In this document: positions 1-33,811 of the stretch, one piece after another
How positions within the stretch are numbered: position 1 is the first letter of the stretch
Layout: the number at the start of each line of letters is the position of its first letter
IMG/VR virus record: IMGVR_UViG_3300017917_001051
Coordinates: 1 to 33,811 of that record
From: a virus
Direction: 5' to 3' (one strand)
Length of the DNA stretch: 33,811 nt
The notes under the pieces: generated by a model
What the model saw: the letters and a program-made list of their open reading frames with translations, nothing else
Told to the model about the DNA's origin: nothing
Databases searched by the model: none
Translations under genes and position numbers: made by a program

Positions 1-156
1 ATTATGGATTTCGGTGTAGTCAAATTCGCAAAAGTAACAACCCATAAATTCGTCACAATTTACGCAATAATAGCGGAACATGAATTCTCCGCAACAATAA
101 TGGGGTTCGTCTATAACACGATAACCCTCTTTAGTTATTTCTAAAATATTGCTCAT
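1..156 (-). CDS. Small Cys-rich protein, C-terminus cut by window edge
   Basis: The reverse strand reads openly from ATG at 156 to the window edge (52 codons), starting MSNILEITKEGYRVID. The visible part has Cys pairs (HYCC, CVNC, CYFC) spaced like a small zinc ribbon, but no family is recognised. A good Shine-Dalgarno sequence, AGAAAGGA, lies just upstream of the ATG. It is the third of three leftward small genes that share this ribosome-site style. The missing end lies outside the window, so length and function are unknown. Confidence 0.65.
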   Translation of the reverse strand, partial: MSNILEITKEGYRVIDEPHYCCGEFMFRYYCVNCDEFMGCYFCEFDYTEIHN

Positions 157-203
157 TAGTTTTCCTTTCTTATTTATTTTATTTTAGCATAAGGGGCTGA
201 CAA

Positions 204-410
204 TTACAAGTCAGACACCCTGACCGCTACTGAGCGGTAAGTATAATTACCCTTTAGGCTATCTCTTACCTCTACACGATAAGCCTCTGCGCCGTCATAC
301 CATACGGCTTCAGGGTGCTTTTCAGCAGATACGATTTCACCCGTTAGGGATTTTGAGCGATAGATTTTACCGATTAGTAAATCCTCGATAGTGTATAAAT
401 TGGCTGACAT
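204..410 (-). CDS. Small hypothetical protein (68 aa)
   Basis: A 68-residue leftward protein starting MSANLYTIEDLLIGKIYRSK. I chose ATG at 410 because GAAAGGTGG lies at ideal distance upstream; the GTG nine bases further out lies inside that ribosome site. The sequence is mixed alpha/beta with no Cys clusters or membrane segment, and looks like a small cytoplasmic early protein. No family is recognised. A sigma70-like promoter with a Crp-like palindrome upstream of it (444-509) fits this gene well. Confidence 0.65.
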   Translation of the reverse strand: MSANLYTIEDLLIGKIYRSKSLTGEIVSAEKHPEAVWYDGAEAYRVEVRDSLKGNYTYRSVAVRVSDL

Positions 411-443
411 AGTTGCCACCTTTCTTTAGTTTCTAATAATTCT

Positions 444-472
444 ATTATTTCATATTTAGTTGTAAAAGTCAA
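444..472 (-). promoter_or_regulatory. Leftward sigma70-type promoter L1
   Basis: On the minus strand TTGACT (467-472) and AATAAT (444-449) are separated by 17 nt. This places the start near 437, upstream of the gene that starts at 410. A CGACACGCC element ends 2 nt upstream of the -35. A TGTGA-N6-TCACA-type site (494-509) is centred 29.5 bp beyond the -35, the same distance as in the rightward promoter at 795-823. Confidence 0.55.
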
Positions 473-493
473 TTCGACACGCCGTTGTGTCGG

Positions 494-509
494 TGTGATT
501 TGTATCACT
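494..509. promoter_or_regulatory. Crp-like palindrome 1
   Basis: TGTGA-TTTGTA-TCACT, one mismatch from TGTGA-N6-TCACA. It overlaps the stop codon of the 30-residue gene and is centred about 64 bp upstream of the expected start of promoter L1. A host or phage Crp/Fnr-family regulator could bind it. Confidence 0.5.
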
Positions 510-597
510 CATGGATACAATTTGATTCGATTTCATGACCGAATTCATCTACTAATTCCTCGTAGATTTCGTCTAAGTAGTCTAAGTATTCTGACAT
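505..597 (-). CDS. 30-residue acidic peptide
   Basis: A 30-codon leftward frame starting MSEYLDYLDEIYEELVDEFG. It has a clear ribosome site (AGAAAGGAT) a few bases before its ATG and its own promoter at 631-659. It is strongly acidic and likely helical, with Asp/Glu spaced along an amphipathic helix. Such small acidic phage peptides can act as inhibitors or DNA mimics, but nothing here shows that. The main support is the ribosome site and the promoter placement. Confidence 0.5.
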   Translation of the reverse strand: MSEYLDYLDEIYEELVDEFGHEIESNCIHE

Positions 598-630
598 TTA
601 GTTATCCTTTCTAACTTTTTAACTATGGAT

Positions 631-659
631 AGTTTAACACAAAAATCTAAAAAAAGCAA
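631..659 (-). promoter_or_regulatory. Leftward promoter L2
   Basis: On the minus strand TTGCTT (654-659), a 17-nt spacer and TAAACT (631-636), preceded by TGT as in an extended -10. A CGACACGCC element lies 2 nt upstream of the -35, exactly as at promoter L1. It would transcribe the 30-residue gene ending at 505. Confidence 0.45.
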
Positions 660-699
660 ATCGACACGCCGCACAAAACGGACATTTTAAAAAGTTTTT

Positions 700-715
700 T
701 GTGATTCTTATCACA
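700..715. promoter_or_regulatory. Crp-like palindrome 2
   Basis: TGTGA-TTCTTA-TCACA matches the TGTGA-N6-TCACA consensus in both half-sites. It lies about 83 bp upstream of the predicted start of leftward promoter L2 and is followed directly by TG-CGACACGCC. Confidence 0.55.
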
Positions 716-757
716 TGCGACACGCCCGACTGCGGGGGCTAGGTGATCCCTAGGCGA

Positions 758-773
758 TGTGACAGACATCACA
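758..773. promoter_or_regulatory. Crp-like palindrome 3
   Basis: TGTGA-CAGACA-TCACA, full match in both half-sites. Its centre is 29.5 bp upstream of the rightward -35 at 795, so roughly -64 from the expected start, close to the class I activator position known for Crp. Confidence 0.55.
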
Positions 774-794
774 TGCGACACGCCGTGTTAGGAC

Positions 795-823
795 TTGACT
801 TTATGAGATTTTTATGTTATACT
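795..823 (+). promoter_or_regulatory. Rightward sigma70 promoter R1
   Basis: TTGACT (795-800), 17-nt spacer, TATACT (818-823): the best-formed rightward promoter in this region. It points at the small rightward genes from 982 onward and has a Crp-like site and a CGACACGCC element upstream. Confidence 0.65.
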
Positions 824-855
824 TCCAGTATTAAAAATTAAATAGTGCTAAAAAA

Positions 856-871
856 TGTGAGGTATCTCACA
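856..871. promoter_or_regulatory. Crp-like palindrome 4, fits GlxR consensus
   Basis: TGTGA-GGTATC-TCACA, with 6-bp arms TGTGAG/CTCACA. The central TA makes it fit TGTGANNTANNTCACA, the consensus reported for actinobacterial GlxR/Crp proteins. It lies downstream of promoter R1 and upstream of R2, so it might block the first and assist the second. Confidence 0.55.
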
Positions 872-924
872 ATCACAATTATCCCAAATGTCCGAATTGT
901 CACCCTGAAAATGTCAGACCCCCC

Positions 925-933
925 TGCTATACT
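925..933 (+). promoter_or_regulatory. Extended -10 promoter R2
   Basis: TGC-TATACT without a recognisable -35. It would start transcription near 940, about 40 nt before the ATG at 982. Confidence 0.5.
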
Positions 934-981
934 TTCAGATATAAGAATTAAATTAGATTAAAAAAAGAAAGGTGGTCTAAA

Positions 982-1188
982 ATGACTACATTAACAATTA
1001 ACACAAATACAAGCCTTTGCGATAAGGCACACACTCCTCACAAGGAGAGTATCTCTACAATCTACGGGTTTGGCGTAGATGTCCAATACACTTTCTGCGA
1101 AGTGTGTGAAAATAACATAGAAAGAGATTATTTCTATGATGATGACGATAGATTACCATTCTTTACAAAATGGACTATTACCAAATAG
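982..1188 (+). CDS. Small hypothetical protein with Cys pair (68 aa)
   Basis: The protein begins MTTLTINTNTSLCDKAHTPH. ATG follows AGAAAGGTGG, the same ribosome-site type as the leftward genes. It carries CEVC around residues 39-42 plus an N-terminal CDKAH, so a metal-binding fold is possible. An acidic DYFYDDDDR stretch lies in the C-terminal half. It is the first gene behind the two rightward promoters, so it is likely early. No family is recognised. Confidence 0.65.
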   Translation: MTTLTINTNTSLCDKAHTPHKESISTIYGFGVDVQYTFCEVCENNIERDYFYDDDDRLPFFTKWTITK

Positions 1189-1239
1189 CCCTTTTGTCAG
1201 TGGTATGTGTTAGAATTGCTCAAAAGAAAGGATAAATAA

Positions 1240-1356
1240 ATGATAAACGGAGTAATTAGAATTGAATGCGACACCTGCTACGATTATGGTGTAGTGTTTT
1301 ATGGAAATGGCGAGGATTACGATATAGAACCATGCCAATGTGTAAAAGTAGAATAG
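1240..1356 (+). CDS. 38-residue Cys-rich small protein
   Basis: The frame starts MINGVIRIECDTCYDYG and ends CQCVKVE. It has CDTC and CQC, four or so Cys in a spacing typical of tiny zinc-ribbon proteins that phages make early. GAAAGGAT upstream of the ATG supports the start. It sits 51 nt after the previous gene and 11 nt before the next, in one apparent operon. Function unknown. Confidence 0.6.
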   Translation: MINGVIRIECDTCYDYGVVFYGNGEDYDIEPCQCVKVE

Positions 1357-1367
1357 GAAATAAATAA

Positions 1368-1550
1368 ATGATAAAAATAAAATTAACAACGCCAAATGGT
1401 GAAACAAAAGAAATGAAATTACCAAATAAGGATATAGCAGAAACTTTTATTTCAACATTCTCAAGTCATTTACCAATAGGTTATTCGGTTTGTGTTGATG
1501 CTCCAATTATAGGCATTCACAACGGATGGTTACATGGTAGTAAAAAATAA
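1368..1550 (+). CDS. Small hypothetical protein (60 aa)
   Basis: Starts MIKIKLTTPNGETKEMKLPN and resembles a small beta-rich domain. Only a weak GGA lies upstream of its ATG, so it is probably translated by coupling to the gene ending at 1356. A hairpin terminator follows directly, so it closes this small rightward operon. No family is recognised. Confidence 0.6.
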   Translation: MIKIKLTTPNGETKEMKLPNKDIAETFISTFSSHLPIGYSVCVDAPIIGIHNGWLHGSKK

Positions 1551-1557
1551 ATAAATT

Positions 1558-1590
1558 GGTGGGCATTTATGTGCTCACTATTTTTTTTTA
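1558..1590 (+). terminator. Rho-independent terminator
   Basis: An 8-bp stem (GGTGGGCA, 1558-1565, with TGCTCACT, 1572-1579; two G-T pairs), a 6-nt loop and a run of nine T. It ends the small-gene operon that began at 982. Confidence 0.7.
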
Positions 1591-1621
1591 TTTTTATTTT
1601 TAAAAACATGCATCATACATT

Positions 1622-1651
1622 TTAACAAGAAATTCAGATTTTTGATATAAT
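1622..1651 (+). promoter_or_regulatory. Promoter for a leaderless transcript
   Basis: TTAACA (1622-1627), 18-nt spacer, TATAAT (1646-1651). The ATG at 1658 comes only 6 nt after the -10, so the mRNA should begin at or next to the start codon. Confidence 0.6.
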
Positions 1652-1657
1652 GGATCC

Positions 1658-1828
1658 ATGACACCTAAATATTGTCAACATATATACCGTAGCGTTGGAC
1701 AAGACCCATGTCCATTTTGTGGAGGGGATAGTCATGAAGTTGATTGGAAGTTATACATGAAACAAAGAGCGGAACATAGAGAAAAATATGGTATATTATA
1801 TAATGTAATAGGATGGTGGTCAATATGA
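1658..1828 (+). CDS. Small Cys/His protein (56 aa)
   Basis: The frame begins MTPKYCQHIYRSVGQDPCPF and has CPFCGG near residues 18-23, a zinc-knuckle-like motif, with C6 and H8 upstream as possible further ligands. It has no Shine-Dalgarno site; the promoter -10 is 6 nt before its ATG, suggesting leaderless translation. Its stop overlaps the ATG of the next gene (ATGA), indicating coupling. Function unknown. Confidence 0.55.
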   Translation: MTPKYCQHIYRSVGQDPCPFCGGDSHEVDWKLYMKQRAEHREKYGILYNVIGWWSI

Positions 1829-1968
1829 CAGAATCAGAAAAAATTTCAGAAATCGACAATATGGGTAGAGAAAAGTTTTGGCATGATCTTGGTAGACCAG
1901 AAAATGATGGTTTGGCATTAAAAATATTCAAACAGCAATGCTGTGATAATTGTAAATGTACTAATTAA
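1825..1968 (+). CDS. Small protein with C-terminal Cys cluster (47 aa)
   Basis: Starts MTESEKISEIDNMGREKFWH and ends QQCCDNCKCTN, with four Cys in six positions. It overlaps the preceding gene by ATGA, so it is probably translationally coupled. It ends tail-to-tail with the leftward gene starting at 2146 and overlaps its stop by 8 nt. Short helix plus Cys tail; no family recognised. Confidence 0.55.
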   Translation: MTESEKISEIDNMGREKFWHDLGRPENDGLALKIFKQQCCDNCKCTN

Positions 1969-2146
1969 TAATTTTGTTAATTTTTAATACTTCATATAAA
2001 ATTGCATTAATACTATTAAACTGTGGTCTAACAGATTCAATCATTTTATCAATTTCTTCTTGAGAAACATTTTGCTGATGAGCAAGTTCAGTATTTAATG
2101 CAATAATAGTATTTGTCATTAATTCTACAACTTCTTTTTTTTCCAT
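1961..2146 (-). CDS. Small helical protein (61 aa)
   Basis: The protein MEKKEVVELMTNTIIALNTE... is helical throughout, with heptad-like hydrophobic spacing, and probably oligomerises. It is the last gene of a leftward operon: its ATG follows the stop of the upstream gene by 3 nt, with GGAAAATGGTGA as the ribosome site. Its end overlaps a rightward gene by 8 nt. Nothing identifies a function. Confidence 0.6.
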   Translation of the reverse strand: MEKKEVVELMTNTIIALNTELAHQQNVSQEEIDKMIESVRPQFNSINAILYEVLKINKIIN

Positions 2147-2149
2147 ATT

Positions 2150-2350
2150 TCACCATTTTCCTATAGGACATTTTGCCTGTTTTAGTGTTGTTTTAAGTTT
2201 CATAAAACAACCACACTTATTACATTTTACCATACGACGATTGAAAAACTCACAACCATTGCATATTTTGAGGCGGGACTCAATTAAATCCCTATCACTT
2301 CTTGGCTGAAAAGGATCAAACAAATCACTAAATCTAACATCATCAGACAT
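2150..2350 (-). CDS. Small Cys-cluster protein, copy A (66 aa)
   Basis: Six Cys are arranged as C30-x2-C33, C43-x2-C46-x-C48 and C61, ending CPIGKW. This signature (CxxC, CxxCGCFM, CPxGKW) suggests a small zinc-binding domain resembling the DUF6171-type cluster; that family name is tentative. A close relative with the same tail lies at 9737-9979 and a degenerate one at 12030-12194. It overlaps the upstream gene by 8 nt in a leftward operon. The role is unknown; a nucleic-acid or protein-binding adaptor is possible. Confidence 0.7.
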   Translation of the reverse strand: MSDDVRFSDLFDPFQPRSDRDLIESRLKICNGCEFFNRRMVKCNKCGCFMKLKTTLKQAKCPIGKW

Positions 2351-2540
2351 TAAGTTTTAATCCACTTTTACAGTCATAGCATAAATTATATACACGATGA
2401 TCATCTGTATTTATAGTAAAAGTTTTTGAACAATGATAACATTTTGTAGTAAAAATGTTTGTTGGTATATACTCTTTATAAGTATAATATTTTTTGGTAA
2501 AAAACCAGGTAGTCAAAGCAGTAATTAAAATTTCTATCAC
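2343..2540 (-). CDS. Small membrane-anchored zinc-ribbon protein
   Basis: The N-terminus (VIEILITALTTWFF) is hydrophobic enough to be a short membrane anchor. It is followed by a basic stretch and two Cys pairs, CYHC and CYDC, like a zinc ribbon facing the cytoplasm. Translation probably starts at GTG 2540, which overlaps the stop of the upstream gene as GTGA; a GTG codon one position earlier is an alternative. Function unknown. Confidence 0.55.
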   Translation of the reverse strand: MIEILITALTTWFFTKKYYTYKEYIPTNIFTTKCYHCSKTFTINTDDHRVYNLCYDCKSGLKLNV

Positions 2541-3304
2541 CACTTTATTGTATCATAATATGTCACAGAATACTCTCCACCAAATACTTCAGCATATGAG
2601 AAAATATCACACATATATTTCCTTACGGTTGTCAAACCAACTTTATCGGTTTTATATTTATATGCCCTATTGATTGTTTCATGTGAAACATTTTCGGCTA
2701 TAAGGTTTTTGGACAATTCCTGCATATATCGGGTTTTGCCATATTGACGACTAGTGAAGGATTGTTTGGTATAAATATTTCGTATACCGTCGTCAATTTT
2801 CTTGGCAACATCTGTATTGTGGATAACATATTCTACTGCAGGACACATCATCCTATCAGACCATGTTCGCATGTTATCGCTGTAAGATTCCATATTGCGT
2901 AGGGTTGAGTCAGCGTAGGCCATGCGTATCATCTCTGTCGCCGATGTTTTAATTCCTGTTGCGTATGCAATCAAATATGCTGTAGCAAATGGAAACTTGT
3001 CGCTGTACTTAGTTATGCCGAAATGAATATTAGGATTAAAACTTTTCGACGACATATTATCATTTGCCAAACGCATATGATTGCCGATTGACACATACTC
3101 TGGATGATTCATATCGCAGTCAACGAACAAACAATCTCTAGGACTAATTCCTGGCGAAAGGCAAAGAACATTCTTGTCATATGTGCCTACTACTTTATAT
3201 CCGTTATAAAGATTTAATAACTGCGCCGAAACAAAACCGTCCATGTCTGGCGAGATTATTAAATTTTTAGAATACTCTAGCGTTGCCAATATTTCAGATT
3301 TCAT
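2537..3304 (-). CDS. DHH-phosphoesterase-like protein
   Basis: A 255-residue protein starting MKSEILATLEYSKNLIISPD. DMDG at 20-23 resembles the first metal-binding motif of DHH phosphoesterases (RecJ/NrnA type). VDCDM (61-65) and GNHM (74-77) could be the next two, with NHM in place of DHH, so activity is uncertain. Family members hydrolyse phosphodiester bonds in nucleic acids or nucleotides. The C-terminal half is helical without clear motifs. It is the first gene of the leftward operon; its start is separated by only 33 nt from the rightward gene at 3338. I am confident it is a real gene, less so about the family. Confidence 0.6.
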   Translation of the reverse strand: MKSEILATLEYSKNLIISPDMDGFVSAQLLNLYNGYKVVGTYDKNVLCLSPGISPRDCLFVDCDMNHPEYVSIGNHMRLANDNMSSKSFNPNIHFGITKYSDKFPFATAYLIAYATGIKTSATEMIRMAYADSTLRNMESYSDNMRTWSDRMMCPAVEYVIHNTDVAKKIDDGIRNIYTKQSFTSRQYGKTRYMQELSKNLIAENVSHETINRAYKYKTDKVGLTTVRKYMCDIFSYAEVFGGEYSVTYYDTIKW

Positions 3305-3318
3305 TTTGTAAAAACTCC

Positions 3319-3327
3319 TGTTATAAT
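3319..3327 (+). promoter_or_regulatory. Extended -10 promoter (TGT-TATAAT)
   Basis: TGT-TATAAT with the ATG 10 nt downstream at 3338 and no Shine-Dalgarno sequence; the transcript should be leaderless or nearly so. Confidence 0.55.
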
Positions 3328-3337
3328 TGTGCCTATC

Positions 3338-3613
3338 ATGACATTCGATGGCACTGCTTTAATAATCGAAATAATTATAGGTATAGGAACTATTTTATCA
3401 GGTATTGCCTTTGCAATCAAGTTTCTTGTAAAAAATTATTTTGCTGAAATGAAAGCAGAGTTAAGGCCTAATGGAGGATCCAGTTTGAAAGATCAAATTA
3501 ATAGACTAGAAAAAAAATCAGAAGAAGCAGAAGAAGATAGAAAACACATTCATGAAAAAATCGATAAGATGTTTGATGTTTTGCTAAATCACATTGCAAA
3601 AATCGATAAGTAA
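3338..3613 (+). CDS. Putative holin: one membrane segment plus coiled coil
   Basis: The 91-residue protein has one membrane segment at about residues 6-30 (LIIEIIIGIGTILSGIAFAI) followed by a charged helix (about 40-88) with coiled-coil character. The stretch ELRPNGGSSLKDQINRLE is a pattern seen in actinophage membrane proteins often annotated DUF2746 or putative holin; this family link is from memory. If it is a holin it would let the lysozyme-like protein at 13519-14079 act, but that gene is far away. ATG 3338 is chosen over GTG 3329, which almost touches the -10 box. Confidence 0.6.
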   Translation: MTFDGTALIIEIIIGIGTILSGIAFAIKFLVKNYFAEMKAELRPNGGSSLKDQINRLEKKSEEAEEDRKHIHEKIDKMFDVLLNHIAKIDK

Positions 3614-3703
3614 TTACTATATATAATATATATAAAGTTTATCTTTTAGGGAAAGCCCCCCCTCCCCCCATAGATTTTTATATTGCAATCTAATGGTGAG
3701 AAA

Positions 3704-3736
3704 GGGAGCGTTGCATATCTCTCAGTGCAAAGCCCC
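3704..3736 (+). other. Stem-loop
   Basis: GGG(A)GC(G)TTGCA pairs with TGCAA(A)GCCCC: ten base pairs with one bulge and one mismatch around a 10-nt loop. No T-run follows, so it is not a simple terminator. Confidence 0.4.
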
Positions 3737-3807
3737 TACAAACCCATTTAAACACTATACCATAAGTAATTTTCTATTGCAAACACATATATCCGTTTTG
3801 TCTGTTA

Positions 3808-3816
3808 TGATATACT
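3808..3816 (+). promoter_or_regulatory. Extended -10 promoter upstream of a long stem-loop
   Basis: TGA-TATACT, predicted start near 3823, immediately before the stem-loop at 3825-3870. No gene starts here, so it may drive a short structured RNA or a 5' leader for the gene at 3900. Confidence 0.4.
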
Positions 3817-3824
3817 TTTAATTG

Positions 3825-3870
3825 CTTGTCCCCGTGATCTGTCTCTCATACCCACCGATCATGGGGCAAG
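3825..3870 (+). other. Long stem-loop (14 bp)
   Basis: 3825-3839 pairs with 3857-3870 over 14 bp, with one bulged T (3829) and one G-T pair, closing a 17-nt pyrimidine-rich loop. It begins at the predicted start of the upstream promoter and ends before the next -10, so it would form the 5' end of any read-through transcript. Confidence 0.55.
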
Positions 3871-3881
3871 TCTATATTTCA

Positions 3882-3890
3882 TGGTATAAT
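3882..3890 (+). promoter_or_regulatory. Extended -10 promoter (TGG-TATAAT)
   Basis: TGG-TATAAT, 9 nt before ATG 3900. The same TGG-TATAAT with a 9-nt gap and ATGGC start recurs at 14177-14197. Confidence 0.6.
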
Positions 3891-3899
3891 TTTTCTATT

Positions 3900-4298
3900 A
3901 TGGCAAATCTCTGTGCTCCCGAAAAATTTGGTGCTGATCCAGCAAATATACAATGGCGAGTTGTGCGTGGAGATACTGCAAAATTACGAATAGAATTTTT
4001 TGAAGATGATGAATCTACATACTACGATACTGAGGGATGGACATACAAAGCAACAGCATATGATCAGTCTGGGGATGTATTAGACGCATTAGATTGTGTT
4101 GTAGGATCTGGATATGTTGATATTACTGCTTATCCCTCAGTAACTAAAAATTGGGGATTAAAGTATGCAGCCAATGTTGCAGAACTTCCTTTTGATTTAC
4201 AGGTCATAATTCCAGAAGATACAGAAGACGCTGTATGGACTCCAGTTATTGGAACTATTTATGTTTTGGGAGATATTACTCCTGGAGGAAGTTTATAA
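3900..4298 (+). CDS. Fibre-cassette head protein 'VRGDT' copy 1 (132 aa)
   Basis: The protein MANLCAPEKFGADPANIQWR... is beta-rich and carries VVRGDTAKLRIEFFEDD at about residues 22-38. Products of 14756-15160 (VVRGDTSGFKVYVVDD) and 5893-6270 (YKGDTYEFNIYP) share this opening, so they form a three-member paralog family. The arrangement resembles BppU-type baseplate adaptor N-termini, by analogy only. I chose ATG 3900 over an upstream non-ATG extension because the -10 box lies just before it. Its stop overlaps the next ATG (TAATG). Confidence 0.65.
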   Translation: MANLCAPEKFGADPANIQWRVVRGDTAKLRIEFFEDDESTYYDTEGWTYKATAYDQSGDVLDALDCVVGSGYVDITAYPSVTKNWGLKYAANVAELPFDLQVIIPEDTEDAVWTPVIGTIYVLGDITPGGSL

Positions 4299-4381
4299 TG
4301 GCCGTTGTAAAAGTATCAAACAAAAAAGATAATTTGCCACCAGTAATTAAGGTTGGCGGGAAAGTTTATAAGGTTAAATAG
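4298..4381 (+). CDS. 27-residue basic peptide
   Basis: MAVVKVSNKKDNLPPVIKVG... is a short basic frame linked on both sides: its ATG overlaps the previous stop (TAATG) and it ends 8 nt before the next ATG, overlapping that gene's AGGAGA ribosome site. The tight packing is the main support. It may be a small virion component; no family is known to me. Confidence 0.5.
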   Translation: MAVVKVSNKKDNLPPVIKVGGKVYKVK

Positions 4382-4389
4382 GAGACATC

Positions 4390-4671
4390 ATGGATCATGG
4401 ATTAACAGTTTTGTCAAATACAACAGCAACAAGGCTAACACCAAATGGGAAGCATTCTGGTATTGACATTACAATGCAAAATGTAAATGATTCTGGATAT
4501 GTTTATATTGGTGGATCAGATACAGTATCTTCTACAAATTATGGATTTAGAATTATGCCAAACCACTCTATTTCTATTGAATTAAATGGCAATGACGCTA
4601 TTTATGCAATTGCTTCATCTAATGGCATGTCTCTTGCAGTTCTTAAGGCAAGACTTGAGGTTGGTTCTTAA
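4390..4671 (+). CDS. Small beta-rich virion structural protein (93 aa)
   Basis: MDHGLTVLSNTTATRLTPNG... matches a small beta-structured type familiar from aquatic phage fibre clusters: HSGIDITMQNVN, then GYVYIGGSDTVSSTNYGFR, then a position/scale strand (ISIELNGNDAIYAIAS). It probably sits at a fibre or baseplate surface; the precise role is unknown. ATG follows TAGGAGAC with good spacing. Its stop overlaps the next ATG (TAATG). Confidence 0.6.
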   Translation: MDHGLTVLSNTTATRLTPNGKHSGIDITMQNVNDSGYVYIGGSDTVSSTNYGFRIMPNHSISIELNGNDAIYAIASSNGMSLAVLKARLEVGS

Positions 4672-5135
4672 TGGCACGTTTTACTCATCCAGCGATGGGT
4701 CCATTTGATATATCTATTGATGATGGAAGTGTTACAAGCACAATCCATACATATTCCCCGACTTGGTCTGGAACAGGATTAACATTTACTGGAACTCCAG
4801 CAACTGGGTCATATATTAAAATTGGTAATTTAGTTATAGTACAAATAGATGTTGTCCCAACTACCGTGACAAATTTTGGTACTGGACAGTATTCATTAAC
4901 AATTCCTTTTGCTTCAAAATATCATACAGATGTTTATGGAGGTTCAATTCATGATGTCACACCATCTGGAACAGATCATTACAGCATTAAGGGACATCTA
5001 TCACCATCAAGTATGACAATGACAATTTGGAATATTAAATCTTCTGCAGCAGATGAGCCATTTGATCACAACTCTCCAATTAATCTATCTACTGCTGATA
5101 AATTTCATATGTCTTTTTCATATATCTGTCAATAA
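4671..5135 (+). CDS. Tail-fibre tip-like protein (154 aa)
   Basis: MARFTHPAMGPFDISIDDGS... contains a C-terminal-tip-like module at about residues 25-100: TYSPTWSGTGLTFTGTP, GSYIKIGNLVIVQIDV, then NFGTGQYSLTIPF. This pattern is common at the ends of phage tail fibres and related receptor-contacting proteins. Here it is a separate gene, so the tip may assemble with the collagen-like protein that follows. Translation is coupled through TAATG at the start. Confidence 0.6.
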   Translation: MARFTHPAMGPFDISIDDGSVTSTIHTYSPTWSGTGLTFTGTPATGSYIKIGNLVIVQIDVVPTTVTNFGTGQYSLTIPFASKYHTDVYGGSIHDVTPSGTDHYSIKGHLSPSSMTMTIWNIKSSAADEPFDHNSPINLSTADKFHMSFSYICQ

Positions 5136-5140
5136 TATTG

Positions 5141-5149
5141 TGAGATAAT
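5141..5149 (+). promoter_or_regulatory. Extended -10 promoter (TGA-GATAAT)
   Basis: TGA-GATAAT with ATG 5156 only 6 nt downstream and no ribosome site; predicts a leaderless transcript for the collagen-like gene. Confidence 0.5.
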
Positions 5150-5155
5150 ACAAAC

Positions 5156-5875
5156 ATGGCTATGTCTAAATCCATGGATTTTCCAACAAATAAAAAATCA
5201 AGTTATGCTGCACAAGTTGTAGAAACTCAAAATACTAATGCTGATGTTTTAATTAATTATGTTCCTGTACCTGGCCCAATGGGGCCTCAAGGACCTGCAG
5301 GTATACCTGGACCTCAAGGACCTGCTGGTAAGGACGGAGAGAAGGGCCCAAAGGGCGATAGAGGCACTGCTGGAAAAGACGGGGAAAGTTCTCTGTCTTC
5401 TTCTGGACAACAGGCGGGATGGGGAGCATATTTTAATAAAAAGAGAAATGAAATAAGATTAGGTGCAAACCAGGGTGAAGATGGATGGGTTAGTGTCTGG
5501 GTAGATTCAAAGGGCAGTAATACAAACGAAAAATATCTACCACAAGGATGCACCAGTCTTTGGAATGAGCATCAAAGAATGCTTAATTTTCACGGGCTTA
5601 AAGTAGGATCACAAGTATTTGTAACATACAACTTTGAACTTACTACTTATAGTAATAATACAGAGGTTTGGATTAGAACGCTTTTCCCTAAATCTACCAC
5701 CGAAATTTCACAGTATGTAGCATCACTAAAATATCAGTATGTCTACAATATGTATGTTACACAGCATTTCTTTATTGAGGATGATTCTATGTGGTCTTCT
5801 GGAGCGGTACCGCAAATTAGAGCAGACTACGACTCCTCAGTTTTAATGAATTCAATATATGTATCTGTGATATAA
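5156..5875 (+). CDS. Collagen-like fibre protein (239 aa)
   Basis: A short N-terminal part (1-39) is followed by 13 Gly-X-Y triplets at about residues 40-78, rich in GPQ, GPA, GKD and GEK, then a C-terminal globular domain (about 79-239) rich in aromatic residues. Gly-X-Y repeats form trimeric collagen-like stalks in phage fibres; the N-terminus should attach to the particle and the C-terminus may bind the host. Proline in the Y position (GIP) is the classic target of prolyl-4-hydroxylases, relevant to the oxygenases at 9981-13475. ATG at 5162 is a possible alternative start. Confidence 0.8.
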   Translation: MAMSKSMDFPTNKKSSYAAQVVETQNTNADVLINYVPVPGPMGPQGPAGIPGPQGPAGKDGEKGPKGDRGTAGKDGESSLSSSGQQAGWGAYFNKKRNEIRLGANQGEDGWVSVWVDSKGSNTNEKYLPQGCTSLWNEHQRMLNFHGLKVGSQVFVTYNFELTTYSNNTEVWIRTLFPKSTTEISQYVASLKYQYVYNMYVTQHFFIEDDSMWSSGAVPQIRADYDSSVLMNSIYVSVI

Positions 5876-5876
5876 T
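5868..5876 (+). promoter_or_regulatory. Extended -10 promoter (TGA-TATAAT)
   Basis: TGA-TATAAT. ATG 5881 is 4 nt away; ATG 5893 follows GGAGGAA and is the likelier start. The promoter overlaps the end of the collagen-like gene. Confidence 0.55.
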
Positions 5877-5892
5877 TTACATGGAGGAACCT

Positions 5893-6270
5893 ATGGCATT
5901 TCCAGGCGAGTTAAATATTAATTATTATAAAGGTGATACCTACGAGTTTAACATATATCCAAAACTTGCAGGTGGATCAGCAATGGATCTAACTGAGTAT
6001 ACAGTTGCTTTTTCTATTGCAGAAACAAGAGGTTCTTCTACAATTATAGAATGTTATTCAAATATACCATCAGATGCTGGAACACAACAATTCCCAAATC
6101 ATATTAAATGTGTTATTACTCCAGAAGCAGGTGAGCAACTTGATGCAACAAAAACATATTATTATGATGTTCAAATAAAATCAAATCAAATATTACCATA
6201 TAAAAAGATTTATACAATTTTAACAGGAACAGTATTTGTCACTGAAGAGGTTACACCTTCACTACCATGA
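5893..6270 (+). CDS. Fibre-cassette head protein 'KGDT' copy 2 (125 aa)
   Basis: MAFPGELNINYYKGDTYEFN... is the second member of the family at 3900 and 14756; the shared part is the beta strand ending in GDT followed by hydrophobic alternation. I chose ATG 5893, not 5881, because GGAGGAA precedes it and the paralogs also begin MA. It heads the second fibre cassette, and its stop overlaps the next ATG (ATGA). Confidence 0.6.
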   Translation: MAFPGELNINYYKGDTYEFNIYPKLAGGSAMDLTEYTVAFSIAETRGSSTIIECYSNIPSDAGTQQFPNHIKCVITPEAGEQLDATKTYYYDVQIKSNQILPYKKIYTILTGTVFVTEEVTPSLP

Positions 6271-6866
6271 CAACAAATTTAGATGTAGTATTTTCAAATG
6301 AAGATGTTCTGGTTGTAGGCCCACCAAGTTCAATAAGTGTTGATTTAGATTTAGGTGCAAAAGGCCAAAGAGGAAGTCAAATATTTTTTGGTATGGAAAA
6401 GCCAACCGAGTTTGATGAATTTCCAGAAGGTGCGCCATTACCATATGATGTGTTTTATAACTTAGGTCCACTTGATGAAGAATATTTGAGTGTATATCAA
6501 TATATTTTAGAGCCAGGCACTGGATTAGTTTGGAAAAAATTATTTAATTTAATGCCTAATGAATTAAGAAAAAACTATTCTTTTGAATTTACAAATGGAC
6601 AAGCAACAAAAACAATAAATATTGCAGCAGACATACTTCCTTTAAATTTAGTTGGATCTTTACCATCGGCAGAAAATTTTAATATTGTTTATACTATCGA
6701 AAATGACAAACCAGTATCATCGTCTATGGAAATCCAGGTAGGCACAAACCCAATAACTAGTTATCTTGAACTAACTATTACGTTGACAGCAATACAATAC
6801 AGCGATGGGGAATGGCAAAATTTGGATGGCACTAGAACAGTGCACGTTGATATTCGGGTGGTATAA
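6267..6866 (+). CDS. Virion structural protein with short Gly-rich motif (199 aa)
   Basis: The product starts MTTNLDVVFSNEDVLVVGPP and has a short GAKGQRGS motif near residue 30, then a two-domain beta-rich body. It resembles structural proteins next to tail-fibre genes in aquatic phages; no enzyme motif is present. It overlaps its upstream neighbour by ATGA and its end overlaps the next promoter (6859-6867). Role: probably a fibre or baseplate component. Confidence 0.6.
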   Translation: MTTNLDVVFSNEDVLVVGPPSSISVDLDLGAKGQRGSQIFFGMEKPTEFDEFPEGAPLPYDVFYNLGPLDEEYLSVYQYILEPGTGLVWKKLFNLMPNELRKNYSFEFTNGQATKTINIAADILPLNLVGSLPSAENFNIVYTIENDKPVSSSMEIQVGTNPITSYLELTITLTAIQYSDGEWQNLDGTRTVHVDIRVV

Positions 6867-6867
6867 T
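6859..6867 (+). promoter_or_regulatory. Extended -10 promoter (TGG-TATAAT)
   Basis: TGG-TATAAT ahead of the GTG-started gene at 6885; AGGTGA near 6874-6879 could serve as its ribosome site. Confidence 0.5.
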
Positions 6868-6884
6868 TCTGGCAGGTGATGTAG

Positions 6885-7334
6885 GTGGCTTCTGAAAATA
6901 TAGGTAATATATATATAACACAGATCCCAGGATATGAGGATGCTGCAGATATTCAGGCTGCCCTAAGACTTTATCATTATGGAAGTACTACAGCACCATC
7001 AGTAGATGAAATTGGTGTTACTAATGGAATTATTGCAAATTCTATAGCAGGACATTTAAAGGGACTAGACGATAGAGTTGATTTTATTGAAACAGATCCA
7101 GCACGTTCTTCATATTCTGCCACACAACCTAGTGGAGATTCACTAACTAATGGTTATATTTGGGTTGATTCTACAACATCTATAGGAAATATTCCAACTT
7201 ATGGAACTTCTACATATTCCGCTACTGCTCCTAGCACAGATTTAGTTGTAGGAGCATTATGGGTTGATTCTGACTCTTCCCCGTTAAAAATGTATGTATG
7301 GTCTGGAACTGAATGGCGGGTGATTGGTGAATAA
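6885..7334 (+). CDS. Tail-fibre attachment-type protein (149 aa)
   Basis: Begins (GTG) MASENIGNIYITQIPGYEDA and has ADIQAALRLYHYGS, then AGHLKGLDDRVDFIE, and two repeats of the form SYSATQPSG...GYIWVDS and TYSATAPST...ALWVDSD (about residues 77-95 and 110-129). The repeat ends in a WSGTEWRVIGE strand, as in adaptor proteins at fibre bases. An in-frame ATG is not available because the nearby ATG is followed directly by a stop; AGGTGA supports GTG. It overlaps the next small gene by one base. Confidence 0.6.
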   Translation: MASENIGNIYITQIPGYEDAADIQAALRLYHYGSTTAPSVDEIGVTNGIIANSIAGHLKGLDDRVDFIETDPARSSYSATQPSGDSLTNGYIWVDSTTSIGNIPTYGTSTYSATAPSTDLVVGALWVDSDSSPLKMYVWSGTEWRVIGE

Positions 7335-7450
7335 TGTCTCAAGAAAATACCAATCAAATTTTAAAAGAAAGGGCAATAGCAAAACTAGTTGCTTTAGGAT
7401 TAACAGAAGCAGAATTAAGAGCATTGGGGTTGACATCTGATGCCAATTAA
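7334..7450 (+). CDS. 38-residue helical peptide
   Basis: MSQENTNQILKERAIAKLVA... contains [19 protein letters not shown], a short helix-turn-helix-like pair of helices. It overlaps the stop of the previous gene (TAATG) and runs 11 nt into the next gene, which argues for coupling in a three-gene unit. It could be a small chaperone or adaptor for the fibre protein that follows; this is a guess. Confidence 0.5.
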   Translation: MSQENTNQILKERAIAKLVALGLTEAELRALGLTSDAN

Positions 7451-8918
7451 TAATGATGGAAAAGTAGCATATATCTATAAAGACGGAACATGGTATTCAA
7501 TTAGTGGTGCAGTTAATACAAATGCATCATATACATGGACTGCATCTCAAACCTTTTCATCTCCAGTAACATTTGAAGAAGTTTTAACAGCAAAGGCTGG
7601 TATTAATAATTTTCAATCTCCAGAAACTCGTGATTTAGCAATACCATCACCAGCATCAGGACTTGTTTGCTTTGTTAGACAGTCAACAACTGGCGGTACA
7701 GCAATAAATCAACTTCAGTATTTCCACAATGGTCAATGGAAGTATATAAATGGTTATTCAACATTAAATGCAAAATTAGGAAACTATACAGTTACTGCTT
7801 CTGATGCAGGTAAGGTTATAACAGTAGATAGTTCTTCTGCTTCAGTTATTAGTATACCGTCGAATTCTACAGAAACAATTGATAATGGATATAAGGTAGA
7901 AGTTATAAGATTAGGTTCTGGAAGTGTTACTATTGCTGGAGCATCTGGAGTTACATTAAATTCTAAAGGAACAAGTGCTGCTATAGATGGACAGTATGGA
8001 AAGGTTACTGTTTTAAAGTTAGATACAAATACTTGGGTTGCTTACGGAGATATTGCAGAAGGTATAGTTACACCAACACCAACACCAACACCACCAACAC
8101 CAACTCCGACACCAACACCAACTCCGACACCAACACCAACACCAACTCCGACACCAACACCACCAACACCAACTCCAACACCAACACCAACACCAACCCC
8201 AACACCAACTCCAACCCCAACACCGACACCGCCAACACCGACACCAACACCAACACCAACATGTCAATATGATTACATAATGCCAAACTTGATTGGACAA
8301 TCAGAATCTGCTTCAAGTCAAATAAATCAGCACGGTTATGTGTATGAATCTACATACTATTATGATAATTCTCAAGGTGCAACTGCTGAAAATAATGGAA
8401 AAATTGCTGCCCAAGATCCTTCTCCAGGTACTTATATTCCTGGAACTAACTGTGAATATAATGGATATGGTGCTTCAATTACAGTTTATCGATATAGTAG
8501 CACTCCAACACCAACACCAACCCCTACACCAGGTACTTCAGACTGTATAGATGACGATGCAGGTTATTGTATAAATGTTGATGCAAATGGTTATGGAGAT
8601 TTTTATCAATATCAGACTAGTCCAAGCGGACAATTTACTTGCCCACCAAGATATGTTGGAAGAAGTTTCTGTGGACTTCCAACACCAACACCAACCCCAA
8701 CACCGACACCAACTCCTACACCAGAGCCAGCGCCAACCCCAACACCGACACCAACTCCTACACCAACACCACCAACACCAACCCCAACACCAGAGCCAGC
8801 GCCAACCCCAACACCAACACAATGTATACCAGATGGATCATATAGATTTATACCATGTGGATACAATGTTTGCGTATATGACAATTGTGGAAATTTCTTA
8901 GGATATACTGGAACATGA
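7440..8918 (+). CDS. Modular fibre protein: PASTA domain and Pro-Thr linkers (492 aa)
   Basis: Residues 1-100 are an anchor-like part (ATG 7440). Residues about 107-205 form a beta domain also found at the end of the 18964-21174 product. Then comes a Pro-Thr linker (nt 8070-8261), a PASTA-like domain (about 274-352; [15 protein letters not shown]), a short linker, a four-Cys module ([10 protein letters not shown]...), a long Pro-Thr linker (8679-8820) and a final four-Cys module. PASTA domains bind peptidoglycan and beta-lactams in bacterial kinases and PBPs, so this protein probably contacts the host wall. The linkers are 6-bp tandem repeats, hence slippage-prone, and they are candidate hydroxylation substrates for the enzymes downstream. 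Confidence 0.75.
8070..8820 (+). repeat. Pro-Thr-coding microsatellite tracts
   Basis: Three tracts built on CCAACA-type hexamers (8070-8261, 8501-8532, 8679-8820) code PT units. The two long tracts contain interruptions (PPT, EPAP), with imperfect copies suggesting repeated expansion. Confidence 0.8.
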
Positions 8919-8924
8919 TATACT
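8916..8924 (+). promoter_or_regulatory. Extended -10 promoter (TGA-TATACT)
   Basis: TGA-TATACT overlapping the stop of the preceding gene. It would open the enzyme island with a short leader containing AAAAGGAA before ATG 8944. Confidence 0.55.
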
Positions 8925-8943
8925 TTAATAAAAGGAATTTTTA

Positions 8944-9753
8944 ATGAAAATAGATAAAAGATTATATTTTTTGCATATACCAAAAACTGGCGGTATGTCT
9001 GTAATGGTTAATTTTGGACAATTTCTAACTAATAACGATATTGCAAAATATCCTCCTAGTTCTCCACCACATTCAGATGTTTCTAATGAATATGCTTTTA
9101 TTCAGGGGCATTTAGGAAGATATCCAATTGAAAAAGTAGATAATCTATCTTTGGCAACAATTATAAGAAATCCTTTAGATCGTGCAATTAGTTATTTTTT
9201 ATATATATATGATAATGTATTAAAAGATAAAAAAGAATATTTAGAAATTGAAAAGTTTGAAGATAAATTAAAATATCATTTATTTGAAGATATTGAATAT
9301 ATTTCACATAGAAATATTCAATCAAAATTTATTTGTTCTAAACCATTAGAAAATAGATATAAAGATTTTCCATTAAATTTAGATATACTTCGTAAAAATA
9401 AATCAAAAAATTGGGGATTGCAAGAAATAGAAATTAATTTTGATTTAGTTAAAAGTTATATAGATTCTTTTGATATTATAAATACAACTGATAATTTATT
9501 AATATTTATTGAAAATTTAGTAAAATGGTTTAATGAAAATTATTCAGATATTACTTTTAATAATAAAATAAATTATAATTTAATAGTAAATCAATCAAAA
9601 GTAAATATTAATAATGAAATATATACAACTGAAAAATTAAAACCTTTTTTATCTGATGAAGATATTGCAAAATTTTTAGAATTAAATAGTATAGATTTTG
9701 ATTTATATGAATATGTATATAAAAAGGAAAATAATAATGGATCCAAAAAATAA
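8944..9753 (+). CDS. Sulfotransferase (PAPS-dependent, Sulfotransfer_2-like)
   Basis: The 269-residue protein has FLHIPKTGGMSV at about residues 9-20, the 5'-phosphosulfate-binding loop of sulfotransferases, and RNPLDRAISYF at about 75-85 with R75, R80 and S83 in the usual 3'-phosphate-binding pattern. The enzyme transfers sulfate from PAPS to an acceptor hydroxyl; the acceptor cannot be told from the sequence. It opens the island of modifying enzymes, is extremely AT-rich unlike the fibre gene before it, and overlaps the next gene by 17 nt. SD AAAAGGAA. The window shows no PAPS-making gene, so host PAPS would be needed. Confidence 0.8.
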   Translation: MKIDKRLYFLHIPKTGGMSVMVNFGQFLTNNDIAKYPPSSPPHSDVSNEYAFIQGHLGRYPIEKVDNLSLATIIRNPLDRAISYFLYIYDNVLKDKKEYLEIEKFEDKLKYHLFEDIEYISHRNIQSKFICSKPLENRYKDFPLNLDILRKNKSKNWGLQEIEINFDLVKSYIDSFDIINTTDNLLIFIENLVKWFNENYSDITFNNKINYNLIVNQSKVNINNEIYTTEKLKPFLSDEDIAKFLELNSIDFDLYEYVYKKENNNGSKK

Positions 9754-9979
9754 AAATAGATTAGAAAGATATAAAGAAATGTTAGGAGAAACTAGGCCGT
9801 GGGATTTAATTAATCCTAATACAGAATGGGTATCTAGTGAGGTAGCAGAAAAAAGATATTCTATATGCAAAGAGTGTCCAGAGTTAATTAACCTAACCAA
9901 ACAATGTAAAAAATGTGGTTGTTTTATGGTTGCTAAAACTAAATTAGAAAAAGCAGTATGTCCAGTAGGGAAGTGGTAG
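9737..9979 (+). CDS. Small Cys-cluster protein, copy B (80 aa)
   Basis: Six Cys, C44-x2-C47, C57-x2-C60-x-C62 and C75, end in CPVGKW, the same layout as the product of 2150-2350 (66 aa). The N-terminal 40 residues contain WDLINPNTEW. ATG 9737 follows AAAAGGAAA and replaces an implausible longer frame that would start inside the sulfotransferase. It lies between the sulfotransferase and a 2OG oxygenase gene. A small zinc domain is expected; a role as adaptor for the neighbouring enzymes is inference. Confidence 0.7.
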   Translation: MDPKNKNRLERYKEMLGETRPWDLINPNTEWVSSEVAEKRYSICKECPELINLTKQCKKCGCFMVAKTKLEKAVCPVGKW

Positions 9980-9980
9980 T

Positions 9981-10580
9981 ATGTATAAAGAAGAGATTGC
10001 TCCAGGAATAGTAATTTATTCAAATGTTATTAATAATTATGAAACATTAATTAATGATATTGAAGAAGGAATAGTTTCTGCAAATATAACATGGAATAGT
10101 GCTGGAGTTTATGATGGAGAAAACAAACCACCTCAAAATAAAAAAACAAGAGATACCGATTCAGTTTCTGTTCCATATCAAGGTTATATAGATGAAGATT
10201 ATAAAAATTTACTTGATGCTTTTTATAAAACATTATCAAATATATTTTTTATATCATTTGATAAATTAGAATTAGATTATAAGCATATGTATGGAATTGA
10301 TTTTATTGAACATTCAAATTATGATATTTTAAAATATGGCAAAAATCAAAAATTTACAAATCATATAGATGATCATCAAAAATTTCCTAGAAGAATTTCT
10401 ACAGTATATTATATTAATGAAAATTATTCTGGAGGCGAAATTCTTTTTCCTAGATTTAATATATCATATAAACCAAAAGCAAATCAACTTTTAATATTTC
10501 CATCTAATTATGTTTATAATCATTCTGTTAACGAGGTAACTGATGGTACAAGATATGCCGTAGTTAGTTGGATAAAATGA
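9981..10580 (+). CDS. 2OG-Fe(II) oxygenase, prolyl-hydroxylase type (199 aa)
   Basis: The double-stranded beta-helix oxygenase signature is complete: HID (H128, D130) and distal H181 for iron, and R191 ten residues after the distal His for 2-oxoglutarate. The core reads RRISTVYYIN, GGEILFPRFN, LLIFPSNYVYNH, GTRYAVVSW. Such enzymes hydroxylate using O2 and 2-oxoglutarate. The HxD...H-x9-R/K spacing is that of prolyl-4-hydroxylases, so a proline or other side chain in a fibre protein is plausible; the substrate is not shown. It starts right after the Cys-cluster gene and overlaps the next gene by ATGA. Confidence 0.8.
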   Translation: MYKEEIAPGIVIYSNVINNYETLINDIEEGIVSANITWNSAGVYDGENKPPQNKKTRDTDSVSVPYQGYIDEDYKNLLDAFYKTLSNIFFISFDKLELDYKHMYGIDFIEHSNYDILKYGKNQKFTNHIDDHQKFPRRISTVYYINENYSGGEILFPRFNISYKPKANQLLIFPSNYVYNHSVNEVTDGTRYAVVSWIK

Positions 10581-11140
10581 AAGATCCTAAAATATTTAAA
10601 AATATTTTTTCTGAAAAAGATTTTAAAAAATTAGAATCTTATTTTTTAAATAGAAAAAAATTAGAAACAGAATATGATAATTCATTTGGAAGATATTGGT
10701 TTTCAGATCCAATACTTTCTGAATATTCAGATAAAATTCTTCCATTAGTTAGAGAATTTTTTGAAGATGATTCAATACTACCGTCATATTCTCTTTTTGC
10801 ACATTATTGTGGAGAAAATGCTAAATTGTGGGCACATAAAGATGATAATGCTTGTACATATACTATGGATTTTTGTACCTATCAAAAAGATGCTTGGGAT
10901 TTATGGGTAGAGGGTAGACCATATAAACTAATGCCAAATGAAGCACTGGCGTATTATGGAAATGATAATATTCATTGGAGAAAAAATTTTCCTAATCCAG
11001 AATCTAATTTTGTTGGAATGATTTTTTTTCATTTTGTTAAACCAGATCACTGGTGGTATACTAAAGGACCAGATTATTTAGATGTAATAAGAAAAAAAAT
11101 ATCTGAAAATGAATGGCAACAAAAAAAGAAGATAATATGA
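10577..11140 (+). CDS. Divergent 2OG-Fe(II) oxygenase-like protein (187 aa)
   Basis: ATG 10577 overlaps the upstream stop (ATGA). AHKDD carries the probable HxD pair (H87, D89) and NIHWR the distal His (H133); no Arg or Lys stands ten residues further on, so 2-oxoglutarate binding must use another residue, such as the Arg in HWR. Other conserved-looking pieces are DAWDLWVEG, PNEALAYYG and FFHFVKPDHWWYT. This set looks like a family of oxygenases found in aquatic phages. The iron ligands support activity, but the substrate is unknown. Confidence 0.65.
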   Translation: MKDPKIFKNIFSEKDFKKLESYFLNRKKLETEYDNSFGRYWFSDPILSEYSDKILPLVREFFEDDSILPSYSLFAHYCGENAKLWAHKDDNACTYTMDFCTYQKDAWDLWVEGRPYKLMPNEALAYYGNDNIHWRKNFPNPESNFVGMIFFHFVKPDHWWYTKGPDYLDVIRKKISENEWQQKKKII

Positions 11141-11925
11141 TTAATTTTTTTTCAGATTTTATTATTCCAGCATATGATAAATTATTACCAAATTCAGTAT
11201 TTGAATATACTTTTGGAGAAGAAATTAGAAAAAATTCTTTTATTGATAAACCAGAATTAAATAATTTTAATTATAAATTAAATAATTATGGACATCGATC
11301 TGATGATTTTAAAATAAATCATAGTGGTAAACATGTTTTATTTGCAGGATGTTCTACAACATTTGGAGAAGCATTACCATATATGCAAAATTGGTCTGGT
11401 AAATTATATAAAAAACTATCTTTAAAATATAAACTTGATAATTATTTTTGTTTGGGATTTTTAAATGGATTTACATCCCACATTATTTATAACATAATGT
11501 TATATTGTGAAGAATTTGGTTCTCCAGAAATAATTTTTTGTCTTTTTCCAGAATCAGAAAGAACAGCAAAATATAAAGATAAAAATTTAGTTATTTATTA
11601 TGAAAAAACTAAAGAATATAAGACTATAGGACAACTAGACTGTTTTAAATCAATATTATTTTTAGAAAAATATTGCGAGTTAAAAAATATAAAATTATTA
11701 TGGACAACATGGGATAATGAAGATTTATTATTTTATAAAAATAAAAAATTTAATAATTTTCTTTTTGTAGAACCTTCTGATATAAAACTTATGTCAAATA
11801 ATAAAAATGAAAAAAATGATCCTTTTTATAATATAGGTAGAGATAATGCTCATCCAGGATTATGGTATTCAGATGGTCTTGCAAATATTTTTTTAAAAGA
11901 AATGGAGAGCAGATATGTTTTATAA
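11137..11925 (+). CDS. SGNH-hydrolase-like protein (262 aa)
   Basis: FAGCSTTFGEAL at about residues 69-80 holds the probable nucleophile S73 in a GxS motif, and DNAH near the C-terminus (D236, H239) fits the DxxH block of SGNH/GDSL hydrolases. These enzymes act as esterases, or as O-acyl transferases in some families. I chose ATG 11137, which overlaps the upstream stop as ATGA, over an upstream ATG at 11113. In this island it could add or remove acyl groups on a glycan or fibre, but that is a guess. Confidence 0.7.
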   Translation: MINFFSDFIIPAYDKLLPNSVFEYTFGEEIRKNSFIDKPELNNFNYKLNNYGHRSDDFKINHSGKHVLFAGCSTTFGEALPYMQNWSGKLYKKLSLKYKLDNYFCLGFLNGFTSHIIYNIMLYCEEFGSPEIIFCLFPESERTAKYKDKNLVIYYEKTKEYKTIGQLDCFKSILFLEKYCELKNIKLLWTTWDNEDLLFYKNKKFNNFLFVEPSDIKLMSNNKNEKNDPFYNIGRDNAHPGLWYSDGLANIFLKEMESRYVL

Positions 11926-11998
11926 AATTAAAAAAATATTTTTAAAAATATATTTTAAATTTAAAAAACCATTAAAGCCAAAAGACTTTATTTATTAA
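11915..11998 (+). CDS. 27-residue basic peptide
   Basis: MFYKIKKIFLKIYFKFKKPL... is nearly all Lys, Phe, Ile and Tyr, so an amphipathic, membrane-seeking helix is possible. GGAGAG upstream of the ATG and an 11-nt overlap with the preceding gene support translation. In such AT-rich DNA a chance frame of this kind is likely, hence low confidence. Confidence 0.35.
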   Translation: MFYKIKKIFLKIYFKFKKPLKPKDFIY

Positions 11999-12000
11999 TA

Positions 12001-12009
12001 TGATATAAT
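12001..12009 (+). promoter_or_regulatory. Extended -10 promoter (TGA-TATAAT)
   Basis: TGA-TATAAT before the 54-residue gene, with AAAGGAAAA near 12019-12027 as the ribosome site. Confidence 0.5.
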
Positions 12010-12029
12010 TTAATAAATAAAGGAAAATT

Positions 12030-12194
12030 ATGAATAATTTGGTAAACTCAAAAAAGTTACAAGAAAGGTATGATGCATGTAAAAGTTGTACCTTTTTTGT
12101 TAAATTTACAAAAGAGTGTTCAAAAAATAAAGAGTTTTTAGATAAATATTTACATCGGAGTGAATCTACATGTCCAATAAACAAATGGAGTTAG
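12030..12194 (+). CDS. Small Cys protein, degenerate copy C (54 aa)
   Basis: MNNLVNSKKLQERYDACKSC... has C17-x2-C20, C30 and C48 but lacks the CxxCGC core of copies A (2150) and B (9737), while still ending CPINKW. AAAGGAAAA precedes the ATG. It overlaps the next oxygenase gene by 25 nt, so the two are probably coupled. It seems to be a worn-down relative that keeps four possible metal ligands. Confidence 0.6.
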   Translation: MNNLVNSKKLQERYDACKSCTFFVKFTKECSKNKEFLDKYLHRSESTCPINKWS

Positions 12195-12838
12195 ACTATA
12201 AAAAAATAGCACCTGGAATATTTATGTATTATAATGTTTTTAATGATATAGATTTATTTTTAAGCAATTTAATAAAAAGTTTTGAAGAAGGAACTTTAAT
12301 GTGGCACGAAAAACCACACATTATTTCAAATAGTAAAGCATTTATAGATAAAAATATTCGTGATTTAAAAACATTTACTATACCTTATAAATTTACAAAA
12401 GTTTTACTTAATACACATCATACACCAAAACAAACATTTAATAATTTTGTTGGAAATATTCTTTATAATATTTTAAATCCTATTGAAAAGCATTATTCTT
12501 TAAATAATAATAATATTAAAACTTTTTCACACGATGCATATTATTTATTTAAATATGAAAAAAACAATTTTTTTAAAAGTCATGTAGATGATGGACCATT
12601 ATTTCCAAGAGTAATTTCTGTTTTATATTATTTAAATTCTGATTATGAGGGTGGAGAAATAGAGTTTCCAGAATTTAATATAAAATGTAAACCAGAAAAA
12701 AATAGTGTATTGGTATTTCCTTCTAATTTTATTTATCATCATGAAGTTCATCCAATAACAAATGGAACCAAATATTCAATTGCAACCTGGTTAATGTATA
12801 ATGATTACGAGAAGGTTTTAAAAGATGTCAACTTATGA
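12170..12838 (+). CDS. 2OG-Fe(II) oxygenase with P4H-type Lys (222 aa)
   Basis: The fold is clear: HVD (H138, D140), distal H191 and K201 ten residues later. Lys at that place is what collagen prolyl-4-hydroxylases use to bind 2-oxoglutarate, whereas the sister at 12825 has Arg. LLNTHHTPKQTFNN, PRVISVLYYLNSDYEGGEIEFPEF and VLVFPSNFIYHH are shared almost word for word with that sister. The substrate is unknown; proline-rich fibre protein is the main hypothesis. ATG 12170 lies inside the preceding small gene. Confidence 0.8.
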   Translation: MSNKQMELDYKKIAPGIFMYYNVFNDIDLFLSNLIKSFEEGTLMWHEKPHIISNSKAFIDKNIRDLKTFTIPYKFTKVLLNTHHTPKQTFNNFVGNILYNILNPIEKHYSLNNNNIKTFSHDAYYLFKYEKNNFFKSHVDDGPLFPRVISVLYYLNSDYEGGEIEFPEFNIKCKPEKNSVLVFPSNFIYHHEVHPITNGTKYSIATWLMYNDYEKVLKDVNL

Positions 12839-13475
12839 TATAGAAAATAATAGAGTAAATTTAGGTTTGGGAATATATGTTTATAAAAATGTAGTAACTG
12901 ATGATGAAGAATTTTTAAAAAATTTAGAAGATGCATTTAATACTTCTATAGTGTTGGATGACATAGAAACTATAAAAAAAGCAAATGAAGATAAACCAGA
13001 AAGTGTAGATCGAGATTTAGAAACATTTACTATACCCTATAAACTATCAAAAGTTTTACTTGATACACATCATACACCAAAACAAGCATTTAACAATATT
13101 GTTGCAAATAAAATTTATAATGTTTTAGATATTATCGAAAAAGATTATTGTTTTAATATTTATAATATGCCATTACCACCAATTCATGAGCCATATTATA
13201 TTTTAAAATATACAAAAAATAATTTTTTTGATAATCACATAGATGCAACCTTTACACATCCAAGAGTTGTTTCATTGTTATATTATTTAAATTCTGATTA
13301 TGAGGGTGGAGAAATAGAGTTTCCAGAATTAGGAATATTATATAAGCCAGAATCTAATGATGTTCTTGTTTTTCCATCTAACTTTATTTATATGCATAAT
13401 GTTCATCCAATTAAAAATGGCACAAGATATGTAATAGTTACTTGGTTATTAAATAGTGAAATTATAACAAAATAA
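12825..13475 (+). CDS. 2OG-Fe(II) oxygenase, tandem paralog (216 aa)
   Basis: H138, D140, distal H191 and R201 complete the iron and 2-oxoglutarate site. Protein and DNA are close to 12170-12838: a 53-nt stretch is identical (12623-12675 and 13278-13330). The two genes overlap by 14 nt and look like a recent tandem duplication whose 2OG-binding residue has since diverged (Lys against Arg). It is the last gene of the island and is followed by a strong bidirectional terminator. Confidence 0.8.
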   Translation: MSTYDIENNRVNLGLGIYVYKNVVTDDEEFLKNLEDAFNTSIVLDDIETIKKANEDKPESVDRDLETFTIPYKLSKVLLDTHHTPKQAFNNIVANKIYNVLDIIEKDYCFNIYNMPLPPIHEPYYILKYTKNNFFDNHIDATFTHPRVVSLLYYLNSDYEGGEIEFPELGILYKPESNDVLVFPSNFIYMHNVHPIKNGTRYVIVTWLLNSEIITK

Positions 13476-13476
13476 A

Positions 13477-13513
13477 AAAATACCTATATAAAATAATATT
13501 ATATAGGTATTTT
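13477..13513. terminator. Bidirectional terminator
   Basis: A 14-bp perfect stem (13477-13490 with 13500-13513) around a 9-nt loop, bordered by A-runs and T-runs on both sides. It separates the rightward oxygenase operon from the leftward lysozyme-like gene. Confidence 0.8.
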
Positions 13514-13518
13514 ATTTT

Positions 13519-14079
13519 TTATTTTGGAAATTGTAACATCAATTCTTTAGTTTTTGATGTAATACCATGCCACGCAGTCCAGTTTTTTCCACCGTCTGTC
13601 ATATAATAGGCAATTTGTGCATTTAGCACGGGATTAAAGAGTTCAACATTGGACTCTAAATTAAACTTATCTCTACGGTCAGGACCTAGGTCTCCAATCA
13701 TATTTATTTGAAATAAGCCATAAGAACTATCTCCAGTTCTTTTACTGTTATTAAGGGCTAATGGTCTACCGCCAGATTCTTTCTTAGCAACAGCCCAAGC
13801 CTCCTTAAGATTTTGACCTTCAAAACCCACTAAAGCAAGTAGATTTTTAAGATCTTTGTCAGATAGAGTTATAGCATTTTTGTATTTTTCTAACTGATCT
13901 TCTTTAGCCTTAGAAAGACTTTCGGCCACTTGCGTGGCCCCTTTATCTTCCGTTGACACGATATTACTATCGTTTAATCGGTTTTCAGAAGCATTAGCGA
14001 CATTTGACCAAACAGCAAACATCGTTAATATGCTGAGTGTACCAATGATTTGCCTGTTATTATTCATAAAGTTAATCAT
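13519..14079 (-). CDS. Exported lysozyme/transglycosylase-like protein (186 aa)
   Basis: An N-terminal signal sequence (about 10-30, cleaved after VANA) precedes a linker and an SLT/lysozyme-like domain (about 85-186). E101 in AVAKKESGG is the likely catalytic acid, followed by YGLFQIN (the usual GLFQI motif) and NAQIAYYM. It should cut peptidoglycan glycan strands. An exported muralytic enzyme would be a lysis enzyme or a tail-associated one; the signal sequence favours export through Sec. I chose ATG 14079 because AAGGAGG lies directly before it; a longer frame to 14124 starts in the promoter leader. It is the only leftward gene among the late genes. Confidence 0.75.
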   Translation of the reverse strand: MINFMNNNRQIIGTLSILTMFAVWSNVANASENRLNDSNIVSTEDKGATQVAESLSKAKEDQLEKYKNAITLSDKDLKNLLALVGFEGQNLKEAWAVAKKESGGRPLALNNSKRTGDSSYGLFQINMIGDLGPDRRDKFNLESNVELFNPVLNAQIAYYMTDGGKNWTAWHGITSKTKELMLQFPK

Positions 14080-14099
14080 AGTTTCCTCCTTAGAAACAA

Positions 14100-14124
14100 A
14101 TGACACCTTGTTAAGGGGTGTCAT
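14100..14124 (-). promoter_or_regulatory. 5'-leader hairpin
   Basis: ATGACACC (14100-14107) pairs with GGTGTCAT (14117-14124), almost at the predicted transcript start. It could stabilise the lysin mRNA or serve as an operator. Confidence 0.55.
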
Positions 14125-14134
14125 ATTACTTCTT

Positions 14135-14164
14135 AGTATAACATGGATTTGGATAATATGTCAA
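14135..14164 (-). promoter_or_regulatory. Strong leftward sigma70 promoter of the lysin
   Basis: On the minus strand TTGACA (14159-14164, perfect), 18-nt spacer, TATACT (14135-14140). The leader of about 49 nt contains the hairpin and AAGGAGG. This is the closest match to the sigma70 consensus in the window. Confidence 0.7.
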
Positions 14165-14176
14165 ATATCTCAAAAG

Positions 14177-14185
14177 TGGTATAAT
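14177..14185 (+). promoter_or_regulatory. Extended -10 promoter (TGG-TATAAT)
   Basis: TGG-TATAAT, 9 nt before ATG 14195; close copy of the arrangement at 3882-3902. It is back to back with the lysin promoter. Confidence 0.6.
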
Positions 14186-14194
14186 AAATACATT

Positions 14195-14737
14195 ATGGCA
14201 ACAGATTATACGCTTGGACAATTTCAACTTAGTTTTCCTAAGTCTACAGATCCAGTAAATGTTCACGGTGATTTTAAAGAATTAGCAGAGGATGTTAAAG
14301 AATCTTTAGAGTCAATTGATGTATCAATTATACAAATAGATGTTAAAAATATAAGTGGAATTACACTTCCTGCTGGTACTCCTGTTTATATAGATAATTA
14401 TTCTAATACCGTTCCAGGAATAAAACATTACAATGAAAATTTATGGGACTCACAAACATTTAAACCAGTATTAGGATTATTAAAAACATCATTAGCAAAT
14501 AATGCTATAGGAAAAGTTGTTGTTGCAGGAGTACTTTCTAATATAAATACTTCATCATTTATAGCAGGAGATGTTTTATATGTTAGTAGGCCAGATGGTG
14601 GTTTAACAAAAAATAGACCAGAACAGGGCAGTGGTGCAGTAGGTATAGTTGGATATGCACATGCAACAAATGGTGTAATAATTGTTGAAGCAAAAGGTAA
14701 TGGAACATGGGGAGCATTGAAGGCTGGATTAGCCTAA
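14195..14737 (+). CDS. Virion structural protein (180 aa)
   Basis: MATDYTLGQFQLSFPKSTDP... is a beta-rich protein with SGITLPAGTPVYIDNY, GLLKTSLANNAIGKVVVAGVL and GAVGIVGYAHATNGVIIVEA. This pattern occurs in many phage virion proteins of fibre clusters; role unknown. ATG 14195 is chosen because the -10 box precedes it; a longer frame back to 13934 runs over the opposite lysin gene and is not credible. Confidence 0.6.
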   Translation: MATDYTLGQFQLSFPKSTDPVNVHGDFKELAEDVKESLESIDVSIIQIDVKNISGITLPAGTPVYIDNYSNTVPGIKHYNENLWDSQTFKPVLGLLKTSLANNAIGKVVVAGVLSNINTSSFIAGDVLYVSRPDGGLTKNRPEQGSGAVGIVGYAHATNGVIIVEAKGNGTWGALKAGLA

Positions 14738-14740
14738 ATA

Positions 14741-14749
14741 TGATATAAT
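14741..14749 (+). promoter_or_regulatory. Extended -10 promoter (TGA-TATAAT)
   Basis: TGA-TATAAT with ATG 14756 6 nt away and no ribosome site; leaderless transcript expected. Confidence 0.6.
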
Positions 14750-14755
14750 CGCAGT

Positions 14756-15160
14756 ATGGCAAATTTTCGTGGATCCGCATCTTCTTATGACATTGGTGAA
14801 AAACCACCTACAGTAATTTGGACTGTGGTTCGTGGAGATACATCTGGCTTTAAGGTTTATGTAGTTGATGATGCTGGAGAAGCATTAATTATTCCAGACT
14901 GGAATATTAACATGAAAATTAAAAGACCCAACAATAATGCAAACCTTGGAATTATTACGGACGATGCAACATTAGTTATGGAGTTAAATCCAGAACAAGA
15001 TGCAGACGATTTAGTTGGAGAGTTTACTGTTTGGTTGACTTCTGAACAATCAGTTATTTTAGAAACAGGGGACATCTTTGACATTCAGTTATCTGATGCT
15101 ACAAGAGTCTGGACAGTATGCCAGGGTAGCATGAAGATTCTTGAAGATGTAACAGATTAA
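14756..15160 (+). CDS. Fibre-cassette head protein 'VRGDT' copy 3 (134 aa)
   Basis: MANFRGSASSYDIGEKPPTV... has VVRGDTSGFKVYVVDDAGEA at about residues 23-42, the family mark shared with 3900-4298 and, more weakly, 5893-6270. The rest is beta-rich and ends at the TAATG that starts the next small gene. This is the head gene of the third cassette. Baseplate or fibre adaptor is likely by position. Confidence 0.65.
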   Translation: MANFRGSASSYDIGEKPPTVIWTVVRGDTSGFKVYVVDDAGEALIIPDWNINMKIKRPNNNANLGIITDDATLVMELNPEQDADDLVGEFTVWLTSEQSVILETGDIFDIQLSDATRVWTVCQGSMKILEDVTD

Positions 15161-15381
15161 TGGCAACAGCAACATTATCAAATCTACAACATAAAACCAA
15201 ATATATAAAACCAATTGATTACTCTGTTCAACAAATAAATCTTATTAGTCCAACAACGACTATTAAGTATGACCTACCATTTAGGGTAAGGTTTAAATCT
15301 ATACAAATTGAAGGATATAGTGCATCTAATCCCCCGCCAATTCCACTACAGGTTATTGGCTTTAGTAACTGGATTCTTTAA
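15160..15381 (+). CDS. Small structural protein (73 aa)
   Basis: MATATLSNLQHKTKYIKPID... starts in the TAATG overlap with the gene before it and has a few beta strands, no Cys and a proline-rich PPPIPL stretch near its end. It sits between an adaptor and a protein with a fibre-type C-terminal domain, so it probably belongs to the virion. No family is recognised. Confidence 0.55.
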   Translation: MATATLSNLQHKTKYIKPIDYSVQQINLISPTTTIKYDLPFRVRFKSIQIEGYSASNPPPIPLQVIGFSNWIL

Positions 15382-15398
15382 AAATATAAAAAAGGAGT

Positions 15399-15404
15399 TA
15401 TAAT
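15399..15404 (+). promoter_or_regulatory. -10 box close to a start codon
   Basis: TATAAT, 6 nt before ATG 15411, without TGn. AAGGAG (15392-15397) lies upstream of the -10, so read-through transcripts would also carry a weakly spaced ribosome site. Confidence 0.4.
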
Positions 15405-15410
15405 ACCATC

Positions 15411-15857
15411 ATGGCAAAGATATCAATACCAACACTAAAAACAAAGTTTGAGACTGGAGATCGTCCCTCTCAACAAGATTATGAAGATTTAATTGATTCC
15501 GCCTCTGCCCGTTCCACAGACCTTGGATCTATGGGTAATAATGAAAATACAATTACAGGTATTGAGAATCCAACAGTAATTGATAATTTTGATGCAACAG
15601 AATGGCGTATGGTTAAGTATATTGTTTCAATCGCTAAGGTAACTGCGGGAGACAATAAATTTTATGCAACAGAGTTGACCGTATTAGTTGACGGTACAAA
15701 TGTAAATGTCAGCGAATACGGAACAATAGACAACGATGGGAATATTGGCACCATTAGCGTCTCCAGGGCTGGAAATACAGTATCCTTAACGGTTACTCCA
15801 GATCCTGCGATTAAGCCAGTCACAGTTCGTTATGCACGAATTGGACTTAAGGCGTAA
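15411..15857 (+). CDS. Virion protein sharing its C-terminal domain with the next fibre (148 aa)
   Basis: Residues 1-60 contain KTKFETGDRPSQQDYEDLIDS, a short helix typical of phage structural proteins. Residues about 66-148 (EWRMVKYIVSIAKVTAGDNK, then LTVLVDGTNVNVSEYGTI) match the C-terminus of the 15877-17787 product, with the same strand order and equivalent spacing. It is probably a smaller fibre or adaptor with the same tip domain. Two start signals compete: an AAGGAG and a -10 very close to ATG. Confidence 0.6.
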   Translation: MAKISIPTLKTKFETGDRPSQQDYEDLIDSASARSTDLGSMGNNENTITGIENPTVIDNFDATEWRMVKYIVSIAKVTAGDNKFYATELTVLVDGTNVNVSEYGTIDNDGNIGTISVSRAGNTVSLTVTPDPAIKPVTVRYARIGLKA

Positions 15858-15876
15858 CACAAGGAGATAATAAAAA

Positions 15877-17787
15877 ATGGCAACAGTCACAAAAGACTTT
15901 AAGGTAAAGAATGGTCTGATTGTTGAAGGCACAACAGGTACCATCAATAATCATGATATTCTTACAAAGAAAACAGATGATCAAAACTATATCGTCAACT
16001 TAATTGGTGGAACAGCCACCTCAGCAAACGAAGCAGATAAGGTTGTAAAGCGTGATGGCTCAGGCAACTTTGCTGCGGGAGTAATAACAGCAGATCTCGT
16101 TGGTGATGTAACTGGTAATGCAGATACAGCAACAACTCTTGAGACTGCTCGTACAATTGAACTTACTGGAGATGTAACTGGACAAGTTAACTTTAATGGT
16201 TCAGCAAATGTACAAATCTCAACAACAATTAACGGATCTTTTGCAACAGATGCAGAAGTTGCTACCGCAAAGGGCGAAGCAATTTCAGATGCAGCAGCAG
16301 ATGCTACTACAAAGGCTAATGCAGCCCAAGCAGCAGCAGAACTTACAGCATCAAATGCTCTTTCTTCAGCAGTATCAGACCTCGAAGGTCAAATTGCAGA
16401 TGCAGAAACAAATGCAAATACTTATACAAATAACGCAATTACAGCACTTAATCTTGCTGGCACATACGACGCTCTTGGAGCAGCAGATAATGCTGTAGAT
16501 GCACATAATGACTTAACATCAGGTATTCATGGTGTGACTGGAGATGTTGTAGGTACAACAGATACTCAAACACTTTCAAACAAAACTCTTGGTAGCGATC
16601 TCGCTGCTGGTGGATATAAGGTTTCTGGCCTTGCAACTCCAACAGCAAACGCAGATGCTGCAACAAAGGCTTATGTTGATACAGTAGTATCTGATCTTGT
16701 AGATGGTGCACCAGCATTGCTAGATACTCTTAATGAGTTAGCAGCAGCAATTGCTGATAATCCAAATTATGCAACTAATATTGCTACTTCATTGGGAGAA
16801 AAGGTAGCCAAGGCTGGAGACAGCATGACTGGCAATCTTGATTTTGGTGGAACAAATAAGGTAACAAGCCTTGCAACACCAACATCTAATGGAGATGCAG
16901 CAAATAAACTTTATGTTGATACTGCAGAATCTAATGCAGTAGCATCTGCAAATTCTTACACAAATGGTGAAATTTCTGATCTTGATACAGCAGCACAAGG
17001 TTATGCAAATACTGCACAATCTAATGCAGAATCATTTGCTACAACTGCAGCAAATAATGCTCAGTCAGCAGCAGAAGATTATGCTAATGGACTTGCAGTA
17101 AACTATGATTCAGCAGGCTCTGCTTCAGCAGCACAGTCAGCAGCACAGTCTTATGCAGACGGTCTTGACTCAGCAACAAATACTCGTATTGACAACCTTG
17201 ATACAGATGATGTTGCAGAAGGTTCAAACCTTTATTACACAACTGCTCGTGCAAAGACAGACGCAGCAGCACTTCTAACAAGTGCAACACTTACAAACAT
17301 TCAGATTACTGGAAATGGATCTGGTCTTACAATTACCGCAGAAAACGGTGTTGCAGATTCTGATACAGACGATCTTGATGAAGGTACAACAAACCTTTAC
17401 TTTACAAATGCTCGTGCAGTATCTGCTCTTGAGGCAGTCACACCTGACTTCCCTGCAGTAGAAATTGCAAGCATTGCAAAGCAGGTAGCAGCAGAGGCTC
17501 CTGTTGCAACTGCAAGCACAAGTACAGCAGTCTCATGGGCTAAAGCAGACTATCGTTCTGCTGAATTCCTTGTAAAGATTGCTCAAGGCTCACACACTGA
17601 GGTTTCAAAAGTTATCTTGACTCTTGATACTTCTGACAATGTGGCAATCACAGAATATGCGATGGTAGGAACAAATGGCTCACTTGGATCTGTTTCAGCA
17701 GATGTAAGCGGTTCAGATGTACGTCTTCGTGTAGCAACTCTCAACAACAACTCAACAGTGGCTGTTGTTGGAACGCTTTTGAAGTAA
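15877..17787 (+). CDS. Large tail-fibre protein, anchor type 1 (636 aa)
   Basis: The N-terminus MATVTKDFKVKNGLIVEG recurs in the gene at 17818, indicating a shared particle anchor. Central parts are Ala-rich coiled coil (about 130-180 and 345-440) and fibre motifs (QTLSNKTLGSDLAA, PTANADAATKAYVDT). An LYYTTARAKTDAAA and LYFTNARAVSAL pair follows. The last 90 residues repeat the tip domain of the 15411 gene. It should be a long trimeric fibre. AAGGAGATAA is its ribosome site. Confidence 0.75.
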   Translation: MATVTKDFKVKNGLIVEGTTGTINNHDILTKKTDDQNYIVNLIGGTATSANEADKVVKRDGSGNFAAGVITADLVGDVTGNADTATTLETARTIELTGDVTGQVNFNGSANVQISTTINGSFATDAEVATAKGEAISDAAADATTKANAAQAAAELTASNALSSAVSDLEGQIADAETNANTYTNNAITALNLAGTYDALGAADNAVDAHNDLTSGIHGVTGDVVGTTDTQTLSNKTLGSDLAAGGYKVSGLATPTANADAATKAYVDTVVSDLVDGAPALLDTLNELAAAIADNPNYATNIATSLGEKVAKAGDSMTGNLDFGGTNKVTSLATPTSNGDAANKLYVDTAESNAVASANSYTNGEISDLDTAAQGYANTAQSNAESFATTAANNAQSAAEDYANGLAVNYDSAGSASAAQSAAQSYADGLDSATNTRIDNLDTDDVAEGSNLYYTTARAKTDAAALLTSATLTNIQITGNGSGLTITAENGVADSDTDDLDEGTTNLYFTNARAVSALEAVTPDFPAVEIASIAKQVAAEAPVATASTSTAVSWAKADYRSAEFLVKIAQGSHTEVSKVILTLDTSDNVAITEYAMVGTNGSLGSVSADVSGSDVRLRVATLNNNSTVAVVGTLLK

Positions 17788-17817
17788 AAAAATAAATAAA
17801 AGAGGGAGTGGTAGATC

Positions 17818-18273
17818 TTGGCAACAGTAGACAAAGATTTTAAAGTCAAGAATGGATTAGTCGTAAATAACGGCGGTAGTTTTGGAGGTGCTGTAGTTGT
17901 AGGTACGCCTACTGATAACAATCATGCAGCAACCAAAGAATATGTAGACTCATTGACTGGATCAATGGCTGTTGGATCTACCGCTCCTAATTTACCAACT
18001 GATGGAACACAATGGTTGGATACTCTTACAAACAGAATAAATTATTATTATAATGGAACTTGGTATACACAGGCTACAATGGAAGATACACATAATATTC
18101 CAGATCATATACATGATACTGCAATTGACGGTAATGGACTTATTGTTAGTATGTTTGTAGATTCTGGTTTTTACAATAGTCCCATGACAGCAAGCACAGA
18201 TTCTGGTAGTGCATTAGATAATGTTTTTTCATCAACTATTGATGGTGGAATAGCAATTGATAATTTTAACTAA
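17818..18273 (+). CDS. Short tail-fibre protein, anchor type 1 (151 aa)
   Basis: Starts at TTG 17818 with AGAGGGAGTGG upstream and reads MATVDKDFKVKNGLVVNNGG, the same anchor as the 15877 gene. It continues AATKEYVDSLTGSMAVGSTAPNLP...GTQWLDTLTNRINYYYNGTWYT and an Asp/Ser-rich tail. With its neighbour it forms a pair with one anchor and different distal parts, consistent with alternative fibres. The TTG start is unusual and implies low expression. Confidence 0.65.
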   Translation: MATVDKDFKVKNGLVVNNGGSFGGAVVVGTPTDNNHAATKEYVDSLTGSMAVGSTAPNLPTDGTQWLDTLTNRINYYYNGTWYTQATMEDTHNIPDHIHDTAIDGNGLIVSMFVDSGFYNSPMTASTDSGSALDNVFSSTIDGGIAIDNFN

Positions 18274-18279
18274 AATTAG

Positions 18280-18288
18280 TGTTATAAT
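18280..18288 (+). promoter_or_regulatory. Extended -10 promoter (TGT-TATAAT)
   Basis: TGT-TATAAT; the leader to ATG 18324 contains a palindrome and a good AAGGAGG. Confidence 0.5.
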
Positions 18289-18296
18289 ATAGGTTA

Positions 18297-18312
18297 TATG
18301 GTAAATACCATA
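18297..18312 (+). promoter_or_regulatory. Leader palindrome
   Basis: TATGGTA-AA-TACCATA sits between the promoter and the AAGGAGG at 18312-18318. It may be an operator or a small leader structure. The two-base centre makes a true hairpin unlikely, favouring a DNA site. Confidence 0.4.
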
Positions 18313-18323
18313 AGGAGGCAAAA

Positions 18324-18914
18324 ATGGCAGTAAGACAACAACAAAGAAGGGGTACCGCTTCTCAATGGAGTACCGCAAATCCAATTCTTGCAGCAGGTGA
18401 AATTGGTTTTGAAGTTGATACAAATAAATTTAAAATTGGTGATGGAACTAGTCGCTGGACAGATCTTGTTTATTTTACCCCAGATGCTGCAGCAGCCATT
18501 CAAGACCTTATTGATGGTGCTCCAGATCTATTAAATACACTTAATGAATTAGCAGCCTCTATTGGCGATAACCCAGATTTTATTGGAACAATGACTTCCA
18601 GCCTTGCAACAAAGGCTCCACTAGCATCACCAACCTTTACTGGTACCGTATCTGGTATTACAAAATCGATGGTTGGCTTAGGTAATGTCGATAATACATC
18701 AGATGCTAATAAGCCAGTTTCAACTGCTGCACAGTCAGCACTTGATCTTAAGGCTGACTTGGCTTCACCCGCATTAACTGGTACACCAACAGCACCAACA
18801 GCATCTTATTCAACAGATTCTACACAATTGGCAACAACCGCTTTTGTAAAGTCTGTTTTTAATAATATTGGAACACTAAATCTCGTCCTTGACGGCGGTG
18901 GAGTTAGCCAATGA
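18324..18914 (+). CDS. Tail-fibre protein, anchor type 2 (Mtd_N-like, 196 aa)
   Basis: Residues about 6-52 (QQRRGTASQWSTANPILAAG, then KFKIGDGTSRW) match the N-terminal fold of major tropism determinant and related fibre anchors. The rest includes SMVGLGNVDNTSDANKPVST and a PALTGTPTAPTASYSTDSTQ tail. It shares its anchor with the 18964 gene. Recombination between the GLGNVDNT repeats could swap distal parts. No reverse transcriptase is visible, so no evidence for diversity generation. Confidence 0.7.
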   Translation: MAVRQQQRRGTASQWSTANPILAAGEIGFEVDTNKFKIGDGTSRWTDLVYFTPDAAAAIQDLIDGAPDLLNTLNELAASIGDNPDFIGTMTSSLATKAPLASPTFTGTVSGITKSMVGLGNVDNTSDANKPVSTAAQSALDLKADLASPALTGTPTAPTASYSTDSTQLATTAFVKSVFNNIGTLNLVLDGGGVSQ

Positions 18915-20129
18915 AAAATTTAAATAATAAAGAGTACGCAGTTAGTACAAAGGAGAAATAAATATGGCAACAAGAATGCAACAGCGTAGAGGAACTTCGT
19001 CTCAGTGGTCAAATACCAATCCAATATTAGCATCTGGTGAAATTGGATTTGAAACCAATACTGGTAAATTTAAAATGGGTGACGGCAGTTCAACATGGCT
19101 GCAGTTGTCATACTTTACAGACTCCTCAGATTTTGATACAACAGCAATCGAAGGTCAAATATCTACTGCTGTTTCTAATGCCGTAGATAGCATATTAGAT
19201 GGTGCACCAGCAGCACTTGATACACTTAAAGAACTTGCAACAGCAATTGATAATAATGCATCTTTTGCATCAACAATTGTTCAATCTTTAAGTGAAAAAA
19301 CATCACTTTCTACAGTACAAACATTGATTAGTTCTGAAGCAAATCGTGCTAATGCTTATGTTTTAGATCACAATCAAACTACAACAAATGTTCATGGAAT
19401 TACAGACACATCTGCTCTTGCAACTAAATCTTATGCAGATAATGCTGCATCAGATGCTGCTTCAAGTGCAGTATCAACACATAATCTTGATGAAACAAAT
19501 GTTCATGGAATTGCAGACACATCTGCTCTTGCAACTAAATCTTATGCAGATAATGCTGTATCAGAACATCAATCAGACACAACTTCTGTTCATGGAATTG
19601 CAGATACCTCAAAATTAGTAACAACTGATGGTACACAAACTCTTACAAATAAAACAATCACATCGCCATCTGGCCTTGTTAAAGCAGATGTTGGACTTGG
19701 TAACGTAGATAATACATCAGATGCTAATAAGCCAGTTTCAACTGCTGCACAATCAGCACTTGACCTTAAGGCAAATCTTGAATCTCCAACATTTACAGGT
19801 ACTGTAACTCTTCCAACAGGAACTGTTACATCTGGAATGATTGCAGACGGTACAATTGTAAATGCTGATATAAATGCATCAGCAGCAATTGATTGGACTA
19901 AGTTGGCAGTATCTTCAACAGTTTCTGCTACAGAATTAGGATATGTAGATGGAGTTACATCTTCTATCCAAACACAATTAGATGCTAAATTGGCTTCTGC
20001 ATCAGCAGCATCAACATATGCACCAATTGCTTCTCCAACATTTACTGGGACAGTATCTGGTGTAACAAAGAGCATGGTTGGCCTTGGCAACGTAGATAAT
20101 ACATCAGATGCTAATAAGCCAGTTTCAAC
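18690..20129 (+). repeat. Three identical 35-nt fibre repeats
   Basis: A 35-nt stretch at 18690-18724, 19708-19742 and 20095-20129 codes for the NTSDANKPVST unit and is identical in all three copies. In addition 19387-19447 and 19498-19558 repeat another unit (HGI-DTSALATKSYADNA) with one visible change. Confidence 0.7.
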
Positions 20130-21174
20130 AGCAACACAAACAGCACTAGATGCTAAGTTATCACTTGCTGGAGGAACAATGACAGGAGCACTTACACTTT
20201 CAGGTGCACCAACAGCAGACTCACATGCAGCAACAAAGGCATATGTTGATGGAGTTACTTCAAACATTAACTTCCACCAACCAGTACGTGTTGCCACAAC
20301 AGGAAATATTACACTAAGCGGAACACAAACAATTGATGGAGTTGCTCTATCAGTTGGTGATCGTGTTCTTGTTAAAGATCAATCAAATCAAAAAAATAAT
20401 GGTATTTATGAAGTAAAGAATAATGGATGGACAAGAACAGCAGATGCAGATAACACTCCAACAGGTGAACTTGCAGGTGGAGACTTCTGCTTAGTTCTTG
20501 AAGGTACAGTAAACTCAGGTTATGGATATGTCTGTTCTAATACTTCAGCAATTACAATTGGAACAACAGATATTACATACGCAGCATTTAACGCTGCAAA
20601 GGCAGTATCTGCTGGAACTGGTTTAACTGAAACTACACCAGGCACACTTGCTGCAGACTCAACAGTTGTTCAGTTTAGAGTATCTGGAGTTTCAGATACT
20701 GAAATTGGATATCTTGATGGAGTTACTTCAGCAATTCAAACACAATTAGATGCTAAGGCTCCTACCGCTAACCCAACATTTACTGGTACAGTAACTGTAG
20801 CAGCATCTGGAGTAGCATTTACAGACGGAACACAAACAAAAGAAGGCGTTCCTTCAAGAACTACAATTATACAAAAGAGTGCAGCATATACATTATCTGC
20901 ACTTACCGAAAGAGACTCAATGATTGAAGTTTCACACACTGGAGGAACTGCTGTTGATATTACTATCCCAGCAAACTCTTCAGTTGCCTACCCAGTAGGC
21001 ACATCTATCGATGTACTTCGTACAAATACTGGCGGAGTAAGAATTGTAGGGGCATCAGGAGTAACAGTAAATGCTACACCTGGCGCTTATTTAAGAGCAC
21101 AATGGTCTGCAGCAACTCTATTCAAGAGAGCAACAGATAGTTGGGTTCTAATTGGTGACTTAGCCACCGCTTAA
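18964..21174 (+). CDS. Large tail-fibre protein, anchor type 2 (736 aa)
   Basis: Anchor MATRMQQRRGTSSQWSNTNP matches the 18324 gene. The long shaft has coiled-coil and repeat units (ALATKSYADN, GLGNVDNTSDANKPVST, TELGYVDGVTSSIQTQLDAK). A domain reading VRVATTGNITLSGTQTIDGV (about 439-560) follows. The last 110 residues (VEVSHTGGTAVDITIPANSS, GASGVTVNATPG, WVLIGDLATA) match the beta domain of the 7440 protein. Aligned repeats at DNA level suggest recombination. AAAGGAG precedes the ATG. Likely a long side fibre. Confidence 0.75.
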   Translation: MATRMQQRRGTSSQWSNTNPILASGEIGFETNTGKFKMGDGSSTWLQLSYFTDSSDFDTTAIEGQISTAVSNAVDSILDGAPAALDTLKELATAIDNNASFASTIVQSLSEKTSLSTVQTLISSEANRANAYVLDHNQTTTNVHGITDTSALATKSYADNAASDAASSAVSTHNLDETNVHGIADTSALATKSYADNAVSEHQSDTTSVHGIADTSKLVTTDGTQTLTNKTITSPSGLVKADVGLGNVDNTSDANKPVSTAAQSALDLKANLESPTFTGTVTLPTGTVTSGMIADGTIVNADINASAAIDWTKLAVSSTVSATELGYVDGVTSSIQTQLDAKLASASAASTYAPIASPTFTGTVSGVTKSMVGLGNVDNTSDANKPVSTATQTALDAKLSLAGGTMTGALTLSGAPTADSHAATKAYVDGVTSNINFHQPVRVATTGNITLSGTQTIDGVALSVGDRVLVKDQSNQKNNGIYEVKNNGWTRTADADNTPTGELAGGDFCLVLEGTVNSGYGYVCSNTSAITIGTTDITYAAFNAAKAVSAGTGLTETTPGTLAADSTVVQFRVSGVSDTEIGYLDGVTSAIQTQLDAKAPTANPTFTGTVTVAASGVAFTDGTQTKEGVPSRTTIIQKSAAYTLSALTERDSMIEVSHTGGTAVDITIPANSSVAYPVGTSIDVLRTNTGGVRIVGASGVTVNATPGAYLRAQWSAATLFKRATDSWVLIGDLATA

Positions 21175-21206
21175 TAGAAATTAAAAATAAAAAGGAGTAG
21201 ATAGTA

Positions 21207-22841
21207 ATGGCAGGTAAACTTGGAAGAAAAGCAGGTCATCAATCATGGCCAAATGATGTAACAATTACAACAGCAACAGATGTCGGCACTAATCGTCCTT
21301 ATGCAGCATCAGCAGCATCATCAGAAGCAGGCGCATCTGGGGTTGGTGGAGCAGTAAGTTTGGCTTGGTCCTTACCCACTGGGTCTGCTGCAGCATCATC
21401 TTATACAATTACTACTACTCCTTCAACTTATTCAAAAACGGTATCAGGAACAAGTACAACATTTGAAGGTCTAGCATCAGCCACAGCATATACATTTACT
21501 ATTAAAGCAAATAACGCTGTAGGTTCTTCAATAGGATCTACATCTTCATCTGTAACTGCTACAACAGTTCCTCAAGCACCTTCAGGTGCATCTGCATCAA
21601 ATGTTGGAACAGGTAGAGCATGGAATAATGGTGCTGCATCAGTTTCATTTACTGGTAATGCAACAGGTGGAAAGGCTATTAGCACATATACAGCAATTCC
21701 AAGTTCTGGAACTTCTGCAACTGGAGCAACTTCTCCAATTGTTGTGGGTGGATATGCAGCAGGAGCAACTCCAACTTTTACAGTAACTGCTACAAATGCT
21801 AACGGAACATCATTAGCATCCTCTGCAACATCTTCAGTTACTATCACAACAGTTCCAGATACACCAGCAGCACCAAGCGTTTCTTCTCCAATTCCTTCAG
21901 CAGCAGCAAATACTGCAGGAACAACAACAGACAGCATTTCATGGAGTGCTCCATCAAATGGTGGTAGTTCAATAACATCTTATAACTGGCAATCATCAGA
22001 TGCTAAATCTGGTAACACCTCAGCAACATCTGTCTCTGTAAATCAAGAAGGTGGAACTTCACAAACATATCAGGTTCAAGCATGTAATGCAAACGGATGT
22101 GGAAATTACTCTTCATCATCTCAATCTATTACAACATTTTCATTTACACCGTTTTCATTTACACCGTTTTCATTTACACCGTTTTCATTTACACCATTCG
22201 GTGCCTTTGGTTTTGCACCATTCGGTGCTTTTGGTGCTTTTGGTGCCTTCGGTGCTTTTGGTGCTTTTGGCGCCTTCGGTGCTTTTGGTTTTACACCAGC
22301 ACCACCAAGATACGGTCATATTAATCAAGTTGGTGCAAGTTTTTATTTTAATGTATTTTCATTAAATTATAACACTCAAGTGGTTATGGCACCAGTACCA
22401 GGACAACCAGATACCACAAAACCTGCTGGAGAATTAGTTGTTGGAGATAAATTAAAAGCCCTGGATCTTGGCGATGTTCCTGCTAATTTAAGAGAAGCAA
22501 TATTTACAGCAGATGTTGATATGACAAGAGTTGTTGAAACAACAATTGTTAATTTAAATTATCATGATGAAACCATATTTATTTATGTAGACGGAGATCT
22601 TTTTTCTCGAAATCACTGGATTTTTGCTAAAAAAGATGGAGTAGTTAAGTTTATTAAATCTGATGCTATAGATACAACATATCAACGTTATTCTTTAGAA
22701 GATAACGCATGGGTTAATATTGAAATTGTTGAACAGGTAGAGTTAGCAATGACAAAGGTTAGTATTAACTGTGAGCCATATGACAATTTCTTTACAAAGA
22801 AAATGTTGGTATTTGACGGACCAGATTTACCTACAGAATAA
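21207..22841 (+). CDS. Fibronectin-III / FG-repeat / Hint-like protein (544 aa)
   Basis: Three fibronectin type III-like domains lie at about 45-118, 123-215 and 217-310. They are followed by a low-complexity linker (311-365) of FSFTP units and GAF units, then a domain (about 392-544) with AGELVVGDKLKALD, SRNHWIFAKKDG and a C-terminal CEPYDNFFTKKMLVFDG. The last part looks like a Hint (intein/hedgehog) domain, but the first Cys/Ser and the final His-Asn are not present, so splicing or cleavage is doubtful. Hint-like ends are known in phage tail proteins. AAAGGAG precedes the ATG. Confidence 0.7.
   Translation: MAGKLGRKAGHQSWPNDVTITTATDVGTNRPYAASAASSEAGASGVGGAVSLAWSLPTGSAAASSYTITTTPSTYSKTVSGTSTTFEGLASATAYTFTIKANNAVGSSIGSTSSSVTATTVPQAPSGASASNVGTGRAWNNGAASVSFTGNATGGKAISTYTAIPSSGTSATGATSPIVVGGYAAGATPTFTVTATNANGTSLASSATSSVTITTVPDTPAAPSVSSPIPSAAANTAGTTTDSISWSAPSNGGSSITSYNWQSSDAKSGNTSATSVSVNQEGGTSQTYQVQACNANGCGNYSSSSQSITTFSFTPFSFTPFSFTPFSFTPFGAFGFAPFGAFGAFGAFGAFGAFGAFGAFGFTPAPPRYGHINQVGASFYFNVFSLNYNTQVVMAPVPGQPDTTKPAGELVVGDKLKALDLGDVPANLREAIFTADVDMTRVVETTIVNLNYHDETIFIYVDGDLFSRNHWIFAKKDGVVKFIKSDAIDTTYQRYSLEDNAWVNIEIVEQVELAMTKVSINCEPYDNFFTKKMLVFDGPDLPTE
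22137..22300 (+). repeat. FSFTP 15-mer and GAF 9-mer tandem repeats
   Basis: Four 15-nt repeats (22137-22196; TTTTCATTTACACCG with one base different in the last) are followed by about ten imperfect 9-nt units (GGTGCTTTT and variants) at 22197-22300. The near-identical DNA copies imply expansion by slippage. Confidence 0.8.
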
Positions 22842-22850
22842 TTTTGTAAG

Positions 22851-22859
22851 TGGTATACT
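22851..22859 (+). promoter_or_regulatory. Extended -10 promoter (TGG-TATACT)
   Basis: TGG-TATACT with ATG 22866 only 6 nt downstream and no ribosome site; leaderless start expected. Confidence 0.6.
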
Positions 22860-22865
22860 TATAAA

Positions 22866-23609
22866 ATGAAACAAAAATATTCAAAAATTCATTTTATTTC
22901 TACTATGCCAAAAAGTGTTGATGTTTTTCCAGAACCACAACCAGCGTATAAACATATACCACAATGGTACAAAAAAATAGAATCATTTTATAATTCAGAT
23001 CCTACACCTCAAAATGGTGTACAACATTTAACAGTAAAAAGATGTGTTGCTTTTTTAGATATGCTTTCAACAGGATATTTTATTCTTTGTCCTTTTGATA
23101 TTTATATAGACACAACAGACAATAAAAAAGAATTTGTAATTCCTGCAGCACTACAAGGTTTACAAAATACTAATATAAAGCAATTTATAGGTATACATGA
23201 TTTAAAACAAGTTGAAGGATATCCTTTTGAAAAAGATTTATATTTAGAATATTTATTTAGAATTCATCCAATTTGGATTGTTAAAACTGAACCAGGAGTA
23301 AGTTGTTTGTTTATAAATCCTCAACATCATGAAAATTCACCATTATCTGCTATTTCTGCAGTAATTGATACGGACGGCTATCCTTCCGATGGATTATTGT
23401 CATTTTTAGTTAAAAAAGATTTTAAAGGTTTTATTAAAAAAGGAACACCATTGGTACAAGTAATACCATTTAAAAGAGATGATTATGAATCTAAAATTAT
23501 TATTAATCAAGAAGAATATGATAAAACTAAAACTTTTAGTTTAAAAGTTAGAAGTGTTTTTAATTCTGGTTATAAAAAATATTTTTGGAAAATGAAAAAA
23601 TATACATAA
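22866..23609 (+). CDS. Unknown conserved-looking phage protein (247 aa)
   Basis: The product has PEPQPAYKHIPQWYKKIESF near the N-terminus, PFLD-type and FILCPFDIYID segments, and a C-terminal block VIDTDGYPSDGLLSFLVKKD followed by KGFIKKGTPLVQVIPFKRDD. This reminds me of a family of aquatic-phage and bacterial proteins, possibly DUF6065; that name is tentative. No catalytic residues are evident and the fold may be beta-rich. It is leaderless by promoter placement and ends shortly before the reductase gene. Confidence 0.55.
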   Translation: MKQKYSKIHFISTMPKSVDVFPEPQPAYKHIPQWYKKIESFYNSDPTPQNGVQHLTVKRCVAFLDMLSTGYFILCPFDIYIDTTDNKKEFVIPAALQGLQNTNIKQFIGIHDLKQVEGYPFEKDLYLEYLFRIHPIWIVKTEPGVSCLFINPQHHENSPLSAISAVIDTDGYPSDGLLSFLVKKDFKGFIKKGTPLVQVIPFKRDDYESKIIINQEEYDKTKTFSLKVRSVFNSGYKKYFWKMKKYT

Positions 23610-23626
23610 ACATTAACTTTATATTT

Positions 23627-23651
23627 ACAGTTTTTAATTTTTTAAAACTGT
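23627..23651 (+). terminator. Hairpin before the reductase gene
   Basis: ACAGTTTT (23627-23634) pairs with AAAACTGT (23644-23651) over a 9-nt T-rich loop. No long T-run follows; the reductase promoter begins at its last base. It may be a weak terminator or an operator overlapping the promoter. Confidence 0.4.
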
Positions 23652-23659
23652 GGTAAAAT
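23651..23659 (+). promoter_or_regulatory. Extended -10 promoter of the reductase
   Basis: TGG-TAAAAT, with AGAGAGG before ATG 23693. The hairpin at 23627-23651 sits just upstream. Confidence 0.45.
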
Positions 23660-23692
23660 TAATTATAGTTAGTTTTAGAGAGGTAAAAACAC

Positions 23693-25726
23693 ATGTTTGA
23701 TTTTTTTAGTTTTCGTTTGTCTGAAGATTTTATAAATGAGTATAAATCAAAGGAACCACCATTTGGTTTTACTGATGCAGGTGGAAATTCGTTGGGAGAG
23801 ATTACATTTATTCGTACCTACTCCCGTATGAAAGAAGACGGAACTAAAGAAAGATGGTATGAGGTTTGTCGTCGTGTAATCGAGGGTATGTATTCAGCAC
23901 AAAAGAATCACGCAAAAGAAAACAGACTACCATGGAATGACTATAAGGCTCAGTCATCTGCAAAAGAAGCATTTGATAGAATGTTTAATTTAAAGTGGAC
24001 ACCACCTGGACGTGGTATGTGGGCATTTGGAACTCCACTTACTATGGAAAAAAGAAACTCTGCTGCTTTACAAAATTGTGCTATGGTCTCAACTAAAGAT
24101 ATAGACCGTAACGATCCAGGTCAATTATTTGGCTGGGTTATGGATGCCCTGATGATGGGTGTAGGTGTAGGGTTTGATACTTTAGGCGGGGAGAAAAATC
24201 TACCTATTTATGAACCTACAGAACCACCACAGGTATATGAAATACCAGATACTCGTGAAGGTTGGGTAGAGTCTGTTAGATTATTAATTAACTCATTTTT
24301 AAGACCTAATATGTATATCCAGGAGTTTAACTATAACCTTATTAGGCCATTAGGAGCCCCTATTAAAGGGTTTGGGGGCACAGCAAGCGGTCCTGCACCA
24401 CTTATACAGTTGCATAAGCAGATCAAGTCTGTAATCGGCGGTAGAGCAGGAGAAACCCTTGACTCAAGAGCAATAGTAGATATCGTTAACCTTATTGGTA
24501 CATGTGTGGTATCAGGAAATGTTAGACGATCCGCTACCTTGGCTTTAGGTGGAGCAGAAGATCAAGACTTTATGAATTTGAAGAATGCTGAGGTTTTTCC
24601 TGAGCGTAATTCATTTGATCCAGAAAATCCAGGTTGGGCGTGGATGTCAAATAACTCCATTGCTGCGACGGTAGGTACAAAGTACGAAGATTACGTAGAC
24701 CTAATCGTTAATAACGGAGAACCAGGATTTATCTGGCTTGATGTAGCACGTAACTATGGTCGTATGGCTGATCCAAAGGATGGCAAAGACTATCGTGTTA
24801 TGGGCTTTAATCCATGTGCAGAACAGCCGTTGGAATCATACGAATTATGCACTTTGGTCGAGGTACATTTAAATCGTCATGAATCCAAGGAAGACTTCCT
24901 ACGAACACTCAAATTTGCATATCTCTACGGCAAAACAGTTACATTGATTCCTACTCATTGGCAACAAACGAATGGAATCATGCAGCGTAATCGTCGTATT
25001 GGAACATCTCTTACAGGTATTGCATCATTCTCAGACAAATTTGGCTTGCCTGTTGTGCGTGAATGGATGGACGAAGGATATAAAACTATACGTAAATATG
25101 ATCATAGTTATTCTGAATGGCTATGTGTTCGTGAGTCCATTAGAGTCACAACTGTTAAGCCATCAGGGTCTGTATCAATTCTTTCTGGCGCAACACCAGG
25201 AGTACATTGGGCACCAGGCGGAGACTATTTCTTAAGAGCAATTCGCTTTGGGAATACCGACCCAATGATTCATTTGTTCAAGGCTGCAGGGTATAAGATG
25301 GAGTCTGACCTTGTATCTGCAAATACAACTGTCGTTTATTTCCCAGTTCATTCTGGACATCCACGATCTGAAAAAGATGTAACATTATTTGAGAAGATTG
25401 CGCTTGCTGCTACTGCTCAGAAATATTGGTCAGATAATGGCGTATCTGTAACGCTTTCATTTGACAAAGAAACTGAAGCAAAGCATGTAGCGCCTGCACT
25501 TCATATGTATGAAGGACAATTAAAAGCAGTCTCATTTTTGCCAATGGGAAATACCGTTTATCCTCAGCAACCATATACACAAATAACTAAAGAAGAATAC
25601 GATAGTTATATTGGACAAATTAAAAAGATTGATTGGTCTGCTATTTATGACGGTGCTGAAAATCTGGAAGCGCAGGGAGAAATGTACTGCACTACAGATG
25701 CTTGTGAAATAAAAATATCTTCGTAG
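23693..25726 (+). CDS. nrdJ: Class II (adenosylcobalamin) ribonucleoside-triphosphate reductase
   Basis: The 677-residue enzyme fits the monomeric class II type (Lactobacillus leichmannii RTPR). C129 in NSAALQNCA and C386 are the likely redox pair; C375 in NPCAE is the thiyl-radical cysteine, with E377; C375 and C386 are 11 residues apart, as in RTPR. TVKPSGSVSILSG follows, and C666/C671 at the tail keep the five-residue spacing of the shuttle pair. It reduces ribonucleotides to deoxyribonucleotides using B12 and probably host thioredoxin. It is shorter than the Lactobacillus enzyme (739). It lies alone among structural genes with its own promoter. Confidence 0.9.
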   Translation: MFDFFSFRLSEDFINEYKSKEPPFGFTDAGGNSLGEITFIRTYSRMKEDGTKERWYEVCRRVIEGMYSAQKNHAKENRLPWNDYKAQSSAKEAFDRMFNLKWTPPGRGMWAFGTPLTMEKRNSAALQNCAMVSTKDIDRNDPGQLFGWVMDALMMGVGVGFDTLGGEKNLPIYEPTEPPQVYEIPDTREGWVESVRLLINSFLRPNMYIQEFNYNLIRPLGAPIKGFGGTASGPAPLIQLHKQIKSVIGGRAGETLDSRAIVDIVNLIGTCVVSGNVRRSATLALGGAEDQDFMNLKNAEVFPERNSFDPENPGWAWMSNNSIAATVGTKYEDYVDLIVNNGEPGFIWLDVARNYGRMADPKDGKDYRVMGFNPCAEQPLESYELCTLVEVHLNRHESKEDFLRTLKFAYLYGKTVTLIPTHWQQTNGIMQRNRRIGTSLTGIASFSDKFGLPVVREWMDEGYKTIRKYDHSYSEWLCVRESIRVTTVKPSGSVSILSGATPGVHWAPGGDYFLRAIRFGNTDPMIHLFKAAGYKMESDLVSANTTVVYFPVHSGHPRSEKDVTLFEKIALAATAQKYWSDNGVSVTLSFDKETEAKHVAPALHMYEGQLKAVSFLPMGNTVYPQQPYTQITKEEYDSYIGQIKKIDWSAIYDGAENLEAQGEMYCTTDACEIKISS

Positions 25727-25728
25727 TA

Positions 25729-25737
25729 TGATAAAAT
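25729..25737 (+). promoter_or_regulatory. Extended -10 promoter (TGA-TAAAAT)
   Basis: TGA-TAAAAT, 9 nt before ATG 25747, no ribosome site; same spacing as at 3900 and 14195. Confidence 0.5.
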
Positions 25738-25746
25738 AGACCCATA

Positions 25747-28700
25747 ATGTCTATCTTGTCAAACTTATATGCAGATAAAGCCTTCTCAGAACACCCTTCT
25801 GGCTTATGGTCGTTAGATGATTCTGCAGACTATGTTTCGCTTATATCAAATTCAAATAGAAACGTTTATAACTGGACTACCACTGGTTGTACAGCAACAC
25901 AGGTAACAAATGTAAAAAATGAACCATTTATAGATAGTAGTATAACAAGAATTGTTGTTGATGTTGTAGAAAATTTAGGTGACGGTGAAGCAACATTTTT
26001 ATGTCAAAGTTCAGCAGTATTAGACTTTAGCCAATTACAAACAAGTCTTGGAACATTTGCAATTGGCGCATACGTATATACGATAAGCCCTTATATAACT
26101 GGTTATGAATTAGGATATGAGTATTACAATCCAGCAACAGGTGGTTGGAGCCAAACTACAAAAATATTTAATATTGCAGTAACAGAAAGATGGATATTTT
26201 TATCTGAAACATTTGAAATTCCAAATGAATCTGGGCCAGTGCGACTTATTCTTAAAGGAAGATTCCTAGGGGGATTCGAAGAATTTGAAAATTATATTCT
26301 TATTAATGGAGTTTCTTTTGGACAATGGTCAGAAGAATTTTCATCAACATCTTTAGGTATAGAACCAGTACAAATACCATCTGGAATATTTAGTGAAACA
26401 ACATATGGATATCCAGCAAGATCCTATGGCTTGGAAGAAAATAATGGATACTATTTAATTAATCAAAATTCTTTATGTGCAAAAAATTCTGGTGCACCAA
26501 TGGTTTATGGAACATCTAGTTGCACTATTATTTATCCTAATGACAATAAGCCATCCCTAATTCTTCCCTCATTCGGGTTTTTAAATAATTCTGGTAAATA
26601 TAAAACATATACTGCAGAAATGTGGTTGCGGATTAACTCAAATACAACAGAACCTAAAAAAATATTTGGAAATATTGAAGACGACAATGGTTTGTATGTA
26701 GATGGACCATTTATTGTATTAAAGATAGGCGATAAATCTGGATCTCATTATGTAGGCGAATGGGTTAGACCAATGCTTGTTCATATATTATATTTAGAAG
26801 ATTCATTTAAGTTATACATAAATGGTGAAGAGGTTATTTCTATATATCAAAAAACAGAAGATATAAACTTTACATCTTCTAAAGAATGGCTTGGTTTTTG
26901 GGCATATGATGATGTAACCCCAATAGAATTAGATTGCGTTGGAATTTACCCATATAAAGTCTCAAACATTCTTGCAAAAAGAAGATTTGTTTATGGTCAA
27001 GGAGTTGAGGCTCCTGATAATATTAATACTGCTTATAGCGGTAAATCTTTATTAATTGATTATTCATTTGCAGATTATTCAAACAATTATTCATATCCAA
27101 ATATTGGAAAATGGAATCAGGGCATTAATGATAATCTTTCTATAGAAAATAATACACTTTCAACTCCTAATTATTCTTTACCAAAATTTTTAATAAATCA
27201 TCAGGGTGCAAATAGTGAGTCATACTATAAAGATTGGGTTAGCGCAAACTCATCTCTATCATCAGAACTAGACGATGAATATTTTAAAGTAAGACCAAAT
27301 GAAAACTATAACGCACAGATATATTTTGAAAACTTAAATTTTTTACAGCAACAAGTAAAAACTATATATGGTGTATTTAAAAGAACTGGTGATCCTAGAT
27401 ATATAAATAGTGTTGAGCAGCCAATGACATTATTTAAAATTATTGATTTAAATCAAAACTATTTTCATGTTTATTTACATGAGGACAGTTCAAAAATAAA
27501 ATATGTTGTTAAATTTGGAAATCAACCACCAAAAGAAATTCATGAACAAAATATTGTAATTAATAAAAAAGAAAGGTTTTATGCAGGAATTTATTTACCA
27601 AATATAATAAATTGGTTTGGAGCAGAGGTTGCTTCAATTTTAGGAAATATATCTCAATGTAAATTATATATAGGTAATGATGAATTTTCTAATTCATGGT
27701 TCGATGGAAATATTTATAAATTTGGATTATCAAATGATAGAAACACTTCATTAATTGCACCAGCATTTGGACCAAATGGATTGCCAGCAGATTATTCAAC
27801 TATAGATGATTATCAAAATGCTTTGGTTATTGATGCTGGTCTTTACAACAGAGAATTATATGATAATTTAATAGATGGTGGCACTGTTGGACTTATGTTG
27901 TTTGATAAAATTTTAGATCACACGGCATCATATACTTTAGTGGCATCAAAATATTTAAATGAATATGGGCTAGACATAGATATTGCTGGATACTGGGAAG
28001 ATTATCAACCACTTACATATTATGCTAAATTTGTTGAAGACTCACAGGGTGATTATTTTTACGATTTAGATTTCTTGCAATTTAATATTGATTATCCAGC
28101 ACCATCTAAATTTTATGAAGTAGAGTCTGCAGGAGAAGAATGGACATATGCAGAACTTTATAATCAATATAATTATCCAAGAAAAAGAAAATATGATTCA
28201 TTAGATAATTTCTTATTTACTGGATATAGAGATTATACTGATTTACAATATAATACAACAAGAACATATAAATATGATACATCTGATGCAAAGGTTAGAT
28301 CATATATTACTTTTCAATATGTCCAGAGTGGGGCAAACCAAACATCTGGATTTTTTACTAACATAGAGCCAGCAGCAAAAGAATCAACGGTAGAGCCAGG
28401 AGAAAATTGGATTTATACAAAATATGAAACTATAGATAATATGATTATTTATCCTCCAAAGGGTGTTGATTTTAATGATCTTGCAATTGTTACTCATTTA
28501 GAGTTTGATGTAAAAAATATATTGAGAAATAAAATAAGAATTAAAAAATTGGAATATTGTTCACAAGCATTTAATCAATCAAACAATCCTATCGGCACAA
28601 GTCCATATGAAAAAATGTATCCATATAGAAAGTCTGGAATTTATTATTCTTACAAAGGAAAGAACCCATATAGCATATATAAAGCAACATCTCCATATTT

Positions 28701-29454
28701 ATATATGACAAGAAATAGTGGAATACAATTAAGAGGAAAGTTTGATCCATTAGTTAACAGGGGATTGCTAATTCCAATTAATAAAGATGGATTGAGTAAT
28801 TTTGATAAAGTTATGGCAATGCAACTTGCATTAAGATTTGATGAAGACTATTTTCCTTATGCTCCAACACAAATATTTGAAGTAGAAGCAAAAAATTCTT
28901 ATATTAGATTTTACATGGTTGCTACTGATCAAACTGGACAAAGAGCAAAGATATATGGAATTAATGCAAAAACTGGTAGAACAGAAGATGGAATTGCATT
29001 TTATCTAAATGGCAAAATTGTTAAAGATCCTATAATCTCAATAAAGCAGTGGTCTTTCTTAGGCATATCTTTTTCTAATCTACTTGATATTTCTGGAACA
29101 TCTGGATCAATAAAATTAAATGGTCCATTATTATTTAATAATATTTCCTACTATCAATCAACAAACTTACAAGAAGTTCAAAAGGTATCAAATAGACCAT
29201 GGTTCCAAGTTAAGGGGTCTGGTCCACTTATTTTAGATTGGGAATACTGGCTTCCAGACTTTTTCCTATGGCAGGGAGTGCTTGTTGCGTCCTCTATTAG
29301 TTATTATGGTGTAAATCCAGAAGATATTTATAAGAGTTATGTTGGAACTAATAAACTTTCTGTGTCATCAGACAAGGTTTTTGGAATAGGTCAGTGTGAA
29401 TATAGCGTATATCAAAACGTTCTTTGGCAACAAACAACCTCTTCAGCAGCATAA
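25747..29454 (+). CDS. Giant virion protein with LamG-like domain (1235 aa)
   Basis: The longest gene here. Residues about 280-420 (YTAEMWLRINSN, GLYVDGPFIVLKIGD, KLYINGEEVIS, WLGFWAYDD) fit a concanavalin/LamG-type beta sandwich. Further similar beta modules seem to occupy residues about 540-660 (VYGVFKRTGDPRYI-like stretch) and 1000-1200. The sequence is rich in Tyr, Asn and aromatic residues like a surface or fibre protein; no catalytic motif is seen. It may bind glycans. It lies directly upstream of the portal region, where a terminase would be expected. ATG 25747 follows an extended -10, so a leaderless start is likely. Confidence 0.7.
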   Translation: MSILSNLYADKAFSEHPSGLWSLDDSADYVSLISNSNRNVYNWTTTGCTATQVTNVKNEPFIDSSITRIVVDVVENLGDGEATFLCQSSAVLDFSQLQTSLGTFAIGAYVYTISPYITGYELGYEYYNPATGGWSQTTKIFNIAVTERWIFLSETFEIPNESGPVRLILKGRFLGGFEEFENYILINGVSFGQWSEEFSSTSLGIEPVQIPSGIFSETTYGYPARSYGLEENNGYYLINQNSLCAKNSGAPMVYGTSSCTIIYPNDNKPSLILPSFGFLNNSGKYKTYTAEMWLRINSNTTEPKKIFGNIEDDNGLYVDGPFIVLKIGDKSGSHYVGEWVRPMLVHILYLEDSFKLYINGEEVISIYQKTEDINFTSSKEWLGFWAYDDVTPIELDCVGIYPYKVSNILAKRRFVYGQGVEAPDNINTAYSGKSLLIDYSFADYSNNYSYPNIGKWNQGINDNLSIENNTLSTPNYSLPKFLINHQGANSESYYKDWVSANSSLSSELDDEYFKVRPNENYNAQIYFENLNFLQQQVKTIYGVFKRTGDPRYINSVEQPMTLFKIIDLNQNYFHVYLHEDSSKIKYVVKFGNQPPKEIHEQNIVINKKERFYAGIYLPNIINWFGAEVASILGNISQCKLYIGNDEFSNSWFDGNIYKFGLSNDRNTSLIAPAFGPNGLPADYSTIDDYQNALVIDAGLYNRELYDNLIDGGTVGLMLFDKILDHTASYTLVASKYLNEYGLDIDIAGYWEDYQPLTYYAKFVEDSQGDYFYDLDFLQFNIDYPAPSKFYEVESAGEEWTYAELYNQYNYPRKRKYDSLDNFLFTGYRDYTDLQYNTTRTYKYDTSDAKVRSYITFQYVQSGANQTSGFFTNIEPAAKESTVEPGENWIYTKYETIDNMIIYPPKGVDFNDLAIVTHLEFDVKNILRNKIRIKKLEYCSQAFNQSNNPIGTSPYEKMYPYRKSGIYYSYKGKNPYSIYKATSPYLYMTRNSGIQLRGKFDPLVNRGLLIPINKDGLSNFDKVMAMQLALRFDEDYFPYAPTQIFEVEAKNSYIRFYMVATDQTGQRAKIYGINAKTGRTEDGIAFYLNGKIVKDPIISIKQWSFLGISFSNLLDISGTSGSIKLNGPLLFNNISYYQSTNLQEVQKVSNRPWFQVKGSGPLILDWEYWLPDFFLWQGVLVASSISYYGVNPEDIYKSYVGTNKLSVSSDKVFGIGQCEYSVYQNVLWQQTTSSAA

Positions 29455-29456
29455 TA

Positions 29457-29465
29457 TGGTATACT
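29457..29465 (+). promoter_or_regulatory. Extended -10 promoter (TGG-TATACT)
   Basis: TGG-TATACT with ATG 29473 7 nt away; a GTG at 29467 almost touches the -10 and is less likely. Confidence 0.55.
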
Positions 29466-29472
29466 TGTGGTA

Positions 29473-29877
29473 ATGAAAAACAATAATCAACTCCCATTTG
29501 GTAAAGACGGTAAGTCAAGAATGCCTGGTCAGATTGGCGACACTAAGGTTACAATGATTGAAAAAAAATATGATTGGGGTTTATACGTTTGGAAAAAGGC
29601 AAACGGTAAATGGTTTACCGATGGCCAGGGAAATATTTTAAATATACCTTCAATGAAGGGTGATATTTCTAAAATTGCAGAATTAAAAAAGGCAGCAGCA
29701 TACTACGGAGAACCAGAAGGGGAGCCTCATTTCTTTCCTGGTTTGAGCAGGGTAACGGATGAAGAATATTCAGAACAAAAACAAAGAATGATGGAAGGTT
29801 GGATTCCTAATCTAAACGACCTCGGCTCAGTATATGATGCACAACAAACTGTTAAGAAATACGGAGCACAAGACTAA
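29473..29877 (+). CDS. Small hypothetical protein upstream of portal (134 aa)
   Basis: MKNNNQLPFGKDGKSRMPGQ... carries YDWGLYVWKKANGKWFTDGQG and HFFPGLSRVTDEEYSEQKQRM. It has no known motif. Its stop overlaps the portal ATG (TAATG), so it is co-translated with the portal and may be a head component or assembly factor. I chose ATG 29473 because it is the better distance from the -10 box. Confidence 0.6.
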   Translation: MKNNNQLPFGKDGKSRMPGQIGDTKVTMIEKKYDWGLYVWKKANGKWFTDGQGNILNIPSMKGDISKIAELKKAAAYYGEPEGEPHFFPGLSRVTDEEYSEQKQRMMEGWIPNLNDLGSVYDAQQTVKKYGAQD

Positions 29878-31478
29878 TGTCAGAAGAACAAGAATTTATA
29901 ATTGGTGCAAAAATTGATAATCTATCAAGTCCGTTAGATCAATTTAAAAGCGAAGATCCATTTAATGGTTCATGGAATACTATTAAATCATATTCTGGAT
30001 TAGATAATAATTTTAAACGCAGAACAGGAAGACTTGTAGACAAAGCATTATCTCCAGAAAACACACAGGGATATCTTGATAGTGCAAAAGCAGAACAGCA
30101 AGGCATTGATGGGGCAAAATCAAAAGAGATTAATCCTGGCGTTGTATATAGAAACGCCTATGGACTGTTTGATGTAATTACTCCACCATGGAACGTTTAC
30201 GAACTTGCTAATTATTATGATACGTCATTTGCTAATCATGCTGCTATTGATGCTAAAGTAGAAAACATTGTTGGACTAGGTTATGACTTTGAGATTTCTC
30301 CAAGTACAATGCTTCGTCTTGAATCAAATCAAGATAAAGATCAAGTAGCAAGAGCACGAAATAGAATTGAAAGAGCCAAGATTGAAATGCATGCTTGGTT
30401 AGAATCTCTAAATGATGATGATTCTTTTACAACAACAATGACAAAAGTTTATACAGATATGCAGGCAATAGGAAATGGATATCTTGAAATTGGTAGAACT
30501 ACGACTGGGCAAATTGGTTATGTAGGACATATTCCAGCAACAACTGTTCGTGTTCGCAGAGTTCGTGATGGCTACGTTCAGATTATAGGTCAAAAGGTTG
30601 TATATTTTAGAAATTTTGGTGCAACTAATCCTAATCCGATTACTGCAGATCCAAGACCAAATGAAATTATTCACTTTAAACAATATTCACCATTGAATAC
30701 ATTCTATGGCGTTCCAGATGTTTTGTCTGCAATTAATTCATTACATGGAGATCATTTAGCATCTCAATATAACATTGATTATTTTAGTAACAAGGCTGTT
30801 CCTAGATATGTTGTTACATTAAAGGGTGCTCGTTTATCTGCAGACGCAGAAGACAAAATGTTTAGATTCCTACAAACAAATCTTAAAGGTCAATCACACA
30901 GAACCCTATACATTCCACTTCCTGGAGATAGCGATACAAATAAGGTTGACTTCAAGATGGAGCCAATTGAGAACGGTATCCAAGAAGGTTCTTTTGAAAG
31001 ATATCGTAAACAAAATCGTGATGATATTTTAATTGCACATCAAGTACCATTATCAAAAATTGGTGGAGGAGATTCTGGTGGAGTTGCAGCAGCACTTGCA
31101 CAAGATCGAACATTCAAGGAGCAGGTTGCACGTCCAGCACAAAGAGAATTAGAGAAAATATTAAATAAAATTATTAAAGAGCAAACTGATATTTTAGTTC
31201 TAAAGTTTAATGAACTTACATTAACTGATGAAATTGCTCAATCTCAGATTCTTGAAAGATATGTTAAAGCCCAAGTTATGCTTCCTAATGAAGCAAGAAC
31301 TGTCCTGGGACTTCCACAAAGGGAAGGAGGAGACGAGCCTCTTCAACTTAAGCCACAAGATGCAGCAAATGCTACAGCAAATCGTGCAAGAGATGGAGAA
31401 AGATTAAACAATCAGTCCGATGGACCTGCCACAATTTCTGGTAGAAATCCAAAGGGTGAGGGTAGATCGTCACAATAA
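29877..31478 (+). CDS. Portal protein (533 aa)
   Basis: Matches the HK97/PBSX-type portal pattern: ITPPWNVYELANYYDTSFAN near residues 100-120, the DAKVENIVGLGYDFEI stretch, HFKQYSPLNTFYGVPDVLSA (about 265-285) and GGVAAALAQDRTFKEQVARP (about 400-420), then a helical tail to the end. Twelve copies form the DNA entry ring at one vertex of the head. Its ATG overlaps the previous stop (TAATG). The protease gene follows after 66 nt. Confidence 0.85.
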   Translation: MSEEQEFIIGAKIDNLSSPLDQFKSEDPFNGSWNTIKSYSGLDNNFKRRTGRLVDKALSPENTQGYLDSAKAEQQGIDGAKSKEINPGVVYRNAYGLFDVITPPWNVYELANYYDTSFANHAAIDAKVENIVGLGYDFEISPSTMLRLESNQDKDQVARARNRIERAKIEMHAWLESLNDDDSFTTTMTKVYTDMQAIGNGYLEIGRTTTGQIGYVGHIPATTVRVRRVRDGYVQIIGQKVVYFRNFGATNPNPITADPRPNEIIHFKQYSPLNTFYGVPDVLSAINSLHGDHLASQYNIDYFSNKAVPRYVVTLKGARLSADAEDKMFRFLQTNLKGQSHRTLYIPLPGDSDTNKVDFKMEPIENGIQEGSFERYRKQNRDDILIAHQVPLSKIGGGDSGGVAAALAQDRTFKEQVARPAQRELEKILNKIIKEQTDILVLKFNELTLTDEIAQSQILERYVKAQVMLPNEARTVLGLPQREGGDEPLQLKPQDAANATANRARDGERLNNQSDGPATISGRNPKGEGRSSQ

Positions 31479-31499
31479 CTATCCACAGGTTTATACACA
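31479..31499 (+). promoter_or_regulatory. Two DnaA-box-like 9-mers
   Basis: CTATCCACA (31479-31487) and TTATACACA (31491-31499) each differ by one base from TTATCCACA, and lie 12 nt apart on the same strand, just before the -35 of the protease promoter. Host DnaA might act here; chance in AT-rich DNA is possible. Confidence 0.35.
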
Positions 31500-31504
31500 A
31501 TTTA

Positions 31505-31534
31505 TTAACATTTGTGTAAAAAAGGCTCTATAAT
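31505..31534 (+). promoter_or_regulatory. Promoter of the protease-capsid unit
   Basis: TTAACA (31505-31510), 18-nt spacer, TATAAT (31529-31534), 10 nt before ATG 31545. Unlike most of the series it has a good -35, the same TTAACA and spacing as at 1622-1651. Confidence 0.6.
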
Positions 31535-31544
31535 ATATTCTAGT

Positions 31545-32891
31545 ATGACTATATCTAAAGCCCATTGGGACACCATTGGCGACTCAGTAAGACTTTCCCT
31601 TCCATTTGCGAAGGTTGATAAGGAGAGACGTATTGTCTCAGGTTTTGCATCGCTTGATAACATTGATAAGCAAGGCGATATAGTTACAACAGAAGCATCA
31701 ATGAAAGCATTTTCTGCATTCCGTGGAAACATTCGTGAAATGCATCAACCATCTGCTGTTGGTAAAATGATTTCATTTAAAGAAGATAAATACTTTGATG
31801 CAGATTCTAAAAAGTTTTACAATGGAGTTTTTGTTTCTGCGTATATCTCAAAAGGCGCACAAGATGCCTGGGAAAAAGTTATTGATGGAACATACACTGG
31901 TTTTTCTATCGGCGGTAGAATGAATAAGTGGGATGATGGCTATGATGAAAAGTCAGATTCCACAATTAGAATTATTAAAGATTATGATCTTGTTGAGTTG
32001 AGTCTTGTAGATTCGCCAGCAAATCAATTTGCAAACATTATGTCTGTTGAAAAAGTAGATGGCGTAGATGTTGTTAAAGGTGCAGATGTTGCACTTGAAA
32101 ATGTTTTTTATGATGCAGAATCTGGAATAGTAATGGTTTCAGACCAAGAAACAGTAACAAGCCCAGTTACTGGAAATGAAATGAAGAATATAGGTTTCGT
32201 TGAAAAAGAAGACAACGAAAAAATGGATATAGTCAAATTCTTAGTAGATAGTGCTAAAGGCATTGATGCTAAGATTTCAAAGGAGGAAAATCCTATGGCA
32301 AAAAAGAACACGACTCAAGAAGTCGAAGTTACTAAGTCAGAAGAAATCGCTCCAGAGGCAGTTGCCGAAACTCCTGTAGTCAAAACTGAAAAGGCTGATG
32401 AAGTTGTTGTTGAAACAACTGAAGTTGCTGATACAGAAAAGGCTGCAAAGAAGCCACATCCAGATGAGGAAAATGCTGCAGAAGATGCAGCAGAAGGTCC
32501 AAATGCTGAGATGGAAGAAGAGGCTAAGGCAAAGAAGAAATCAGATGAAGTTATTGCTGAATCAATAGCAGAAATCAAGAGCACAATCTCAACAGCCTTT
32601 AGCGATTTAGTTGAAACTGTAAAGTCTTTGCAGGCAGAAGTAGAAGTACTTAAGTCTAGCAAGGTTGATACAGATGCAGTAAAGAGTTCATTAGATGCAG
32701 TTGCCAAAGATATTGCTGCAATTAATGACCGTTTTAATAATTTTGGAAAGCGTGTTGACGCAGTAGAAGCAGATACAGCATTCCGAAAGTCTGGCGATCT
32801 AGGCGAGATCGTTCAGGAACAACCATCAGAAATGATGGAAAAATCCCTATGGGGCGGACGTTTCCTCAAAACAGCCGACTTATTTAGATAA
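31545..32891 (+). CDS. Prohead protease fused to scaffold domain (448 aa)
   Basis: Residues 1-165 fit the prohead serine protease (XkdF/HK97-type): H67 in REMHQPSAVG, S121 in GFSIGG as probable nucleophile, and DLVELSLVDSPAN as the conserved strand after it. The C-terminal part (about 250-448) is charged, coiled-coil-like and ends in MEKSLWGGRFLKTADLFR, like a scaffold. The protease matures the capsid. I chose ATG 31545 because the -10 box precedes it; a TTG at 31512 lies inside the promoter. An internal start at 32295 probably makes the scaffold alone. Confidence 0.8.
   Translation: MTISKAHWDTIGDSVRLSLPFAKVDKERRIVSGFASLDNIDKQGDIVTTEASMKAFSAFRGNIREMHQPSAVGKMISFKEDKYFDADSKKFYNGVFVSAYISKGAQDAWEKVIDGTYTGFSIGGRMNKWDDGYDEKSDSTIRIIKDYDLVELSLVDSPANQFANIMSVEKVDGVDVVKGADVALENVFYDAESGIVMVSDQETVTSPVTGNEMKNIGFVEKEDNEKMDIVKFLVDSAKGIDAKISKEENPMAKKNTTQEVEVTKSEEIAPEAVAETPVVKTEKADEVVVETTEVADTEKAAKKPHPDEENAAEDAAEGPNAEMEEEAKAKKKSDEVIAESIAEIKSTISTAFSDLVETVKSLQAEVEVLKSSKVDTDAVKSSLDAVAKDIAAINDRFNNFGKRVDAVEADTAFRKSGDLGEIVQEQPSEMMEKSLWGGRFLKTADLFR
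32295..32891 (+). CDS. Nested scaffold protein from internal start (198 aa)
   Basis: Inside the protease gene and in its frame (exactly 250 codons downstream), AGGAGG at 32281-32286 stands 8 nt before ATG 32295, the best ribosome site in the region. The product MAKKNTTQEVEVTKSEEIAP... is a charged, helical protein with coiled-coil heptads (SDEVIAESIAEIKSTISTAF, LVETVKSLQAEVEVLKSS). It should be made independently and in excess, as with lambda Nu3 inside gene C, to build the procapsid and then be removed by the protease. Confidence 0.8.
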   Translation: MAKKNTTQEVEVTKSEEIAPEAVAETPVVKTEKADEVVVETTEVADTEKAAKKPHPDEENAAEDAAEGPNAEMEEEAKAKKKSDEVIAESIAEIKSTISTAFSDLVETVKSLQAEVEVLKSSKVDTDAVKSSLDAVAKDIAAINDRFNNFGKRVDAVEADTAFRKSGDLGEIVQEQPSEMMEKSLWGGRFLKTADLFR

Positions 32892-32914
32892 GTAAAATAC
32901 TTGGAGGTGACAAT

Positions 32915-33811
32915 ATGTCGGAAGAAATAAAGAAAAACCAACCAGGAGAATCTGGACAACTCGGTGGAACAACACCAGGTCTTTATCAGTCACAAGGTGC
33001 ATTTGCATCTGGATCTGATGCAGGTTCTAACATACCTGGTAACTACACTGATGGTGGTGTTTTGGGTAATATCCCAAACGCTAACCTTGGTCTTACAACA
33101 GGACCAAATGCAGTAAATCCTTCAGGTGAGGCTGGAAGCGGTATCCTACGCCCTGAACAGGCACAGCGTTTCATTGATTACGTTTGGGACGCTACAGTTC
33201 TCGCCCAGGATGGTCGCCGTGTCACAATGAGAGCAAACACCATGGAACTCGAAAAGATTAACGTGGGTGAACGAGTTATTCGTGCTGCTGCTCAAGGTGT
33301 CGGTGATTACACTAACACTGGTGCAACATTCAGCAAGGTAGAACTTACAACCAAAAAGATTCGTCTAGATTGGGAAGTATCTGCTGAAGCACTAGAAGAC
33401 AATATTGAGGGGGCTGCGCTTGAAGATCATCTTGTTCGCTTGATGACCAACGCATTCGCTAACGATATTGAAGACCTCGCTATTAATGGTGATGGATCAA
33501 CTGGTAACTTCCTTTCAATTATGAAGGGCTTTATTAAGAAGCATAAAGACAATGGAGACTCACATGAGGCTGCTGTCGAGGTTTCTAATAATGCTTGGAC
33601 ACCAGAAGTAATGCAAGATGTTATTCTTGCAATGCCACGCAAGTATCGTGCTCTTAAGAACAATCTTAAGTTCTATGTTGGTACAGATACATTTGCAGGC
33701 ATCGTAAAGCACAATGGTACCCTTGCTGATGCAATTTCAGAAGCAATGGGCAACCGTGTTGCTGGTACTGCACAAAACCGTCAAGCATATCTTGAAGGTA
33801 ATGGACAGACA
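32915..33811 (+). CDS. Major capsid protein, HK97 type, cut by window edge
   Basis: The first 299 codons are visible. ATG follows TTGGAGGTGA, an excellent ribosome site, 23 nt after the protease stop. A glycine-rich start (1-75) leads into DWEVSAEALEDNI (about 150-165), HLVRLMTNAFANDIEDLAIN and GDGSTGNFLSI (E-loop/spine helix region), which fit the HK97 capsid fold. It contains more C-ending codons (AAC, CGC, CTC) than the rest of the window, as expected of a highly expressed gene. The 3' end is missing. Confidence 0.85.
   Translation, partial: MSEEIKKNQPGESGQLGGTTPGLYQSQGAFASGSDAGSNIPGNYTDGGVLGNIPNANLGLTTGPNAVNPSGEAGSGILRPEQAQRFIDYVWDATVLAQDGRRVTMRANTMELEKINVGERVIRAAAQGVGDYTNTGATFSKVELTTKKIRLDWEVSAEALEDNIEGAALEDHLVRLMTNAFANDIEDLAINGDGSTGNFLSIMKGFIKKHKDNGDSHEAAVEVSNNAWTPEVMQDVILAMPRKYRALKNNLKFYVGTDTFAGIVKHNGTLADAISEAMGNRVAGTAQNRQAYLEGNGQT

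Follow-up and report, generated by a model that had tools for sequence, protein, structure and literature searches.

A candidate fibre-modification cassette with prolyl-hydroxylase-like oxygenases beside a proline-threonine-rich fibre gene of an aquatic phage

In the hydroxyproline-rich glycoproteins of algae and plants, (Ser/Thr-Pro)n repeats are hydroxylated and then glycosylated, a process that, unlike the phage case considered here, takes place in the eukaryotic secretory pathway and uses unrelated glycosyltransferases. In Dictyostelium and Toxoplasma, the Skp1 pathway starts with the prolyl 4-hydroxylase PhyA, followed by Gnt1 (PF11397/GT60), PgtA and AgtA (PMC3515798), and alpha-GlcNAc is added to Thr in the mucins of Trypanosoma cruzi and Dictyostelium (PMC3769586). 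Among viruses, the nearest precedent is the P4H of PBCV-1 (vCPH), which hydroxylates Pro-peptides in vitro, with hydroxyproline not detected in virions (PMC7019647). In a structure-based survey, phage proteins matched the prolyl hydroxylase EGLN3 more often than any other human protein (PMC12774648), and gene clusters of jumbo cyanophages that include 2OG oxygenases have been proposed to have a surface-glycan or metabolite role (PMC7824862). A search of the literature, limited to open-licence papers, returned no description of phages with a prolyl hydroxylase cassette linked to a fibre. Many aquatic phages encode 2OG-Fe(II) oxygenases, and we know of no established substrate for the phage enzymes.

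The window considered here, i.e., the whole stretch of 33,811 nucleotides that was analysed, is a genome fragment of an aquatic phage, for which no DNA similarity to known phages and no Rfam match were found. Its Pro-Thr repeat fibre gene is followed on the 3' side by genes for a sulfotransferase, a DUF6171 protein, oxygenase 1, a divergent oxygenase, an SGNH-like hydrolase and oxygenases 2 and 3 (Table 1), and the fibre, sulfotransferase, four oxygenase-like genes and SGNH-like gene that a sequence-only reading had described are all in place. As that reading had also said, the island is very AT-rich (77% AT, i.e., 22.9% GC vs 34.2% for the window). It sits in a spot that comparison of relatives shows to be hypervariable, bounded on the right by a transglycosylase-like gene whose position is kept in these relatives. 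Two details needed correction: of the small Cys-cluster proteins counted with the island, the DUF6171 protein belongs to it, but a second one (2150-2350, minus strand) lies outside, and the collagen-like gene is indeed upstream, but its end is about 1.6 kb from the Pro-Thr gene and 3.1 kb from the sulfotransferase gene rather than 4 kb away. The Pro-Thr fibre (492 aa) contains 77 Pro and 88 Thr, together with a PASTA-like domain (E=9.8e-5, slightly below the Pfam cut-off), and the translated collagen-like gene counts 13 G-X-Y triplets.

Table 1. Features of the fibre cluster and of the adjacent island (window coordinates).
Feature	Position	Strand	Evidence
Collagen-like fibre gene	5156-5875	+	Pfam Collagen 2e-6; part of fibre cluster
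Pro-Thr repeat fibre, proposed substrate	7440-8918	+	N-terminal part similar to PHROG minor tail protein 8780, 9e-14
(Pro-Thr)n run 1 of this fibre	8070-8261	+	
(Pro-Thr)n run 2 of this fibre	8679-8798	+	
Carbohydrate-type sulfotransferase	8944-9753	+	PHROG 3347 1.8e-7
DUF6171 Cys4 (zinc-ribbon-like) small protein	9698-9979	+	Pfam DUF6171 8.5e-7; PHROG 13558 3.6e-16
Oxygenase 1, prolyl-4-hydroxylase-like 2OG-Fe(II) oxygenase	9981-10580	+	PF13640 1.6e-16
Divergent 2OG-Fe(II)-type oxygenase	10568-11140	+	PHROG 2954 2.7e-12
SGNH/GDSL-like hydrolase	11113-11925	+	GCSTTFG (block I Ser) and DNAH (block V DxxH)
Oxygenase 2, prolyl-4-hydroxylase-like	12170-12838	+	PF13640 4.6e-16
Oxygenase 3, prolyl-4-hydroxylase-like	12825-13475	+	PF13640 1.2e-14
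Transglycosylase-like gene, right boundary of island	13519-14124	-	PHROG transglycosylase 0.0045

Oxygenases 1 to 3 carry the HxD...H iron triad with a 2OG-binding R/K ten residues past the distal His, which bears out the prolyl-4-hydroxylase ligand spacing claimed earlier for at least three of these genes; oxygenases 2 and 3 are tandem paralogues (53% identity, pairing support 99). The predicted structure of oxygenase 1, the only oxygenase modelled (pLDDT 96.4), adopts a P4H/PHD-type double-stranded beta-helix fold, and its best PDB fold match is PhyA, the Skp1 prolyl hydroxylase of Dictyostelium (6t8m, 7e-12, TM ~0.7), followed by the algal Chlamydomonas P4H-1 (Cr-P4H-1) with (Ser-Pro)5 (3gze), the P. 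putida P4H, PHD2 and vCPH (5c5t). The latter is likewise a virus-encoded P4H with the same fold, but from an algal virus for which no fibre-linked cassette is reported. When a profile of 42 oxygenase relatives was compared with the PDB, nearly all matches were protein hydroxylases (Bacillus P4H 2e-18, P3H1 4e-13, algal P4H 5e-10, PHD2, LH3). Sequence profiles and the structural model place the oxygenases among the 2OG-Fe(II) dioxygenases of the prolyl-hydroxylase branch. The divergent oxygenase, for which searches gave neither a Pfam match nor a PDB profile match, has an HxD and an HWR motif, with H90, D92 and H136 invariant and R138 nearly so among 15 relatives.

Oxygenases are found mainly where the fibre just upstream has Pro-rich repeats. 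When the same fibre locus was compared in relatives seeded on neutral genes, with the transglycosylase-like gene as neutral seed, a 2OG oxygenase accompanied the Pro-rich fibre in 40 of 48 loci (the eight without include L406, L466 and L473), vs 2 of 23 for other fibres (P=1.4e-9). The assignment of the island to the fibre is supported, and equal frequency of the enzymes without such fibres, named beforehand as the outcome that would speak against it, was not what was found for proline. After de-replication, the counts with and without oxygenase are 19/4 for Pro-rich and 2/9 for other fibres (P=5e-4). Fibre and cassette are exchanged together. Of 14 independent sister pairs, 11 are concordant, with two ties and a single discordant pair whose fibre is truncated at the contig end. 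A second fibre locus, upstream of ribonucleotide reductase, differs in oxygenase clade and repeat type, yet follows the same rule (oxygenase at 4/4 Pro-rich vs 0/19 other, P=1e-4). Oxygenase 1 itself falls within a 31-row clade in which 29 rows adjoin Pro-rich fibres. In a rotation test on whole records, a Pro-rich gene lies at most three genes upstream in 7 of 33 oxygenase clusters, vs 0.76 expected (p<=0.0005).

The rule is wider than Pro-Thr, as FFPPFF, FFSPPG, PVAPT and VTPP repeats behave likewise. The co-occurrence of PT fibres with the enzyme set, suggested earlier as a check across phages, is found at related loci and for several Pro repeats, but not for most PT runs in unrelated viruses: among 106 genes with PT runs, about 12 lie close to one or more of the enzymes, and a universal link between PT runs and hydroxylases was rejected. 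As for the collagen-like gene, which the sequence-only reading had also put forward as substrate, it is found regardless of oxygenases (26 loci with 2OG genes, 19 without, P=0.19) and was discarded as a driver; since it does not discriminate oxygenase loci, it is probably not the substrate.

In relatives, the gene directly 3' of the oxygenase may be a PF11397 transferase (1.9e-36; e.g., L115, L120, L131, L275), above cut-off in 17 of 17 records and in none of 14 control genomes, while in others it is O-fucosyltransferase-like (POFUT2 8e-5) or a nucleotide-sugar epimerase (1e-73). This arrangement resembles the Skp1 pathway, in which a transferase of the PF11397 family glycosylates the hydroxyproline made by PhyA, and some relatives also have O-fucosyltransferase-like and nucleotide-sugar genes; unlike in that pathway, the proposed phage substrate is a fibre repeat and not Skp1, and no PF11397 or other glycosyltransferase gene was found in positions 1-33,811, which are a fragment of the genome. 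Where the fibre is rich in Thr but has no Pro repeats (G023, G024, L407, L457), the PF11397 gene is retained and there is no oxygenase, which recalls the T. cruzi and Dictyostelium mucins, although the latter are eukaryotic surface proteins with no oxygenase step. Glycosyltransferases accompany 37 of 47 Thr/Pro fibres and only 1 of 36 Phe/Pro fibres, 32 of which have oxygenase arrays (up to about a dozen paralogues) together with P7084 (PHROG 7084); at one locus, this pairing with fibre type gives P=0.017 and 0.010 after de-replication. P7084 is not tied to Pro-rich fibres at the second locus, and its reading as another oxygenase is not supported: its model resembles dUTPases only weakly, and a PDB profile search gave no match.

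Since the oxygenases track Pro-rich fibres and relatives add sugar-attaching enzymes, it is probable that the phage modifies its own fibre by hydroxylation and decoration, in the way known from certain algal and amoebal proteins, and we consider it likely that the island works as a cassette for post-translational modification of the fibre specifically, hydroxylating its prolines before decorating them. Oxygenase 1, and probably oxygenases 2 and 3, would hydroxylate prolines in the (Pro-Thr)n stalks within the infected cell, using Fe(II), 2-oxoglutarate and O2. The new hydroxyls, together with those of Thr, could then anchor added groups: sugars in relatives, attached by PF11397/GT60, O-fucosyltransferase-like or other transferases, and in this phage, at a guess, sulfate or another group. 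In this way the fibre would gain a stiff stalk, polyproline-II, hydroxyproline- or mucin-like in nature. More tentatively, and with slightly more doubt than belief, one may propose a complete phage hydroxyproline-glycoprotein pathway for virion fibres, in which P4H-like enzymes are followed by PF11397 or other transferases, the enzymes are swapped with the fibre, so that the fibre surface evolves in its chemistry as well as in its sequence, as a trait that serves receptor binding or counters defence, and Phe-Pro fibres with oxygenase arrays represent a second chemistry.

Could these genes serve another purpose? The enzymes might remodel the LPS or capsule of the host, or build a small molecule, as genes for SGNH enzymes, sulfotransferases and epimerases are characteristic of polysaccharide clusters and a similar interpretation was given for the 2OG oxygenase clusters of jumbo cyanophages (PMC7824862). 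We find this unlikely: it predicts neither the tracking of proline by oxygenases in the adjacent fibre and at the second locus, nor a cassette content that follows the repeat residues, while the oxygenase profile matches protein hydroxylases and the founding members of PF11397 act on protein Hyp or Thr. Genes lying side by side may swap as a block from linkage alone. An AT-rich cargo block riding with the hypervariable 3' end of the fibre, with a functionally meaningless proline match, would fit the composition and location of the island and the joint exchange of fibre and cassette. It seems a little less likely still, given that two separate loci, whose oxygenase clades and repeat types differ, obey one rule, that PF11397 is kept and the oxygenase missing where the fibre has Thr without Pro repeats, and that the independent pairs stand at 11:1.

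Hydroxylation of a host protein, as in the case of EF-Tu and the P. putida P4H, or a role in sensing oxygen or iron, is suggested by the close fold match to the complex of P. putida P4H with EF-Tu (4iw3) and by PiuC-type hydroxylases among the profile matches, but gives no reason for the co-variation with fibre repeats, nor for the paralogue arrays beside Phe-Pro fibres, and is improbable. Modification or repair of DNA or RNA, in the manner of AlkB or TET, seems highly improbable, as the Tet_JBP (0.005-0.06) and AlkBH8 (2.6e-4) matches are weak, far below the prolyl-hydroxylase matches in both sequence (2e-18) and fold, and the genes sit in a fibre cluster, even if some cyanophage homologues are near denV. 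These cyanophage enzymes (PHROG 61; EGLN3-like, PMC12774648) share the superfamily and the triad, but have 23-37% identity and no Pro-rich fibre in the two neighbourhoods checked. With uvsW and denV as neighbours and no Pro-rich gene within 6 kb, they are not supported as members of the same cassette. Their location, and the finding that 26 of the 33 clusters of oxygenase genes from complete records do not adjoin Pro-rich genes, indicate that the superfamily has other jobs.

For the fibre-modification reading, the co-variation points, if indirectly, to a concrete candidate substrate, the adjacent Pro-rich fibre. If true, this would be, as far as found, the first phage use of prolyl hydroxylation and the first Skp1-type hydroxylation-glycosylation pair outside eukaryotes, and fibre chemistry could vary without any change in fibre sequence.

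The sulfotransferase, for which a Pfam search gave no match, has the 5' and 3' phosphate-binding PAPS motifs HIPKTGG and RNPLDRAIS, kept in 11 relatives, and its family profile matches heparan-sulfate 6-O-sulfotransferase (HS6ST, 1.7e-5); such genes are rare in these islands (the window, L459 and L472). The SGNH-like gene, present in few islands of relatives, has an invariant G-C-S-x-T and His among 13 relatives and a weak GDSL-esterase profile match (E=0.003), with no match in Pfam. That these two proteins act on the fibre is a guess. The DUF6171 gene, whose start codon is uncertain (an internal ATG lies near 9737), usually stands in relatives between fibre and oxygenase genes. A DUF6171 domain in every PF11397 protein was rejected as profile drift from the genuine fusion L158:1141-2325, and fusions of DUF6171 to PF11397 transferases are found in L158, L159 and L450.

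The gene block that follows the Pro-Thr fibre gene in the window is most likely a fibre-modification cassette whose enzymes are matched to the repeat of the fibre. Its window genes, motifs and profile matches bear out the island described in the sequence-only reading, apart from corrections (see table). Oxygenases 1-3, the prolyl-4-hydroxylase-like genes, are members of PF13640 in which the HxD...H triad is followed, ten positions on, by a basic residue, and the divergent fourth retains the iron ligands. An oxygenase profile of 42 relatives matched prolyl and lysyl protein hydroxylases in the PDB (E-values down to 2e-18), and AlkBH8 at only 2.6e-4. The closest fold to the oxygenase 1 model (pLDDT 96.4) is Dictyostelium PHD (6t8m, 7e-12), followed by algal P4H with and without (Ser-Pro)5, P. 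putida P4H, human PHD2 and the chlorella virus vCPH. The sulfotransferase carries both PAPS motifs, its family resembling heparan-sulfate 6-O-sulfotransferase, while motifs and a weak profile match tentatively point to a hydrolase of SGNH type.

Features of the window and of related viral contigs (L, locus)
Location	Strand	Feature	Remark
2150-2350	-	second DUF6171 gene	beyond the island
5156-5875		collagen-like gene	
7440-8918		Pro-Thr fibre	
8944-9753		sulfotransferase	
9698-9979		DUF6171 Cys4 protein	
9981-10580		oxygenase 1	
10568-11140		fourth oxygenase	divergent
11113-11925		SGNH-like hydrolase	
12170-12838		oxygenase 2	
12825-13475		oxygenase 3	
13519-14124	-	transglycosylase-like gene	right island boundary
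21207-22841		fibre, terminal Hint/intein-like domain	by eye
22866-23609		PHROG 7084 protein	modelled with confidence (pLDDT 87); weak dUTPase-like fold match
23693-25726		ribonucleotide reductase	PHROG 367, 1.8e-143
L120:1463-2398		radical SAM/SPASM	between oxygenase and PF11397 gene
L131:5440-6384		radical SAM/SPASM	between oxygenase and PF11397 gene
L148:4910-6556		fibre, terminal Hint/intein-like domain	by eye
L158:1141-2325		DUF6171-PF11397 glycosyltransferase fusion	alongside Pro-Thr fibre
L158:6741-8060		fibre, terminal Hint/intein-like domain	by eye; CVEENTLVDT...LLIHNK
L164:7841-9436		multi-PASTA fibre, APPVAPVDPP stretch	contig has a related portal; followed by small gene, oxygenase, divergent oxygenase
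L450:11392-12594		DUF6171-PF11397 glycosyltransferase fusion	alongside Pro-Thr fibre

The 33.8-kb IMG/VR virus record, whose right end carries the portal, head protease and capsid genes, is apparently a fragment. DNA similarity to about 50,000 known phage records gave no match; the portal as query retrieved close relatives at up to 94% identity, on contigs as long as about 120 kb. Relatives of the oxygenase in other viral contigs lie in the same fibre cluster, ordered as collagen-like gene, small fibre genes, proline-rich fibre, DUF6171, oxygenase(s), sugar-related genes and transglycosylase-like gene on the minus strand, with proline-rich repeats that vary by phage: (PT)n, (PVAPT)n, (VTPP)n, (FFPPFFPF)n or (FFSPPGFFAPPG)n. 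Genes 3' of the oxygenase encode PF11397 (1.9e-36), O-fucosyltransferase-like, radical SAM/SPASM and cupin/JmjC proteins and nucleotide-sugar epimerases; the radical SAM/SPASM protein of some islands suggests further peptide modification. PF11397, the family to which Gnt1, the Skp1-hydroxyproline GlcNAc transferase, belongs, scored above cut-off in 17/17 tested records versus 0/14 control genomes.

Since the first set of loci had been chosen through the oxygenase, a new sample was drawn through the neutral transglycosylase-like gene and joined to portal-selected records read nearly in full. A fibre counted as Pro-rich if Pro made up at least 25% of a 40-residue window, and members of the oxygenase 1-3 and divergent families as well as cupin-type genes counted as 2OG-type (2-oxoglutarate). 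Genes of 2OG type were present/absent in 40/8 loci with Pro-rich fibres versus 2/21 with other fibres (P=1.4e-9), and in 19/4 versus 2/9 (P=5e-4) after thinning to loci more than 0.1 apart on the neutral-gene tree. Among 14 phylogenetically independent pairs differing in fibre type, the oxygenase changed in the same direction in 11, was unchanged in two, and changed oppositely in one, whose fibre is truncated by the contig end. At a second, independent fibre locus, which precedes the ribonucleotide reductase gene, the counts were 4/4 versus 0/19, the four positives being mutually related. In a rotation test over whole records, seven oxygenase clusters lay behind Pro-rich genes versus 0.76 expected. 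This co-variation supports, for the proline-rich fibre, the core proposal that island oxygenases hydroxylate the neighbouring fibre. On a quick tree only, proline-linked oxygenases clustered, yet spread over several clades (26 changes versus 46 expected by shuffling).

The accompanying enzymes follow the repeat. Thr/Pro fibres are accompanied by one to three oxygenases, by glycosyltransferases in 37/47 and by PHROG 7084 in 0/47, versus up to about a dozen oxygenases, 1/36 and 32/36 for Phe/Pro fibres (raw counts that include related contigs); de-replicated at one locus, the contrasts still gave P=0.017 and 0.010. PF11397 tracks Thr content over the sample (12/8 versus 5/46, P=3e-5; de-replicated P=0.037), and the related records G023 and G024, like locus L407, combine Thr-rich fibres free of Pro repeats with DUF6171 and PF11397 and have no oxygenase. 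The DUF6171-PF11397 fusion connects the small Cys4 protein with glycosylation of the fibre.

How far does the link extend? The collagen-like gene, also invoked as a substrate, is found both with and without oxygenases, so that part of the argument is unsupported. PT runs of unrelated viruses mostly come without these enzymes, and the rule is therefore not general: it holds in the window's phage group and a few others. In complete records, the majority of oxygenase clusters lie away from Pro-rich genes, and the cyanophage homologues examined have different neighbours. The nearest viral precedent, PBCV-1 P4H, modifies Pro-peptides in vitro, yet no hydroxyproline was detected in virions (PMC7019647).

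The cassette would act by prolyl hydroxylation of the fibre repeat through the 2OG reaction, followed by decoration of the hydroxylated fibre, with hydroxyproline or Thr as the probable sugar carrier; sulfation by the sulfotransferase and acylation by the SGNH-type enzyme are conceivable further steps. It would work like hydroxyproline-rich glycoprotein systems and the Skp1 pathway, in which a transferase attaches GlcNAc to the hydroxyproline that PhyA makes (PMC3515798), a likeness of operation rather than a claim of membership.

Five loci (L157, L158, L163, L186, L191) carry 2OG oxygenase genes in tandem, up to 11-12 different ones per array with PHROG 7084 genes in between. The arrays lie behind fibres with (FFPPFF)n or (FFSPPG)n repeats, 5' of the transglycosylase-like or ribonucleotide reductase gene. 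The latter lies between fibre and head genes in the window, a location kept in relatives. The PHROG 7084 protein is common beside Hint-bearing fibres, Pro-rich or not, whose Hint/intein-like domain, called by eye, follows fibronectin-like and low-complexity repeats and may act in self-cleavage or in attaching the repeat region.
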